Assembly (NCBI RefSeq): GCF_003850045.1
Contig: NZ_RQJX01000007.1
Coordinates: 1-64,000, forward strand
Origin: Aeromicrobium camelliae
Lineage (GTDB): Bacteria > Actinomycetota > Actinomycetes > Propionibacteriales > Nocardioidaceae
Length of the DNA: 64,000 bases
Direction: 5' to 3'
This document shows positions 1-64,000 of the stretch, in pieces; within the stretch, counting starts at the first letter, position 1, and each line of letters opens with the position of its first letter. The translations under genes were made by a program, and so were the position numbers. The notes beneath the pieces are model-generated. The model ran no database searches. It was not told the DNA's origin and worked only from the letters and a program-made list of their open reading frames with translations.

Positions 1-49
1 GCAGTCCGGCCATGAAGGCCACCTGCGCGTCCGGGGTGCTCTCGATCAT
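1..49 (-). CDS. 5' end of a DUF222/HNH endonuclease gene (partial)
   Basis: The first 16 codons are visible and read MIESTPDAQVAFMAGL; the rest lies before the window. The start is typical of actinobacterial DUF222 proteins with a C-terminal HNH nuclease domain, the family called 13E12 repeat proteins in mycobacteria. A -10-like TAGATT sits 6 nt before the ATG, so the message is probably leaderless. The broken gene at 43457-43752 begins MIESSSDARVGFVAAL and has a matching upstream region, which supports the assignment. Whether this copy is intact cannot be judged from this window. Confidence 0.6.
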   Translation of the reverse strand, partial: MIESTPDAQVAFMAGL

Positions 50-55
50 GTTCCT

Positions 56-61
56 AATCTA
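56..61 (-). promoter_or_regulatory. -10 box of the DUF222/HNH gene (leaderless)
   Basis: TAGATT on the minus strand, 6 nt before the ATG at 49. The same arrangement (TAGGTT, 6 nt) precedes the related pseudogene near 43752. Confidence 0.45.
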
Positions 62-105
62 GAGAAGGCCACCGACACTTTCGCGACCGTGTGCACAGCG
101 CCCAC

Positions 106-186
106 GTGGTCTCGCTCCGTGGCGGCTACGCCCTCACTGCCACGGCCCCATTGCTGCTCGCAGAGCTCGCCGCTACTCGACCACCT
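106..186 (-). repeat. dispersed repeat, long version, copy R1
   Basis: Read on the minus strand it starts AGGTGGTCGAGTAG and ends GGAGCGAGACCAC. It carries an internal CCGTGGCA...CGCCACGG dyad. The copy at 43300-43383 has the same two ends and the same internal dyad around a diverged middle. Confidence 0.65.
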
Positions 187-197
187 CAACCGGTCAT

Positions 198-247
198 AGG
201 TGGTCGAGTGGGCCGGAGCTCTGCGGAGGGTAGCGGAGCGAGACCTC
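198..247 (+). repeat. dispersed repeat, short version, copy R2
   Basis: Begins AGGTGGTCGAGT and ends GGAGCGAGACCTCGT. It faces copy R1 and forms a 12-bp perfect inverted repeat with it across an 11-nt loop. Confidence 0.55.
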
Positions 248-316
248 GTCGGGTCGATTGCCGTGGGACTGCCCACATCTCTGTGGTCCGGGGGTGGGGG
301 AGGAAGGGGTCGACTC

Positions 317-322
317 TAGAAT
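317..322 (+). promoter_or_regulatory. -10 box of guaA (leaderless)
   Basis: TAGAAT followed by 6 nt and then the GTG start of guaA. There is no Shine-Dalgarno at the usual distance. The spacing puts the transcription start at or next to the G of the start codon. Confidence 0.5.
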
Positions 323-328
323 CGAACA

Positions 329-1894
329 GTGAGCCTCGACCATGACCTCGTCCTCGTCGTCGACTTCGGTGCCCAGTACGCCCAGCTGATTGCGCGGCGC
401 GTGCGTGAGGCGAAGGTGTACTCCGAGATCGTGCCGCACACGATGCCGCTGGGGGAGATGCTCGCCAAGGAACCGAAGGCGATCATCCTGTCCGGAGGCC
501 CGTCATCGGTCTACGAACCCGGCGCACCGCAGCTCGACCCCCAGATCGTCGACGCGGACGTTCCCGTGTTCGGCATCTGCTACGGCTTCATGGCCATGGC
601 GCAGGCCCTCGGCGGGCAGGTCGCCCGCACGGGACAGCGCGAATACGGCCGCACGCGCGTCAACGTGCTCGACCGCGGCACCCTGCTGCAGGGACTGCCC
701 GAGGAGCTCGTCTCCTGGATGTCGCACGGCGACGAGGTCGTCGCCGCGCCGGAGGGATTCCGGGTCAACGCCAAGTCGCCGCGTGCCACGGTCGCGGCCT
801 TCGAGGACACCGGCCGCCGGCTCGCCGGCGTGCAGTGGCACCCCGAGGTGCTGCACTCCGAACACGGACAACAGATCCTCGAGCGGTTCCTCGTCGACAT
901 CGCGGGCTGCCGCCAGACGTGGACGAGCGTCAACATCGTCGACGAGCAGGTCGAGAAGATCCGCGCCGAGGTGGGCGACGCGCGCGTCATCTGCGGCCTG
1001 TCCGGCGGCGTCGACTCCGCCGTCGCCGCGGCGCTCGTGCAGCGGGCGATCGGCGACCAGCTGACCTGTGTGTTCGTCGATCACGGACTCCTGCGCGAAG
1101 GTGAGGCGGAGCAGGTCGAACAGGACTTCGTCGCCGCGACCGGCGTCGACCTCAAGGTCGTGGACGCGGCCGACCGCTTCCTCGGCCACCTCGCCGGCGT
1201 CTCGGACCCCGAGGAGAAGCGCAAGATCATCGGACGCGAGTTCATCCGCGTGTTCGAGCAGGCCGAGCGGGAGGTCGTCGAGGCCGCACCCGAAGGCCAG
1301 CCCGTGCGCTTCCTCGTCCAGGGCACGCTGTACCCCGACGTCGTCGAGTCCGGCGGCGGTGAAGGTGCGGCCAACATCAAGAGTCACCACAACGTCGGCG
1401 GCCTTCCCGAAGATCTCGAGTTCGGTCTCATCGAGCCGCTGCGAACCCTGTTCAAGGACGAGGTCCGCGAGGTCGGCCGCCAACTCGGCCTGCCGCCGGG
1501 CATCGTCAACCGCCATCCCTTCCCCGGCCCCGGCCTCGCGATCCGCATCGTGGGCGCGGTCGACGCGGACCGCCTGCGCATCCTGCGCGCGGCCGACGCG
1601 ATCGTGCGTGAGGAGACGACCGCTGCCGGCCTCGACGCCGAGATCTGGCAGTTCCCAGTCGTGCTGCTCGCCGACGTGCGGTCGGTGGGCGTGCAGGGTG
1701 ACGGCCGCACGTACGGCCACCCGATCGTGCTGCGCCCGGTCACGAGCGAGGACGCCATGACCGCGGACTGGGGTCGCCTGCCGTACGACGTCCTCGAGCA
1801 GATCTCCACCCGCATCACCAACGAGGTGGATGAGGTGAACCGGGTCGTGCTCGACGTCACGAGCAAGCCGCCGGGAACCATCGAGTGGGAGTGA
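329..1894 (+). CDS. guaA: GMP synthase (glutamine-hydrolysing)
   Basis: Converts XMP to GMP using ATP and glutamine, the last step of de novo GMP synthesis, in the cytoplasm. The 521-residue protein has the full two-domain plan. The N-terminal class I glutamine amidotransferase has nucleophile Cys84 in GICYGFM and His171/Glu173 in GVQWHPEV. The ATP-pyrophosphatase P-loop SGGVDS is at about 225-230, and the C-terminal dimerisation domain ends [12 protein letters not shown] start at 329 follows a leaderless -10 box. One oddity: the conserved Gln two residues after the elbow glycine (usually GICYGFQ) is Met here. The stop overlaps the next gene's GTG in a GTGA, suggesting coupled translation. 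Confidence 0.97.
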
Positions 1895-3360
1895 CCCGCC
1901 GGGTTGCCGTCGCCGCTCCCAACGCCGCCGCGGCCGATGCCGCCGCAGTGACGGCCGAATCGGGCGGCAACGCCGTCGACGCCGCGATCGCCGCCAGCCT
2001 CGTGACGATGGTCAACGAGGTCGGCCTCGTGTCGCTCAGCTCCGGCGGCTTCGTCACGGTGCAACCGGCCGACGGCTCCGACCCGGTGACCGTCGACGGC
2101 TGGATGGACATGCCCGGTCGCAGGTCGACGGAACAGTCCCCGATGGAGCCGGGGCAGGGCACCTGGGACGTGGAGACCGAGTACGGCGGCGGCGTCACCA
2201 TCACCATCGGTCCCGGTGCGGTGGCGACGCACGGGGCAGTCGCGGCGTTCGAAGAGACACACTGACGCTGGGGCACCCTGCCGTGGCGCGAACTCGTCGC
2301 CCCCTCGATCGAGGTGGCCCGTGACGGCTTCCGGCTGGGTTCGGCGTCTCGCTACTACCTGCAGTACGTCCGCGACAGCATCTTCGGCTGGGACGACGCG
2401 AGTCGAGCGGCGCTGTACGACCCGGTGACCGGGCTGCGCGACGGCTCGCTCGTCGTCCCCGATCTCGCCGACACCCTGACCCACCTCGCGGACGCCGGTC
2501 CGCGCACGATGTATGACGGGGATCTGGCCCGGGCCATCAGCGACGACGTGCTCGATCGCGGCGGTCTGCTGAGCCGCGCCGACCTCGCCGCGTACGAGGC
2601 GGTGGTCCGCCCCTCGCTGCGGGCCGAGGTAGGGCCGTGGGCGCTCGGGACCAACCCGCCGCCCGCGGTCGGGGGAGCGGTGGTGGCCGCGATGCTGCGG
2701 CTCATGGGCGGGCGGGGGCTCGACGACCGCGAGCACCTCGTCGCGGTGCAGCGGCGCGTGCTCGGTGAACGGCTGCGGGTGTTCGACCGCAGCGAGGACC
2801 TCGCGCGGGACGCCGCCGCCTTCCTCGACCTCGTGGACCGCGAGGGCCTGGCCGTGCTGGAGTCCGGTTCCACGGCTCACATCTCCGCCACCGACACGGA
2901 CGGCAACGCCTGCGCGATCACGGTCTCCTCGGGCTACGGCTCCGGGATGATCGCCCGCGGCACGGGCATCTGGCTGAACAACTGTCTGGGCGAGCAGGAG
3001 CTGAACCCGCGCGGCCTCCACGGTCTGGAGCCGGGAACCCGTCTGCTGTCCAACATGGCCCCGACGGTCGGTCACGATCGGCAGGGGGCCTCACTCGCGA
3101 TCGGCTCCCCTGGTGCGGACCGGATCACGACCGCGATCGCGCAGGTCGTGACCGGTTTCCTCTCGGGGCTCGACCTCCAGGCCGCGATCGATCATCCGCG
3201 GGTCCACCTGCACCGTGCGGGGTGTCCCGACGAGGAGCTCAAGGTCGAGCAGGAGCCCTCGATGTACTTCGGGGGAGTGGGAGCCACCCTGCGCGATCAC
3301 GAGGGCCGGCTCCACGCAGCCGCCGATCCGCGTCGCGAAGGCGCGACGCGGATCGTGTGA
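1891..3360 (+). pseudogene. gamma-glutamyltransferase-like gene with in-frame TGA
   Basis: The family cleaves gamma-glutamyl bonds (glutathione and related compounds) and self-cleaves at a Thr. The start is probably GTG 1891, overlapping the guaA stop; an in-frame GTG at 1885 is the alternative. The first part reads AVAAPNAAAADAAAVTAESG and GGNAVDAAIAASL, as in GGT proteins. TGA at 2263-2265 interrupts one unbroken frame. The family pattern continues directly after it as RWGTLPWRELVAPSIEVARD. Thr at 2872-2874 in GSTAHISATD matches the autoprocessing nucleophile, followed by GYGSGM and GTGIWLNN. No signal peptide is seen. Full length with readthrough would be 489 residues. Reinitiation at GTG 2314 would give only the C-terminal part. 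A nonsense mutation (such as CGA to TGA) or a sequencing error are both possible. Confidence 0.75.
3325..3354. terminator. hairpin at the end of the GGT-like gene
   Basis: A perfect 13-bp stem (GATCCGCGTCGCG with its complement) around an AAGG loop, ending 3 nt before the stop codon at 3358. It lies between convergent genes and may act as a terminator in both directions. There is no T-run. Confidence 0.5.
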
Positions 3361-3364
3361 CGGC

Positions 3365-3568
3365 TCAGTAGGTGATGGTCTCCTCCGGCAGGAGGACCCA
3401 GGCGGCGATGTAGGCGATGAGGCCGGTGCCGGTGCTGACCAGCGTCAGCAGGACGACGAGGAGCCGGACGATGTTGACGTCCCACCCCGTGTACGCCGCG
3501 AGTCCTCCGCAGACGCCGCCGAGCCACTTGTCGCTGCGGCTGCGCTGGAGCTTCTTCTTGTCGTTCAT
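3365..3568 (-). CDS. small PspC-domain membrane protein
   Basis: 67 residues that are essentially one PspC domain: a basic N-terminus (MNDKKKLQRSRSDKW), the conserved LGGVCGGLAAYTGWDVNIVR, and a hydrophobic segment ending AAWVLLPEE. PspC domains are inner-membrane envelope-stress modules. The gene is last in a three-gene operon. Its ATG overlaps the TGA of the preceding gene (ATGA at 3565-3568). Four bases separate its end from the convergent GGT-like gene. Its specific role is inferred from the cluster. Confidence 0.85.
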   Translation of the reverse strand: MNDKKKLQRSRSDKWLGGVCGGLAAYTGWDVNIVRLLVVLLTLVSTGTGLIAYIAAWVLLPEETITY

Positions 3569-3750
3569 TTCCTACTCCTGAAGGTTGCCGCCACACCGAG
3601 GAGTCCGAGCACGATGAGCGTGATCGGGCCGGCGAGGCGTAGTTCATCTCGGGTCAACAGGCCACTGTCCGCTGCGAACCATCCTGCCGCGATCAGCAGG
3701 AACAGCACTCCGGAGAGGAACGGCAGTAGGCGGAAAGGGTGCGTTGTCAT
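3565..3750 (-). CDS. small two-helix membrane protein of the PspC operon
   Basis: 61 residues from the ATG at 3750 (MTTHPFRLLPFLSGV). Two hydrophobic segments lie at about 8-24 and 37-55, ending in a basic tail FRSRK. It resembles the small LiaF-type N-terminal membrane modules found beside PspC genes, but it is too short for a firm family call. It overlaps both neighbours by ATGA, so the three genes are probably translationally coupled. A longer in-frame reading to 3843 is less likely because it would run deep into the upstream gene. Confidence 0.7.
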   Translation of the reverse strand: MTTHPFRLLPFLSGVLFLLIAAGWFAADSGLLTRDELRLAGPITLIVLGLLGVAATFRSRK

Positions 3751-5009
3751 GCTCGGACCACCTCGATAACTCCGACGGTGCTGGTGATGTCGATCGTGAA
3801 GGCGTCGTCGCTGTCGGATGGCACCTCGACGCGTGCGTCCCACCCTTCGTCATGCCGGGCGAAGACGCTGACCTGGCCGCCCCAGCGGATGCGTGCGTCC
3901 ACGTTGACGTCCAGTTCCTCCGGCACGACGACCCGGACGACGCCAGCGCCGTGGGTGATCTGCACCGATTTGCCGGCGAGATCGTCCAGGTCGCGGACCT
4001 CGGTGAGGTCGTAGCGCAGTTGTCCTGCGCCGACCTCGAGCGTGCGGGTCGCCTGCTCGGCGTTCACGGGGACGAACCGATGGTCTCCGGCTCGAGCGGA
4101 GGGGAGTGCCGAGGTCACGGCGAGCGCGAGGGCGAGGATGAGGCCGAAGGGGATCAACAGGCCCGCGTCACCGACCACGCTGCCGACGAGGAGGCCGAGA
4201 GCCGTGATCACCAGGGCGACCAGGACGTACACCGGGGCGGCGACCGGCTCGGTCTGCAGCGACCAGATCCACAGCGCGCCCCAGGCGATGAACGTCAGGG
4301 AGAGCGTGCCGAGGAACAGCGCGGGGGACCACGTGCGGCGAGGGGTCTGCGGGGGCGGCGGGGAAGCGCCCGCCGACGGCTCGCCCGGTCCCTGGCCCGG
4401 CGGCGGTCCGGCGGGCGGGTCATACCGGACGGGGAGCGTCTGGTCGATGGTCACGGTGTCGTCCTCTCTGAACGGAGCGGGATCGGGGCCCGCGGCGGGC
4501 GGGCCGGGCGTCGGGGGCGGAGGCGGCGGAACCTGCGCCCGAGCGTCACGGCGGCCTTTGACCAGCCAGTACAGGAACGCGATCGGAACGCCGATCCAGA
4601 TGGCGATCCAGACGGCCGCCCAACTCCAGTCGCTGAAGCCCCAGGCGCTGTCGCCCAGGACGGCCGCCGCCGCGAGCGCAGCGGCGGCGATGAGACCGAT
4701 GGTGCGCACCTGCTCGTCGTTCTCGCCGAGGCCGAACGCCTCGCCGACGATGCTGCGGTCCTTGCCCTCGTCGGGAAGGAGGAGCCAGGCCGCGGCATAG
4801 AGGATGAAGCCGGCGAGACCGATGAACGCCAGGACGACGAAGCCGACGCGCACGATGACCGGGTCGATGTTCCACCATCGGCCGACGGCGGTCGAGACGC
4901 CCGCGATCATCCGGTCGTCGTGAGGCCGACGGACGGACGCGAAGTCCTGGAGCCGCCGTGACGAGGCGGGATCGCCTCCCGGCTGGCCGGTGGTCTGCTG
5001 ATCGTTCAT
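3747..5009 (-). CDS. PspC-domain multi-pass membrane protein
   Basis: 420 residues from ATG 5009, with a GGAG-like ribosome site in GATGGAGCT. The PspC domain is at about 28-82 (MIAGVSTAVGRWWNIDP ... AAAWLLLPDEG). Two further helices follow at about 104-150, then a proline-rich linker at about 160-225. After that come several more hydrophobic helices and a C-terminal domain of about 110 residues with alternating Val/Asp beta-like sequence. The layout fits PspC plus a toastrack-like sensor domain. First gene of the operon; divergent from the PspC-fused histidine kinase at 5142. It probably senses or relays envelope stress. This is inferred from domains and neighbours. Confidence 0.85.
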   Translation of the reverse strand: MNDQQTTGQPGGDPASSRRLQDFASVRRPHDDRMIAGVSTAVGRWWNIDPVIVRVGFVVLAFIGLAGFILYAAAWLLLPDEGKDRSIVGEAFGLGENDEQVRTIGLIAAAALAAAAVLGDSAWGFSDWSWAAVWIAIWIGVPIAFLYWLVKGRRDARAQVPPPPPPTPGPPAAGPDPAPFREDDTVTIDQTLPVRYDPPAGPPPGQGPGEPSAGASPPPPQTPRRTWSPALFLGTLSLTFIAWGALWIWSLQTEPVAAPVYVLVALVITALGLLVGSVVGDAGLLIPFGLILALALAVTSALPSARAGDHRFVPVNAEQATRTLEVGAGQLRYDLTEVRDLDDLAGKSVQITHGAGVVRVVVPEELDVNVDARIRWGGQVSVFARHDEGWDARVEVPSDSDDAFTIDITSTVGVIEVVRA

Positions 5010-5141
5010 AGCTCCATCCTCATCGGCGAGCGGTCTGCAGACCATCGGGTGTTCCCCTGAGCTTCCCCGGGGTCCGCTCGGGGTGTCCTGGGGGCTGGTC
5101 CTGCTGGCGTGCGTCACCGCGCACGTGTGACGATCGTTCTC
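5010..5141. promoter_or_regulatory. divergent intergenic region of the PspC cluster
   Basis: 132 bp between the start codons of the PspC operon and the histidine kinase; it must hold both promoters. I see no convincing -10/-35 pair or clear operator dyad. If the kinase starts at the upstream GTGs at 5109 or 5127, the region is correspondingly shorter. Confidence 0.4.
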
Positions 5142-6389
5142 GTGACCACGACCGTCCCCGCCTACCGCCGCGCGTCCCGGCCGGCGGATCGCCGCGTGGT
5201 GGGCGGCGTCGCGGCCGGGCTCGCGGACCATCTCGCCGTCCCCGTGGTCTGGGTGCGGATCGGGTTCATCGTCGCGACGTGGTTCAACGGCGCCGGCATC
5301 CTGGCGTACCTGCTGCTCTGGCGTTTCCTGCCGTTGGCCACCCCCGACGATGCGCCGGGCGTCGAGTCGGCGACTCGCGCCGGGTTGCGGGGCAGCGACC
5401 GGCTCGGTCGCCGCGAGATCGCCCAGACGGTGGCCATCGGCGCGGTCGGCCTCGGTGTCTTCACGCTGCTGTCGGTGGTGGGCCGCGGCCCTTCATCCCA
5501 TGTGCTGGTGCCCGTCCTCGTGGGCGTGGTCGGCATCGCGCTCGTGTGGCGGCAACTCGATGACGCGGCCTGGAACTCGTGGCTGCGGCAGACCTCGGGC
5601 CCCGGTCACGTCGGCCGGATCGCCGCCGGTGTGGCGCTCGTGGGTCTCGCTGCGATCTTCGTGATGTCGGAGGGCCGCGGCTGGAGCGCGACGCTCGACC
5701 TCGTCGCTGCGGTCGCCGTCGCGATGATCGGCCTCGTGCTGATCCTCGGCCCGTGGATCTCGAGCCTGTGGCACGACCTCGGCGAGGAGCGGCGTCAGCG
5801 CATCCGCTCCCAAGAACGAGCCGACATGGCCGCGCATCTGCACGACTCGGTCCTCCAGACCCTCGCGCTGCTGCAGAAGAACGCTCACGATCCGGCAGCC
5901 GTGGCGACGCTCGCCCGCCGTCAGGAGCGCGAACTGCGCGACTGGCTCTACGGCGACGAGGCGCCGGCCGGGTCGACGCTCGTCGCGGGCCTTCGCGCCG
6001 AGGCCGGCGACGTCGAGACGGCGCACCAGGTCCCCGTCGAGCTGGTGGCCGTCGGGGACGCCCCCATGTCCTCCGATGTCGCCGCCCTCGTGCGTGCCGC
6101 GCGTGAAGCGATGGTGAACGCAGCGAAGCACGCTGGAGTCGGTCGGATCGACGTGTACTCCGAAGTCGCCGGGGCGAGTGCGGAGGTCTTCGTGCGCGAC
6201 CGCGGCGTGGGCTTCGACCCCGACCAGATCCCCGACGACCGGCAAGGGATCCGCGGCTCGATGGTCGAGCGGATGCGCCGCCACGGCGGTGACACCCGGA
6301 TCAAGTCCACGCCCGGCGAGGGCACGGAGGTCGTGCTGACGATGCCGCTGCGCGAAACGACCACTCAGGAAGAGAGCCGAGAAGCATGA
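5142..6389 (+). CDS. PspC-fused sensor histidine kinase (NarL/LiaS type)
   Basis: About 415 residues if started at GTG 5142 (MTTTVPAYRR); GTG 5127 and GTG 5109 are in frame upstream. An N-terminal PspC domain at about 15-65 (VVGGVAAGLADHLAVP) is followed by more membrane helices to about 207. The dimerisation/phosphoacceptor box is HLHDSVLQTLALLQ, with His234 the likely phosphorylated residue. The ATPase domain has VRAAREAMVNAAKHA as N-box, GVGFDP and GIRGSMVERM. It should phosphorylate the LuxR-type regulator at 6386, with which it overlaps by ATGA. The PspC fusion and divergent PspC operon suggest membrane-stress sensing. Confidence 0.93.
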   Translation: MTTTVPAYRRASRPADRRVVGGVAAGLADHLAVPVVWVRIGFIVATWFNGAGILAYLLLWRFLPLATPDDAPGVESATRAGLRGSDRLGRREIAQTVAIGAVGLGVFTLLSVVGRGPSSHVLVPVLVGVVGIALVWRQLDDAAWNSWLRQTSGPGHVGRIAAGVALVGLAAIFVMSEGRGWSATLDLVAAVAVAMIGLVLILGPWISSLWHDLGEERRQRIRSQERADMAAHLHDSVLQTLALLQKNAHDPAAVATLARRQERELRDWLYGDEAPAGSTLVAGLRAEAGDVETAHQVPVELVAVGDAPMSSDVAALVRAAREAMVNAAKHAGVGRIDVYSEVAGASAEVFVRDRGVGFDPDQIPDDRQGIRGSMVERMRRHGGDTRIKSTPGEGTEVVLTMPLRETTTQEESREA

Positions 6390-7027
6390 GCGAGTTGAGG
6401 GTCGTGGTCGTCGACGACCACGCGATGTTCCGCAGCGGCGTGCGCGCCGAACTCGAGCGGCTCGGCACGGGCCGCGTCCAGATCGTGGGGGAAGCCGACG
6501 ACGTGCCGTCCGCCGTGCAGGTCATCGGAGAGCAGCGGCCCGACGTCGTCCTGCTCGACGTTCACATGCCGGGTGGGGGAGGGCCGGAGGTCGTCCGGCA
6601 GCTGCCGGCCACCACGTACCTCGCGCTCTCGGTCAGCGACGCCGCCGAGGACGTCATCGGAGTGATCCGAGCCGGAGCTCGCGGCTACGTCACCAAGAAC
6701 ATCTCGGCGGCCGAGCTCATCGACGCGATCGAGCGGGTCGCCGGCGGTGACGCCGTGTTCTCGCCGCGGCTCGCGGGCTTCGTCCTCGACGCGTTCGCCG
6801 GGACGATCGACGTGGCGCAGGTCGACGAGGACCTCGATCGACTCACGGAGCGCGAGCGGGAGGTCATGCGGCTCATCGCGCGTGGCTACGCCTACAAGGA
6901 AGTGGCCAAGGAGCTGTTCATCTCGATCAAGACCGTCGAGACGCATGTGTCCAACGTGCTGCGCAAGCTGCAGTTGTCGAGCCGCCATGAGCTCACCCGG
7001 TGGGCCAACGACCGACGGCTCATCTGA
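6386..7027 (+). CDS. LuxR/NarL-family response regulator
   Basis: 213 residues. The receiver domain has the acidic pair DD at 10-11, phospho-acceptor Asp58 in VVLLDVHMPG, and a TKNISAAELIDAI switch helix. The C-terminal LuxR helix-turn-helix is LTEREREVMRLIARGYAYKE ... KTVETHVSNVLRKL. Cognate to the kinase just upstream (4-bp overlap). The obvious candidate target is the divergent PspC operon, but no binding site was identified. Confidence 0.95.
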   Translation: MSELRVVVVDDHAMFRSGVRAELERLGTGRVQIVGEADDVPSAVQVIGEQRPDVVLLDVHMPGGGGPEVVRQLPATTYLALSVSDAAEDVIGVIRAGARGYVTKNISAAELIDAIERVAGGDAVFSPRLAGFVLDAFAGTIDVAQVDEDLDRLTEREREVMRLIARGYAYKEVAKELFISIKTVETHVSNVLRKLQLSSRHELTRWANDRRLI

Positions 7028-7039
7028 TCGGCGCCGGGC

Positions 7040-7390
7040 CTACCAGTGCCGCTCGACGAGGTGGACGGCCTCGCTGCGGCGCAGGCCGAGACGCTGGGCG
7101 GTCTTGACGAAGTCGGCGGCCGCGGCGGCCGCGTCGGCGTGGTCGTCGTCCTGCGGGGTGGAGACGAACGAGCCTCGACGCCCCTCGGTGCGGATCACGC
7201 CCATGGACTCCAGCTCCCGGTAGGCGCGAGCGACCGTGTTGACGGCGAGGCCCATGTCAGTGGCCAGCGCGCGCACCGTCGGCAGCCGCTCGCCGGGTGA
7301 CAACTCGCCGGCGGCGACGGCCGCGGCGATCTGCTGACGCAACTGCTCGAACGGTGGAGCGGAAGCATCGGCGTTGATCGTCCATTCCAT
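7040..7390 (-). CDS. GntR-family regulator, YtrA-like short form
   Basis: 116 residues: a winged helix at about 10-75 (PFEQLRQQIAAAVAAGELSP, then LPTVRALATDMGLAVNTVAR) and a short C-terminal helical tail instead of a large ligand-binding domain. Short forms of this type often control ABC transporters, but none is adjacent. ATG 7390 has a -10-like CACAAT 6 nt upstream. It is divergent from pcrA and convergent with the LuxR regulator. The target is unknown; autoregulation is likely for the family. Confidence 0.88.
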   Translation of the reverse strand: MEWTINADASAPPFEQLRQQIAAAVAAGELSPGERLPTVRALATDMGLAVNTVARAYRELESMGVIRTEGRRGSFVSTPQDDDHADAAAAAADFVKTAQRLGLRRSEAVHLVERHW

Positions 7391-7396
7391 GGCTCC

Positions 7397-7402
7397 ATTG
7401 TG
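7397..7402 (-). promoter_or_regulatory. -10 box of the GntR gene (leaderless)
   Basis: CACAAT on the minus strand, 6 nt before the ATG at 7390. It fits the pattern seen at many genes here, though the first base differs from the usual TA. Confidence 0.35.
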
Positions 7403-7440
7403 TCGCTTCGGTGGTAACACTGCCTGTCGTCGGAGGCGAC

Positions 7441-7446
7441 TAGGCT
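7441..7446 (+). promoter_or_regulatory. -10 box of pcrA (leaderless)
   Basis: TAGGCT followed by 7 nt and the ATG of pcrA at 7454. Confidence 0.5.
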
Positions 7447-7453
7447 GGACGGG

Positions 7454-9784
7454 ATGTCTCTTCCGTTTCCCGTGCCCTCGTCCCCGTCGTCGCCGCGAGC
7501 GGGCGGCGAGCGGTCCGCACCGCTCTCGGACCGCCTGCTCGAAGGTCTCAACGACGCCCAGCGCGAGGCAGTCAGCCACGTCGGCGGACCGCTTCTCGTG
7601 GTCGCCGGTGCCGGATCGGGCAAGACGCGGGTGCTGACGCGCCGCATCGCCTGGCTCATCGCCGCGCGGGGAGCACATCCCGGCTCCATCCTCGCCATCA
7701 CCTTCACCAACAAGGCCGCCGCCGAGATGCGCGAGCGCGTGGCCGACCTCGTGGGCGGTCGCGCCCGCATGATGTGGGTGTCCACGTTCCACTCGGCATG
7801 CGTGCGCATCCTGCGGCGCGAGGCCAACCGATTCGGCTACACGTCGTCGTTCACCATCTACGACGCCGCTGACGCTCGTCGACTCATGACGCTCGTGTGC
7901 CGCGATCTGGACCTCGACCCCAAGAAGGTCAACCCGCGCGGCGTGCTGCACCACGTCTCCAACCTCAAGAACGAGCTCGTCGACCATGAGGAGGCCGCCC
8001 GCCGCGCGGCCACGCCCACGGAGCAGACGTACGCCGAGTGCTACGCGCTGTACCAGCAGCGGCTCAAGGCGGCCAACGCCATGGACTTCGACGACCTCAT
8101 CATGAACACCGTCCACCTGCTCCAGGCCTGGCCGGACGTGCGCGAGGCCTACCGGCGCCGCTTCCGCCACGTGCTCGTCGACGAGTACCAGGACACCAAC
8201 CACGCGCAGTACGCCCTCATCCGCGAGCTGTGCGACGCCGAGTCCGACCTCATGGTCGTCGGCGACTCCGACCAGTCCATCTACGCCTTCCGCGGCGCCA
8301 GCATCCGCAACATCCTCGAGTTCGAGAGCGACTTCCCGCAGGCCCGTACGGTGCTGCTGGAGCAGAACTACCGCTCCACGCAGACGATCCTGTCGGCGGC
8401 CAACGCCCTCATCAGCCGCAACGAGGGACGCAAGGACAAGAAGCTGTGGTCCGCCGAGGGCGACGGTGAACTCGTGGTCGGCTACGTCGCCGACGACGAG
8501 CGCGACGAGGCCCAGTTCGTGGCCGACGAGATCGACCGGCTCGGCGACGACGGCGCGGCCCAGCCCAAGGACGTCGCGGTCTTCTACCGCACCAACGCGC
8601 AGTCACGGGTGTTCGAGGAAGTGTTCATCCGGGTCGGCTTGCCGTATCGCGTCGTCGGCGGAGTGCGCTTCTACGAGCGCAAGGAGATCCGCGACGCGCT
8701 CGCCTACATCCGGGTGCTCGTCAACCCGCGGGACGACGTCTCTCTGCGCCGCATTCTCAATGAGCCCAAGCGCGGCATCGGCGACCGCGCCGAGACGGCG
8801 CTCGAGCAGTTCGCGTCGCGCAACGGTCTCAGCTTCTGGGAAGCGATGACCCGCTGTGCGGAGATCGGCGAACTCGCCACGCGCTCCCGCTCGGCGATCA
8901 GCGGATTCACCGAGGTCATGGCCGGACTCATGGAGCTCGCAGCGTCCGGAGCCCCGGCCGACGCCGTGCTCGAGGCGGCGCTCACCCGCTCGGGCTACCT
9001 CACGGTGCTGGAGGAGAGCCGGGACCCGCAGGACGAGACCCGCGTCGAGAACCTCGCCGAACTCGTGGCGGTGGCGCGCGAGTTCGTCGCCGGTGCCGCC
9101 ACGCTGACCGAGGACGACGAGGTCGGCGGCACCGAGGAGGGCGACCTGACTCCCGGCTCGCTCGCGGCCTTCCTCGAGCAGGTGGCGCTGGTCGCCGACG
9201 CCGACGCGATCCCCGATGAGGGCGAAGGCGTCGTCACGTTGATGACGCTGCATACGGCCAAGGGGCTGGAGTTCCCGGTCGTGTTCCTCACCGGCATGGA
9301 GGACGGCGTCTTCCCTCACATGCGCTCGATGGGCGACGCCAAAGAACTCGAAGAGGAACGTCGGCTCGCCTACGTCGGCATCACCCGCGCCCGCGAGCGG
9401 CTGTACCTCACGCGGGCCACGGTGCGTTCGGCATGGGGAGCGCCGTCGTACAACCCGGCGTCGCGGTTCCTCGACGAGATCCCCGACCACCTCGTCGACT
9501 GGCGGCGCATGGGCACCGCACCGACCCAGTGGACGCCGAGCACGCCGTCGGCCACCGCGCGTCGTGAGTCCTTCCGCTCCTCGACGGTGGCGGCCAAATC
9601 CCGCCGCGCCACCCGCGACATCGTCGCGCTGCAGCCAGGCGACCGGGTCACCCACGACAGCTTCGGTATGGGCACCGTCGTGGCGCTCGAAGGGTCCGGC
9701 CAGAACTCCGTGGCGAGCGTCGACTTCGGGTCCGCCGGCGTCAAGCGGCTCCTGCTGCGGTACGCGCCCCTCGAGAAGATCTGA
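7454..9784 (+). CDS. pcrA: ATP-dependent DNA helicase PcrA/UvrD
   Basis: 776-residue superfamily 1A 3'-5' helicase for repair and replication. Q-motif LNDAQREAV, Walker A at 51-58 (AGAGSGKT), motif Ia TFTNKAAAEM, Walker B VDEYQDTN, motif III GDSDQSIYAFRGA, motif IV QNYRST, motif V LMTLHTAKGLEFPVVF and motif VI RLAYVGITRARE are all present in order. The C-terminus has the small PcrA domain LQPGDRVTHDSFGMGTVV that in relatives contacts RNA polymerase. Monocistronic, leaderless and divergent from the GntR gene. Confidence 0.97.
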   Translation: MSLPFPVPSSPSSPRAGGERSAPLSDRLLEGLNDAQREAVSHVGGPLLVVAGAGSGKTRVLTRRIAWLIAARGAHPGSILAITFTNKAAAEMRERVADLVGGRARMMWVSTFHSACVRILRREANRFGYTSSFTIYDAADARRLMTLVCRDLDLDPKKVNPRGVLHHVSNLKNELVDHEEAARRAATPTEQTYAECYALYQQRLKAANAMDFDDLIMNTVHLLQAWPDVREAYRRRFRHVLVDEYQDTNHAQYALIRELCDAESDLMVVGDSDQSIYAFRGASIRNILEFESDFPQARTVLLEQNYRSTQTILSAANALISRNEGRKDKKLWSAEGDGELVVGYVADDERDEAQFVADEIDRLGDDGAAQPKDVAVFYRTNAQSRVFEEVFIRVGLPYRVVGGVRFYERKEIRDALAYIRVLVNPRDDVSLRRILNEPKRGIGDRAETALEQFASRNGLSFWEAMTRCAEIGELATRSRSAISGFTEVMAGLMELAASGAPADAVLEAALTRSGYLTVLEESRDPQDETRVENLAELVAVAREFVAGAATLTEDDEVGGTEEGDLTPGSLAAFLEQVALVADADAIPDEGEGVVTLMTLHTAKGLEFPVVFLTGMEDGVFPHMRSMGDAKELEEERRLAYVGITRARERLYLTRATVRSAWGAPSYNPASRFLDEIPDHLVDWRRMGTAPTQWTPSTPSATARRESFRSSTVAAKSRRATRDIVALQPGDRVTHDSFGMGTVVALEGSGQNSVASVDFGSAGVKRLLLRYAPLEKI

Positions 9785-9860
9785 GTCGTCGCCCCAGGGG
9801 TGACAGGGTTCACGCACGGTCACCGGAACAGAAGCGGGACGGGCCTCGTTGTCGACTTCC

Positions 9861-11078
9861 GTGACCACTTCGACCGTGACGCCGTCTGCTCCTGTCCGCA
9901 CGCAGCCGCAGCGGCCCACCCATGTCTGGTGGGCGATCGTCGCGCTCGCCCTCGGCGGGTTCGCCATCGGCACGACCGAGTTCGTCACCATGGGACTGCT
10001 GCCCGACATCGCTGCGAGCATCGACCGCTCGATCCCCACCACCGGCCACGTCATCACGGCCTACGCCTTCGGTGTCGTGGTGGGTGCGCCGCTCATCGTG
10101 TCGCTCGGCGCCAAGCTCCCCAAGCGGGAACTCGCCATCGTCCTCGTCCTCGGGCTCGCGGTCGGCAACGGCCTGACCGCGCTCGCCTCGGGTTACGTGC
10201 CGGTCATGGTGTCGCGCTTCATCGCCGGCCTGCCGCACGGAGCCTACTTCGGCGTCGCGTCGCTGCTCGCCGCCGCGATGGTGCCGCCGTCGATGAAGGG
10301 CCGCGCGGTCAGCCGGGTCATGATGGGCCTCTCCGTCGGGACCGTGGCCGGCGTGCCCCTGAGCGCGTGGCTCGGGCAAGAACTCGGCTGGCGCGCCGCG
10401 TACGCGCTCGTCGTCGTGCTCGCGATCGCCACGGCCGTGATGATCCGGGCCTTCGTCGCCCGGGTCCCGGGCACCCCGGACGCGACGATCGGCCGCGAAC
10501 TCGCTGCCCTGCGTCGGCCGCAAGTGTTGCTGGCCGTCGCCGCCGGCATGATCGGCTTCGGCGGGGTGTTCGCGATGTACAGCTACGTCGCTCCCATCGT
10601 CACCGACGTCTCCGAGCTCTCTCGTGCGACGATCCCGTGGGTGTTGTTCGCCTTCGGCATCGGCTCGGTCGCGGGCACCTGGCTGGGTGGCGTCCTCGCC
10701 GACTGGAACAACGTGCGGCAACTCGTCGCCGGGTTCCTCGTGAGTGTCGCCGCCCTCATCGCCTTCTACTTCGTGGCGACCTCGGGCCCGGCCATGATCG
10801 CGCTCGTGTTCCTCGTCGGGGCGCTGGGCAGCGTGCTGGCGATCGGACTGCAGCTGCGGCTCATGCACGCGGCAGGCGACGCGCAGATGCTCGGAGCGGC
10901 GCTCAACCACTCCTCGCTCAACGTCGCCAACGGCCTGGGCGCGTGGCTCGGCGGACTCGTGATCGCCGCCGGGTACGGCTACGCCGCGCCGAGCCTCGTC
11001 GGCGCCGGTCTCGCCGCGGCGGGACTGGCCATCGTGCTGGTCGCGGTCGCCGCCGAGCGGCGTCAGCTCACCCGATGA
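9861..11078 (+). CDS. MFS transporter, AraJ-like DHA1 family
   Basis: About 405 residues from GTG 9861 (MTTSTVTPSAP); TTG 9849 in the same frame is an alternative. Twelve hydrophobic segments are expected. The signature GFAIGTTEFVTMGLLPDIA in helix 1 and the motif A-like SLGAKLPKRELAI after helix 2 place it in the AraJ/sugar-efflux-like DHA1 group. The substrate is unknown; such proteins export drugs, sugars or amino acids. It is convergent with the lipase, and the two coding ends overlap by 11 bp. Confidence 0.9.
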   Translation: MTTSTVTPSAPVRTQPQRPTHVWWAIVALALGGFAIGTTEFVTMGLLPDIAASIDRSIPTTGHVITAYAFGVVVGAPLIVSLGAKLPKRELAIVLVLGLAVGNGLTALASGYVPVMVSRFIAGLPHGAYFGVASLLAAAMVPPSMKGRAVSRVMMGLSVGTVAGVPLSAWLGQELGWRAAYALVVVLAIATAVMIRAFVARVPGTPDATIGRELAALRRPQVLLAVAAGMIGFGGVFAMYSYVAPIVTDVSELSRATIPWVLFAFGIGSVAGTWLGGVLADWNNVRQLVAGFLVSVAALIAFYFVATSGPAMIALVFLVGALGSVLAIGLQLRLMHAAGDAQMLGAALNHSSLNVANGLGAWLGGLVIAAGYGYAAPSLVGAGLAAAGLAIVLVAVAAERRQLTR

Positions 11079-12067
11079 GCTGGGTGTTGCCGGTGATCGG
11101 AGCCTGCGGGTAGCAGCGGACCCGGCGCTCGTCGTCGGGGTCCAGCTTGTTCAGCACGATCTGCGCGACGTTCTTCGAGAACGGAAGGCTCACGTGCTCG
11201 GACTGGTCGATGGCGCAGACGTCTTGGATGACGATGTTGTCGACGTCGGCGCCGGGCCCGGCCGTGATCTGTCCGCGTTGCCATGGCGTCACGACCTGGT
11301 CCCGCCGGGTCACGATCGTCGTGTAGGACATGCCGGGGATCGTCTCGCCCCCGCCGTTCACCTGCTGATAGAAGGGCGCCTGGGGAGCGGGACTCTGATC
11401 GGCCTGCTGAGCGGCCGCCGGCAGCTCGACCAGGTACAGCACGCCCATGGCAGCGCCGAACAGCCGCACCAGTTTGCCCAACTCGGTGATGCCCGAGAGG
11501 GTCGTCGGGTGGCTGGAGGGCGCCAGGCCGATCACCTGGTTGACCTTCTCCGGGGCGATGAGGTTGGCGTAGTAGCGGGAGATCGCCCCGCCCTGCGAGT
11601 GTCCGACGAGATCGACCTGAGTGGCGCCGGTGCTCGCGAGCACTCGGTCGACGAACGGCCCGATCTCCTCGGCGTTCTCGATCAGGTCGCCGGTGCCGTT
11701 GAGGAACGCGATACCCGTGGAGTTGCCGTAATTGAGTGCGTACACGCAGTAGCCCCGTTCGGCGAGGATCGGTGCGAGCCCGTTCCAGTTCGCGTACGCG
11801 TTCTCGAACGTGCCATGCACGAGGACGACCGCGCCGGGGGTGCGCGGCGCTGGGACGACACCCCCAATCGTTCGCCCCGAGGGGATCGCGTTCCGGGTGG
11901 GAGATCGATCGCGCATACGCGGCGGGGAACGAGGAGTCCTCGCCCCACGGGGCGAAGCGGATCGGGTGCGGCACCGGGTTCGGGGCCGCCGCAGTGGCCG
12001 GCGTGGCGACGAGCGTGAGCAGGACGGACACGGTCGCGATGACCGCGGCAGACAGACGTGTCGACAT
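11068..12067 (-). pseudogene. secreted triacylglycerol lipase-like gene, frameshifted
   Basis: Alpha/beta-hydrolase exported by a Sec signal peptide (MSTRLSAAVIATVSVLLTLV, cleavage near ATAAA). The N-terminal frame runs to GANDWGCRPSAAHPR, where the family should continue into VVLVHGTF. That continuation is in another frame: AVVLVHGTFENAYANW, then nucleophile elbow VDLVGHSQGGAISRYYANL. The break lies at the G5 run 11836-11840 (C5 on the coding strand). Removing one base restores AHPGAVVLVHGT. The rest is intact to the C-terminus. This is either a one-base insertion, slippage at a homopolymer, or an assembly error. It is separated from cysA by about 90 bp. Confidence 0.8.
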
Positions 12068-12156
12068 GATTCTCCCCGATGTGACGTAGCTCACGAAGCG
12101 AGCCAGGGCCACTGTAACCGGGAGTTGCGCCCGATGTCGAGAGTCGATCGTCCGGT

Positions 12157-13125
12157 TCAGGCGCTGACGACCGACTGGGCGCCGACCGCCGGACGCAGCC
12201 ACACGTGATCACCGGGATGCAGGCCCAGGGCGTGCGCCTCCGTGCGCGTCACGCTCACCTGCACGGGGGCGTAGCGCGCGTCGGTCGGCGTCACCTCGAG
12301 CCGGATCTCGAAACCGACGCGGGTCCAGCGGGTGATCGGCCCGTCGACCACCGCCGCCTGCTCCACCCGGGAGATCTCGATGTCGTGGGGGCGGATGAGG
12401 CGGTCTCCGAGCGTCGTCACGGGGCCGAGGAAGCTCAGCACGAAGTCGCTCGCGGGCTTGTCGTAGAGGTCGTCGGGGGTGCCCACCTGCTCGATCCGGC
12501 CGTCGTTGATCACCACGATGGTGTCCGCGACCTCCAGCGCCTCCTCCTGGTCGTGCGTGACGAACACCGTGGTCACGTGGACCTCGTCATGGAGCCGCCT
12601 TAGCCAGTCGCGCAGCTCCTTGCGGACCTTGGCGTCGAGGGCGCCGAACGGCTCGTCGAGGAGCAGGACGCTCGGCTCGATCGCCAAGGCGCGGGCTAGC
12701 GCCATCCGCTGCCGTTGGCCGCCGGACAGCTGCGCCGGGAGCCGGTGGGCGAACTGCTCGAGGTGGACGAGTTCGAGCAGTTCCTCGACCCGGCGGGCGA
12801 TCTCGGCCTTGGGCCGTTTGCGGATCTCCAGGCCGAAGGCGACGTTCTTGGCGACGCTCATGTGCTTGAACGCCGCGTAGTGCTGGAAGACGAACCCCAC
12901 GTTGCGGCGCTGAGCCGGCACGTTCGTGGTGTCCTGGCCCTCGATCTCGATGGTGCCGCTGTCAGCAGTCTCCAATCCCGCGATGATGCGCAGCAGCGTG
13001 GACTTGCCTCCGCCGCTGGGCCCGAGCAGAGCCGTCAGGCCGCCGCTCGGGATGCTGAGGTCGATGTCGCTGAGCGCGACGAAGTCACCGAACGACTTGT
13101 TGACGCCGACGATCTCGATACCCAT
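12157..13125 (-). CDS. cysA: sulfate/thiosulfate ABC transporter ATPase
   Basis: 322 residues from ATG 13125 ([15 protein letters not shown]), with a strong GGAGGAG ribosome site; a longer in-frame reading only covers cysW. Walker [11 protein letters not shown]-loop FQHYAAF, signature [15 protein letters not shown], Walker [13 protein letters not shown] and H-loop [10 protein letters not shown] are all present. A TOBE-like C-terminal domain starts near [10 protein letters not shown]. It energises the CysT/CysW permease. Its ATG overlaps the cysW stop (TGATG). Confidence 0.95.
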
Positions 13126-13947
13126 CAGGCCTTCTCCTCCTTGGGGCGCAGCACGGTGACGACGACCAGTGCGGCAACAGCGATGAGAGTCAGCAGGAAG
13201 CTCGTGGCGTACGCCGCTCCCCGCTCGAACTCGAGGTACTTCTCCTCCACGAGGAGCGTCGCGGTCTGGGTCTGCTGGCTGATGTTGCCCGAGACGATCT
13301 TCACCGCGCCGAACTCGCCGAGCGAGCGTGCGAGACTCAGCACGACGCCGTACACGAGTGCCCAGCGGATCGAGGGCAGCGTGATGCGGCGGAACGTCTG
13401 CCAGCCGCCGGCCCCGAGCGAACGCGCCGCCTGCTCCTGCTCGGTGCCGATCTCCTGCAGAACGGGGACCACCTCGCGGATCACGAGGGGGAGACTGACG
13501 AAGGCCGTCGCCATGATGATGCCGGGTACCGAGAAGACGACTTGGAGATTGATCGCGTCGAGGACGGGCGCGAAGTAGCCATCGCGCGGTCCGTACGCCA
13601 ACAGCAGGGCGAGACCGATCACGACCGGCGACACGGACAACGGCAGGTCGAGCAGCGTGTTGAGCAGCCCCTTGCCGGCGAAGTCGTACCGCACGATCAG
13701 CAGGGACATTCCGACGCCGAACACCGTGTTGATGACGACCGCCCAGAAGGCGACGACCACGGTCATCTGCAGCGCAAAGACCACGGCCGGGTCCTGCAGC
13801 GTCGACGCGAGGTGGTTGCCGTCCCCGAACGTCCGCGTGACGACCAGCGAGACCGGCCACGCCACGAGGAAGAACAGGTAGACGAGCACGAGCCCGCGGC
13901 GCACGTAGGTGGCGGCAGTGCGGCGCGGCCCGCGCCCGGTCGCGTGA

Positions 13948-13955
<8 letters not shown>
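13125..13955 (-). CDS. cysW: sulfate ABC transporter permease CysW
   Basis: 276-residue binding-protein-dependent permease with about six membrane helices. The EAA loop that contacts CysA is [18 protein letters not shown]. Family features include [20 protein letters not shown] and [16 protein letters not shown] 13955 overlaps the end of cysT by 8 bp. It forms the membrane channel together with CysT. Confidence 0.94.
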
Positions 13956-18218
<4,263 letters not shown>

Positions 18219-18231
18219 GCCCTCCGGCCCG

Positions 18232-18291
18232 AGATGTGGTCGGTTTTGTGTCACTTGAGCCTGCTCTTGTGACACGAAACCGACCACATCT
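18232..18291. terminator. long palindrome after icd (left palindrome of the AbiEi/DUF559 locus)
   Basis: A 23-bp stem (18232-18254 with 18269-18291) with one G-T wobble and a 14-nt loop, followed by TGTTTTT, so it should work as an intrinsic terminator for icd. A diverged copy lies at 19321-19376 on the other side of the next gene. Confidence 0.75.
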
Positions 18292-18385
18292 TGTTTTTCC
18301 ACGCCCTTGCGTTCCGGATGATGAGAATCCACATCTCGCTCGAGCGGCCTGGTGCTCGGGCTGAACACCGGTCGACGCTGGCGAC

Positions 18386-19393
18386 GTGCCGCAAGCTCGA
18401 GATCTGCCCGCCGAATTGGGGCGAGGACCGTTCACCCGACGCCACGCCCTGGCCTTAGGACTCACCGACACCCAGCTACGAGGGCGAAGATTCCGGCAGC
18501 TGTTTCGAGGCGTCTACGTCGTACGCGCCCAGGCTCTTTCGCTGCTCGTCTGGACTCAAGCTGCCTTGCTCATCGCGCCCGCCGGAGCAGTAGTCAGCCA
18601 CCACACCGCTCTCGCGCTCTGGGGACTCCAGCTTCCGGGCTGCCATCCGATCCACCTGTCGACCAATCAGCGTCTCCGTCTGCGGGTTCCCGGCATCGCG
18701 TGGCACCGGCGCAAACACCAGATCGGTTGCCGCGAGGTCGCAGGCGTCGTCGTCACGGGACCGGAACGAACGATCGTCGACCTCGCCACGAAGCTGCCCT
18801 GGCACTGGTACGTAGTCGTTGCTGAGTGGTTCATCGGCCAGGGGCTCACCACGCTCGAACGCTTGGACGAGTACCTCCGCGACCATCACCTCGACGGGGT
18901 TCAGCGCGGCCGCCGGCTCATGCGCTGGGTCAGGGAGCGGGTGGAGTCGCCACTGGAGTCGCTCGTGCGCCTCATGATCCTCACTGCGCGGTTGCCGGAG
19001 CCGTCGTGCAACGTTGAGGTCTTCGATGCCGAAGGACGATTCGTGGCGAGAGTGGACTTGGCCTATCGCGCATGGCGGGTTGCCATCGAGTACGACGGGC
19101 GATGGCACGAGAGATCCGATGCGCAACGCCGACGAGACCGCGATCGACGCGAGCACCTCGAACGTCTGGGGTGGACGATGGTCGTCATCTACGACCGCGA
19201 CCTCGACCAACCGCAGACCATTCCATTGCGTGTCTTCGAAGCGCTGCGCGACCAGGGCTACCTCGGCCCGGCGCCGGTGATGTCCACGATGTGGTTCCGC
19301 TGGTTCTCCCGAGCCCGTTTGTGGTCGATTCCGTGTCATTCCGAGCCCCTTCCGTGGCACGAAAGTGACCACATCTCGCGCCGGAGGGGCTAG
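18386..19393 (+). CDS. AbiEi-antitoxin-like / DUF559 (PD-(D/E)XK-fold) protein
   Basis: 335 residues from GTG 18386. The N-terminal part resembles the AbiEi (type IV antitoxin) winged-helix region: GPFTRRHALALGLTDTQLRG, FRGVYVV, SHHTALALWGL. The C-terminal part is DUF559, a Vsr-like nuclease fold: AIEYDGRWHERSDAQRRRDR, RLGWTMVVIYDRD. Such orphan proteins are common in actinobacteria and their role is not established. No toxin partner gene is adjacent. It lies between two related palindromes, and the last 23 or so codons are encoded by the right-hand one, so the native stop was probably upstream. Confidence 0.85.
   Translation: MPQARDLPAELGRGPFTRRHALALGLTDTQLRGRRFRQLFRGVYVVRAQALSLLVWTQAALLIAPAGAVVSHHTALALWGLQLPGCHPIHLSTNQRLRLRVPGIAWHRRKHQIGCREVAGVVVTGPERTIVDLATKLPWHWYVVVAEWFIGQGLTTLERLDEYLRDHHLDGVQRGRRLMRWVRERVESPLESLVRLMILTARLPEPSCNVEVFDAEGRFVARVDLAYRAWRVAIEYDGRWHERSDAQRRRDRDRREHLERLGWTMVVIYDRDLDQPQTIPLRVFEALRDQGYLGPAPVMSTMWFRWFSRARLWSIPCHSEPLPWHESDHISRRRG
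19321..19376. repeat. right palindrome of the AbiEi/DUF559 locus
   Basis: GTGGTCGATTCCGTGTCAT facing GTGGCACGAAAGTGACCAC, followed by ATCTCGC. It matches the palindrome at 18232-18291 with scattered substitutions, and its own arms pair at 14 of 19 positions. It overlaps the 3' end of the upstream coding frame. Confidence 0.7.
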
Positions 19394-20868
19394 GGGCGGG
19401 TGGGGCGGGTGAAGAGCTGGACGAGGACGAGGCCGACGAGGAAGGCGGCGGCGGGAACGAGGACGGCTTCGGACATCGCGGTCGCGAAGGGGGCGAACGC
19501 CTCCGGCGGGAGAGCGGCCGCGCCGGCGCCCTCGGCGCCGGCGCCGGAGGCCTGCGGGAGATGCGTGGCGAGCCGGCTCTCGATGGCGGCGGCGATCGCC
19601 GCGCTGCCGAGCACCGCGCCCACCTGACGCGTCGCGTTGTACACCCCTGAGCCGGCGCCCGCCGACGACATCGGCAGATTGCGGGTCGCGGTCGCGGCGA
19701 GCGGCGACCAGAGGAAGGCGTTGCCGAACCCGATGAGCGCCATGACGAGCAGCAGCCCCCACACCGGGCTGTCAGGCGTCAGGAATCGGCTCATCAGCAC
19801 CAGCCCGACCGCCGACGCGCCGAAGCCGACGGAGGTCAGGAGCCGCGGCGCCACGCGGTCGGTGAATCGGCCGACGATCGGTGCCATCACGCCCGTGACC
19901 ACCGCCATCGGGATCAGCAGCATGCCGGACTCGGTGGGTGTCCACCCGCGCACGGACTGTGCCCACAGCATGAACGGAAACGACATCGCCGTGACGGAGA
20001 ACGACACGGTGGAGATGGCCGCGTTGGACACCGAGAAGTTGCGGTCGCGAAACAGCGCGAGCGGGACGAGCGGCTCGCGGCGGATGCGCGACTGCCACCA
20101 GAGGAACACCGCACCGACCACAAGTCCGGCGCCGATCAGCAACGGCACGGAGACGACACCGGTGATGGTGCCCCAGTCGTAACGCTCGCCCTCCTGGATG
20201 CCGAAGACGATGAGGAACATGGCGGCCGCGCTCAGCCCGACCCCCAGCCAGTCGAACGAGTGCGTGTGCGTCTCCAGCTGCGGCACGAGCTTCCAGGCCA
20301 GGACGAACCCGATGACGCCCACCGGCACGTTGACGAAGAAGATCCACTCCCAGCCCGCCGCATCGACCAGCACGCCGCCGAGCACCGGTCCGACGAGCGT
20401 CGCGACCCCGGCCGTCGCGCCCCACAGCGCCATGGCGCGACCACGGCTGTGCGGCGGGAAGGTGCGCGTGATGACCGACATCGTCTGCGGCGTCATGAGC
20501 GAGGCGCCCAGACCCTGGAACACGCGCGCGACGATGAGCAGCTCGACCGTCGTCGTCAGGGCGCACCACAACGAGGCGAGCGTGAAGATCGACAGCCCGG
20601 TCAGGTACACGCGCTTGGGTCCGAGCCGGTCACCCAGGCGGCCGGTGATGAGCAGCGGCACCGCGTACGCGAGCAGATAGGCGCTCGTGACCCAGATGAC
20701 GGTGTTGTAGTCGGTGTCGAGGGCGTCGCGGATCGCCGGCGTCGCGACCGACACGATGGTCGAGTCGACCAGGATCATGAAGAAGCCGATGACCATCGCC
20801 CAGAGAGCGGGCCAGGGGCTCGCCGGGGCGACGGACGGGATCGTGTCCGAGGGCGAGCAGGCAGTCAC
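19390..20868 (-). CDS. MFS drug-efflux transporter, DHA2 (EmrB/QacA) family
   Basis: 492 residues from GTG 20868, with about 14 hydrophobic helices. Motif D1-like FFMILVDSTIVSVATPAI in helix 1, motif A GRLGDRLGPKRVYLTGL between helices 2 and 3, and a motif C-like GPVLGGVLVDAAGWEWIFFV in helix 5 define the DHA2 family of proton-driven multidrug exporters. The substrate is unknown. No adjacent TetR/MarR regulator is seen. It overlaps the end of the AbiEi/DUF559 frame by 4 bp, tail to tail. Confidence 0.93.
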   Translation of the reverse strand: MTACSPSDTIPSVAPASPWPALWAMVIGFFMILVDSTIVSVATPAIRDALDTDYNTVIWVTSAYLLAYAVPLLITGRLGDRLGPKRVYLTGLSIFTLASLWCALTTTVELLIVARVFQGLGASLMTPQTMSVITRTFPPHSRGRAMALWGATAGVATLVGPVLGGVLVDAAGWEWIFFVNVPVGVIGFVLAWKLVPQLETHTHSFDWLGVGLSAAAMFLIVFGIQEGERYDWGTITGVVSVPLLIGAGLVVGAVFLWWQSRIRREPLVPLALFRDRNFSVSNAAISTVSFSVTAMSFPFMLWAQSVRGWTPTESGMLLIPMAVVTGVMAPIVGRFTDRVAPRLLTSVGFGASAVGLVLMSRFLTPDSPVWGLLLVMALIGFGNAFLWSPLAATATRNLPMSSAGAGSGVYNATRQVGAVLGSAAIAAAIESRLATHLPQASGAGAEGAGAAALPPEAFAPFATAMSEAVLVPAAAFLVGLVLVQLFTRPTRP

Positions 20869-20911
20869 TCTCGCCAGTGTGCCACTGCGCGCGGACAGCG
20901 CGCGGGGAGCG

Positions 20912-22018
20912 TCAGCGCAGCAGTTCGTAGCCGACGAGGTCGTCGTAGCTGCCGTCGCCGAGCCGTTCGGCCGCGCGCTGAGTGCCGAATGCGGCGAACC
21001 CTGCGGCCGATGCCACCCGTCGGCTCGCGGTGTTGCCCGCAGCGGCGTAACAGGTGAGCCGGCGCCGGTCCAACCCCTGCGGATCGAACGCGTACTCCAC
21101 GGCGGCCTGCACGGCAGCCGTCATCAGCCCACGCCCGCGCGCGTCCGGATGCAGCCAGTAGCCGATCTCTCCGGCGTCGTCCCACGGATTGCCGCGCAGG
21201 TCCATGACCGAGACGTTGCCGAGCAGGTCGTCGGTCTCCGGGTCGGCCACCACCCACACGCAGGATTGGCCGGTCGCCGCCTTCCACACCGCGTTGGCGA
21301 TCGTCGAGCGGGCGTCCGCCAACGTGTACGGCTTCGCGATGCCGTCGAGCCAGTGCCGCAGCAGCGGGTCGGCGAACGCCTCGACCAACCGCTCGGCGTC
21401 GCTCTCGCGATACGGCCGCAGCCGCACCGGCCCGGCGTCGACCTCGGCGCTGGTCCAGCGGGTGCGCGGTACCGGCGGGTCACCGAAGCGGCGAGAACCG
21501 GTCCACGCGTCGATGATGCGGCCGCGCTCATGAAGGAGGCCGGGCTGCGTGCCGTGGAGGGTGAACCCGCACGCGTGGGCGACACGTAGTGAGGCCTCGT
21601 TGCCGACGTGGGCGTTCCAGTGCACGATTTCCTTGCCGCCCTCGGTGAAGGCGTACTCGACGGCGAGGTCGACCGCGCGCCGCATCAGGCCACGGCCCCG
21701 TGCCCACGGGTGCAGTGCGAAACCGATGTCGGTGACCGGCCCGTCACCGCGGATATCGACGTTGCCCGCGTATCGGCCCTCGGCCTCGATCGCCCAGAAC
21801 ATGCCCTTGCCGGCGTTCCAGCCCTCCGGGATGACCTCGAGCGCGAAGCGCTCGCTGTCCTCACGCGCGTTGGGCACCGGGATCGCCGTCCAACGGCGCA
21901 TCTGTGGATCGTTGGCCATCTGGCACATCGGGTCGACGTCGTCGGGTGTGTGGGCACGCAGCGTCACGACGCCGTCGGTGAGGACCGGGACGTTGAACGG
22001 GAACAGGAGGGCGCTCAC
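20912..22018 (-). CDS. tandem GNAT acetyltransferase
   Basis: 368 residues from GTG 22018, which overlaps the pheA stop (GTGA). Two complete GNAT domains in tandem: residues about 10-175 with acetyl-CoA loop HPWARGRGLMRRAV, and about 190-360 with HPDARGRGLMTAAVQAAVEY. Both have the RimJ/RimL-like pattern of an internal VRLRPY strand and NxxSxRVxxxxGF. The substrate is unknown. Third gene of a galK-pheA-GNAT operon. Domain duplication within one gene is likely, since the two halves share motif order. Confidence 0.9.
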   Translation of the reverse strand: MSALLFPFNVPVLTDGVVTLRAHTPDDVDPMCQMANDPQMRRWTAIPVPNAREDSERFALEVIPEGWNAGKGMFWAIEAEGRYAGNVDIRGDGPVTDIGFALHPWARGRGLMRRAVDLAVEYAFTEGGKEIVHWNAHVGNEASLRVAHACGFTLHGTQPGLLHERGRIIDAWTGSRRFGDPPVPRTRWTSAEVDAGPVRLRPYRESDAERLVEAFADPLLRHWLDGIAKPYTLADARSTIANAVWKAATGQSCVWVVADPETDDLLGNVSVMDLRGNPWDDAGEIGYWLHPDARGRGLMTAAVQAAVEYAFDPQGLDRRRLTCYAAAGNTASRRVASAAGFAAFGTQRAAERLGDGSYDDLVGYELLR

Positions 22019-22860
22019 GCGGACGCGGAACGGAACGGGTCGGCAGGGTAGACGCCCATGATCTTGACCTCGGTGGTGAAGAAGCCGAGTTCCTCCAGCG
22101 CCCGGGCGAGGGCCGGGTCCTCCGGATGTCCCTCGACTTCGGCGAGGAACTGGGTGGCGATGAACTCGCCGCCGACCATGTAGCTCTCCAGCTTGGTCAT
22201 GTTGATGCCGTTCGTCGCGAATCCGCCCAGCGCCTTGTAGAGCGCCGCGGGAAGGTTGCGGACGTTGAACATGAACGTCGTGACGACGGGCCCGCTGCCC
22301 AGGGGAGCGCGCCGCGGCTCGGGGGAGAGGACGATGAAGCGCGTCGTGTTGTGGGCCTCGTCCTCGACGTCGTGCGCGAGGACCTGCAGGCCGTAGATCT
22401 CGGCGGCGAGCGGCGGCGCGATGGCCGCCTGCGTGACGTCGCCGGCCTCGTGGATCTCGCGGGCCGCGCCTGCGGTGTCGCCGGCGATGACGGGCGTCCA
22501 GCCGTGCATGCGGATGATCCGGCGGCACTGGCCGAGCGCGTGCACGTGGCTGTGCACCGTCTTGATGGAGTCGAGCGTGGTGCCGGGCGTGGCCATGAGC
22601 GCGAACTGGATGCGCAGGAAGTGCTCGGCGACGATGTGCAGGTTCGTCGTCGGCAGGAAGTGGTGGATGTCCGCGACGCGGCCGGCGAGGGAGTTGTCGA
22701 TCGGGATCATCGCGAGCTCGGCGCCGTCGGCCTCGACCAGCGCGAAGGCGTCCTCGAACGACGCGCAGGCGATGGCCTCGGCGTCCGGGTAGTTCTGCTT
22801 GATGACCAGGTGCGAGTTCGCGCCCGGTTCACCCTGATAGGCGATGCGTACCGTGCTCAC
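22015..22860 (-). CDS. pheA: prephenate dehydratase
   Basis: 281 residues from GTG 22860. It converts prephenate to phenylpyruvate in phenylalanine synthesis. The catalytic domain has AYQGEPGANSHLV, PIDNSLAGRVADIHHFLP, HSHVHALGQCRRI and the TRF motif (NTTRFIVL). The C-terminal ACT domain has NVRNLPAALYKALGGFATNG and KLESYMVGGEF, in place of the usual ESRP effector motif. These features match my memory of the alphaproteobacterial PheA group better than mycobacterial PheA (YLGPEGTF, ESRP). It sits 4 bp after galK. Confidence 0.93.
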   Translation of the reverse strand: MSTVRIAYQGEPGANSHLVIKQNYPDAEAIACASFEDAFALVEADGAELAMIPIDNSLAGRVADIHHFLPTTNLHIVAEHFLRIQFALMATPGTTLDSIKTVHSHVHALGQCRRIIRMHGWTPVIAGDTAGAAREIHEAGDVTQAAIAPPLAAEIYGLQVLAHDVEDEAHNTTRFIVLSPEPRRAPLGSGPVVTTFMFNVRNLPAALYKALGGFATNGINMTKLESYMVGGEFIATQFLAEVEGHPEDPALARALEELGFFTTEVKIMGVYPADPFRSASA

Positions 22861-22864
22861 GGTC

Positions 22865-23956
22865 CTAGCGTCTCACGCGGTGTGCGCCGGCCGTGGGCGT
22901 GACGACGAAGACGTCGGGAGCGGCCCAGTCCAGAGCAGCGAAGCGGGCGGCGACGCGCGAGCGCAGGCCGTCGACGGCCTCGGCCGGGAGCAGGGCGATC
23001 GCGCTGCCACCGAAACCGCCCCCGGTCATCCGGGCACCGAGCGCACCGGACTCCAGCGCCGACTCCACGGCCACGTCCAGCTCGGGGCTGCTGACCTGGT
23101 AGTCGTCGCGCAGCGACTCGTGCGAGGCGGTCAGCATCGTGCCGAACTGCGTCCACTCGCCTGCGTTCAGCGCCTTGACGGCGCCACGGACCCGCACGCT
23201 CTCGGTGACCACATGCCGCGTGCGGCGTTTGAGGACGTCGTCCTCGAGCTTCAGCACCGCGTCGACCTGCGCCTGGGCGAGCAGCGAGAGGCCCAGCTGT
23301 TCGGCGGCCCGGGTGCACTCGTCGCGGCGCGCGCCGTACTCGCCCGAGGCGAGCTCGTGGTGGGCGTGCGTGTCGATGACGGCGACGGCGAGTCCGGCGG
23401 CGGGCCACGTCGCCGGCACCGCCGTGAGCGACGGCTCATCGGCCGCGAAGTCGATGTGCAGCGCGTGGTCGGCCTCGCAGCAGAGCACTGCGAGCTGATC
23501 CATGAGGCCGACCGGCGCGCCGACGAAGTCGGACTCGGCCCGCTGGCCGATCCGGGCCAGCTCGACGCGGGAACGGCCGGTCCCGGCGAGTTCGTCCAGC
23601 GCGGCGGCGATGCCGCAGGTGAGAGCGGCCGACGAGGACAGACCCGCCCCGGTGGGCAGCGTCGACTCGACCACGATGTCGGCGCCGGGCACCGCGATGC
23701 CGGCCTCGCGACTCGCCCACACGGCAGCGGCCACGTAGGACGACCAGTCGGTGACGTCGCCGGGGGCGACGCTCGCGGCGAACGAGGCGCGGCGCCCGCC
23801 GCTCCAGACGTTGACGGCGCCGTCGTCGCGAACGCGGATCTTGATCGAGAGCGCCCGGTCGATCGCGATCGGGAGCACAGCCCCGCCGTTGTAGTCCAGG
23901 TGTTCGCCGATGAGGTTGACCCGACCCGGCACCCGCCACTCACGTACCTCGTTCAC
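22865..23956 (-). CDS. galK: galactokinase
   Basis: 363 residues from GTG 23956, GHMP kinase family. It phosphorylates galactose at C1 with ATP. Motif 1 [15 protein letters not shown] carries the galactose-binding EHxDY. Motif 2 [13 protein letters not shown] is the phosphate loop, and motif 3 [14 protein letters not shown] is near the C-terminus. No galT or galE is adjacent; instead galK leads an operon with pheA and the GNAT gene. It is divergent from trpS, with only 49 bp between the start codons. Confidence 0.96.
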
Positions 23957-23962
23957 CCTCCG

Positions 23963-23968
23963 AGCCTA
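23963..23968 (-). promoter_or_regulatory. -10 box of galK (leaderless)
   Basis: TAGGCT on the minus strand with 6 nt to the GTG at 23956. Confidence 0.5.
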
Positions 23969-23993
23969 CGCAGGCGCGTTCATCGACGGCTGG

Positions 23994-23999
23994 CAGAAT
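23994..23999 (+). promoter_or_regulatory. -10 box of trpS (leaderless)
   Basis: CAGAAT with 6 nt to the ATG at 24006. It lies 25 bp from the divergent galK -10, so the two promoters' upstream elements must overlap. Confidence 0.4.
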
Positions 24000-24005
24000 G
24001 CACAC

Positions 24006-25019
24006 ATGCCCGCATCTGGACGACCCCGCGTGCTGTCCGGCGCCCAGCCGACCGCCGACTCGTACCATCTCGGCAACTACATCGGGGCGTTCCGGCAGTG
24101 GGTGGCGCTGCAGGACGAGTTCGAGGCGTTCTACTTCATTCCCGACATGCACGCCATCACCGTCGACTACGACCCGGTCCAGCTCCGCGAGCGCACGTAC
24201 GTGGCCGCGGCGCAGCTCATCGCGGCCGGCGTCGACCCCGAGCGCAGCGCACTGTTCGTCCAGAGCCACGTCCCCGAGCACGCGCAGCTGGCATGGGTGC
24301 TCAACGGGATCACCGGGTTCGGCGAGGCCAGCCGCATGACGCAGTTCAAGGACAAGAGCGCCAAGACCGGCGCGGAGTCGGCGAGCGTCGGCCTCTTCAC
24401 CTATCCGATCCTCATGGCTGCGGACATCCTCATCTACCAGGCCGACCGCGTCCCGGTGGGCGAGGACCAGCGCCAGCACGTCGAGCTCACCCGCAACCTC
24501 GCGCAGCGCTTCAACCACCGCTTCGGTGAGACCTTCACGGTGCCCGAGCCGCACATCGTCAAGGACGTCGCCAAGATCTACGACCTGCAGGACCCCTCCG
24601 GAAAGATGAGCAAGTCCTTCTCGAGCCCCACCGGCGTCGTGAACCTCATGGACGACCCGAAGAAGGCCGCCAAGAAGATCCGCTCGGCGGTCACCGATTC
24701 GGGGACCGACATCCGGTTCGACCCGGAGCAGAAGCCCGGCATCTCCAACCTGCTGACGATCTACTCGGCGCTCACGGACCGCTCGGTCGACGACATCGTC
24801 GGCGAATACGCGGGACAGCAGTACGGGCATCTCAAGGTCGCGTTGGCCGACATCGTGGCCGACCTCGTCGCGGATTTCGGCGACCGCACTCGTGAACTGC
24901 TCGGCGACCGCGCCGAGCTCGACCGGCTCCTCGCGCTCGGCGCCGAACGCGCTCGCGCGGTCGCGGCGCCGACGCTCGAGCTGGTGTACGAACGGTCGGG
25001 CTTCGTCAAGGCGAAGTGA
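24006..25019 (+). CDS. trpS: tryptophanyl-tRNA synthetase
   Basis: 337 residues from ATG 24006; upstream in-frame sequence belongs to the galK region. Class I aminoacyl-tRNA synthetase with the HIGH-equivalent [10 protein letters not shown], the tryptophan-site region FIPDMHAIT and [13 protein letters not shown], and the KMSKS loop in [11 protein letters not shown]. The length matches bacterial TrpRS. Essential for translation. The next gene starts within its stop codon (GTGATG). Confidence 0.97.
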
Positions 25020-25528
25020 TGCGCACCATCGGCGTCGCGATCGCCGTCCCCGAACCGTTCGGCGAGCAGCTGCGCGCCAAGCGGCTCTCGTACGGCGACG
25101 TCATGGCCGAGACCGTGCCGAGTCACGTCACCTTGGTGCCGCCCACCGAGGTGGACGACGCACAGCTCGGCCGGCTGGTCGAGGCGCTCACCCAGGTGGC
25201 GGCCATCATCCCGTCGTTCCGGATGACTCTCAAGGGCACAGGGACGTTCCGCCCGGTCTCGCCGGTCGTGTTCGTGGCCGTGTCCGAAGGCATCTCGGTG
25301 ACGGAGCTGCTCGCGCAGGCCATCCGTCACGCGGTGGATCTCCCCGAGCCCCAGTTCCCGTTCCACCCGCACGTGACCGTCGCGCACCACCTCGACGACG
25401 AAGCGCTCGACCGCGCGTTCGACGACCTGAGCGACTTCCGCTGCTCGTTCGAGGTCTCGCAGTTCAGCCTCTACTTCCACGACGAGGTGCAGGGCTGGAT
25501 GCCGGAGCGGTCCTTCCGACTCAGCTGA
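25016..25528 (+). CDS. 2'-5' RNA ligase family (2H phosphoesterase) protein
   Basis: 170 residues from GTG 25016, or 169 from ATG 25019. The two HxT/S motifs that define the 2H superfamily are present: SHVTLVPP near residue 36 and HPHVTVAHH near 120. Relatives hydrolyse 2',3'-cyclic phosphates or act on RNA 2'-5' bonds; the substrate here is unknown. It is translationally coupled to trpS and convergent with the LysR gene, with 4 bp between stops. Confidence 0.9.
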
Positions 25529-25532
25529 CCGG

Positions 25533-26417
25533 TCAGTGCTCGGCGCCGAGACTGTCGAGCAGCAGTTCGCGGAACGCGCGCGCCGCGAGCGGCAACGAGC
25601 CCGCGTCGCGGTGGGCCACGGCCACCTCGCGTGTGAGCGGCGGGTCCTCGATCCACGAGCGGTGCAGATCGCCGCGGCTGGACATGACGATCTCGGGGAC
25701 CACCGCATGGCCCAGCCCCGCCTCGACGAAGCGCAGAACGGCGCCCATCTCGCCGCCCTCCACCGCGAACCGGGGCTCGAAGCCGGCGCGAGCACAGGCC
25801 CGGACGGTGACGTCGCGCAGGTCGTAGCCCTCGCGGAACATCACGAGCGGCAGGTCGCACAGGTCGGCCACGCGGATGCTCTCGGGCCGGGGGTCGTCCG
25901 GCGGGCTCGCGAGGACCAGCCGTTCGCGGAACACCAGGTGCGTCTCGATGTCGGGGGAGCGGGTGGCCAAGGGAACGATGAGCACGGCGATGTCGAGACG
26001 ACCGGCGAGGAGCTGGTCGGTCAGCACGCGCGAGCCGGCTTCGTGGATCTCCAGTTCGATTTCGGGGTAGTCGCGCCGAAAGTCGCGCAGCACGTCGGGC
26101 AGGAGACCGTCGATGACCGACGGGGTGGCGCCGAGGCGTACACGGCCCCGGCGCAAGTGGGCGACCTCGTGCACCGAGCGCTCGGCGTTGGCGACGTCGA
26201 TGACGATGCGGCGGGCGTGGGGCAGCAGCGCCTCACCCGCCGGGGTCAGGTCGACTCCCGACCGCGTGCGGACGAACAACGGGGTGCCGAGCGAGTTCTC
26301 GAGTGACCGGATCTGCTTGGACAGTGTGGGCTGCGACACGCCCGTGACGTCCGCGGCCCGCGTGAAGTGCCGCGCCTCGGCCACGGCGACGAAGTAGGTG
26401 AGCTGCTGCAACTGCAC
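25533..26417 (-). CDS. LysR-family transcriptional regulator
   Basis: 294 residues from GTG 26417. The N-terminal winged helix is QLQQLTYFVAVAEARHFTRA, VSQPTLSKQIRSLE. A periplasmic-binding-protein-like effector domain runs from about residue 90 to the end (RVRLGATPSVIDGLLPDVL). It is divergent from the sdhCAB operon with an 86-bp gap, so succinate dehydrogenase is a candidate target. The effector cannot be read from sequence. Confidence 0.93.
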   Translation of the reverse strand: MQLQQLTYFVAVAEARHFTRAADVTGVSQPTLSKQIRSLENSLGTPLFVRTRSGVDLTPAGEALLPHARRIVIDVANAERSVHEVAHLRRGRVRLGATPSVIDGLLPDVLRDFRRDYPEIELEIHEAGSRVLTDQLLAGRLDIAVLIVPLATRSPDIETHLVFRERLVLASPPDDPRPESIRVADLCDLPLVMFREGYDLRDVTVRACARAGFEPRFAVEGGEMGAVLRFVEAGLGHAVVPEIVMSSRGDLHRSWIEDPPLTREVAVAHRDAGSLPLAARAFRELLLDSLGAEH

Positions 26418-26423
26418 CCACCC

Positions 26424-26429
26424 AGTCTG
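26424..26429 (-). promoter_or_regulatory. -10 box of the LysR gene (leaderless)
   Basis: CAGACT on the minus strand with 6 nt to the GTG at 26417. Confidence 0.35.
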
Positions 26430-26491
26430 CCATGCCCATTCTCTATGAAAGTCGGCCTTACTTGGACTTAGCCAGAATGGAAGATTCGCTT

Positions 26492-26497
26492 TAGTGT
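26492..26497 (+). promoter_or_regulatory. -10 box of sdhC (leaderless)
   Basis: TAGTGT with 6 nt to the GTG at 26504. The 86-bp divergent gap should also hold any LysR binding site; no clear T-N11-A dyad could be singled out. Confidence 0.5.
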
Positions 26498-26503
26498 GGG
26501 CAG

Positions 26504-27226
26504 GTGGCCAGTACCCCAGTGATCAAGAAGCGCGTCCCGGCCTCGCGGTCGACGGTCGCGACGAAGTACGCCATGGCGGTATCGGGGCTCATCATGGTGA
26601 GCTACCTGATCCTGCACATGTACGGCAACCTCAAGGTGTTCGCCGGCCAGCAGAAGTTCGACGAATACTCGCACCACATCCGCACCTTCGGTGAGCCGAT
26701 CCTCCCGTACGAGGGTCTGCTGTGGATCATCCGCGTCGCGCTCGTCGCGTCGATCGTCGTCCACACGTGGGCCGCGATCACGCTGTGGCGCCGCAACCGC
26801 GCCGCCAGCGGTTACCAGGGCGGCAAGCGGTACCACACCTCCAAGGGCGCCCGCGGATTCCAGCGCAGCTACGCGTCGTTCACGCTCCGGTGGGGCGGCA
26901 TCATCATCATCCTGTTCGTGGTCTACCACCTGCTGCACCTGACGGCCAACGTCGTGGCGCCCGGCGGTGCCTCCGACAGCCCGTACGAGCGGGTCGTCAA
27001 CGGCTTCGAGATCTGGTGGGTGACGGTGTCCTACACCATCGCGGTGCTCGCGGTCGGCCTGCACCTGTGGCACGGCATCTGGAGCGCTTTGACCACCCTC
27101 GGCCAGAACTACAGCTCGACGCGGCTGCGCTCGCGCCTGACGCCGCTGTCGTGGTTCGTCTCGGCCGTCATCACCATCGGATTCCTGCTTCCCCCGTGGG
27201 CGATCCTGCTCGGGATCACCGGCTGA
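26504..27226 (+). CDS. sdhC: succinate dehydrogenase cytochrome b558 subunit
   Basis: 240 residues from GTG 26504. Five membrane helices with His residues in helices placed to ligate two b haems ([50 protein letters not shown]). This is the type B (menaquinone-linked, diheme, single anchor subunit) form, so no separate sdhD is needed. It anchors SdhAB and passes electrons to menaquinone. First gene of sdhCAB, 11 bp before sdhA. Confidence 0.94.
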
Positions 27227-27237
27227 AGGGCTCACTC

Positions 27238-29187
27238 ATGACTGAACAGATGATCGGCGACTACCACGTCGTCGGCAACGAGATCCACGACACCGCGGCT
27301 CCGTCCGGGCCGATCGAGAAGCGCTGGGACGAGCGCAAGTTTTCCGCCAAGCTCGTCAACCCGGCCAACCGCCGCAAGCTCCACGTCATCATCGTCGGCA
27401 CCGGATTGGCGGGCGCTTCGGCAGCCGCAACGCTCGGCGAGGCCGGCTACAACGTGACGACGTTCTGCTACCAGGACAGCCCGCGCCGCGCCCACTCGAT
27501 CGCGGCCCAGGGCGGCATCAACGCGGCGAAGAACTACCGCAACGACGGCGACAGCATCTACCGGCTGTTCTACGACACCGTCAAGGGCGGCGACTTCCGC
27601 GCCCGCGAGTCGAACGTCTACCGCCTCGCGCAGGTGTCGGTGAACATCATCGACCAGTGCGTCGCGCAGGGCGTCCCGTTCGCCCGCGAGTACGGCGGCC
27701 TGCTGGACAACCGCTCCTTCGGTGGTGTCCAGGTGTCGCGCACGTTCTACGCCCGCGGTCAGACGGGTCAGCAGCTGCTGATCGGCGCGTACCAGGCGCT
27801 GGAGCGTCAGATCGCGGCCGGCACCGTCACGATGAACACCCGTCACGAGATGCTCGAGCTCATCATGGTCGACGGCCGGGCCCGCGGCGTCATCGTCCGC
27901 GACCTCGTGACCGGTGAGATCGAGACGCACACCGCCGACGCGGTCGTGCTCGCCACCGGCGGCTACGGCAACGTGTTCTTCCTGTCGACCAACGCGATGG
28001 GCTCCAACGTCACCGCCACGTGGCGCGCCCACCGCAAGGGCGCGTACTTCGCCAACCCGTGCTTCACGCAGATCCACCCGACCTGCATCCCGGTGTCGGG
28101 CGAGTACCAGTCCAAGCTCACGCTGATGAGCGAGTCGCTGCGTAACGACGGGCGCATCTGGGTGCCCAAGAAGGCCGGTGACACTCGCCCGGCCAGCGAG
28201 ATCCCCGAGGACGAGCGCGACTACTACCTCGAGCGCATCTACCCCTCGTTCGGCAACCTGGTGCCCCGCGACATCGCCTCGCGCGCCGCGAAGTACCAGT
28301 GCGACGCGGGCAAGGGCGTGGGCCCCGGCGGTCTGGGCGTGTACCTGGACTTCGCGGACGCCATCGAGCGCATGGGTCGCGATGCGGTCGAGGCCAAGTA
28401 CGGCAACCTCTTCGACATGTACGCGCGGATCACCGGCGAGGATCCCTACTCCGAGCCGATGCGCATCTACCCCGCCGTGCACTACACGATGGGTGGCCTC
28501 TGGGTCGATTACGATCTCCAGAGCAACCTCACGGGCCTGTTCGTGGCCGGCGAGGCGAACTTCTCCGACCACGGCGCCAACCGACTCGGTGCGTCGGCGC
28601 TCATGCAGGGTCTCGCGGACGGCTACTTCGTCCTGCCCTACACGATCGCCAACTACCTGGCGGACGGTCCCTTCGAGAAGATCGCCGACGACCACCCCGC
28701 CGTGGTCGAGGCGCGTGAGGCCGTCGAGGAGCGCATCAACACGTTCCTCAGCATCAACGGCACGCGCACCGTGGACTCCTTCCACAAGGAGCTCGGCCAG
28801 ATCATGTGGGACTACTGCGGCATGGAGCGCACGGAGGAAGGCCTCATGAAGGCCATCCAGTTGATCCGCGATCTCAAGGCCGAGTTCTGGACCAACGTGA
28901 AGGTCACGGGAGAGAACGAAGAACTCAACCAGACGCTCGAGCGGGCCGGCCGCGTGGCCGACTTCTTCGAGCTCGGTGAGCTCATGTGCATCGACGCGCT
29001 CGACCGCCGCGAATCCTGCGGCGGCCACTTCCGCGCCGAGAGCCAGACCGAGGACGGTGAAGCGCTGCGCGACGACGCCAACTTCGCGTACGTCTCCGCA
29101 TGGGAGTACAGCGACGACAAGCCGATCCTGCACAAGGAACCGCTCGAGTACGAATACGTCGAGATGAAGGCCAGGAGCTACAAGTGA
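27238..29187 (+). CDS. sdhA: succinate dehydrogenase flavoprotein subunit
   Basis: 649 residues from ATG 27238. The FAD dinucleotide fold is [20 protein letters not shown], and the covalent-FAD His lies in [15 protein letters not shown]. The active-site region HPTCIP and the catalytic Arg-containing stretch [20 protein letters not shown] are present. The long form with inserted loops is typical of the type B fumarate reductase/succinate dehydrogenase group. It oxidises succinate to fumarate on the cytoplasmic face. The stop overlaps the sdhB GTG (GTGA). Confidence 0.97.
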
Positions 29188-29924
29188 AGATCACCGTTCG
29201 AATCTGGCGTCAGAAGAACGCCGAGGCCAAGGGCACGATGGTCTCGTACGAACTCGACGAGGTCGACGAGAACATGTCGTTCCTCGAGATGCTCGACGTG
29301 CTCAACGAGAAGCTCACGCTCGAGGGCGAGGAGCCGGTCGCGTTCGACTCCGACTGTCGCGAGGGCATCTGCGGGTCGTGCGGCGTCGTGATCAACGGCG
29401 AGGCGCACGGGCCGGAGGTCACGACGACCTGCCAGCTGCACATGCGCACGTTCAAGGACGGCGACGTCCTCGACATCGAGCCGTGGCGAGCGGGCGCCTT
29501 CCCGGTCATCAAGGACCTCGTCGTCGACCGTGGCGCGTTCGACCGCATCATCGCGGCCGGCGGCTACATCACCGCGCCGACCGGCTCGGCCCCCGAGGCC
29601 AACAGCACCCCGGTGCCGAAGGAGGACGCGGACCGCGCCTTCGAGGCCGCCACGTGCATCAGCTGCGGCGCCTGCGTCGCGGCCTGCCCCAACGGGTCGG
29701 CGATGCTGTTCACCGCGGCCAAGGTCGCTCACCTCGGTCTGCTGCCGCAGGGCCAGCCCGAGCGCGACTCGCGCGTCATCAACATGATCGAGCAGCACGA
29801 CGCCGAAGGCTTCGGCAGCTGCACGAACATCGGTGAGTGCACGGCGGCCTGCCCCAAGGGCATCCCGCTGGACGTCATCTCGCGGCTCAACCGCGACCTC
29901 ATGGGTGCGCTCGCCAAGCCCTGA
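29184..29924 (+). CDS. sdhB: succinate dehydrogenase iron-sulfur subunit
   Basis: 246 residues from GTG 29184. The N-terminal plant-type [2Fe-2S] domain is [18 protein letters not shown]. The C-terminal ferredoxin-like part carries [12 protein letters not shown] and [15 protein letters not shown] for the [4Fe-4S] and [3Fe-4S] clusters. It relays electrons from SdhA FAD to the SdhC haems. Last gene of the operon, followed by a strong terminator. Confidence 0.96.
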
Positions 29925-29933
29925 TCGCGTCCT

Positions 29934-29977
29934 CGCGAAGGAGCCCCCGCCGGTCGTCCGGCGGGGGCTCCTTCGCG
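29934..29977 (+). terminator. terminator of sdhCAB
   Basis: A perfect 20-bp stem (CGCGAAGGAGCCCCCGCCGG with its complement) around TCGT, 10 nt after the sdhB stop. No long T-run follows, as is common in high-GC actinobacteria. Confidence 0.85.
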
Positions 29978-30025
29978 TTCGCACACCGGTGGTGGCGGCG
30001 CCCGTCGCTGTGCCAGGGTGACCTC

Positions 30026-31003
30026 ATGCGTATCGCCGGACTCACCCTCGCTTCGGTCGTAGCGCTCGGCCTCGCCGCGTGCGGGACCGAACCGCACGAC
30101 CCGGTTCCGCCCGCAGCGGCGGCCTCGCCGGCCGTCCCCGAGGTGCCGCTGCCCGAGGGCTGGCGGTGGGAGTCCTACCGCGGTGTCCAGCTCGCCGTTC
30201 CCGGCGACTGGGGCTGGACCTCCGGCTCACAGCGGCTCGGACAGTGGTGCCTGGGATTCGACGGTGCCGCGCCGGCGGTGGGCCGCCCGGGCCCGGCGAC
30301 GGAGGTGGGCTGCTTCGGCGAGGGGAGTCCGTCGCCGGAGACGCTCGTCGCGAACACCGGCGAGGTCGTGGCGTTCGAGTCAGCGGCGCGCGGCGCTGCC
30401 GCCGGGGCCACCGGTGGCGACCGCGAGGTGGTCACCATCGGCGACGCGCACGTCATCATTCAGACTGCCGATCCGGCCCTCCGCGAGCGCATCGCCGCGA
30501 CCGTGCATGCGGCCGAGGTCGACGCGGCGGGTTGCGCGGCCGCTCACCCGGCGGCGCGCGACGCATCGTGGCGCCCGGCGGGCGCGGGGAGGTTGCCGGC
30601 CCCCTCGGAGGTCGAGGACGTCAGCGTGTGCCGCTACGGGATCGTCGACGCCGATGGTTCGGGCGCGACGCTCCTCGGTTCGCAGCTGCTGTCCGGGCCT
30701 GCCGCGCAGCAGCTGGTCGAGGCGATCGCCCAGGCGCCCGAGGGAAGCGGTCCCAACGCGCCGGAGCAGTGTCTCCACGGCGATCCGGCGGAGGTCATCG
30801 TGCTCCACGTGCGGGCCGACGGGGTGTCGCGCGAGGTCGCGCTTCACTACTCCGACTGCATCGACAACGGTTTCGACGACGGCACGCAGCTCCGCGAGCT
30901 CACGAAGGACGCGGCGACGGCGATCTTCGTCGGCCCGCTGCAGCCGATGAGCTGGGGCGGCCACCTGTCGGAGGTGTTCGCCGACCTTCCCGCACCGCAA
31001 TGA
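30026..31003 (+). CDS. secreted lipoprotein of unknown function
   Basis: 325 residues from ATG 30026. The type II signal peptide MRIAGLTLASVVALGLAAC ends in lipobox LAAC (Cys19). The mature part shows six or more cysteines, including QWCLGF, EVGCFG, SVCRYG, EQCLHG and SDCIDN, so disulfides are likely outside the cell. No recognised domain; it does not look like a transporter-binding protein. It stands alone after the sdh terminator and is convergent with mqo, 13 bp apart. Confidence 0.8.
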   Translation: MRIAGLTLASVVALGLAACGTEPHDPVPPAAAASPAVPEVPLPEGWRWESYRGVQLAVPGDWGWTSGSQRLGQWCLGFDGAAPAVGRPGPATEVGCFGEGSPSPETLVANTGEVVAFESAARGAAAGATGGDREVVTIGDAHVIIQTADPALRERIAATVHAAEVDAAGCAAAHPAARDASWRPAGAGRLPAPSEVEDVSVCRYGIVDADGSGATLLGSQLLSGPAAQQLVEAIAQAPEGSGPNAPEQCLHGDPAEVIVLHVRADGVSREVALHYSDCIDNGFDDGTQLRELTKDAATAIFVGPLQPMSWGGHLSEVFADLPAPQ

Positions 31004-31016
31004 GGAACGTTCGGGC

Positions 31017-32558
31017 TCAGCGCTGCGCGGCCTGCTCGTCCTGCGAGGTGAGCTTGAGCGTGCGGTCCGTCCAGGAACGCAGGTCGGCCAGCAGGCTCGG
31101 GTTCTCCGAGAGGGAGACGCCGTAGGACGGCACCATCTCCTTGAGCTTGGGCTTCCAGGCCTCGAGCTGCGAGCCGAAGCAGCGCTCGAGGACCTCGAGC
31201 ATCGCGGCGACCGAGGTGGAGGCGCCGGGCGACGCGCCGAGCAGGCCGGCGATCGAGCCGTCGCTCGCGCTGATGATCGACGTGCCGAACTCGAGGCTGC
31301 CGCCACGGCCCTTCTTGCGCACGACCTGGACGCGCTGGCCCGCCGTGATGAGCTCCCAGTCCTCCGACTGCGCGGTGGGCGCGAACGCGTGCAGGTCCTC
31401 GATGCGGCTGCGCTGCGACTTGAGCACCTCGAGGACGAGGTACTTGACCAGCGGCATCGACGTCATGCCGACGCCGAGCATCGGCATGACGTTGTTGAAG
31501 CGGATCGACCGGGCGAGGTCGGTCAGCGAACCGTTCTTGAGGAACTTGGGCGACCAGCCGGCGTAGGGGCCGAACAGCAGGCTCTGCTGGCCGTCGATGA
31601 CGCGGGTGTCGAGGTGCGGGACCGACATGGGGGGCGCACCGACGGGCGCGAGGCCGTAGACCTTCGCGCGGTGCTGCGAGGCGATGTCGGTGTTGAGGCA
31701 CCGGACGAACTGACCGCTCACGGGGAAGCCCGCGAAGCCCTTGATCTCCTCGATGCCGGCCTTCTGCAGCAGGTGCAGGGCGCCGCCGCCGGCGCCGACG
31801 AAGACGAAGCGCGCCCGCACGGTGCTCACCGAGCCGGTGCGCAGGTCCTTGACCTTCGCGGCCCAGGTGCCGTCGGTGTCGCGGCTGAGGTTCTTGACCT
31901 GGCGGCCGTACTGGACGTCCGCGCCGCGCTGCTCGAGGTCGCTGAGCAGCTGACGGGTCAGTGCGCCGAAGTCGACGTCGGTGCCGCGCTCGCTCCAGTT
32001 GAGGGCGACCGTCTCGTTCTCGTCGCGGCCGTCGGCCATCAGCGGCAGGCGACGTGCGAACTCGTCGCGGTCGTCGATGTACTCGATGCCCTCGAACAGC
32101 GGGTTGGCGGCGAGGGCGTCGTAGCGGGCCCGCAGGTACTCGGCGTTCTCCTCGCCGCGCACGAAGCTGACGTGCGGGATGGGGTTGATGAACGTCGACG
32201 GGTCGCCCAGCTGGCCGTTCTCCACCGCGTACGACCACAGCTGACGCGAGAGCTGGAACTGCTCGTTGATCTTGAGCGCCTTGGACACGTCGACGGAACC
32301 GTCGGGCAGGCGCGGCGTGTAGTTGAGCTCGCACAGCGCGGAGTGACCCGTGCCCGCGTTGTTCCACGGATCGCTGCTCTCGCGGGCGGGGCCGTCGAGG
32401 CGCTCCAGGAGCGTGACGGACCAGTCCGGCTCCAGCGACTTGATCAGCGATCCGAGGGTCGCGCTCATGATGCCCGCGCCGATCAGCAGGACGTCAGTCG
32501 TCTGGCGTGCGGGCTGCTGGGTGCTGCGGGGTTCCGGGAGGTTGGCTTGGGTGGACAA
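31017..32558 (-). CDS. mqo: malate:quinone oxidoreductase
   Basis: 513 residues. The start appears to be TTG 32558 ([11 protein letters not shown]), with a CAGGAG ribosome site 10 nt upstream and no closer ATG or GTG in frame. The FAD-binding fold is [18 protein letters not shown], with [25 protein letters not shown] typical of MQO. It oxidises malate to oxaloacetate and gives electrons directly to menaquinone at the membrane, the usual actinobacterial route alongside or instead of soluble malate dehydrogenase. It fits with sdhCAB nearby. Confidence 0.95.
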
Positions 32559-32706
32559 GCGAGAATCACTCCTGCGTCACAGTGGGTGACCCACGGGTGG
32601 TGGGCCATCTGCCATTCTCGCCCGGCGACACGCCGGACCCCACCGGGAGAGGGCGTGATCTTCGCCTCATTACCGGCCGGTCGGCCGAGGAGAAGCTCGG
32701 ACGTCC

Positions 32707-32712
32707 TAGGAT
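32707..32712 (+). promoter_or_regulatory. -10 box of the acyl-CoA dehydrogenase gene (leaderless)
   Basis: TAGGAT with 6 nt to the GTG at 32719. Confidence 0.5.
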
Positions 32713-32718
32713 CGAGCG

Positions 32719-33882
32719 GTGACCGATTTCTATGCACTGAGCGAAGAGCACCAGGCGATCCGCGAGACCGTGCGGGCACTCGCCGAGGCGAAGATCGCGC
32801 CGTACGCCGCCGCGGTCGACGAGGAGGCCCGCTACCCCCGTGAGGCCCACGCCGCCCTCGTCGCGGGCGGCTTCCACGCCCCGCACGTTCCCGAGGAGTA
32901 CGGCGGACCCGGCGCGGACGCCCTCGCCACCGTGCTGGTCATCGAGGAGGTCGCGCGCGCGTGCGTGTCCAGCTCGCTCATCCCGGCGGTCAACAAGCTC
33001 GGGTCGCTGCCGGTGCAGATCGGCGGCAACGAGGAGCTCAAGCAGAAGTACCTGGGGAAGCTCGCCGCCGGCGACGGCGGCTTCTCGTACTGCCTGTCCG
33101 AGCCCGAAGCGGGCTCCGACGCCGCCAACCAGAAGACGCGGGCGGTGCGCGACGGCGACCACTGGGTCATCAACGGCACCAAGCGCTGGATCACCAACGC
33201 CGGCGAATCCGAGTACTACACCGTGCTGACGATGACCGACCCGCAGAAGCGCAGCAAGGGCATCACGGCCTTCGTCGTGGAGAAGTCCGACGAGGGCGTC
33301 TCCTTCGGTGCACCGGAGCGCAAGCTCGGCATCAAGGGTTCGCCGACCCGCGAGGTGTACTTCGACAACGTACGCATCCCCGAGGACCGCATGATCGGTC
33401 AGGAGGGGGAGGGGTTCGCCATCGCGATGAAGACCCTCGACCACACCCGCGTCACGATCGCCGCCCAGGCCGTCGGCGTCGCCCAGGGCGCGCTGGACTA
33501 CGCGCTCGGATACGTCCAGGAGCGTCAGCAGTTCGGCAAGCCGATCAGCGACTTCCAGGGTCTGCAGTTCATGATCGCCGACATGGGCATGAAGATCGAG
33601 GCCGCCCGCCAGCTCACCTACGCGGCGGCCGGCCGCTCCGAGCGCGGCGACAAGGACCTCACCTTCTTCGGAGCGGCGGCGAAGGCGTTCGCCTCGGACG
33701 TCGCGATGCAGGTGACGACGGACGCCGTGCAGCTGCTGGGCGGCTACGGCTTCACGCGCGACTACCCGGTCGAGCGGATGATGCGCGACGCCAAGATCAC
33801 CCAGATCTACGAGGGCACCAACCAGGTGCAGCGCATCGTCATGGCCCGCCAGTTGCTGGCGGGCATCCAGTCCGAACTCTGA
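32719..33882 (+). CDS. acyl-CoA dehydrogenase (short/medium-chain type)
   Basis: 387 residues from GTG 32719. FAD flavoenzyme of beta-oxidation or branched-chain degradation that makes the trans-2-enoyl-CoA. Signature YCLSEPEAGSD and WITNAGESEYY for FAD/acyl-CoA, RQQFGKPISDFQGLQFMIAD and GGYGFTRDYPVERMMRD for the C-terminal helices. The catalytic base is Glu365 in IYEGTNQVQR, the position used by short- and medium-chain enzymes. Monocistronic. Chain preference cannot be read further. Confidence 0.94.
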   Translation: MTDFYALSEEHQAIRETVRALAEAKIAPYAAAVDEEARYPREAHAALVAGGFHAPHVPEEYGGPGADALATVLVIEEVARACVSSSLIPAVNKLGSLPVQIGGNEELKQKYLGKLAAGDGGFSYCLSEPEAGSDAANQKTRAVRDGDHWVINGTKRWITNAGESEYYTVLTMTDPQKRSKGITAFVVEKSDEGVSFGAPERKLGIKGSPTREVYFDNVRIPEDRMIGQEGEGFAIAMKTLDHTRVTIAAQAVGVAQGALDYALGYVQERQQFGKPISDFQGLQFMIADMGMKIEAARQLTYAAAGRSERGDKDLTFFGAAAKAFASDVAMQVTTDAVQLLGGYGFTRDYPVERMMRDAKITQIYEGTNQVQRIVMARQLLAGIQSEL

Positions 33883-33893
33883 GCGCCCGCCGA

Positions 33894-33923
33894 CGGCCTC
33901 CTGATCAGGACGGCGGGAGGCCG
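33894..33923. terminator. possible terminator between convergent genes
   Basis: CGGCCTCC pairs with GGAGGCCG across a loop that itself holds the palindrome CCTGATCAGG. It spans the stop of the minus-strand LCP gene. Weak evidence. Confidence 0.35.
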
Positions 33924-34972
33924 TTGGGGGTGCACAGGTCGCCGAGTTGATCGGTCGTGTCGTTCGCGAGGTGCTCGAAGAACGCGGGGGCGCGCGTGGA
34001 GTCCCAGTTGACCTGCATGTCGGCGATGGGCACGGTGCAGTTGAGTCCGTTACCGCCCATCGCGCCCGAGAGCGACCACGCGAACCGCACGAACGAGAAC
34101 AGCGAGACGTCGTCGCCGACCGCGAGCGACTCGCCGGTCTGCACGGCCGCCCCGTAGTAGCGGACGGGGTTGAGCACCGTCCACGGTGAGCGCGCCTTCG
34201 CACCGATCGCACCGATCACCTCGCGCTGCGCTTCTCCGCGGGCGATGTCACCGGCGGCGTAGGACTTGCGGTTCCGCGAGTAGGCGAGCGCGGTGTCGCC
34301 GTCCACCGTCTGGCACCCGGCCTGGACGTCCAGCCCGGAGTCGGCGTCCTGCAGGGCCTCCTTCGGGCAGATCTCGATGCCGCCGAGGGCGTCGACGACG
34401 TCGACGAGGCCGGTGAAGCCGATCTCGACGTAACCGTCGATCTGCAGCCCCGTGTTCTGCTCGATCGTCTGGACGAGCAGCGGGGGTCCCCCGTACGCGT
34501 ACGCCGCGTTGATCTTGGTCCGGCCGTAGCCGGGGATGTCGACCTGCGAGTCGCGGGGCAGCGACGTGAGCACGCTGGGACCGCTGCCGGTGTGCAGCAG
34601 CAGGATCGAGTCCGTGCGGCCTCGGCCCGTGTCGTCGGGCCGGGCGTCCGATCCCACGATGACGAAGGTGCGGCCGGGCTGACGCGACGGCCGGTCACCC
34701 TCGGGGGTCGCATCGACCTTGGTGACCTGACCCCACGCGATGAACGGCACGGCCACGAGGAACGCGATCCACGCGACCAGGATCAGCCACAGATACCGCG
34801 CCTTGCCACGTCGTTTGCGCGGGCCCGACGGGGCCTCAGCGCGGCTGCCTGGCGGCGGGAGCTGCGGGGGCGGGAGGTCGTTCGACGGACGGGACGGCCG
34901 AGGCGGGGACGAGCGCGTGCGGCGCTCGTCCTCGTAGAGCCAATCGAAGTCGTCGCGACCGTCGGGGGACAT
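33905..34972 (-). CDS. LCP (LytR-CpsA-Psr) family cell-wall ligase
   Basis: 355 residues from ATG 34972 (MSPDGRDDFDWLYEDER); much longer in-frame sequence upstream overlaps the divergent LCP genes and is not coding. A cytoplasmic, proline-rich tail is followed by one membrane helix at about 62-84 and an extracytoplasmic LCP domain: TFVIVGSDARP, TDSILLLHTG, SLPRDSQVDIPGYGRTKINA, and arginine-rich ALAYSRNRKSYAAGD. LCP proteins attach teichoic acid, arabinogalactan or capsule to peptidoglycan from polyprenyl-phosphate donors. It is divergent from two further LCP genes. Confidence 0.92.
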   Translation of the reverse strand: MSPDGRDDFDWLYEDERRTRSSPPRPSRPSNDLPPPQLPPPGSRAEAPSGPRKRRGKARYLWLILVAWIAFLVAVPFIAWGQVTKVDATPEGDRPSRQPGRTFVIVGSDARPDDTGRGRTDSILLLHTGSGPSVLTSLPRDSQVDIPGYGRTKINAAYAYGGPPLLVQTIEQNTGLQIDGYVEIGFTGLVDVVDALGGIEICPKEALQDADSGLDVQAGCQTVDGDTALAYSRNRKSYAAGDIARGEAQREVIGAIGAKARSPWTVLNPVRYYGAAVQTGESLAVGDDVSLFSFVRFAWSLSGAMGGNGLNCTVPIADMQVNWDSTRAPAFFEHLANDTTDQLGDLCTPNGLPPS

Positions 34973-35104
34973 GCGATGAAGGTACCCGAGGGCGGGGAAC
35001 GCCGGAGAAAACGGTGACGCGGTCGGCGCGTCACGATGACGGCTGCGAGCGCTGCCTCGATACTGAGACGGACCTACGGACCCTTCCCCACCGTAAGGAC
35101 AACG
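34973..35104. promoter_or_regulatory. divergent intergenic region between LCP genes
   Basis: 132 bp holding promoters for both directions. The right end has a TAAGGA ribosome site 5 nt before the ATG at 35105, so that gene is leadered. No clear operator dyad is seen. Confidence 0.4.
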
Positions 35105-36538
35105 ATGTCGAACGTGCGCTACAGCGTCATGGGAGGCAGTTACGGCGATCCCGCCGGCGCCTCCGCCCGTATCCAGTTCCGTCGCGCCCTCACGCTGGCG
35201 CTGATGACCCTCGTCATGCCCGGTTCCGCCCAGCTGGTGCACGGCAACCGGGCGGTGGGCCGCATCGCGGTGCGCGTGTGGCTGGGCGTCCTCGGACTCA
35301 TCGCGCTGCTCGTGCTGGTGTCCCTCACCTCGCGTTCGATGCTGTTCGAGATCGGCACGAACGGCACAGTGCTCACGCTGGGACGCTGGCTGCTCATCGC
35401 GGGTGCCGTGGCCTGGGCCGCGCTGCTCGTCGACGCCTGGCGCCTCGGGCGCCCGCGCGAGATGCGCCGCGGTCACTTCGCGCTGTCCGCAGGCCTCAAC
35501 GGCGTGCTGTGTTTCGCCGTGGCCGGTGCGATGTTCTTCGCCGCGCACGCGGTCTCGGTCATGGATGGTTTCGCGGGGGCGGTGTTCGCCTCGACCTCGT
35601 CCAGCGGGCCGCACGAAGGGCGCTACAACATCCTGCTCCTCGGTTCCGACTCCGGCGACGACCGCGAGGGGATGCGCCCGGACTCGATCAACGTCGCCAG
35701 CATCGACGCCGACACGGGTCGCGCCGTGCTCATCGGCCTTCCCCGCAACCTCGAGGACGTGCCGTTCCCCGAGGGATCGGTCATGGACAAGGAGTTCCCC
35801 GACGGCTTCGACTGCGAGGGCTGCTACCTCAATGCGGTCAACACCTGGGCGGAGGACCACGCGGACCTGTTCGGCGAGGAGGACCCGGGCATCGACGCGA
35901 CGATGGACGCCGTCGAGGAGATCACCGGCCTCAAACTCAACTACTACGCCCTGGTCGACATGGCGGGCTTCGAGCACCTCATCGACGCAGTGGGTGGCGT
36001 CACCGTCAACGTGCGCGAGCGCACCGCCATCGACGGCATCGGCAGCCCGATCAGCGGGTACATCGAGCCCGGGGAGCGCACACTGAGTGGATACGAGGCG
36101 CTCTGGTACGCCCGTAGCCGGGTCGAGAACGACGACTGGTCCCGGATGGGCCGCCAGAAGTGCGTCCTCAACGCCATGGTGCAGCAGCTGAGCCCGCAGA
36201 AGGTCGTCATGAACATGCAGAAGATCGCCGACTCCAGCCAGGCGATGATCCACACCAACATCCCGCGTCAGGACCTCAACGTGTTCATGGACCTGGCGCT
36301 CAAGACCCGCAACGAACCGGTCTCGTCCGTCTCGCTCGTCCCGCCGGAGATCTACACCGGCAATCCCGACTACGACAAGGTCCGCCGGATGGTCAGCGAC
36401 GCGATCGCGGTCGCCGAGGGGCGTCCCGAGGCGACGGCGGTCATGGTGTCGTCGAGCCTGGGCATGGCCGATCCGAACCCTGCGGTGAAGGATCCGCGCA
36501 AGGCCAACCACGCCGAGAATCTCGACGAGACCTGCTGA
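35105..36538 (+). CDS. LCP family cell-wall ligase, multi-helix form
   Basis: 477 residues from ATG 35105 (MSNVRYSVMGGSYGDP). About four hydrophobic helices in the first 160 residues precede the LCP domain: YNILLLGSDSGDDREGMRPD, GLPRNLEDVPFP and ARSRVENDDWSRMGRQ. Extracytoplasmic cysteines occur in FDCEGCYLNAVN and RQKCVLNAM. The last residue is Cys (NLDETC), so two disulfides are plausible. It attaches glycopolymers to the wall. Paralogous to the next gene (same helices, cysteines and order), probably by tandem duplication; 22 bp separate them. Confidence 0.93.
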   Translation: MSNVRYSVMGGSYGDPAGASARIQFRRALTLALMTLVMPGSAQLVHGNRAVGRIAVRVWLGVLGLIALLVLVSLTSRSMLFEIGTNGTVLTLGRWLLIAGAVAWAALLVDAWRLGRPREMRRGHFALSAGLNGVLCFAVAGAMFFAAHAVSVMDGFAGAVFASTSSSGPHEGRYNILLLGSDSGDDREGMRPDSINVASIDADTGRAVLIGLPRNLEDVPFPEGSVMDKEFPDGFDCEGCYLNAVNTWAEDHADLFGEEDPGIDATMDAVEEITGLKLNYYALVDMAGFEHLIDAVGGVTVNVRERTAIDGIGSPISGYIEPGERTLSGYEALWYARSRVENDDWSRMGRQKCVLNAMVQQLSPQKVVMNMQKIADSSQAMIHTNIPRQDLNVFMDLALKTRNEPVSSVSLVPPEIYTGNPDYDKVRRMVSDAIAVAEGRPEATAVMVSSSLGMADPNPAVKDPRKANHAENLDETC

Positions 36539-36560
36539 CGTCCGACGAAGCAGGCGTGAC

Positions 36561-38054
36561 GTGTCGTCGACAGTGGACCCCGCGAACGGCGCGGGGGAGA
36601 GGAGCAGGGCTCTGGGCGAGGAAGACCGCCCGTCCGGAAGGCGCCGGCTTTCACCGGCTCGCGCGCTGCGGCGCGCCCTGTCCCTCATGGTCGCGACGAT
36701 CGTGTGGCCGGGCAGCGCCCAGTTCCTCGCCGGCCGCCGACGGCTCGGGCTCGCCGTCATGTCGCTCTGGGCCGTCGCGGTCCTCGCCGCCCTCGTCGTC
36801 CTGCTGTGGTTCCGCCCTGATCGCGAGACGATCTTCGGCTGGGTGACCGACTCGGAGACGCTCTACGTGGCCCGCCTCGTCGTCATCGCCGTCGCACTCC
36901 TGTGGCTCGCACTGTTCGTCGACGCGTGGCGGCTGGCCACCCTCCCCGGGCTCGACCGGCCTCGCTGGCTCCTGGTGGCCGTGCTCAACATGACGGTGAT
37001 CGCGCTGGTCAGCGGGATGCTGACGATCGGCTGGAGCACCGTGTCGGCCTCGCGACAGGTCGTCAACGAGGTGTTCGCGGCCACCGAGACCGCACCACCG
37101 CTGCAGGGCCGCTACAACATCCTGCTGATCGGTGCCGACTCCGGAGACGGGCGTGAGGGCTTGCGACCGGACTCCCTCAACGTGCTGAGCATCGACGCGA
37201 CGACCGCCGACACGGTCATGGTCTCGCTGCCGCGCAACCTGCAGAACGTCCCCTTCCCGGAGGACTCGCCCATGCACACGGTGTACCCGTACGGGTTCAA
37301 CTGCGGCAGCGAGTGCCTGCTCAACGCCGTCCACACCGCCGGTCAGGAGCGTGCCGATCTCTACCCCGGCAGCGACGACCCCGGACTCGACGCCACGATC
37401 GACGCGGTGGAGGGCGCGACCGGTCTGTCGGTCAACTACTACGTCATGATCAACATGCAGGGATTCGCGTCCCTCGTCGACGCGGTCGGCGGGGTCACGG
37501 TCACCGTTCCCACGCCGATCGCGATGTTCGGCGAGACCGACTGGCGCCGCGACGAGTACATCCCCGAGGGTCGTCAGAAGCTGGACGGCAACGAGGCTCT
37601 CTGGTTCGCCCGCAGCCGCATCCAATCCGACGACTTCACGCGCATGGCGCGGCAGAAGTGCCTCATGGTCGCCATGCTCGATCAGCTCAGCCCGCAGACG
37701 GTGCTGCTCAACGCCGGTCAGATCGCCGATTCCAGCTCCCAGATGCTGAGTACCAACCTCCCGGCGTCGGAACTGGCCGCGTTCGCCGACCTCGCGCTCA
37801 AGGCGCGCAACCAGCAGATCGCGACGCTGTCGATCGTGCCGCCGGCGTACAACACGGCCGATCCGGACTTCGCCGCCATCCACGCCGACATCGCCGCCCT
37901 CGTGGCGGGTTCAGGCCAGGCAGCCCCGAGCACACCCCCGCCGGCGGCGCCCGCCCCGACGACGGCACCCACTCAGGCCGCACCCGAGCAGCCCGCCGAC
38001 CCGACCGAGACCCCGGACGCCAACCTCACCGACGACCTCGCCGCCGCCTGCTGA
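36561..38054 (+). CDS. LCP family cell-wall ligase, multi-helix paralogue
   Basis: 497 residues from GTG 36561. Same plan as the gene upstream: cytoplasmic tail, about four helices, then the LCP domain with YNILLIGADSGDGREGLRPD, SLPRNLQNVPFPEDSP and ARSRIQSDDFTRMARQ. Cysteines recur in FNCGSECLLNAVH and RQKCLMVAM, and the protein again ends in Cys (DDLAAAC) after a Pro/Thr/Ala-rich linker. Its TGA stop forms the outer tip of the palindrome at 38052-38125. Confidence 0.93.
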   Translation: MSSTVDPANGAGERSRALGEEDRPSGRRRLSPARALRRALSLMVATIVWPGSAQFLAGRRRLGLAVMSLWAVAVLAALVVLLWFRPDRETIFGWVTDSETLYVARLVVIAVALLWLALFVDAWRLATLPGLDRPRWLLVAVLNMTVIALVSGMLTIGWSTVSASRQVVNEVFAATETAPPLQGRYNILLIGADSGDGREGLRPDSLNVLSIDATTADTVMVSLPRNLQNVPFPEDSPMHTVYPYGFNCGSECLLNAVHTAGQERADLYPGSDDPGLDATIDAVEGATGLSVNYYVMINMQGFASLVDAVGGVTVTVPTPIAMFGETDWRRDEYIPEGRQKLDGNEALWFARSRIQSDDFTRMARQKCLMVAMLDQLSPQTVLLNAGQIADSSSQMLSTNLPASELAAFADLALKARNQQIATLSIVPPAYNTADPDFAAIHADIAALVAGSGQAAPSTPPPAAPAPTTAPTQAAPEQPADPTETPDANLTDDLAAAC

Positions 38055-38125
38055 ACCCAGATTTGCGCTCCATTCGCGCACCAGCGGGGTGCGCGGTCGA
38101 CGAATGAGGCGCAAATCTGGGTTCA
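38052..38125. terminator. two-way palindromic terminator whose tips are both stop codons
   Basis: Arms 38052-38076 and 38101-38125 (left arm starts TGAACCCAGATTTGCGC) pair with only about two mismatches. An inner CGCACC/GGTGCG hairpin lies in the loop. The first three bases are the TGA of the LCP gene; the last three, read on the minus strand, are the TGA of the TIGR03089 gene. Confidence 0.8.
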
Positions 38126-38779
38126 GGCCGGATAAATCGTGGCGTGCTCCTGGTCAGCGAGCCGGTCGAGGTCCGCGTCGGTGGCGTGGGCGGCGATGAC
38201 GAGAGAGCCGCCGCCCAGGCATGCCGCGACGAGCAGCCGTGCCTCGGCCACGAGATCGAGTCCGGCGACGAGCAACCGGCCGGCGTCCGGCGCGGTGCCG
38301 CGCAGCTCGGCGTGCGTGAGTCGCGTCCCCGCGACGTCGAGTGCGAGATCGCCCGGTTCAGGCGGATCGATGGAGAGCAGCACGTCGGGCTGGGGCGGCA
38401 CGACCGCGGCGATGTCGGTGAAGCCTTCGGGTGCGTCGGCGAAGCGGCCCCCGAGTGGGCGTAGAGAGGCGGCGAGGCGGATCGGCTCGTCGGCCTGGAG
38501 TTCAGGTCCGCTGAGGCCCACCTCGGCGTCCTCGTCGGCGACGACGCACCGTGCCGTCCAGGCGGCGACGAGCCACACGGTCCGCAGCCAGTGCGGCGGC
38601 AGCCCGAGGCGAAGACGCGTGCCGGGTTCGACCTCCAGCTCCTCGGTGAGGAAGTTCGTGGTCTTGGCGACCCAGTTGGCCAGGGTGATGCCGCTGAGCT
38701 CCACACGTTCGCCCGTGTCGAGGTCGTAGAACGTCACGAGCGGCTGGGGAGTGAGAGGGACGAGGTCGGCCAGAGTCAT
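38123..38779 (-). CDS. TIGR03089 family protein (partial AMP-ligase-like fold)
   Basis: 218 residues from ATG 38779 (MTLADLVPLTPQPLV); the longer frame to 38869 overlaps the divergent whiB promoter. It looks like the N-terminal piece of an acyl-adenylating enzyme (VTFYDLDTGERVELSGITLA, NWVAKTTNFLTEEL) without the ATP-binding and catalytic half. Actinobacteria have this short protein next to LCP and whiB2 genes, as here. Function unknown; probably not an active ligase. Confidence 0.85.
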   Translation of the reverse strand: MTLADLVPLTPQPLVTFYDLDTGERVELSGITLANWVAKTTNFLTEELEVEPGTRLRLGLPPHWLRTVWLVAAWTARCVVADEDAEVGLSGPELQADEPIRLAASLRPLGGRFADAPEGFTDIAAVVPPQPDVLLSIDPPEPGDLALDVAGTRLTHAELRGTAPDAGRLLVAGLDLVAEARLLVAACLGGGSLVIAAHATDADLDRLADQEHATIYPA

Positions 38780-38849
38780 CACGCACCCGACCGTAGCGGT
38801 CGCACCTGTGGACGACACGCCGAGGTGATCCACAAATTTGCTTTTCAGC

Positions 38850-38878
38850 TTGACGTTTGGCAGCGCCACGGCTGTAAT
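38850..38878 (+). promoter_or_regulatory. promoter of whiB
   Basis: -35 TTGACG (38850-38855), 17-nt spacer, -10 TGTAAT (38873-38878), then 7 nt to ATG 38886. This is the clearest two-box promoter in the window and predicts a leaderless mRNA. Confidence 0.6.
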
Positions 38879-38885
38879 TTCATGT

Positions 38886-39137
38886 ATGTCATTCGAAGGT
38901 TGGCCGCAGACCAGCGATCCGGAGCTGATGTGGCAAGAGCGTGCTCTGTGCGCTCAGACCGACCCGGAGTCGTTCTTCCCCGAGAAGGGTGGCTCCACCC
39001 GCGAAGCCAAGCGCGTCTGCACGACGTGCGAGGTGCGCACCGAATGCCTGGAGTACGCGCTCGCGCACGATGAGCGCTTCGGCATCTGGGGCGGTCTGTC
39101 CGAACGCGAACGCCGCAAGCTCAAGAAGCGCGCTTGA
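38886..39137 (+). CDS. WhiB-family iron-sulfur transcription factor (WhiB2/WhmD-like)
   Basis: 83 residues from ATG 38886; a longer in-frame reading from 38838 crosses the promoter. The four [4Fe-4S] ligands are Cys22, Cys45, Cys48 and Cys54 (CTTCEVRTEC), followed by the turn GIWGG at 66-70 and a basic DNA-binding tail ERRKLKKRA. Neighbours (LCP, glycosyltransferase, phosphomannomutase, DUF3499) match the whiB2/whmD locus that controls cell division and septation in mycobacteria and streptomycetes. It likely acts through the principal sigma factor. Confidence 0.94.
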   Translation: MSFEGWPQTSDPELMWQERALCAQTDPESFFPEKGGSTREAKRVCTTCEVRTECLEYALAHDERFGIWGGLSERERRKLKKRA

Positions 39138-39166
39138 CCACTCGGGCGCTGCTGCACCTCGTCCAC

Positions 39167-39172
39167 TAGCCT
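39167..39172 (+). promoter_or_regulatory. -10 box of the glycosyltransferase gene (leaderless)
   Basis: TAGCCT with 7 nt to the GTG at 39180. Confidence 0.4.
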
Positions 39173-39179
39173 CAAGCGA

Positions 39180-41939
39180 GTGGACGAGGAGGAGCAGCTG
39201 CCCGCATGGCGATCGGCGCCGCCGTCGGTGCTCGCGGTCATCGTGAGCCGCCGCGGTGAACGCTGGTTGCCCCAGACCCTGGCGTCGTTGGCACGCCTCG
39301 ATCACCTCCCGACCCGCTGGATCGCCGTGGACGTCGAGTCCGACGACGACACGCGGACCCTGCTCAGTGACGCCCTCGGCGCCCAGCACGTCATCTCCTC
39401 GGGCTCACCCGACGCCGGTTTCGGCGAAAGCGTGCGTCGTGCCGTCGAAGCCGCGCCGCGCACGGACTGGATCTGGCTGCTCCATGACGACGCGATCGCC
39501 GATCCGGGTGCTCTGACCGCCCTGCTGGACGAGGCCACGAGCGCGGACGACATCGCGGTCGTCGGACCCAAGATCCGCGAATGGCCCTCATTGCGGCGCC
39601 TCCTCGAGGTCGGCCGGACGATCACCGGCACCGCTGCGCTCGAGACCGGCCTCGAGCCGGGCGAGCCCGACGCCGGTCAGCACGACTGGCCGCGCGACGT
39701 CCTCGCCGTCTCCACCGCGGGCATGCTGGTGCGCCGCGACGTGTGGGACGAGCTCGGAGGCCTGGATCCCGCGTTGCCCCTGTTCTTCGACGACATCGAC
39801 TTCGGCTGGCGCGTCGCCCGAGCCGGCTACCGAACGCGGACCGCACCCGCAGCGGTGCTGTTCCACGCCGAGGCCGCCAGCCGCAGGACGCGTCGGCGCC
39901 GTCCGGCCGCCGGCGAGCGCCGCCGCGCTGCCGTCTACACCATGCTCGCGAACGCGACGGGACCGCGGTTCTGGTGGCGGTCGGTGCGCCTGTTCGTCGG
40001 CACCATCCTGCGCATGCTCGGGTTCCTCATCGTCAAGGACACCCGCGCCGCGTCCGGTGAACTCGCCGCGCTGCGGGAGGTCTTCGCCAAACCCGGCCTC
40101 ATGCGCCGCGCGCGGGCGCAGCGCGCGCAGACGGCGCGCGCGTCGAGCCGCGATATCGCGCACCTGTTCCCGTCGGCGTGGCTGCCCTATCAGCACGGCT
40201 GGGACGTCCTCGTGGAGAGCATCCGGGCCGCCGTGCGACCCGAGGCCGTGCAGACGCTGGGCCGGCGCTCGTCGACGCTCGACCTGATCGACGAGGAGAT
40301 CGTCGTCGAGGACGGCGACCCCTGGTGGCGGCGCTACCCCTGGGCGACCACGGTCCTGGTGCTGACCGTCCTCGCGCTGCTCGCCGGACGGGGGCTCTGG
40401 ACCGGAGCGGTCGCCTCGCCCGTTCTGCCACCGTCTCCGGACTCGGTGACCGACTGGTGGCGTGACCTGTTCACGCGCGCCACCGACGCCACGGGTCTCG
40501 GCTCGGCCGGCTGGCCCGCTCCGTATCTGCCGGTGCTCGCCACCGTGGGACTCCTCGTGGCGTTCGCTCCCGGACTGCTCAGCTGGGCCCTCATCGTCTT
40601 CGCCGTCCCGCTCGCCGCCCTCACCGCGCACCGGTTCGGACGGACGATCACCGACCGGCGAGCAGCCCGCATCGTCTGGGCTGTCGGGTACGGCCTGCTC
40701 ACCGCCGCCTCGGGGGCCGTGGCTCAAGGCCGGCTGGGCACGGTGGTCGCGCTCATCCTCGCCCCGGTGCTCGCCAACGCCATCGCGCAGGTCATCGTGC
40801 TGCCCTCGTGGACGCGGGCGGCGCAGGTCGGCCTGTGGCTGGCCGTCGTCTCCGCGTTCGCGCCCGCGGCGTTCCTCATCGCCGTCCTGGCGATCGCGGG
40901 CCTTCTCGTCGTGGCGCGGCTTCGTCCGCCGCGCGAACTCCTCGTGGGTGTCGCGGCAGCGGCTCTGGTCGCCGGCCCGGCCTGGTGGCGACGCGTCATC
41001 GACCCCGCCGACTGGTGGTGGGAGGCCGGTATCTCGCGCGGCGTGAAGGCATCGGTACTGGAGCTCGTGAGCGGTTCCGGCGGCGGCCCCGGCAGCGCAC
41101 CCTGGGCGCTTGCGGCCGGTGTCCTCGTGCTCGGTCTGCTCGCCCTGGTGCCGCGGGCGACCCGCTTCGAGGTCTCATTGGCGTGGTGGATCGCGTTGAG
41201 CGGTCTGCTCGTCGCCGCGATCGGTTCCTTCGTGCCCGCGGTCGCAGGTCCTGCCGGAACCTCGGCGTGGTCCGGCCTCGGGGCGGCGATCTGGCTGGCC
41301 GGTCTCGGTACCGCGGCGCTGCTCGCGGTCGGCGAGGTCGCACGCTGGGGTCGCAAGGCCGTCATCGCCGGCATCGTCGTGGCCGTGATCTTCCCGCTCG
41401 GCGTCGGTGCCTGGTGGGTCGTGCGCGGCACAGCCGACCCGCTGAGCGGGGCGGTAACGCCCACCATCCCGGCGTATCTCGCCGACCAAGGACGCACGAC
41501 CCTCGTGATCGACGGGTCGCTCGCCGACGGCGTCACCATCGACGTGGTTCAAGGCGCCGGACCGCACCTGGGCCAGGAGGCGGTCAAGCCTTCGCCGGAA
41601 CGACGCGATCGCTTCGCTTCGACCGTCACGAGCCTGCTCGCGACGTCGTCGGCCAAGGACGTCGAGGAGCTGTCCCGCTTCGGCATCGACGCGATCTACC
41701 TGCCCGACGCCGACGCCTCCATCGCTCAGGGGATCAGCGCCGCGCCGGGCCTTCTGCCCGCCGGAAGCGATCGGCCCGGCTCGCGCGTCTGGACACTCGA
41801 TGCCGAGGTGGCAGCGGAGGCCCCGGAGGCCGCGGCGTGGCGTCCCTACGCGGTCGGCGGATGGCTTGCCGCCTGGGCGGCGCTCGCCATCGCCGCGGTG
41901 CCGGGCCGCCGCAGCCCCGACGAGGAGGAGACCCCCTGA
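39180..41939 (+). CDS. large membrane glycosyltransferase (GT2 family)
   Basis: 919 residues from GTG 39180. The N-terminal GT-A domain at about 15-250 is family 2-like: LAVIVSRRGERWLPQTLASL, WIWLLHDDAIADPGAL, STAGMLVRRDVWDELGGLDP and LFFDDIDFGWRVARAGYRT. From about 380 onward come many hydrophobic helices with a C-terminal extracytoplasmic portion. It probably transfers sugars for cell-wall glycans, consistent with neighbours. The stop overlaps the next ATG (TGATG). Confidence 0.9.
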   Translation: MDEEEQLPAWRSAPPSVLAVIVSRRGERWLPQTLASLARLDHLPTRWIAVDVESDDDTRTLLSDALGAQHVISSGSPDAGFGESVRRAVEAAPRTDWIWLLHDDAIADPGALTALLDEATSADDIAVVGPKIREWPSLRRLLEVGRTITGTAALETGLEPGEPDAGQHDWPRDVLAVSTAGMLVRRDVWDELGGLDPALPLFFDDIDFGWRVARAGYRTRTAPAAVLFHAEAASRRTRRRRPAAGERRRAAVYTMLANATGPRFWWRSVRLFVGTILRMLGFLIVKDTRAASGELAALREVFAKPGLMRRARAQRAQTARASSRDIAHLFPSAWLPYQHGWDVLVESIRAAVRPEAVQTLGRRSSTLDLIDEEIVVEDGDPWWRRYPWATTVLVLTVLALLAGRGLWTGAVASPVLPPSPDSVTDWWRDLFTRATDATGLGSAGWPAPYLPVLATVGLLVAFAPGLLSWALIVFAVPLAALTAHRFGRTITDRRAARIVWAVGYGLLTAASGAVAQGRLGTVVALILAPVLANAIAQVIVLPSWTRAAQVGLWLAVVSAFAPAAFLIAVLAIAGLLVVARLRPPRELLVGVAAAALVAGPAWWRRVIDPADWWWEAGISRGVKASVLELVSGSGGGPGSAPWALAAGVLVLGLLALVPRATRFEVSLAWWIALSGLLVAAIGSFVPAVAGPAGTSAWSGLGAAIWLAGLGTAALLAVGEVARWGRKAVIAGIVVAVIFPLGVGAWWVVRGTADPLSGAVTPTIPAYLADQGRTTLVIDGSLADGVTIDVVQGAGPHLGQEAVKPSPERRDRFASTVTSLLATSSAKDVEELSRFGIDAIYLPDADASIAQGISAAPGLLPAGSDRPGSRVWTLDAEVAAEAPEAAAWRPYAVGGWLAAWAALAIAAVPGRRSPDEEETP

Positions 41940-43273
41940 TGCCTGCGCTCGCTCCTCGGTTCGGTTTTCCCGTCCTCGCGGCGGTCCTAGTCGTACTCGT
42001 CGCCGTGCTGCCGGGCATCTCGGCGCCGCAACCTGAACCCACCCGTGCGGACGTCGACCAGACGTCCTACACCTGCCCGTCGTGGGAGGGGCTCACCGTC
42101 ACGGCCGGCCAGGTGGCGCCCGGCGACGAGGCCCAGGCAGTGGCGCTGCCCGACGGCGCCGAGGTCCCCGAACTCGCCGACGCCTCGATCTGGCGGAACG
42201 CGGCGCCGCGCGGCGAGGCGATCTCGGTGACGCAGACCGGCGAGGGAAGCGGAGCTGTCGGCTTCCTCGCCGGCACCGCGACCGGACGCGGTGAGGGGCT
42301 CGCGGTGGCCGCGTGTCCGCGCATCGTCGACGATGCCTGGTTCAACGGCCTCGGTGCCGTCGAAGGGCATGACGCCGAACTCGTCCTGGTCAACCCCGGC
42401 GACGACGAAGCGGTCGTCGAGTTGCGCGCCTGGTCCCCGGTGGGTGAGGTCGAGGTGCCCGACGGAGACGCGCTGACCCTCGCTGCGGGGGAGACGCGGC
42501 GGCTCGCCGGCTCCGATCTGGCCGCCGGCGAGGCGCTGTTGACCGTCCGGGTCGCCCGCCAGCGCGGCGTGGTTGTGGCGGCGGCCCTGGAGTCGGGATC
42601 GGGCCCGGTGCGTGGCAGCGACGTCCAGACCGCTGGCCCGGCCCCCAGTCGCGCGACCGTCATGTCGGGCCTGCCCGCCGGCGTCGAGCGGCGGTTGATC
42701 CTCACCAACCCCGGCAACGAGACCGCGAACGTCGAAGTATCGATCGTCAGTGCCGACAGCGGCACCTTCGTGGCCGAGGGACTCGACGACGTCACCGTCG
42801 AACCCGGCTCCGTGCGCGAGGTGGGCCTGCCCGGCGAGGCGCCCGCCGGGGCGGCGGTTCAGCTCAGGTCCTCGCAGCCGATCACGGGCATCGTGCGTTC
42901 CCAGAGCCCCGACGACGTCGCCGACAGCGGCGGACTGGCGCCGCTGCGGTCCGGGCCCGCCGTGATGCCGGTGGTGGGGGACACGCAGCTCACCGTGGTG
43001 GCTCCCGATGCCGACCTGAAGGCGCAGATCGAGGTGTTCGACGCGCAGATGGAGTCGTTGGGAACGCGCGAGCTTCCGGTGTCTCAGGGTTCGAGCGCCT
43101 CCCTTGCGATCGGCGAGGTCGCTGAGGGCGGCGCGTACGCCGTGGTTCAGGCCGAGGGCGGCTACGCGGCGGCTCGGTACGTGAACGGACCGGGCATCGC
43201 CTCGCTGCCACTCACCGTCGCTCCCGTGGACGCCGTGGCCCCGGCGGTCTCGTGGGGCGGACGCTGGCACTGA
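41939..43273 (+). CDS. exported DUF5719-like protein
   Basis: 444 residues from ATG 41939 (MPALAPRFGFPVLAAVLVVL). One N-terminal signal/anchor helix is followed by a long, acidic, Gly/Ala/Val-rich beta-type exterior with repeated modules such as LVLVNPGDDEAVVELRAW and LILTNPGNETANVEVSIV, which look like tandem Ig-like or beta-sandwich units. Encoded directly after and coupled to the glycosyltransferase, so a shared envelope function is likely. The stop codon lies inside the left copy of a 22-bp direct repeat. Confidence 0.85.
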   Translation: MPALAPRFGFPVLAAVLVVLVAVLPGISAPQPEPTRADVDQTSYTCPSWEGLTVTAGQVAPGDEAQAVALPDGAEVPELADASIWRNAAPRGEAISVTQTGEGSGAVGFLAGTATGRGEGLAVAACPRIVDDAWFNGLGAVEGHDAELVLVNPGDDEAVVELRAWSPVGEVEVPDGDALTLAAGETRRLAGSDLAAGEALLTVRVARQRGVVVAAALESGSGPVRGSDVQTAGPAPSRATVMSGLPAGVERRLILTNPGNETANVEVSIVSADSGTFVAEGLDDVTVEPGSVREVGLPGEAPAGAAVQLRSSQPITGIVRSQSPDDVADSGGLAPLRSGPAVMPVVGDTQLTVVAPDADLKAQIEVFDAQMESLGTRELPVSQGSSASLAIGEVAEGGAYAVVQAEGGYAAARYVNGPGIASLPLTVAPVDAVAPAVSWGGRWH

Positions 43274-43283
43274 CACACGCCTG
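43262..43283 (+). repeat. 22-bp direct repeat, left copy
   Basis: Exact match to 43912-43933 (begins CGCTGGCACTGACACA). It contains the TGA stop of the DUF5719-like gene, so this copy is in the ancestral position. Confidence 0.9.
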
Positions 43284-43299
43284 GCGGTCGACCCGCCAT

Positions 43300-43383
43300 A
43301 GGTGGTCGAGTAGGGAGGCCGGCCGCGGCCGACAAATGGAGCCGTGGCAATGAGGGCGTAGCCGCCACGGAGCGAGATCACAT
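43300..43383 (+). repeat. dispersed repeat, long version, copy R3
   Basis: Begins AGGTGGTCGAGTAG, has the internal CCGTGGCA...CGCCACGG dyad and ends GGAGCGAGATCAC. Closest relative in this window is R1 (106-186), inverted relative to it. Confidence 0.65.
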
Positions 43384-43397
43384 GACTGAAGTTCGTC

Positions 43398-43441
43398 GGT
43401 GGTCGAGTAGCCGCGAGGAACGAGCGGCGTATCGAGACCAC
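43398..43441 (+). repeat. dispersed repeat, short version, copy R4
   Basis: GGTGGTCGAGTAG, a central GCGAGGAACGAGCG palindrome-like core, and ATCGAGACCAC. Near inverted match to R5. Confidence 0.65.
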
Positions 43442-43456
43442 ACGACGCGATGCGCT

Positions 43457-43752
43457 CTATTCCCGCAGCATCGTTTCGCCCACGCGCCACGCCCATCCTT
43501 CGCCCAGGGGTAGGGGTTCGGCGTGTGAGGTCGGGCCGTCCGGGAGTGGTTCTCGGTGGTCGAGGTCGCAGTCGGCGGCTCTTGTTGCTTCCATCGCGGC
43601 TATGCCCCTTATGCGATGGCTCCATGCCGGGGTATCGGCAGGTGCCGTCACGGAACCGGATCGCGTAGCGGACGGCGGTACTCCGCCAGAGCACGCTCGC
43701 GCCGCAACGCGGCCACGAAGCCGACCCGCGCGTCAGAACTGCTCTCGATCAT
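43457..43752 (-). pseudogene. DUF222/HNH (REP13E12-like) endonuclease remnant
   Basis: From ATG 43752 it begins MIESSSDARVGFVAAL, like the gene at the window start. After about 25 codons almost the whole DUF222 region is missing. Sequence resumes in another frame as AVRYAIRFRDGTCRYPG, the usual entry to the HNH domain, then shifts frame again to CDLDHREPLPDGPTSHAEPL. The final CRRHH part of the HNH motif is lost, and TAG at 43457 ends it. One internal deletion and at least two frameshifts mean no active enzyme. A TAGGTT -10 with 6 nt to the ATG survives. Confidence 0.85.
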
Positions 43753-43810
43753 GTCTCCAACCTAGAGAAGGCCACCGGCACTTCCGAGACCTTGTTCACA
43801 CCCCCGAGTC

Positions 43811-43854
43811 GGTCTCGATTCGCCCGCTCGTTCCTCGCGCGCTACTCGACCACC
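43811..43854 (-). repeat. dispersed repeat, short version, copy R5
   Basis: On the minus strand AGGTGGTCGAGTAG ... GAATCGAGACC, with the same GAGGAACGAGCG core as R4 and in inverted orientation to it. Confidence 0.65.
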
Positions 43855-43867
43855 TATGCCCGGGTCT

Positions 43868-43894
43868 GGTGGTCGAGCGACGGAGCGAGACCAC
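43868..43894 (+). repeat. dispersed repeat, minimal version, copy R6
   Basis: GGTGGTCGAG and GAGCGAGACCAC almost directly joined (27 bp), that is, the two repeat ends with most of the middle absent. Confidence 0.6.
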
Positions 43895-43911
43895 GTCGCG
43901 CGACGCGGTGT

Positions 43912-43933
43912 CGCTGGCACTGACACACGCCTG
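43912..43933 (+). repeat. 22-bp direct repeat, right copy
   Basis: Exact match to 43262-43283. It ends one base before the stop codon of the minus-strand zincin-fold gene. Confidence 0.9.
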
Positions 43934-43934
43934 A

Positions 43935-44384
43935 TCAGGGGCGCGGGTCGATGTCCTCAGGGGGAAGTTCCCAGGCTTCGGAGAGCCGCAGCAGCACGAT
44001 GTCCCACACGTTCTCCTCGAGTTCGGCCCCGGATCGCGAGCGCGTCGTGATGGGGAGCCGGTAGAGCACGAGCCGATGGCCGGGCGCGCTGCCCAAGGGG
44101 TGGATGCTGCTGGCCGGCACCTCGTCGGCCCAGCCCTCGGGAAGCAGCGGCGCCTCCTCGACGGCGACCTCCACCGGGGGAGCGCTCCGCGGCCCCCGCT
44201 CGATGATCGCTCGCATGACGTCGGCGACGAGGTGGTCGAACGCGGCTCTGCGGCTGCGGTCGGCGCGGATCCGCCGAGGCGAGAGCGGACCGGGAAGCGA
44301 CATCGGACCCCGGGCACCGCGACCGCGCCGGTCGCGCGAGCGGCCCGGCCGAGGGCCGTGCACGTGGCCCCCGAAGACGTCCAT
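43935..44384 (-). CDS. metallopeptidase-family (zincin-like) protein lacking HExxH
   Basis: 149 residues from ATG 44384. The N-terminal third is Arg/Gly/Pro-rich (GPRPGRSRDRRGRGARGP). The rest follows the actinobacterial member of the minimal zincin family found beside DUF3499 and phosphomannomutase: FDHLVADVMRAIIERG, VEVAVEEAPLLPEGWADEVP, RLVLYRLPI and ENVWDIVLLRLSEAWELPP. The family's zinc motif HExxH should fall in the last helix but is absent, so catalysis is unlikely. It is divergent from DUF3499. Confidence 0.8.
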   Translation of the reverse strand: MDVFGGHVHGPRPGRSRDRRGRGARGPMSLPGPLSPRRIRADRSRRAAFDHLVADVMRAIIERGPRSAPPVEVAVEEAPLLPEGWADEVPASSIHPLGSAPGHRLVLYRLPITTRSRSGAELEENVWDIVLLRLSEAWELPPEDIDPRP

Positions 44385-44420
44385 GCGGTGAGCCTATCTC
44401 GCGCTGTCGGGCGTGCCGGT

Positions 44421-44426
44421 TACCCT
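44421..44426 (+). promoter_or_regulatory. -10 box of the DUF3499 gene (leaderless)
   Basis: TACCCT with 6 nt to the GTG at 44433. Confidence 0.4.
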
Positions 44427-44432
44427 CGTCGG

Positions 44433-44777
44433 GTGGGACAGAGACGTTGCACGCGCACAGGGTGCGCGCAGCCGGCCATCGCGACCCTGACCTACGACTA
44501 CGGCGATTCGGTCGCCGTCCTCGGACCGCTGGCGACGTACGCGGAGCCGCATTCCTACGATCTGTGCACCGAGCACGCGAGCCGGCTGTCGGCACCGCAG
44601 GGGTGGCAGGTGCTCCGGCTCGCCACGCAGTCCAGTGAGCCGCCGCCGCCGTCGGTCGACGACCTCGTCGCCCTCGCCGAGGCAGTCCGTGAGGTCGGCC
44701 GCCGGCCGGTCGAACCGGACGAGGACACCGCCGAGGGTCGTCCGTCGCTTCGGCTCGTGAGGCCCGATACGCCGTGA
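44433..44777 (+). CDS. DUF3499 family protein
   Basis: 114 residues from GTG 44433 (MGQRRCTRTGCAQPAIATL); in-frame sequence back to 44076 overlaps the divergent gene. A small zinc-ribbon-like N-terminus has CTRTGC and YDLCTEHASRL as likely ligands (two Cys, then Cys/His). An acidic C-terminal tail follows. Conserved in actinobacteria between whiB2 and phosphomannomutase; function unknown. The stop overlaps the start of the next gene (GTGA). Confidence 0.88.
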   Translation: MGQRRCTRTGCAQPAIATLTYDYGDSVAVLGPLATYAEPHSYDLCTEHASRLSAPQGWQVLRLATQSSEPPPPSVDDLVALAEAVREVGRRPVEPDEDTAEGRPSLRLVRPDTP

Positions 44778-46129
44778 TCGACGCGCGTCTGTCCGACATC
44801 GTCAAGGCCTACGACGTCCGCGGCCTCGCGCCGCAGGACCTCACGCCGCAGGTCGCCCGCGCGCTCGGGGCAGCGTTCGCCGACGAGGTCGGCATCAGCG
44901 GCGGCCGGGGTTCGGCGGTCATCGGCCACGACATGCGGTCCACCTCGCCCCTTCTCGTGGCCGCCCTAAGTGAGGGCATCCGTTCCCAGCGAGCCGACGT
45001 CGTCGACATCGGACTCGCCTCCACCGATGAGCTCTACGCCGCCTCGGGCCGGCTGGACATGCCCGGCGTCATGGTGACCGCGAGCCACAATCCGGCCGAG
45101 TACAACGGTCTCAAGATGTGCCGGGCGGGGGCGCGCCCCATCGGCTTCCACACCGGCCTGTCGGCCATCGCCGAAGCGGCGTCGGTGCGCCTGGACACGC
45201 CGCCGGCCGAACCGGTCGGACGGGTCACGGCGCGCGACTTCCTCGAGGAGTACGCCGCGCTCCTGCATCGTCTCGCTCCCGTCAGGGGTCGGCGGCTCAC
45301 GGTCGTCGTCGATGCCGGCAACGGGATGGCCGGACACACGGTGCCCGCGGTCTTCGCGACGCTCGACGTCGATCTCGTGCCGCTCTACTTCGAGCTCGAC
45401 GGCACCTTCCCGAACCACGAGGCCAACCCGCTGGACCCCCGCACGCTGGTCGACCTCCAGTCCGCGGTCCGCGAGCACGGGGCCGATCTGGGCCTTGCCT
45501 TCGACGGCGATGCGGACCGCTGCTTCGTCATCGACGAGCAGGGCGAGATCGTCTCGCCGTCGGCCATCACGGCATTGATCGCCTCGCGCTACCTGGCCGA
45601 GCAGGCGGGCGCCACGGTCCTCTACAACGCCATCTGCTCCAGGGTCGTCCCGGAGGTCGTGGCCGAGCACGGCGGTACCGCCGTCCGCACCCCGGTGGGA
45701 CATTCGCTCATCAAGGCCGAGATGGCGCGCACTGGGGCGGTGTTCGGCGGCGAGCACTCCGGTCACTTCTACTTCCGCGACTTCTACCTCGCCGACTCGG
45801 GCATGCTCGCCGCGCTGCACGTCCTCGGTGCGTTGGCCGAGACCGACGTCCCCGCCTCGCGCCTGATCGGGGCGCTCGAGCGGTACGCCGCGTCCGGCGA
45901 GATCAACAGCACGGTCGATGACCAAGCTGCGGTGCTCGACCTCCTGCGTCGCGAGTATGCGTCGTTCGAGCTCGACGAACTCGACGGCCTGACGGTCACC
46001 GCCGACACCTGGTGGTTCAACGTGCGGGCGTCCAACACCGAGCCGCTCCTGCGGCTCAACGTGGAGGCCGACGACCGTCCCACGATGGAGCGCGTCCGCG
46101 ACGAGGTCCTCGCCCGGATCCGAGAATGA
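44774..46129 (+). CDS. manB: phosphomannomutase/phosphoglucomutase
   Basis: 451 residues from GTG 44774. Interconverts mannose-6-P and mannose-1-P (or the glucose pair), feeding GDP-mannose and wall glycans. The phosphoserine is Ser104 in VTASHNPAEYNGLK, the metal loop is FDGDADRCFVID, the sugar-specificity loop is GGEHSGHFYFRDF, and the C-terminal phosphate loop is RASNTEPLLRLNVEA. The mycobacterial orthologue in the same neighbourhood makes mannose-1-P, hence the symbol. Coupled to DUF3499. Confidence 0.94.
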   Translation: MIDARLSDIVKAYDVRGLAPQDLTPQVARALGAAFADEVGISGGRGSAVIGHDMRSTSPLLVAALSEGIRSQRADVVDIGLASTDELYAASGRLDMPGVMVTASHNPAEYNGLKMCRAGARPIGFHTGLSAIAEAASVRLDTPPAEPVGRVTARDFLEEYAALLHRLAPVRGRRLTVVVDAGNGMAGHTVPAVFATLDVDLVPLYFELDGTFPNHEANPLDPRTLVDLQSAVREHGADLGLAFDGDADRCFVIDEQGEIVSPSAITALIASRYLAEQAGATVLYNAICSRVVPEVVAEHGGTAVRTPVGHSLIKAEMARTGAVFGGEHSGHFYFRDFYLADSGMLAALHVLGALAETDVPASRLIGALERYAASGEINSTVDDQAAVLDLLRREYASFELDELDGLTVTADTWWFNVRASNTEPLLRLNVEADDRPTMERVRDEVLARIRE

Positions 46130-46170
46130 CGCGGCCCGGGGGAGTCCCACACGAGGACGGGCTCACGGCC

Positions 46171-46176
46171 TAGGCT
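46171..46176 (+). promoter_or_regulatory. -10 box of the Trm112-like gene (leaderless)
   Basis: TAGGCT with 6 nt to the ATG at 46183. Confidence 0.45.
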
Positions 46177-46182
46177 GGAGAC

Positions 46183-46377
46183 ATGAACCTCGACCCCGCG
46201 CTCTTGGAGATCCTCGTCTGCCCGCAGTGTCGTTCGGCGCTGTTCGTAGACGCCGATGCGGGCGAGCTCATCTGCAATGCCTGTGCCCTGGCATACCCGG
46301 TCCGCGACGACATTCCGGTGATGCTCGTGGACGAGGCACGTCCGCTCGGCGACGCGGCTGCGACCACCCCCGCGTGA
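46183..46377 (+). CDS. Trm112 family zinc-binding protein
   Basis: 64 residues: [17 protein letters not shown] and [21 protein letters not shown] give the two CxxC zinc knuckles of the Trm112/YcaR fold. Bacterial members are thought to support methyltransferases or related enzymes; the partner is unknown. Located right after phosphomannomutase, as in other actinobacteria. Confidence 0.9.
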
Positions 46378-46389
46378 GGCCGGCTCGGA

Positions 46390-46395
46390 TAGTCT
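46390..46395 (+). promoter_or_regulatory. -10 box of the dynamin-like operon
   Basis: TAGTCT with a ribosome site CAGGAG at 46421-46426 and GTG start at 46432, so this operon is leadered, unlike many neighbours. Confidence 0.35.
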
Positions 46396-46431
46396 TGACA
46401 CGTAGTTACCGATCAGTGCGCAGGAGTTGAG

Positions 46432-48174
46432 GTGGCCAGCAGCGACCCCGGGGTTCAGGAACTGCTGACCGCGACGCAGGACCTTCTCGCCGCGGTCCGT
46501 ACTGCGCCGCTGCGCCTGCAGACGCCGCGTCTGGAGCATGCGCGGGCGATCCAGCGCGAGGTCACCGACCAACTGTCGGACTTCGTCATCCCGCGGCTCA
46601 CTCAGCTCGACGCGCCGATGCTCGTGGTCGTCGGCGGGTCGACCGGCGCCGGCAAGTCGACGCTGGTCAACTCGATCGTCGGCCGGCACGTCAGCGACAC
46701 CGGCGTGCTGCGCCCCACCACCCGCACTCCCGTGCTCGTTCATCATCCCGACGACGCCGCCTGGTTCGCCTCGAACCGCGTGCTGCCGGACCTCAAACGC
46801 ACCGGGGAGAACCCCCACGAGGTGTATGCGCTGCGTCAGGTCAGCAGCCCCACCATCCCGGCCGGGCTGGCGATCCTGGACGCCCCCGACATCGACTCGA
46901 TCGACGTCGGCAACCGCGAGCTCGCTGAGCAGTTGCTGGCTGCGGCGGATCTCTGGTTGTTCGTCACCTCCGCGGCCCGTTACGCCGACCACGTCCCGTG
47001 GGACTACCTGCGTCGCGCGGCCGAGCGCAGCGCCTCGGTCGCGGTCGTCCTCGACCGCACACCCGCCGACGCCGTCGAGGACGTGCGGCGGCACCTGGCT
47101 CGCATGATGACGGCCCGGGGGCTCTCCGACTCGCCGCTGTTCACGGTGCGCGAGTCCTCCGTCAACCGCCGCGGCATGCTGCCGTTCGACGAGGTCGGGC
47201 AGATCGTGCTCTGGTTGCAGGAGCTGGCGGCGGACGTCGTCGGACGGCGCACGATCGTCGCCGCGACGCTGCACGGCGCGATCCGCCACGACGTCTTCCG
47301 TTCGCGCGACCTCGCCGACGAGATCGAGGAGCAGGCGGAGGCGGCCGAGGCGCTCGTCCACGACGTCGACACCATCTACCGACGTGCCGTCGAGGAAGTG
47401 GCCAGCGCCGCCACGGACGGCACCGTGCTGCGCGGCGAGGTCCTCGCCCGCTGGCAGGCCTTCGTCGGCACCGGCGAGGTGCTGCGCCGGCTCGAGCAGA
47501 CCGTCGGCTCCTGGCGCGACCGCGTCGCCGCCCGAGCGGTCCGTCAAGTCGATCCCCAGACGGTCGGCTCCGCCATCGGCCAGGGACTTCATCTGTTGCT
47601 CGTGGAACAGGCCGAGCGTGCGGCGGAGGAAACCGCCCGTGCCTGGGAGTCCGAGCCCGCCGGGCGCGCGCTCCTCGACGAGCATCGCGGGCTCGACCGC
47701 GCCTCCCGCGAGTTAGCGGCGCGCGCCGAGCGACTCGCCCGGGAGTGGCAGGAGTTCGTGCAGGGGTTGGTGGCCGAGGAGGGCGAGGGCAAGAAGGCGC
47801 GCGCCACGGCCGTGTCCACCGGGGTGAACGCCACGGGCATCGCCCTCATGGTCGCGGTGTTCGCCGGGACCGGAGGCATCACCGGAGCCGAGGTCGGCAT
47901 CGCCGGCGGAACCGCCGTGGTCGCCCAGAAGCTCTTGCAGGCCGTGTTCGGCGATCAGGCCGTCCGCGACCTCGCCGACCGCGCCGCCGCGGACCTCAGC
48001 GCGCGGTTCGAGGCCCTGTTCGCAGAGGAAGCCGATCGATTCCGTCGCCTCGTGCCCGAGCCCAAGTCCGTGCGCGCCGCGCAACGCGACCTGCGTAAGG
48101 TGGCCAACCGAGCCGACGTCGTGCGGCTCGCAACCGACATCCGACGACCCACGATCCAGCAGGAGGGCGTGTGA
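46432..48174 (+). CDS. dynamin-like GTPase, first of a pair
   Basis: 580 residues from GTG 46432. The G domain has P-loop GGSTGAGKST (68-77), a switch II-like DAPDID and VVLDRTPAD. A long helical, coiled-coil-like middle follows (DEIEEQAEAAEALVHDVDTI). A hydrophobic stretch (GVNATGIALMVAVFAGTGGI) near residue 470 could insert into membrane. A C-terminal helical part completes it. The plan resembles bacterial dynamins such as Streptomyces DynA/DynB and mycobacterial IniA/IniC. Likely membrane remodelling at septa or under stress; inferred. Coupled by GTGA to the next gene. Confidence 0.85.
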   Translation: MASSDPGVQELLTATQDLLAAVRTAPLRLQTPRLEHARAIQREVTDQLSDFVIPRLTQLDAPMLVVVGGSTGAGKSTLVNSIVGRHVSDTGVLRPTTRTPVLVHHPDDAAWFASNRVLPDLKRTGENPHEVYALRQVSSPTIPAGLAILDAPDIDSIDVGNRELAEQLLAAADLWLFVTSAARYADHVPWDYLRRAAERSASVAVVLDRTPADAVEDVRRHLARMMTARGLSDSPLFTVRESSVNRRGMLPFDEVGQIVLWLQELAADVVGRRTIVAATLHGAIRHDVFRSRDLADEIEEQAEAAEALVHDVDTIYRRAVEEVASAATDGTVLRGEVLARWQAFVGTGEVLRRLEQTVGSWRDRVAARAVRQVDPQTVGSAIGQGLHLLLVEQAERAAEETARAWESEPAGRALLDEHRGLDRASRELAARAERLAREWQEFVQGLVAEEGEGKKARATAVSTGVNATGIALMVAVFAGTGGITGAEVGIAGGTAVVAQKLLQAVFGDQAVRDLADRAAADLSARFEALFAEEADRFRRLVPEPKSVRAAQRDLRKVANRADVVRLATDIRRPTIQQEGV

Positions 48175-49730
48175 CGAGCCCCTTGGACGACCGGCTCGCT
48201 GCGCTCGAAGCGGCCGTGGCCTCGGCCGAAGGCCGGCTGCGCGATGACCACCTCGAGGGTGCCCGCACGGCCCTCTCGCGCGCCTCGGTGCGGCTGCGCA
48301 AGTCGGCTGCGCACACGATCGTCGCGCTCGGCGGCGCCACCGGCTCAGGCAAGTCGTCGCTGTTCAACGCGTTGAGCGGCATCGACCTCGCGGGCGTGGG
48401 CGTCAAGCGCCCCACCACGTCCTGGACGCTCGCGTGCACATGGGGACCCGACGACGCCTCCGAGCTGCTGGGCTGGATCGGCATCCCGCCGCGCCATCAG
48501 CTCACCCGCCAGGGGCCGCTGGACGACACCGAGGGCACCGACTCCTCGCTCGACGGTCTGGTGCTGCTCGACATGCCCGACCACGACTCGGTGGTCGAGG
48601 CGCACCAGCTCGAGGTCGACCGCGTGGTGGAGTTCGCCGACCTGTTCGTGTGGGTGCTCGATCCGCAGAAGTACGCGGACGCCGCCATCCACGAGCGGTA
48701 CCTGCAACCACTGTCGCAGCACCGCGAGACGACGATCGTGGTGATGAACCAGATCGACCGGTTGGCGACGGAGGCGGATCGCCAGACCGCGCTCACCGAC
48801 CTGCGCCGCATCCTCGACCGCGAGGGCCTGACCGGCGTGCCGATCATCGCCACATCGGCGCGCTCCGGGCGCGGGTTGGACGACCTGCGCGCGGAGATCT
48901 CACGCCGGACCGTCGCCAAGGACGCCGCGGTCACGCGCCTGACCGCCGAAGTGCGCACCGCCGCACGGGAGCTGGCAGAGATCGGCGGGACCTCTGAACC
49001 TCGCGGACTCACATCCGAGGATCGTGAGCAGCTGATCACGGCCCTCGAAGCCGGCACGGGGTCGGCGCAGATCGCGCAGTCGGTCGAATTCGCCACGGCC
49101 ACCGCCGGCACGGCCGCCACCGACTGGCCGCCGTTCGGACTCATCGCCCGGGGACGCCGCCGTCGAGCCGACCAGGAGCTCGACTCCACACCGTCGCGTA
49201 CTGCCGTCGAACACGCCCGCGCCGAGCTGGCCATCCGCGAGGCCGCCGAGTCCGCGATCGAGGGGACCGCACCGGCGTGGCGGGCCTCGATGCTCCGCGC
49301 GGCCGGCGGCAGTGGCGCGGTGGCCAACCGCGTCGATGCCGAGGTGCGCGCGATCGACCTCCGCGATCAGGGCTCCCCCGCGTGGTGGAGCGTGGTCGGC
49401 GTGTTGCAGTGGGTGCTCTTCGCAGCCATGCTCCTGGGCGTCGGGTGGTTGCTGCTCGCGGCCGTCGGGGTCGTGGGGGCGGGTCCGTCGTTGCTCGGTG
49501 TGCCCGCGGCTCTGTGGCTCGCGGCGCTCGGCGGGATCGGCGGCGTGGCGCTCACCTGGATGGCGCGGGCACTCGTCCGTGCCGCCGCACGCCGCCGTGC
49601 CGAGGACGTGGTCCAGCGCATCCGCGAGACGGTGGGCCGGGTCGTCGACGACGAGATCCTCGGCCGCATCGAGCGCGAGCTGCGCGCCTACGACACCTTC
49701 CGCAGCTCGGTGCGCGACGCCGCTGCGTGA
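48171..49730 (+). CDS. dynamin-like GTPase, second of a pair, with membrane hairpin
   Basis: 519 residues from GTG 48171. G1 GGATGSGKSS (54-63), G3 DMPDHD (134-139) and G4 NQID (193-196) are intact. After a helical middle, two adjacent membrane helices (SVVGVLQWVLFAAMLLGVGW and LWLAALGGIGGVALTWM) and a basic C-terminal helix follow. It lacks the longer helical arm of its partner, and the two GTPases may assemble together at the membrane. Overlaps the partner by 4 bp. A septation role by analogy with DynAB is inference. Confidence 0.85.
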   Translation: MTSPLDDRLAALEAAVASAEGRLRDDHLEGARTALSRASVRLRKSAAHTIVALGGATGSGKSSLFNALSGIDLAGVGVKRPTTSWTLACTWGPDDASELLGWIGIPPRHQLTRQGPLDDTEGTDSSLDGLVLLDMPDHDSVVEAHQLEVDRVVEFADLFVWVLDPQKYADAAIHERYLQPLSQHRETTIVVMNQIDRLATEADRQTALTDLRRILDREGLTGVPIIATSARSGRGLDDLRAEISRRTVAKDAAVTRLTAEVRTAARELAEIGGTSEPRGLTSEDREQLITALEAGTGSAQIAQSVEFATATAGTAATDWPPFGLIARGRRRRADQELDSTPSRTAVEHARAELAIREAAESAIEGTAPAWRASMLRAAGGSGAVANRVDAEVRAIDLRDQGSPAWWSVVGVLQWVLFAAMLLGVGWLLLAAVGVVGAGPSLLGVPAALWLAALGGIGGVALTWMARALVRAAARRRAEDVVQRIRETVGRVVDDEILGRIERELRAYDTFRSSVRDAAA

Positions 49731-49747
49731 TCGTCGTGTGTGGTCGA

Positions 49748-49753
49748 TAGGCT
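49748..49753 (+). promoter_or_regulatory. -10 box of ettA
   Basis: TAGGCT with 9 nt to ATG 49763: a very short leader at most. Confidence 0.4.
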
Positions 49754-49762
49754 GGAACGACC

Positions 49763-51445
<1,683 letters not shown>

Positions 51446-51460
51446 CGTCCGGCTGGCGGT

Positions 51461-51541
51461 TTACCAGGTGACGTAGATTTCTTGTCACTTCTCCGGGTGA
51501 ACTCACAGGGAGAAGTGAAGAAAACCCACATCACCTGGTAA
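51461..51541. terminator. long palindrome between ettA and the MarR gene
   Basis: Arms 51461-51494 and 51509-51541 start TTACCAGGTGA and end ACTTCTCC, pairing over about 33 bp with a few mismatches. A two-way terminator between convergent genes. Parts of it (TTGTCACTT, GATGTGG read on the other arm) resemble the palindrome after icd. Confidence 0.7.
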
Positions 51542-51559
51542 TCCGCGCCCCGGCTGGGG

Positions 51560-52057
51560 TCAGAAGGAGCGGCCGCCGAGCTGCTCGGTGATGCGGTTCA
51601 TGATGCGGCCGAGCGCTTCGAACTCCGCGGCGCTGGCGTTGGCGACGAGATAGTCGTGCACGCCGCGCACATGCGTGTGGGCGGCCTCCGCGAGGACGGC
51701 GAACCCGTGGTCGGTGAGCACCGCCGTCACCCCGCGACCGTCCGTGCTGCACTGCCCCCGCGTCACCATCCGTGCCTTCTCGAGCCGCGCGATCGTGTGC
51801 GTGATGCGGCTGCGTGAGTGCGCGACCTGCGCGGCGAGCTCGGCCATGCGGATCGAGCGGTCCGGAGCTTCGGAGAGCCGGACGAGGATCTCGTACTCCG
51901 ACATGGACAGACCGTGCGCCTGCCGCAGATCGCGGTCGAGCTGGTCCATGAGCACTGTCGAGCCGCCCAGAAACGCACGCCAGACGTGCTGCTGCTCGGT
52001 CGAGAGCCAGGGCGTGTCATTGACTTCGGCGAGCTCGAGGGACGGTCGATCGTTCAT
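51560..52057 (-). CDS. MarR-family transcriptional regulator
   Basis: 165 residues from ATG 52057 (MNDRPSLELAEVNDTPW); the longer frame to 52138 crosses the divergent promoter. The winged helix has LSMSEYEILVRLSEAPDRSI, MAELAAQVAHSRSRITHTIA and RLEKARMVTRGQCSTDGRG. Divergent from the YceI gene, with a perfect dyad in the shared region, so it likely controls that gene and itself. The ligand is unknown. Confidence 0.92.
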   Translation of the reverse strand: MNDRPSLELAEVNDTPWLSTEQQHVWRAFLGGSTVLMDQLDRDLRQAHGLSMSEYEILVRLSEAPDRSIRMAELAAQVAHSRSRITHTIARLEKARMVTRGQCSTDGRGVTAVLTDHGFAVLAEAAHTHVRGVHDYLVANASAAEFEALGRIMNRITEQLGGRSF

Positions 52058-52087
52058 GTGAGCCAGTTTACGCGTTCGGGGACTTGA

Positions 52088-52099
52088 TTGAAAGTTCAA
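52088..52099. promoter_or_regulatory. candidate MarR operator
   Basis: TTGAAAGTTCAA, an inverted repeat TTGAA-N2-TTCAA. It overlaps the -35 and spacer of the YceI promoter (-35 TTGATT 52084-52089, -10 TAGAGT 52108-52113, 18-nt spacer), a position suited to repression. Confidence 0.55.
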
Positions 52100-52158
52100 C
52101 CATCGGCTAGAGTGATCAATGTCAGCGCGATGCGACACAGACTTTTCGAGGAGACACC

Positions 52159-52716
52159 ATGACGAACGTGACTGCCGGCACCTGGAAGCTGGACCCGACG
52201 CACACCGAGATCGGGTTCCAGGTCCGCCACATCATGAGCAAGGTTCGCGGCAAGTTCGAGACCTTCGACGGCACCATCGTGACCCGTCCGAACGTGACCG
52301 ACTCGAGCGTCGAGGTCTCGGTCGACCTCAGCTCGATCAACACCGGTACGGCCGACCGCGACGCTCACCTGCGTTCGGCGGACTTCTTCGACGTCGAGTC
52401 CCACCCGTCGATGACCTTCACCAGCACCGGCGTGCGCCAGGAGAGCGACGACGAGTTCGTCGTGACCGGCGACCTCACGATCCGCGGCGTCACCAAGCCC
52501 ATCGAGCTCGAGGTCGAGTTCCTCGGCGAGGGCGGCGACCCGTGGGGCGGCACCCGCGTGGGCGTGGAGGCCAAGGGTGAGATCAGCCGCAAGGAGTTCG
52601 GCATCGACTTCAACATCCCCCTCGAGGGCGACAAGGTCATGATCGGCGACAAGATCAAGCTGCAGATCGTGGCCGAGGCTGTCCTGCAGACCGAGGACGC
52701 CAACGCGAACGCCTGA
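52159..52716 (+). CDS. YceI family protein
   Basis: 185 residues from ATG 52159, with a GAGGAG ribosome site. Single lipocalin-like YceI domain: GTWKLDPTHTEIGFQVRHIM, KVRGKFETFDGTIV, VDLSSINTGTADRDAHLRS and TFTSTGVRQESDDEFVV. YceI folds bind isoprenoid or fatty-acid-like ligands. No signal peptide, so cytoplasmic. Controlled, most likely, by the divergent MarR protein. Its terminator is at 52731-52768. Confidence 0.93.
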   Translation: MTNVTAGTWKLDPTHTEIGFQVRHIMSKVRGKFETFDGTIVTRPNVTDSSVEVSVDLSSINTGTADRDAHLRSADFFDVESHPSMTFTSTGVRQESDDEFVVTGDLTIRGVTKPIELEVEFLGEGGDPWGGTRVGVEAKGEISRKEFGIDFNIPLEGDKVMIGDKIKLQIVAEAVLQTEDANANA

Positions 52717-52730
52717 CGTTCCCCCAGATC

Positions 52731-52768
52731 CGAAAGCCCCCGCCATTCCCCCGAGGCGGGGGCTTTCG
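52731..52768 (+). terminator. terminator of the YceI gene
   Basis: A 14-bp perfect stem CGAAAGCCCCCGCC with its complement around a 10-nt loop, 14 nt after the stop. Confidence 0.8.
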
Positions 52769-52783
52769 CCTGTCCGAGAAGGG

Positions 52784-53395
52784 TCAGTGCCGCACGACCA
52801 TGCGGGCGGCGAGGTCGCTGTGCAGGGTTGCGAGGTCGTCCGGCGTGATCGAGCCGCCCGGCGTGTACCACCGCACGAGGTCGATGCTGAGGGAGAGCAC
52901 CGCGAGCGCCGTGCCCTTGATGTCCACGACGTCGAAGTCGCCGTCCGCGACGCCCGCCTCGAGCGCGCGCTGCATCTGCCGTTCGATGTCGCGCCGATAA
53001 CCCGCGATCTCCTGCCGGTGCTCCGGGGTCAGCGCGTCGAACTCGTACTGGACGATGCGCCCCACGCGGCTGTTGACCGCGTGCCAGCGGCTGAAGGCCG
53101 CGACCATCGAGCGGACACGCTCGAGCGGCGTCGTCCCCTCGGCGTCCGCGTCCCGGATGATCCTGAGCGCGTCGAGATGGCCGCGGCGGCTCACCTCGAA
53201 CAGCAGGTCCTCCTTCGTCGCGTGGTGCACGTAGACGGCGGCCGGACTCATGCCGGCGCGGGACGCGATGTCGCGCGTGGTGGTGGCAGCGAAGCCCTTC
53301 TGGGCGAACGCCTCCACCGCCGCATCGATGAGCCGTTCGCGAGTGGCGGCGGAGCGAGCGCGTGCCGAGGGGGCCTCCGTGGTCATGGTGGACAT
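52784..53395 (-). CDS. TetR-family transcriptional regulator
   Basis: 203 residues from ATG 53395 (or ATG 53386). N-terminal helix-turn-helix: RERLIDAAVEAFAQKGFAAT, TTRDIASRAGMSPAAVYVHH, ATKEDLLFEV. An alpha-helical ligand domain fills the rest. Divergent from the acyl-CoA dehydrogenase-thiolase-SDR cluster with a perfect dyad between them, so it probably represses that catabolic operon and responds to an acyl-CoA. Ligand unknown. Confidence 0.93.
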   Translation of the reverse strand: MSTMTTEAPSARARSAATRERLIDAAVEAFAQKGFAATTTRDIASRAGMSPAAVYVHHATKEDLLFEVSRRGHLDALRIIRDADAEGTTPLERVRSMVAAFSRWHAVNSRVGRIVQYEFDALTPEHRQEIAGYRRDIERQMQRALEAGVADGDFDVVDIKGTALAVLSLSIDLVRWYTPGGSITPDDLATLHSDLAARMVVRH

Positions 53396-53415
53396 GATGG
53401 AACATCGGTGGCATG

Positions 53416-53431
53416 CTAAGCAAGCGCTTAG
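53416..53431. promoter_or_regulatory. candidate TetR operator
   Basis: CTAAGCAAGCGCTTAG: perfect 6-bp half-sites CTAAGC/GCTTAG around AAGC, centred in the 61-bp gap between the divergent TetR and acyl-CoA dehydrogenase genes. Confidence 0.6.
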
Positions 53432-53456
53432 TCACCACTGACCCCCAGGAAGACCG

Positions 53457-54602
53457 ATGCAGCGAACCATCTACACCGACGATCACGAGGCGTTCCGCGA
53501 GTCCTGCGCCGCGTTCCTGGAGAAGCGGGTCCGCCCGCACCTCGAGGAGCACCTGACCGAGAAGGGCCTTCCGCGCGACTTCTGGAAGGCCGCCGGCGCC
53601 GAGGGGTTCCTCGGCCTCGAGATCCCTGAGGAGTTCGGCGGAGCCGATGCCCAGGACTACCGGTTCAACGCCGTGTGGGCCGAGGAGCTCAGCAAGGTCA
53701 ATGCCTCGCTGTCCTCGTGCGTGGGCATCCACGCCGACATCACCGTGCCGTACATCGTCGACCTCGGCACCGAGGAGCAGAAGCAGCGCTGGCTGCCCGG
53801 CTGCGCCAGCGGCGACATCGTCACCGCGATCGGAATGACCGAGCCCTCGGGCGGCTCCGACCTCGCCGCCCTGAAGACCACGGCGGTGCGTGACGGTGAC
53901 ACGTGGGTCATCAACGGCTCGAAGACGTTCATCACCAACGGGTTCTCCGCCGACCTCATCGTCACCGCCGTGCGGACCGATCCCTCCAAGGGCGCCCGCG
54001 GCATCACGCTGTTCGGCATCGAGGCCACCGATCCCGGCTTCAGCCGCGGCCGCAAGCTCGACAAGGTCGGGCAGGAGGAGTCCGACACCGCCGAGCTGTT
54101 CTTCGAGGACGTCCGGCTCGGTGACGACCGCGTCATCGGTGAGCTCGGCGGCGGTTTCATCGCCATGATGCAGAAGCTCCCGCAGGAGCGGCTCGGTGCC
54201 GCCGTGTCGAACATCGCGCACGCCAAGCAGATCCTCGCCGAGACCATCCAGTACTGCCACGACCGCAAGGCCTTCGGTCAGTCCATCGGCTCGCTGCAGC
54301 ACAACAAGTTCCTGCTGGCCGAGCTCGTCACCAAGATCGAGGTCGCCGAGGCGTTCGTGGATCAGGCGGTGCTCGCCCACAGCAACGGCCAGCTCACCGC
54401 GATCGACGCCGCCAAGGCCAAGTGGTGGAGCGCGGAGATCCAGAACGACGTGCTCGACCACTGCGTCCAGCTGCACGGCGGCTATGGATTCATGAACGAG
54501 TACCGGGTCGCCCGCGCCTGGCGGGATGCCCGCGTGACCAAGATCTGGGCCGGTTCCAACGAGATCATGAAGGAACTCATCGGCCGCGACCTGGGCTTCT
54601 GA
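53457..54602 (+). CDS. acyl-CoA dehydrogenase, long-chain (LCAD)-like
   Basis: 381 residues. FAD-dependent first step of beta-oxidation. FAD/substrate motifs GMTEPSGGSDL and FITNGFSADLIVTAV are present. The site IYEGT used by short- and medium-chain enzymes is IWAGSNEIMKEL here. A Glu at about 262 in ILAETIQYCHDRKAFGQ matches the base position of LCAD-type enzymes, so this is functionally distinct from the dehydrogenase at 32719. First gene of a three-gene cluster with thiolase and SDR. Confidence 0.93.
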   Translation: MQRTIYTDDHEAFRESCAAFLEKRVRPHLEEHLTEKGLPRDFWKAAGAEGFLGLEIPEEFGGADAQDYRFNAVWAEELSKVNASLSSCVGIHADITVPYIVDLGTEEQKQRWLPGCASGDIVTAIGMTEPSGGSDLAALKTTAVRDGDTWVINGSKTFITNGFSADLIVTAVRTDPSKGARGITLFGIEATDPGFSRGRKLDKVGQEESDTAELFFEDVRLGDDRVIGELGGGFIAMMQKLPQERLGAAVSNIAHAKQILAETIQYCHDRKAFGQSIGSLQHNKFLLAELVTKIEVAEAFVDQAVLAHSNGQLTAIDAAKAKWWSAEIQNDVLDHCVQLHGGYGFMNEYRVARAWRDARVTKIWAGSNEIMKELIGRDLGF

Positions 54603-54632
54603 CCCTCATCGACCACCGAAAGCGACAGACTC

Positions 54633-55859
54633 ATGCCTGAAGCCGTCATCGTTTCCACCGCGCGCTCGCCGATCGGTCGCGCGTTCAAGGGCTCGCTCAC
54701 GCAGATGCGCGCCGACGACCTCACCGTGCAGATGGTGCAGGCCGCGCTCGCCAAGGTCCCCGAGCTCGATCCGGCCGACCTCAACGACCTCATCCTCGGC
54801 TGCGGCCTGCCCGGCGGAGAGCAGGGCTGGAACATGGGCCGCAACGTGGCCGTGCTCGCCGGCTACGACCACCTTCCCGGCACCACCATCACGCGCTACT
54901 GCTCGTCGAGCCTGCAGACCACGCGGATGGCCTTCCACGCCATCAGGTCCGGCGAGGGTGACGCCTACATCTCCGCCGGCGTGGAGGTCGTGAGCCACTT
55001 CGACAAGGGCACCAGCGACAGCATCCCGGGGCAGGACATCACCAACCCGAAGTTCGCCGAGGCGATGCGCCGTACGGACGACCGCAGCCAGGGCGAGGCG
55101 CCCGCGTGGACCGATCCGCGTGAGGACGGACAGCTGCCAGACGTGTACATCGCGATGGGCCAGACCGCCGAGAACGTGCAGCAGGTCCTGGGCATGAGCC
55201 GCGAGGAGCAGGACCGTTTCGCCGTGCGCAGCCAGAACCTCACCGAGCAGCGCATCGCCGAGGGCTTCTGGGAGCGCGAGATCACCCCGGTCACGCTGCC
55301 CGACGGCACGCAGGTCACCGCCGACGACGGTCCGCGCCCCGGCGTGACGTACGAGGCGATCAGCCAGCTCAAGCCGGTGTTCCGTCCCGACGGCACCGTC
55401 ACGGCCGGTAACGCCTGCCCGCTCAACGACGGCGCGGCAGCGCTGGTCGTCATGAGCGACACCAAGGCCAAGGAGCTCGGCCTCACGCCGCTCGCGCGCA
55501 TCGTCTCCACCGGCGTCACGGGGCTCTCCCCGGAGATCATGGGCCTCGGCCCGGTCACCGCGATCCCGCAGGCGCTCAAGAACGCCGGCATGTCGATCTC
55601 GGATATCGACCTGTTCGAGATCAACGAGGCGTTCGCCGTGCAGGCGCTCGGCTCGGCTCAGCAGTTGAACATCGACGTCGACAAGCTCAACGTCAACGGC
55701 GGCGCGATCGCTGTCGGTCACCCGTTCGGCATGACCGGCGCGCGCATCACCGCGACGCTCATCAACTCGCTGCAGTGGCACGACAAGCAGTTCGGTGTCG
55801 AGTCCATGTGCGTCGGCGGCGGCATGGGCATGGCCATGGTCATCGAGCGGCTCAGCTGA
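54633..55859 (+). CDS. acetyl-CoA C-acyltransferase (thiolase)
   Basis: 408 residues. Thiolytic release of acetyl-CoA at the end of a beta-oxidation round, or the reverse condensation. Acylated Cys90 in RYCSSSLQTTRMAF, His in GGAIAVGHPFGMTGAR, and the second catalytic Cys in MCVGGGMGMAMVIER are all present, with the thiolase N-terminal ARSPIGRAFKG. 30 bp after the dehydrogenase and 16 bp before the SDR. Confidence 0.95.
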   Translation: MPEAVIVSTARSPIGRAFKGSLTQMRADDLTVQMVQAALAKVPELDPADLNDLILGCGLPGGEQGWNMGRNVAVLAGYDHLPGTTITRYCSSSLQTTRMAFHAIRSGEGDAYISAGVEVVSHFDKGTSDSIPGQDITNPKFAEAMRRTDDRSQGEAPAWTDPREDGQLPDVYIAMGQTAENVQQVLGMSREEQDRFAVRSQNLTEQRIAEGFWEREITPVTLPDGTQVTADDGPRPGVTYEAISQLKPVFRPDGTVTAGNACPLNDGAAALVVMSDTKAKELGLTPLARIVSTGVTGLSPEIMGLGPVTAIPQALKNAGMSISDIDLFEINEAFAVQALGSAQQLNIDVDKLNVNGGAIAVGHPFGMTGARITATLINSLQWHDKQFGVESMCVGGGMGMAMVIERLS

Positions 55860-55875
55860 GAACGGGGGAGTGGAT

Positions 55876-56625
55876 ATGACCAGGTTCAGCGGAAAGGTCG
55901 CCATCGTCACCGGCGCGAGCCGGGGCATCGGCCTCGGCGTCGCCGAGCGGCTCGTCGCCGACGGCGCGAAGGTCGTCATCACGGCGCGCAAGGAAGACGC
56001 CCTCAAGGAGGCCGTGGCCGGTCTCGGCGAGGACAACGCCACCTTCGTCGCGGGTGCGGCCGACGACGCCGAGCACCAGGACGAGGCGATCGCCACCGCG
56101 ATCGAGCGCTTCGGTCGACTCGACTTCCTCGTCAACAACACCGGCATCAACCCGGTCTACGGACCGATGATCGAGATGGACCTCGCGGCCGCGGAGAAGA
56201 TCTTCCGGGTCAACGTCCTGTCGGCCGCCGCGTGGGCGCAGAAGGCGTACGCCGCGGCGCTCAAGGACAACGGCGGGGCGATCGTCAACATCGCCTCGAT
56301 CGCGGGTCTGAAGCCGGCGCCGATGATCGGCATGTACGGCGCCTCCAAGTCCGCCGTCATCCACGTGACGCAGGAACTGGCGCTCGAGCTCGCCCCCTCG
56401 ATCCGGGTGAACGCGGTCGCTCCTGCCGTCGTCAAGACCCGCTTCGCCGGCGCGCTCTACGAGGGCCGCGAGGAGGAGGTCGCCTCCGCCTACCCGATGA
56501 AGCGGCTCGGCTCGCCGGAGGACATCGCGTCGGTCGTCGCGTTCCTGCTGTCCGAGGACGCTGCCTGGGTCACCGGGCAGACCATCACGATCGACGGCGG
56601 ACTGACCCTCACCGGCGGAGTCTGA
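55876..56625 (+). CDS. short-chain dehydrogenase/reductase (FabG-like)
   Basis: 249 residues from ATG 55876; GTG 55870 is a minor alternative. Classical SDR: cofactor motif TGASRGIGLG, NNTG at 87-90, and catalytic Ser141, Tyr154, Lys158 (YGASK). Arg39 after the second beta strand (ITARK) points to NADP. In this cluster it probably acts as a 3-hydroxyacyl-CoA dehydrogenase or related reductase between the dehydrogenase and thiolase steps. An enoyl-CoA hydratase is not present here. Confidence 0.93.
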   Translation: MTRFSGKVAIVTGASRGIGLGVAERLVADGAKVVITARKEDALKEAVAGLGEDNATFVAGAADDAEHQDEAIATAIERFGRLDFLVNNTGINPVYGPMIEMDLAAAEKIFRVNVLSAAAWAQKAYAAALKDNGGAIVNIASIAGLKPAPMIGMYGASKSAVIHVTQELALELAPSIRVNAVAPAVVKTRFAGALYEGREEEVASAYPMKRLGSPEDIASVVAFLLSEDAAWVTGQTITIDGGLTLTGGV

Positions 56626-56689
56626 CCAGCAGTACGCACCCTTCACGCAGCGTTGCCTCGGCGTTCACCTGATCGGGAGGGGCGCTGAC

Positions 56690-56695
56690 TACGGT
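56690..56695 (+). promoter_or_regulatory. -10 box of the PhoX gene (leaderless)
   Basis: TACGGT with 7 nt to the ATG at 56703. Confidence 0.35.
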
Positions 56696-56702
56696 CGGCG
56701 GC

Positions 56703-58733
56703 ATGGCTCGACAACTCCCTCTCGTCTCGCCCTGCTCCTCCGGCCGTCAGGCCCTCACGTGCCGCTACCGCTGCGGTGACGCGTGTGGTCACGACGCGCC
56801 CAACACCTCGGCGAACCTCTACTTCGGCGATCTCGTCCGCGAGCAGATCTCGCGGCGCGGGGTGCTGCGCGCGGGCGTCGTGCTGGGCGCCGCCGCAGCG
56901 GTGACGTCAGCCGTCGGCAGCGCTCCGGCGGCCGCATCGGCGTCACCGGCGTCGAAGGGCTCGTTCTCGCGGGGGCCCCGCGGACTGGAGTTCGAGCCGG
57001 TCGCGCCCAACACGCACGACGCGGTCACCGTCCCGCGCGGCTTCGACCAGCAGGTCGTCATGGCGTGGGGCGACCCGATCTTCCGCGACGCGCCGGCCTT
57101 CGACCCGCGGCGCCAGACCGCCGCCGCCCAGCTGCGTCAGTTCGGTTACAACTGCGACTTCCTCGGGCTTCTGCCGCTGCGGGGCGGCGAGTACCTCATG
57201 GTGGTCAATCACGAGTACACCGACGAACAGATCATGCACCCGGGCTACGACCCGGAGAACCCGACGCGCGAGCAGGTCGAGATCGGCTGGGCAGCGCATG
57301 GGCTGAGTGTCGTGGCCGTCGAGTCTCAGCGGCGCAGCGGTGCGCTGAAGCCCGTCGTCGGGCACCAGCTCAACCGGCGACTGCACACCAACACACCGTT
57401 CGAGCTCACCGGGCCCGTCGCGGGCCACCCACTCGTGCGGACGACGGCCGATCCTGAGGGCCGGACCGCGCTCGGGACCCTCAACAACTGCTCGGGCGGG
57501 TTGACGCCTTGGGGCACGTGGCTCACGGCGGAGGAGAACTTCAACCAGTACTTCGCCAACGCTGACAGCGTCACCGATCCCGTCACCGCCGCACGGCTCG
57601 CGCGCTACGGCGTCTCCGGGACGGAGACCGACCGCAAATGGGAGCGGTTCGACGATCGCTTCGATCTGGCCAAGGAGCCGAACGAGATCAACCGGTTCGG
57701 GTGGATCGTCGAGGTCGACCCGTACGACCCGGAGTCCACGCCGAAGAAGCGCACCGCGCTCGGGCGCTTCAAGCACGAGGCGGCACAGCCGCGTCTCACG
57801 TCCGACGGCCGCGTCGCGGTCTACATGGGCGACGACGAACGGTTCGACTATCTCTACAAGTTCGTCTCCGACACGCAGATGCGCAAGGGCAACAGCCGCA
57901 AGGCCCGCGAGCACAACGCACAGCTGCTCGACTCGGGCACGCTGTACGTCGCGCGTCTCACCGGTGATTCGCCGGCCGAGCAGATCGACGGCAGCGGCCG
58001 GCTGCCGCGCGACGGCGCGTTCGACGGCGCAGGGGAGTGGATTCCGCTGGTGAGCGGGACGCGCTCGCATGTCCCCGGCATGACGGCGGAGGAGGTCCTG
58101 CTGTTCACGCGGCTCGCCGCGGATCAGGTCGGCGCCACGAAGATGGACCGGCCCGAGGACGTCGAGCCGAGCCCGGTCACCGGCAAGGTCTACGTCGCGC
58201 TCACCAACAACAGCAACCGCGGCGCCGCGGGGGCTGCACGTGCCGACGAGGCGAATCCGCGCAACGCCAACAAGCACGGCCACGTGCTGGAGTTGACCGA
58301 GCGGCATGAGGATGCCGCGGCGACGCGCTTCTCCTGGAACCTGCTGCTCGTGTGCGGTGACCCGGCCAGCCCCGACACCTATTTCGGCGGCATGGACAAG
58401 CGGCACGTCTCACCGATCTCCTGCCCGGACAACCTCGCGTTCGACCCCTACGGCAATCTGTGGATCTCCACCGACGGCAACGCGCTGGGGTCGCACGACG
58501 GGCTCTTCGCGGTGGCGCTCCACGGCCGGCACCGGGGCCTGACGCAGCAGTTCCTCACCGTTCCCCGGGGTGCCGAGACCTGCGGCCCGCACATCGACCG
58601 CAGCCGGGTCATGGTGTGCGTGCAGCATCCCGGCGAGGTCGACGGAGCCACGGCGGAGGCACCCGGATCGACCTGGCCGGACGGCCCGGGGAGCATCCCG
58701 CGACCAGGCGTGGTGAGCGTCTGGCGACGCTGA
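56703..58733 (+). CDS. phoX: PhoX-family alkaline phosphatase, Tat-exported
   Basis: 676 residues. A cysteine-bearing N-region (C11, C20, C24, C28 in TCRYRCGDACGHDAPN) precedes a Tat signal ISRRGVLRAGVVLGAAAAV. The mature part is the PhoX beta-propeller (formerly DUF839): GDPIFRDAPAFDP, VNHEYTDEQIM, NNCSGGLTPWGTWLTAEENF, KHEAAQPRLTSDGRVAVYMG and NLAFDPYGNLWISTDGN. PhoX enzymes hydrolyse phosphoesters outside the cell and use iron and calcium. Monocistronic; regulation by phosphate cannot be seen. Confidence 0.93.
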   Translation: MARQLPLVSPCSSGRQALTCRYRCGDACGHDAPNTSANLYFGDLVREQISRRGVLRAGVVLGAAAAVTSAVGSAPAAASASPASKGSFSRGPRGLEFEPVAPNTHDAVTVPRGFDQQVVMAWGDPIFRDAPAFDPRRQTAAAQLRQFGYNCDFLGLLPLRGGEYLMVVNHEYTDEQIMHPGYDPENPTREQVEIGWAAHGLSVVAVESQRRSGALKPVVGHQLNRRLHTNTPFELTGPVAGHPLVRTTADPEGRTALGTLNNCSGGLTPWGTWLTAEENFNQYFANADSVTDPVTAARLARYGVSGTETDRKWERFDDRFDLAKEPNEINRFGWIVEVDPYDPESTPKKRTALGRFKHEAAQPRLTSDGRVAVYMGDDERFDYLYKFVSDTQMRKGNSRKAREHNAQLLDSGTLYVARLTGDSPAEQIDGSGRLPRDGAFDGAGEWIPLVSGTRSHVPGMTAEEVLLFTRLAADQVGATKMDRPEDVEPSPVTGKVYVALTNNSNRGAAGAARADEANPRNANKHGHVLELTERHEDAAATRFSWNLLLVCGDPASPDTYFGGMDKRHVSPISCPDNLAFDPYGNLWISTDGNALGSHDGLFAVALHGRHRGLTQQFLTVPRGAETCGPHIDRSRVMVCVQHPGEVDGATAEAPGSTWPDGPGSIPRPGVVSVWRR

Positions 58734-58767
58734 TCGGGAGGCGCATCGTCAGCTTGTGACGAAAAAC

Positions 58768-58783
58768 ATGAGAAAACCCTCAG
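58768..58783. promoter_or_regulatory. upstream operator-like dyad before FAS
   Basis: ATGAGA-N4-CCTCAG, an imperfect copy of the perfect dyad 23 bp downstream with the same 6-4-6 spacing. Confidence 0.5.
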
Positions 58784-58790
58784 GAAAAAT

Positions 58791-58806
58791 ATGAGGAAGT
58801 CCTCAT
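58791..58806. promoter_or_regulatory. perfect operator-like dyad before FAS
   Basis: ATGAGGAAGTCCTCAT, 7-bp perfect arms around AG. It covers the region where the -35 would lie for the -10 at 58816, so binding there would block transcription. Confidence 0.6.
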
Positions 58807-58815
58807 GTTCGCCCG

Positions 58816-58821
58816 TAAGAT
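58816..58821 (+). promoter_or_regulatory. -10 box of fas (leaderless)
   Basis: TAAGAT with 7 nt to ATG 58829. Confidence 0.5.
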
Positions 58822-58828
58822 GGTCGTC

Positions 58829-61800
58829 ATGACGACGCTCGACCCCACCCCCATCGTCCCCGCTTCGCGTCCGGTGCAGGCCGGCACGCGCCTCATCGAC
58901 GCCTTGCGTGACGGTACGCCGTACGCCGTGGCCTTCGCCGGTCAGGGCGGTGAGTGGCTCCCGTCGCTGTCGGACCTGGTCCGCGACTTCGCGCTCGAGT
59001 CCGAGCTCACGGCTGCGCTCGACGGCGCCGAGCGACTGGTCGCCCCGGTCGCGGGTCAGCTTGCCCGTGCCGGCGTGGAATTCGCGCCGCTCGCCTGGGT
59101 CGACGCCCTCGCGGTGGGCGAGTCCGCCGAGGACGACCAGGCGGCGGAAGTGCCGTCGGCTGAGGCGCTGCACGAGCCGGCCGCTTCGGTGCCCGGCATC
59201 GTGCTCACGCAGATCGCCGGTCTCGCGGCGCTGCGCCGTCAGGGCCTCGACCTGGAGCAGGTCCCGCCCGTCGGGGCCGTGGGGCACTCGCAGGGTCAGC
59301 TCTCCACCCGTCTGCTCGCCGGGACGGACCCGGTCACCGTGCTGGCCATCGCCCGCCTCGTCGGCGCGGCGACCCAGATCGAAGGACGCCGCCGGGGTCT
59401 GCTCGGCCGGTCGATGCTCAGCGTCAGCCAGGTCGACCCGCAGCGCGTGCGTGCGATCGTCGACGAGCTCGGCACCCGCGTCGTGTGCCGCATCCGTAAC
59501 GCCCGCCGCGCCGTCGTGCTCTCGGGTCCGCAGGCCGATCTCGACCGCGTCGCCGCGCGCCTCGAGGCCGTCGCGGCCGAGGAGAAGGCCCTGCGCGATC
59601 GCAAGGTCACGGGCGGCACGCCGTTCTCGCCCGTGCTCGAACCGCTGCCCGCGCGGGTCGCGTTCCACCACCCCGACCTCGGCGGCATCGTCGACCTCGT
59701 CGGTGAGTGGGCCGGCCGCTGCGGCATCGACGCCGCCCTCGCGCGCGACCTCGCGCAGACCGCCATCGTCGACCCCGTCGACTGGGTCGCGGAGCTGGAG
59801 TCGGTGCTGGACGCCGGCGCACAGTGGATCCTCGACCTCGGCCCCGCCGACCTCGCGTCGCGCCTCTCGGCTGCGGAGACGCGTCCCCGCGGCGCCGGTC
59901 TCGTCGCCACCACGACCCGCCGCGGCCACCGTGAACTCACTGCGGTGGGAGCGACGCCTGCTCGACCGACCCCGTGGTCGGCCCACGCGCCGCGGCTCGC
60001 CACTCTTCCGGACGGCTCGACCGTCGTCGAGACCGCCTTCACCCGACTCACCGGCAAGTCGCCCGTGCTGCTGGCCGGCATGACGCCGACCACCGTCGAC
60101 GCCAAGATCGTCGCCGCGGCGGCCAACGCCGGCTTCTGGGCCGAGCTCGCCGGTGGTGGTCAGGTCACCGAGGAGATCTTCAACGACCGGGTCGCCGAAC
60201 TCGACGAGCTCCTCGAGCCGGGCAGCACCTACCAGTTCAACTCGCTGTTCCTCGATCCCTACCTGTGGAAGCTCCAGCTGGGCCAGAAGCGTCTGGTGCA
60301 GCGCGCCCGCGCCGCCGGCGCCCCCATCGACGCGGTCATCGTGACCGCGGGTGTCCCCGAGCTCGAGGAGGCCGTCGCGCTCGTCGAGGACCTCCGTTCC
60401 GCCGGAATCGCCCACGTCGTCTTCAAGCCGGGCACCGTCGCCCAGATCCGTCAGGTCCTCGCGATCGCGCGTGAGCTGGCGCCGCTGCCGGTCATCGTGC
60501 AGATCGAGGGTGGACGCGCCGGTGGCCACCACTCGTGGGAGGACCTCGACGATCTCGTCCTCGCCACCTACGCCGACCTGCGCGCCGAGCGCAACGTCGT
60601 CGTATGCGTCGGTGGCGGTATCGGCACGCCCGAGGCCGCGGCCAGCTACCTCACCGGAGACTGGTCCCGCCGCCACGGCTTCCCCGCGATGCCGCTCGAC
60701 GGCGTCCTCGTGGGCACGGCCGCCATGGCCACGCTCGAGGCGACGACCGCGCCCGAGGTCAAGCAGCTCCTCGTCGAGACCCGCGGTACCGCCGGCTGGG
60801 TCGGCGCAGGAACCGCCGAGGGCGGCATGGCCTCCGGCCGCAGCCAGCTCGGCGCCGACATCCACGAGATCGACAACACCGCGTCGCGCACGGGCCGCCT
60901 CCTCGACGAGGTCGCCGGTGACGCGGAGGCCGTCGCGGCCCGCCGCGACGAGATCATCGCGGCGATCAACAGGACGGCCAAGCCGTACTTCGGCGACGTC
61001 CGCACGATGACGTACGCCCAGTGGTTGCGCCGCTTCGTCGAGCTGTCGGGTACCGCGGTCGACGGTTCGCCCGCCTGGCTGGACGTCACGCTCCGCGACC
61101 GGTTCCACGCCATGATCCAGCGCGCCGAGGCACGCCTCGCCCGCGAGGACCGCGGCCGCATCCGCACCCTCTTCGCCTCGGCCGACGACGTCGAGGACGG
61201 CGCTGCCGCGCTCGGCCGTCTGCTCGAGACCTACCCGCATGCCGACGAGGTCGTCCTGCACCCCGCCGACGAGGCGTTCTTCGTCGAGCAGTGCAAGCGA
61301 CCGGGCAAGCCCGTGAACTTCGTCCCGGTCATCGACGCCGACGTGCGTCGCTGGTGGCGTTCGGACTCGCTCTGGCAGGCGCACGACCCGCGCTACCGCG
61401 CCGACGAGGTCTGCATCATCCCCGGCACCGTCTCCGTCGCCGGCATCACTCGCGCCGACGAGCCCGTCGCCGAGCTGCTCCAGCGGTTCGAGGACGAGAC
61501 GATCGACGCGCTGCTCGCCGCGGGTACCGCCCCGCAGCGTGCCGAGGGTCGCCGCCGCATCGAGGCCGAGGACGCGGCCGATCCGCTCTCGCTCGTCCTC
61601 GCCGCGCCCGACGTGGTCTGGGCGGGCCGCACCGTCGGCAACCCCGTGCACCGTCTCGGCTCCGGCTGGGTTCTGACGAGCTCGACGACCGCTGAACACC
61701 CCGAGACGGGCGCCGAGCTCGTCGCGGGGGACGGGCTCGCCGAGCTGCGAGTCCCGCTGTCGGACGGTGCTCAGGTCGTGCTGCCGATCCGCGTCGGCGC

Positions 61801-64000
61801 TGCCGTCGCGCGCGGCGCCGCCCCGGTCGTGACGATCGCGGACGCGGCCGCCGCGATGAAGGCGATCGCCGCCGGTGCCGCCGGCGGTGAGGTGCCGGCG
61901 AGCGACGGTGGCGTCGCCCGGCTGAACGTCGCATGGCACCCCGATCTGCGGGCCGACCACGCCGCGGTCAGCGGCGCATCGGTCGAGCCCTCGCGTCACC
62001 CCGCTCCCGACGTCCTCGTCGGACTGGCGTGGCCGGCGGTCTTCGCCGTCATCTCCGAGGCTTCGACGGCCGACGGCCTCCCGGTCGTCGAAGGCATGCT
62101 CGACCTCGTCCACCTCGACCACTCGATCGCGCTCGGCGACCTGCCGTCCGATGAGGCCGAGCTCTCGGTCGTGGCGCGCCTGCGCGAGGTGAGCGACACG
62201 TCCTATGGCCGCGTCGTCACGGTCGACATCGACGTCACGGCGGGCGACCGCGAGGTCGCCGCGCTCACCGAGCGGTTCGCGATCCGCGGCCGCAGCACCA
62301 CCGGTGACCTCGCCGATCCGGCTCGCGCCGGCGGCGTGCTCGGTGACGACGTCCGCGACACGCCGCGCAAGAAGCGTGCCGCGGCCCGGCTCACCGCCCC
62401 GCGCGACCTCCGCGCGTTCGCTGCCGTCACCGGCGACCACAACCCGATCCACACCAGCGTCGCGGCCGCCCGCCTCGCGGGTCTCGGCGCGCCGATCGTC
62501 CACGGCATGTGGACGTCGGCCGCGGCGCAGCAGCAGGTCGTGTCGCAGACCGGCCGCCGCGTCTCGGGCTGGACCACCCGCTTCATGGCCCCGGTGCGTC
62601 CGGGCGCCGAGGTGGAGATCCGCGCCGACCGCATCGGTCTCGATGCCGGCGCCGAGGTGCTCGACGTGACGGTGCGCGCAGACGGCGAGGTCGTCATGTC
62701 GGCGACCGCTCGCCTCGATGCGCCGCGCACCGCCTACGCCTTCCCCGGCCAGGGCATCCAGAGCCAGGGCATGGGCATGGCCGGGTACCAGCGGTCCAAG
62801 GCCGCGCGGGAGATCTGGGACCGGGCCGACGCGCACACGCGTGCGGCGCTCGGGTTCTCGATTCTCACCGTCGTGCGCGACAACCCGACCGAGCTCACGG
62901 CCAACGGCGTGACGCACCGTCACCCCGACGGCGTCCTCTACCTGACGCAGTTCACCCAGGTCGCCATGGCGGTCCTCGGTGCCGCCCAGATGGCCGAGCT
63001 CCGCGAGTCGGGCGCCTTCGTCGAGGGAGCCGTCCTCGCCGGGCACTCGGTCGGTGAGTACAACGCCCTCGCCGCGGTGTCGGGTGTCATCCCGCTCGAG
63101 GCCGTCGTCGAGGTCGTGTTCCAGCGCGGCTCGGTGATGCACACGCTCGTGCCGCGTGACGCCCAGGGCCGCAGCGACTACCGCCTCGCCGCCATCCGTC
63201 CCTCGCAGATCGGTCTGGCCGACGACGAGGTCACGGCCTACGTCGAGGGCATCGCCGAGCGTTCGGGCGAGTTCCTGCAGATCGTCAACTACAACCTGCG
63301 GGGCTCGCAGTACGCGATCGCGGGCACCGTCGCCGGTCTCGAGGAGCTGGAGCGCGACATCGCCCGGCGCCGCGAGGAGTTCGGCGGCAAGGCCGCGTTC
63401 ATCCTGGTGCCCGGCATCGACGTGCCGTTCCACTCGCGCGTGCTGCACGGCGGCGTGCCGGACTTCCGCGATCGCCTCAACGAACTGCTGCCGGCCGACA
63501 TCGACCCGCAGATCCTCGCGGGACGCTACATCCCGAACCTCGTGCCGCGGCCGTTCAGCCTCGACCGCGAGTTCATCACCGAGATCGCCGACCTCGTCGA
63601 CTCGGCCCCGCTCCGTGAGGTGCTGGCCGACTTCGAGGCGTGGGCCGCGCAGCCCGGCGTCCTCTGCCGCCGCGTCCTGATCGAGCTGCTCGCGTGGCAG
63701 TTCGCGAGCCCGGTGCGCTGGATCGAGACCCAGGACCTGATGTTCACCCCGGTCGAGCAGGGCGGACTGGGCGTCGAGCGCTTCATCGAGATCGGCGTCG
63801 GCTCGGCCCCGACCGTGGCCAACCTCGCCGCATCCACGCTGAAGCTCCCCGAGACGTCCTACGGACGCGTCGAGGTGGCCAACATCGAGCGTGACTCGGC
63901 GGTCGTCTTCGGCACCGACGAGGATCAGCCCGAGGTCGCCGAGGAGGACGTGGCCGAGGCGCCGCAGGCCGAGTCGGCTCCCGCGGCTGCTCCTGCGGCC
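58829..64000 (+). CDS. fas: type I fatty acid synthase, N-terminal half (runs off the window)
   Basis: 1,724 codons are visible from ATG 58829; family members are about 3,000 residues. In order: acetyl/acyl transferase (AFAGQGGEW; nucleophile Ser154 in GHSQGQ); FMN enoyl reductase at about 400-720 (LLAGMTPTTVDAKIVAAAAN, EGGRAGGHHSWED); hotdog dehydratase (GDHNPIHTS, His1204/His1208); and malonyl/palmitoyl transferase at about 1300-1690 (AYAFPGQGIQSQG; nucleophile Ser1407 in GHSVGEY). The window ends in an Ala/Glu/Pro-rich linker, where the carrier, ketoreductase, ketosynthase and phosphopantetheinyl transferase would follow. It makes the bulk C16-C18 acyl-CoAs. ATG 58803 and 58820 in nearby sequence are not favoured given the promoter. 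Confidence 0.96.
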   Translation, partial: MTTLDPTPIVPASRPVQAGTRLIDALRDGTPYAVAFAGQGGEWLPSLSDLVRDFALESELTAALDGAERLVAPVAGQLARAGVEFAPLAWVDALAVGESAEDDQAAEVPSAEALHEPAASVPGIVLTQIAGLAALRRQGLDLEQVPPVGAVGHSQGQLSTRLLAGTDPVTVLAIARLVGAATQIEGRRRGLLGRSMLSVSQVDPQRVRAIVDELGTRVVCRIRNARRAVVLSGPQADLDRVAARLEAVAAEEKALRDRKVTGGTPFSPVLEPLPARVAFHHPDLGGIVDLVGEWAGRCGIDAALARDLAQTAIVDPVDWVAELESVLDAGAQWILDLGPADLASRLSAAETRPRGAGLVATTTRRGHRELTAVGATPARPTPWSAHAPRLATLPDGSTVVETAFTRLTGKSPVLLAGMTPTTVDAKIVAAAANAGFWAELAGGGQVTEEIFNDRVAELDELLEPGSTYQFNSLFLDPYLWKLQLGQKRLVQRARAAGAPIDAVIVTAGVPELEEAVALVEDLRSAGIAHVVFKPGTVAQIRQVLAIARELAPLPVIVQIEGGRAGGHHSWEDLDDLVLATYADLRAERNVVVCVGGGIGTPEAAASYLTGDWSRRHGFPAMPLDGVLVGTAAMATLEATTAPEVKQLLVETRGTAGWVGAGTAEGGMASGRSQLGADIHEIDNTASRTGRLLDEVAGDAEAVAARRDEIIAAINRTAKPYFGDVRTMTYAQWLRRFVELSGTAVDGSPAWLDVTLRDRFHAMIQRAEARLAREDRGRIRTLFASADDVEDGAAALGRLLETYPHADEVVLHPADEAFFVEQCKRPGKPVNFVPVIDADVRRWWRSDSLWQAHDPRYRADEVCIIPGTVSVAGITRADEPVAELLQRFEDETIDALLAAGTAPQRAEGRRRIEAEDAADPLSLVLAAPDVVWAGRTVGNPVHRLGSGWVLTSSTTAEHPETGAELVAGDGLAELRVPLSDGAQVVLPIRVGAAVARGAAPVVTIADAAAAMKAIAAGAAGGEVPASDGGVARLNVAWHPDLRADHAAVSGASVEPSRHPAPDVLVGLAWPAVFAVISEASTADGLPVVEGMLDLVHLDHSIALGDLPSDEAELSVVARLREVSDTSYGRVVTVDIDVTAGDREVAALTERFAIRGRSTTGDLADPARAGGVLGDDVRDTPRKKRAAARLTAPRDLRAFAAVTGDHNPIHTSVAAARLAGLGAPIVHGMWTSAAAQQQVVSQTGRRVSGWTTRFMAPVRPGAEVEIRADRIGLDAGAEVLDVTVRADGEVVMSATARLDAPRTAYAFPGQGIQSQGMGMAGYQRSKAAREIWDRADAHTRAALGFSILTVVRDNPTELTANGVTHRHPDGVLYLTQFTQVAMAVLGAAQMAELRESGAFVEGAVLAGHSVGEYNALAAVSGVIPLEAVVEVVFQRGSVMHTLVPRDAQGRSDYRLAAIRPSQIGLADDEVTAYVEGIAERSGEFLQIVNYNLRGSQYAIAGTVAGLEELERDIARRREEFGGKAAFILVPGIDVPFHSRVLHGGVPDFRDRLNELLPADIDPQILAGRYIPNLVPRPFSLDREFITEIADLVDSAPLREVLADFEAWAAQPGVLCRRVLIELLAWQFASPVRWIETQDLMFTPVEQGGLGVERFIEIGVGSAPTVANLAASTLKLPETSYGRVEVANIERDSAVVFGTDEDQPEVAEEDVAEAPQAESAPAAAPAA

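Follow-up and report, generated by a model that had tools for sequence, protein, structure and literature searches.

REP elements that carry GTAG tags, occur with complementary stem variants and have partner nucleases are already known (PMC3733652, PMC3116915 and PMC2817692, in the portions of text accessible to us). The survey of the GTAG group names Proteobacteria, Cyanobacteria, Chloroflexi and PVC, and a word search of its main text for 'actinobacter' returned nothing (PMC3733652). Within the accessible part of the literature that we found, no paper links DUF222 with REP-like hairpins, and the pairing of GTAG REP elements with DUF222-HNH genes is absent from it. The hairpin repeats described below resemble GTAG REP/REPIN sequences with their RAYT genes (REPtrons) in being short palindromes of high copy number that bear GTAG at the foot of the stem, in having alternative complementary stems, opposite-orientation pairs and clusters, and in lying beside a nuclease gene. 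They differ from GTAG REP/REPIN in their long conserved outer arms, TGGTCGAGTAG...TATCGAGACCA, and from REPtrons in their partner, here a DUF222-HNH gene; no Y1/RAYT gene was found in any of the 19 genomes tested. The REP13E12/13E12 family of mycobacteria, as far as its family name and the accessible text of the papers on it indicate, shares with our locus multi-copy DUF222-HNH genes, signs of exchange between paralogues and a mobile-element-like spread; clade A, the group of DUF222 genes to which the window copy belongs, differs from that description by its upstream hairpin arrays.

The window is a stretch of 64,000 nucleotides from Aeromicrobium camelliae (genome G000), in which four hairpin repeats and pieces of an HNH gene lie between a DUF5719 gene and a zincin-like gene. 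The features of this junction are:

41939..43273, plus strand: DUF5719 gene, left neighbour (ORF; PF18986, E 6.6e-37), with its stop inside the left 22-mer
43262..43283, plus strand: left copy of the 22-bp direct repeat; same border in G037 with a 2-nt indel
43284..43294, plus strand: 11-nt bridge GCGGTCGACCC from the 22-mer to the first hairpin, common to G037
43303..43381, plus strand: hairpin repeat 1, long variant TGGTCGAGTAG...GAGCGAGATCAC (many genome matches to query 31-119; core read from the sequence)
43400..43439, plus strand: hairpin repeat 2, TGGTCGAGTAG - stem - TATCGAGACC (pattern match at G000:C37:43400-43439)
43457..43672, minus strand: 3' end of a dead HNH gene, with the HNH-core stretch deleted and a palindromic lesion as in the C5 copy
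43673..43752, minus strand: 5' end of a DUF222-HNH gene, fused to the 3' end (87% to C5:69104-69237; DUF222 domain missing)
43753..43805, minus strand: leader of the DUF222-HNH gene (genome matches; comparison with G037)
43811..43854, minus strand: hairpin repeat 3 (genome matches)
43870..43894, plus strand: hairpin repeat 4, shortened (sequence; alignment to G037)
43912..43933, plus strand: right copy of the 22-bp direct repeat; no counterpart found next to the zincin gene of G037
43935..44384, minus strand: zincin-like gene, right neighbour (ORF; PF06262 at 19.1 bits, below the cut-off of 22.4)

A sequence-only reading of this DNA had proposed a 650-bp insertion bounded by an exact 22-bp direct repeat, and both points held. 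The 22-mer, CGCTGGCACTGACACACGCCTG, has exact copies at 43262-43283 and 43912-43933 and no third copy in the window with three mismatches allowed; two matches were obtained in 0/100 shuffles, so the pair is not due to chance. As had also been noted, the left copy contains the stop of the DUF5719 gene and the right copy lies a single base away from the stop of the zincin-like gene; the stop-to-stop gap is 661 nt in the window and 11 nt, a tight convergent pair, after collapsing one 22-mer. In the 15 same-genus genomes with both genes measurable, a count made without the G043, G058, G052, G046 and G036 loci, this gap is 1-15 nt in ten and 26-37 nt in three (at most 37 nt in 13/15), and the two remaining relatives have gaps of 127 and 350 nt with other sequence inside; in G009 the two genes lie on separate contigs. 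Because the gap is tight in most relatives, 661 nt here and 11 nt after collapse, the 650-base block is confirmed as a real insertion. Since copies of the 22-mer sit at both borders of the insert and collapse restores the typical gap, the 22-mer is a likely, if unproven, target duplication, and the duplicated edges hint at an unusual mode of genome entry by the hairpin-repeat family. In the distant relative G019, the same junction is filled by another palindromic repeat, CCTGAGCTCGTCGAAGGGCC and its complement.

The insert consists of the four hairpin-repeat copies and the HNH-gene pieces, as anticipated, and no transposase was seen in it; a comparison with its own genome gives 148 matches, clustered as islands or located at the ends of contigs. 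Contig C5 carries a DUF222-HNH gene whose 3' end corresponds to positions 43398-43672 and whose 5' end and leader correspond to 43673-43805. This paralogue is fuller than the window copy and matches PF02720 with an E of 1.7e-18, and the correspondence bears out the suspected tie to DUF222/HNH sequence. The DUF222 domain was found in 4/4 of the relatives' genes scanned, and the two minus-strand frames tested in the insert matched no Pfam family, DUF222 included. The window copy has no DUF222 middle, and the stretch deleted relative to G037 is what we take to be the HNH core; no HNH model matched in the scans of the DUF222-HNH genes. A palindromic insertion of 29 nt (43591-43619) interrupts the HNH remnant and, among the loci compared, is common only to the C5 and C1-start copies. 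The insert derives by deletion from a DUF222-HNH element enclosed in hairpin repeats tagged with GTAG, and the window locus is an ordinary decayed copy. The missing middle between the 3' and 5' ends had escaped the sequence-only reading, as had the genome-wide repeat family described below. Elsewhere in the window, positions 1-209 form a contig end within another clade A-like DUF222 leader with hairpins (matches 7-114, 103-186 and 176-209).

The hairpin unit reads TGGTCGAGTAG - variable stem/loop - CG - TATCGAGACCA and is GTAG-tagged; in the form TGGTCGAGTAG-stem-CG-TATCGAGACC it is a short palindrome of the GTAG-tagged kind. An 11-mer of the unit occurs 121 times in G000 against seven times for its reversed control. 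The full pattern is present in 12/49 genomes of the genus, with none for the reversed controls, and its matches number 250 in G005, 197 in G037, 108 in G046, 76 in G052, 54 in G000 and at most 21 in the others, the counts in G000 and G005 being high-copy in the sense used for REP-like repeats. The hairpins are extragenic in the window and at the sites read. A first test of stem pairing, made in the wrong register, gave no signal; with all five registers tried, the stems covary in one register, where the observed pairing was reached by 0/2000 shuffles in each of five sets (four from the genus and one of named contigs), and a second register came out weakly high in the named-contig set (8/2000 shuffles). 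An Rfam search gave no match. The search for a RAYT-type (Y1 tyrosine) transposase was positive in 5/14 control genomes and in 0/19 genomes examined, G000 among them; this search was confined to the Y1 family and took in G000 and G005, without the repeat-rich G037, G046 and G052.

The hairpins are strictly linked to two clades of DUF222 genes. Fifteen genomes with 182 DUF222 matches supplied the flanks of 91 genes, or about half. A hairpin core is found at most 600 bp upstream in 11/11 assessable genes of clade A (two further ones run off their contigs and are left out of the 11), in 10/10 of clade B and in 0/68 other DUF222 genes, and in clades A and B it sits 59-229 bp from the start codon chosen by the script. 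Within the five repeat-rich genomes alone, 21/21 clade A/B genes have a core versus 0/17 others (Fisher 3e-11, a value that is only a guide because the A/B labels were assigned once the flanks were known, and because the copies are related to one another). In the DUF222 tree, whose deep forks are weak, A and B each form one group (100/100) with no unlabelled gene within and are not sisters. Clade A or B was found in all five repeat-rich genomes, and none among 20 of the DUF222 genes of G006, G009, G036 and G058, which have fewer repeats; this check was made without G007, G034 and G039. As DUF222 occurs in 47/49 genomes of the genus, DUF222 alone does not explain the hairpins. The motif GAACN4GTTC, which we take to resemble the actinobacterial SOS box, lies near the start of 31/68 DUF222 genes outside clades A and B versus 0/21 within them (0/11 in clade A, a further difference from the REP13E12 type), and its absence may stem from the position of these clades in the DUF222 tree, not from the hairpins. 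We know of no settled role for DUF222-HNH (13E12) genes, and a strict link between clade and hairpins in a genome that lacks the usual REP transposase suggests one that can be tested.

The history of the site can be read in part from the sister genome G037, whose zincin gene is 95% identical to that of the window. After its DUF5719 gene, G037 has the same border, then hairpins and a DUF222-HNH gene in two overlapping frames that runs up to the contig end. The zincin gene lies on a second contig, which opens with a DUF222 start, leader and hairpins; judging by the gene order of relatives, the two contigs presumably adjoin. The G037 element is longer than the window insert and shares its orientation and left border, which makes the insertion older than the window/G037 split; the small form is most likely a product of decay at this site. 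The check in relatives proposed by the sequence-only reading gave a divided answer: most relatives measured have the empty site, but the sister genome has the block without the right 22-mer. The idea that the right tail in G037 is a decayed 22-mer found no support, since its score is equalled by many shuffled sequences (3121 and 3437 out of 5000). Note that divergence between the window and G037 is deep at fourfold sites (41/92 and 148/268), so that the exact repeat looks surprisingly young for an old insertion, and an exact repeat of such age is unlikely to have lasted without constraint. The right hairpins are shorter in the window than in G037. The HNH remnant is identical to C5 at 189/215 positions, to the G037 C25 copy at 157/181 and to the G037 same-site copy at 145/176, and its palindromic lesion is absent from the last; this closeness to C5, together with the lesion common to the C5 and C1-start copies, hints that the remnant may have exchanged sequence with a paralogue after the split.

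Duplications were also sought at other hairpin islands. The clearest is at the G037 island C113:24025-24127, between PF01257 and PF01512 genes (which we take to be nuoE-like and nuoF-like), where a 26-bp duplication, 22 positions of it identical, is present in single copy in the empty G000 site; it spans the overlapping stop and start and keeps both genes open. At a second G037 island (L266:10504-10597), at a PF00499/PF00420 junction (presumably nuoJ-like and nuoK-like genes), the right edge against the empty site gave 9/5000, the left edge against the empty site 171 and left against right 1574. No readable duplication is seen at the three other G037 islands that G000 lacks, which lie in longer intergenic DNA; this leaves a clear one at 1/5 of such islands. 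The remaining islands whose two flanks were found are either shared or left as a remnant in G000, with differing hairpin content. When mismatches were allowed, the duplication scores over 69 sites were 22 for the window, 15 for one G037 site and 11 for the next, against a background of 600 mixed pairs with 99% at 10 and a maximum of 18. A search for clean target duplications among 70 clusters, in which the window island was entered split in two, gave none, and a 24-mer at L081 was rejected as a target duplication, being repeat sequence. Direct repeats of at least 10 nt flanking DUF222 copies were absent from the 43/51 loci with a partner, N runs aside, and six of these loci end at a contig edge. 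The remark that a target duplication of 22 bp is a long one is supported, and IS200/IS605 elements are stated, in the accessible text, to make no larger target duplications (PMC2817692), as opposed to the 26 bp at one site here. The two G037 islands with flanking genes named above both occupy tight junctions of the NADH dehydrogenase operon.

We put at roughly 50% the probability that about 22 bp of target were duplicated at insertion through staggered nicks, for which the DUF222-HNH protein is the candidate nuclease, a view based on the placement of the gene, the lack of RAYT in its own genome and the one empty/filled pair. A hairpin island carrying a DUF222-HNH gene would have entered the tight DUF5719/zincin junction before the split from G037; a nuclease, either the DUF222-HNH protein or a different one, would have made two nicks staggered by about 20-26 nt, allowing hairpin-array DNA to be captured and the overhangs to be filled in, doubling about 22 bp of target. 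Later, in the window lineage, the gene would have lost its DUF222 middle and HNH core, the right-hand hairpins would have shrunk and the remnant would probably have acquired paralogue-type sequence. Here we infer both the identity of the cutting enzyme and the standing of the window 22-mer as the original duplication. The main rival, to which we give a somewhat smaller but still substantial share, is that the insertion is old and the right 22-mer was copied later, with the left flank as template: the island would have broken and been repaired from a paralogue, its right end being sealed by a 22-nt left-flank patch primed by the 4-nt overlap CGCT, and the repeat would mark the repair. This would fit the failure to find the right 22-mer in G037, the exactness of the repeat despite deep divergence, a lesion shared with the C5 and C1-start copies and not with the G037 same-site copy, a remnant nearer C5 than that copy (with G037 C25 about equal) and the shortened right hairpins; gene conversion of REP13E12 is described for M. 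tuberculosis (PMC13061034, accessible text). The patch would, however, need to have fallen one base from the zincin stop by chance, and the empty/filled island of the sister genome shows that such lengths can arise at insertion.

Staggered nicking also has to be set against movement of the insert itself. The insert resembles MITEs in being short and non-coding with a direct repeat at its ends, and a miniature non-autonomous element with terminal inverted repeats, moved in trans by a conventional transposase, would account for that 22-bp repeat and for the inverted arms near both ends (43292-43313/43842-43863, 91%). We regard this as improbable: the arms are not terminal, no Y1 transposase, the only family searched, was found in the 19 genomes, and G037 has a longer form at the same site. 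Moreover, the own-genome search found no second match across the internal deletion joint, and thus no multiplication of the small form was seen, with the reservation that repeats collapsed at contig ends could conceal further copies. The many near-identical non-autonomous copies of MITEs are thus not found here, and decay in place fits better; as for target duplications, there is the 22-bp repeat here, the 26-bp one at a single empty/filled pair and none clear elsewhere. Movement as a small non-autonomous element, one of the options raised by the earlier reading, is therefore not supported in view of the joint and of the longer same-site form in G037. More improbable still is an assembly artefact in which a repeat-collapsed contig falsely doubled the 22-mer: at least 6/8 DUF222 matches in the G000 assembly lie at contig ends, but the locus is 43 kb inside its contig, and G037 confirms both the left border and the element.

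A broader and more doubtful extension of the staggered-nick reading is that Actinomycetota may have a REPtron of their own, in which GTAG hairpin arrays are associated with DUF222-HNH in place of RAYT, were taken up independently by two clades and insert with duplications of about 20-26 bp. If so, such duplications would be of sufficient length to leave both genes intact where a stop and a start overlap, and the spread of REP-like elements by an HNH nuclease, with long duplications, would follow a route absent from the literature found, within its accessible text.

Beyond the genus, the hairpin pattern occurs in other Actinomycetota and in Chloroflexota (mostly Anaerolineae), in at least 120 stretches, 80 of which were listed; neither DUF222 nor Y1 is among the best 25 of the 143 families beside these hairpins (91 of 182 ORFs scanned). 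In G005, many hairpins are arranged in tandem with a period near 158-173 bp, like a bacterial satellite, and 12 hairpin cores lie in one place at 2711297-2713173.
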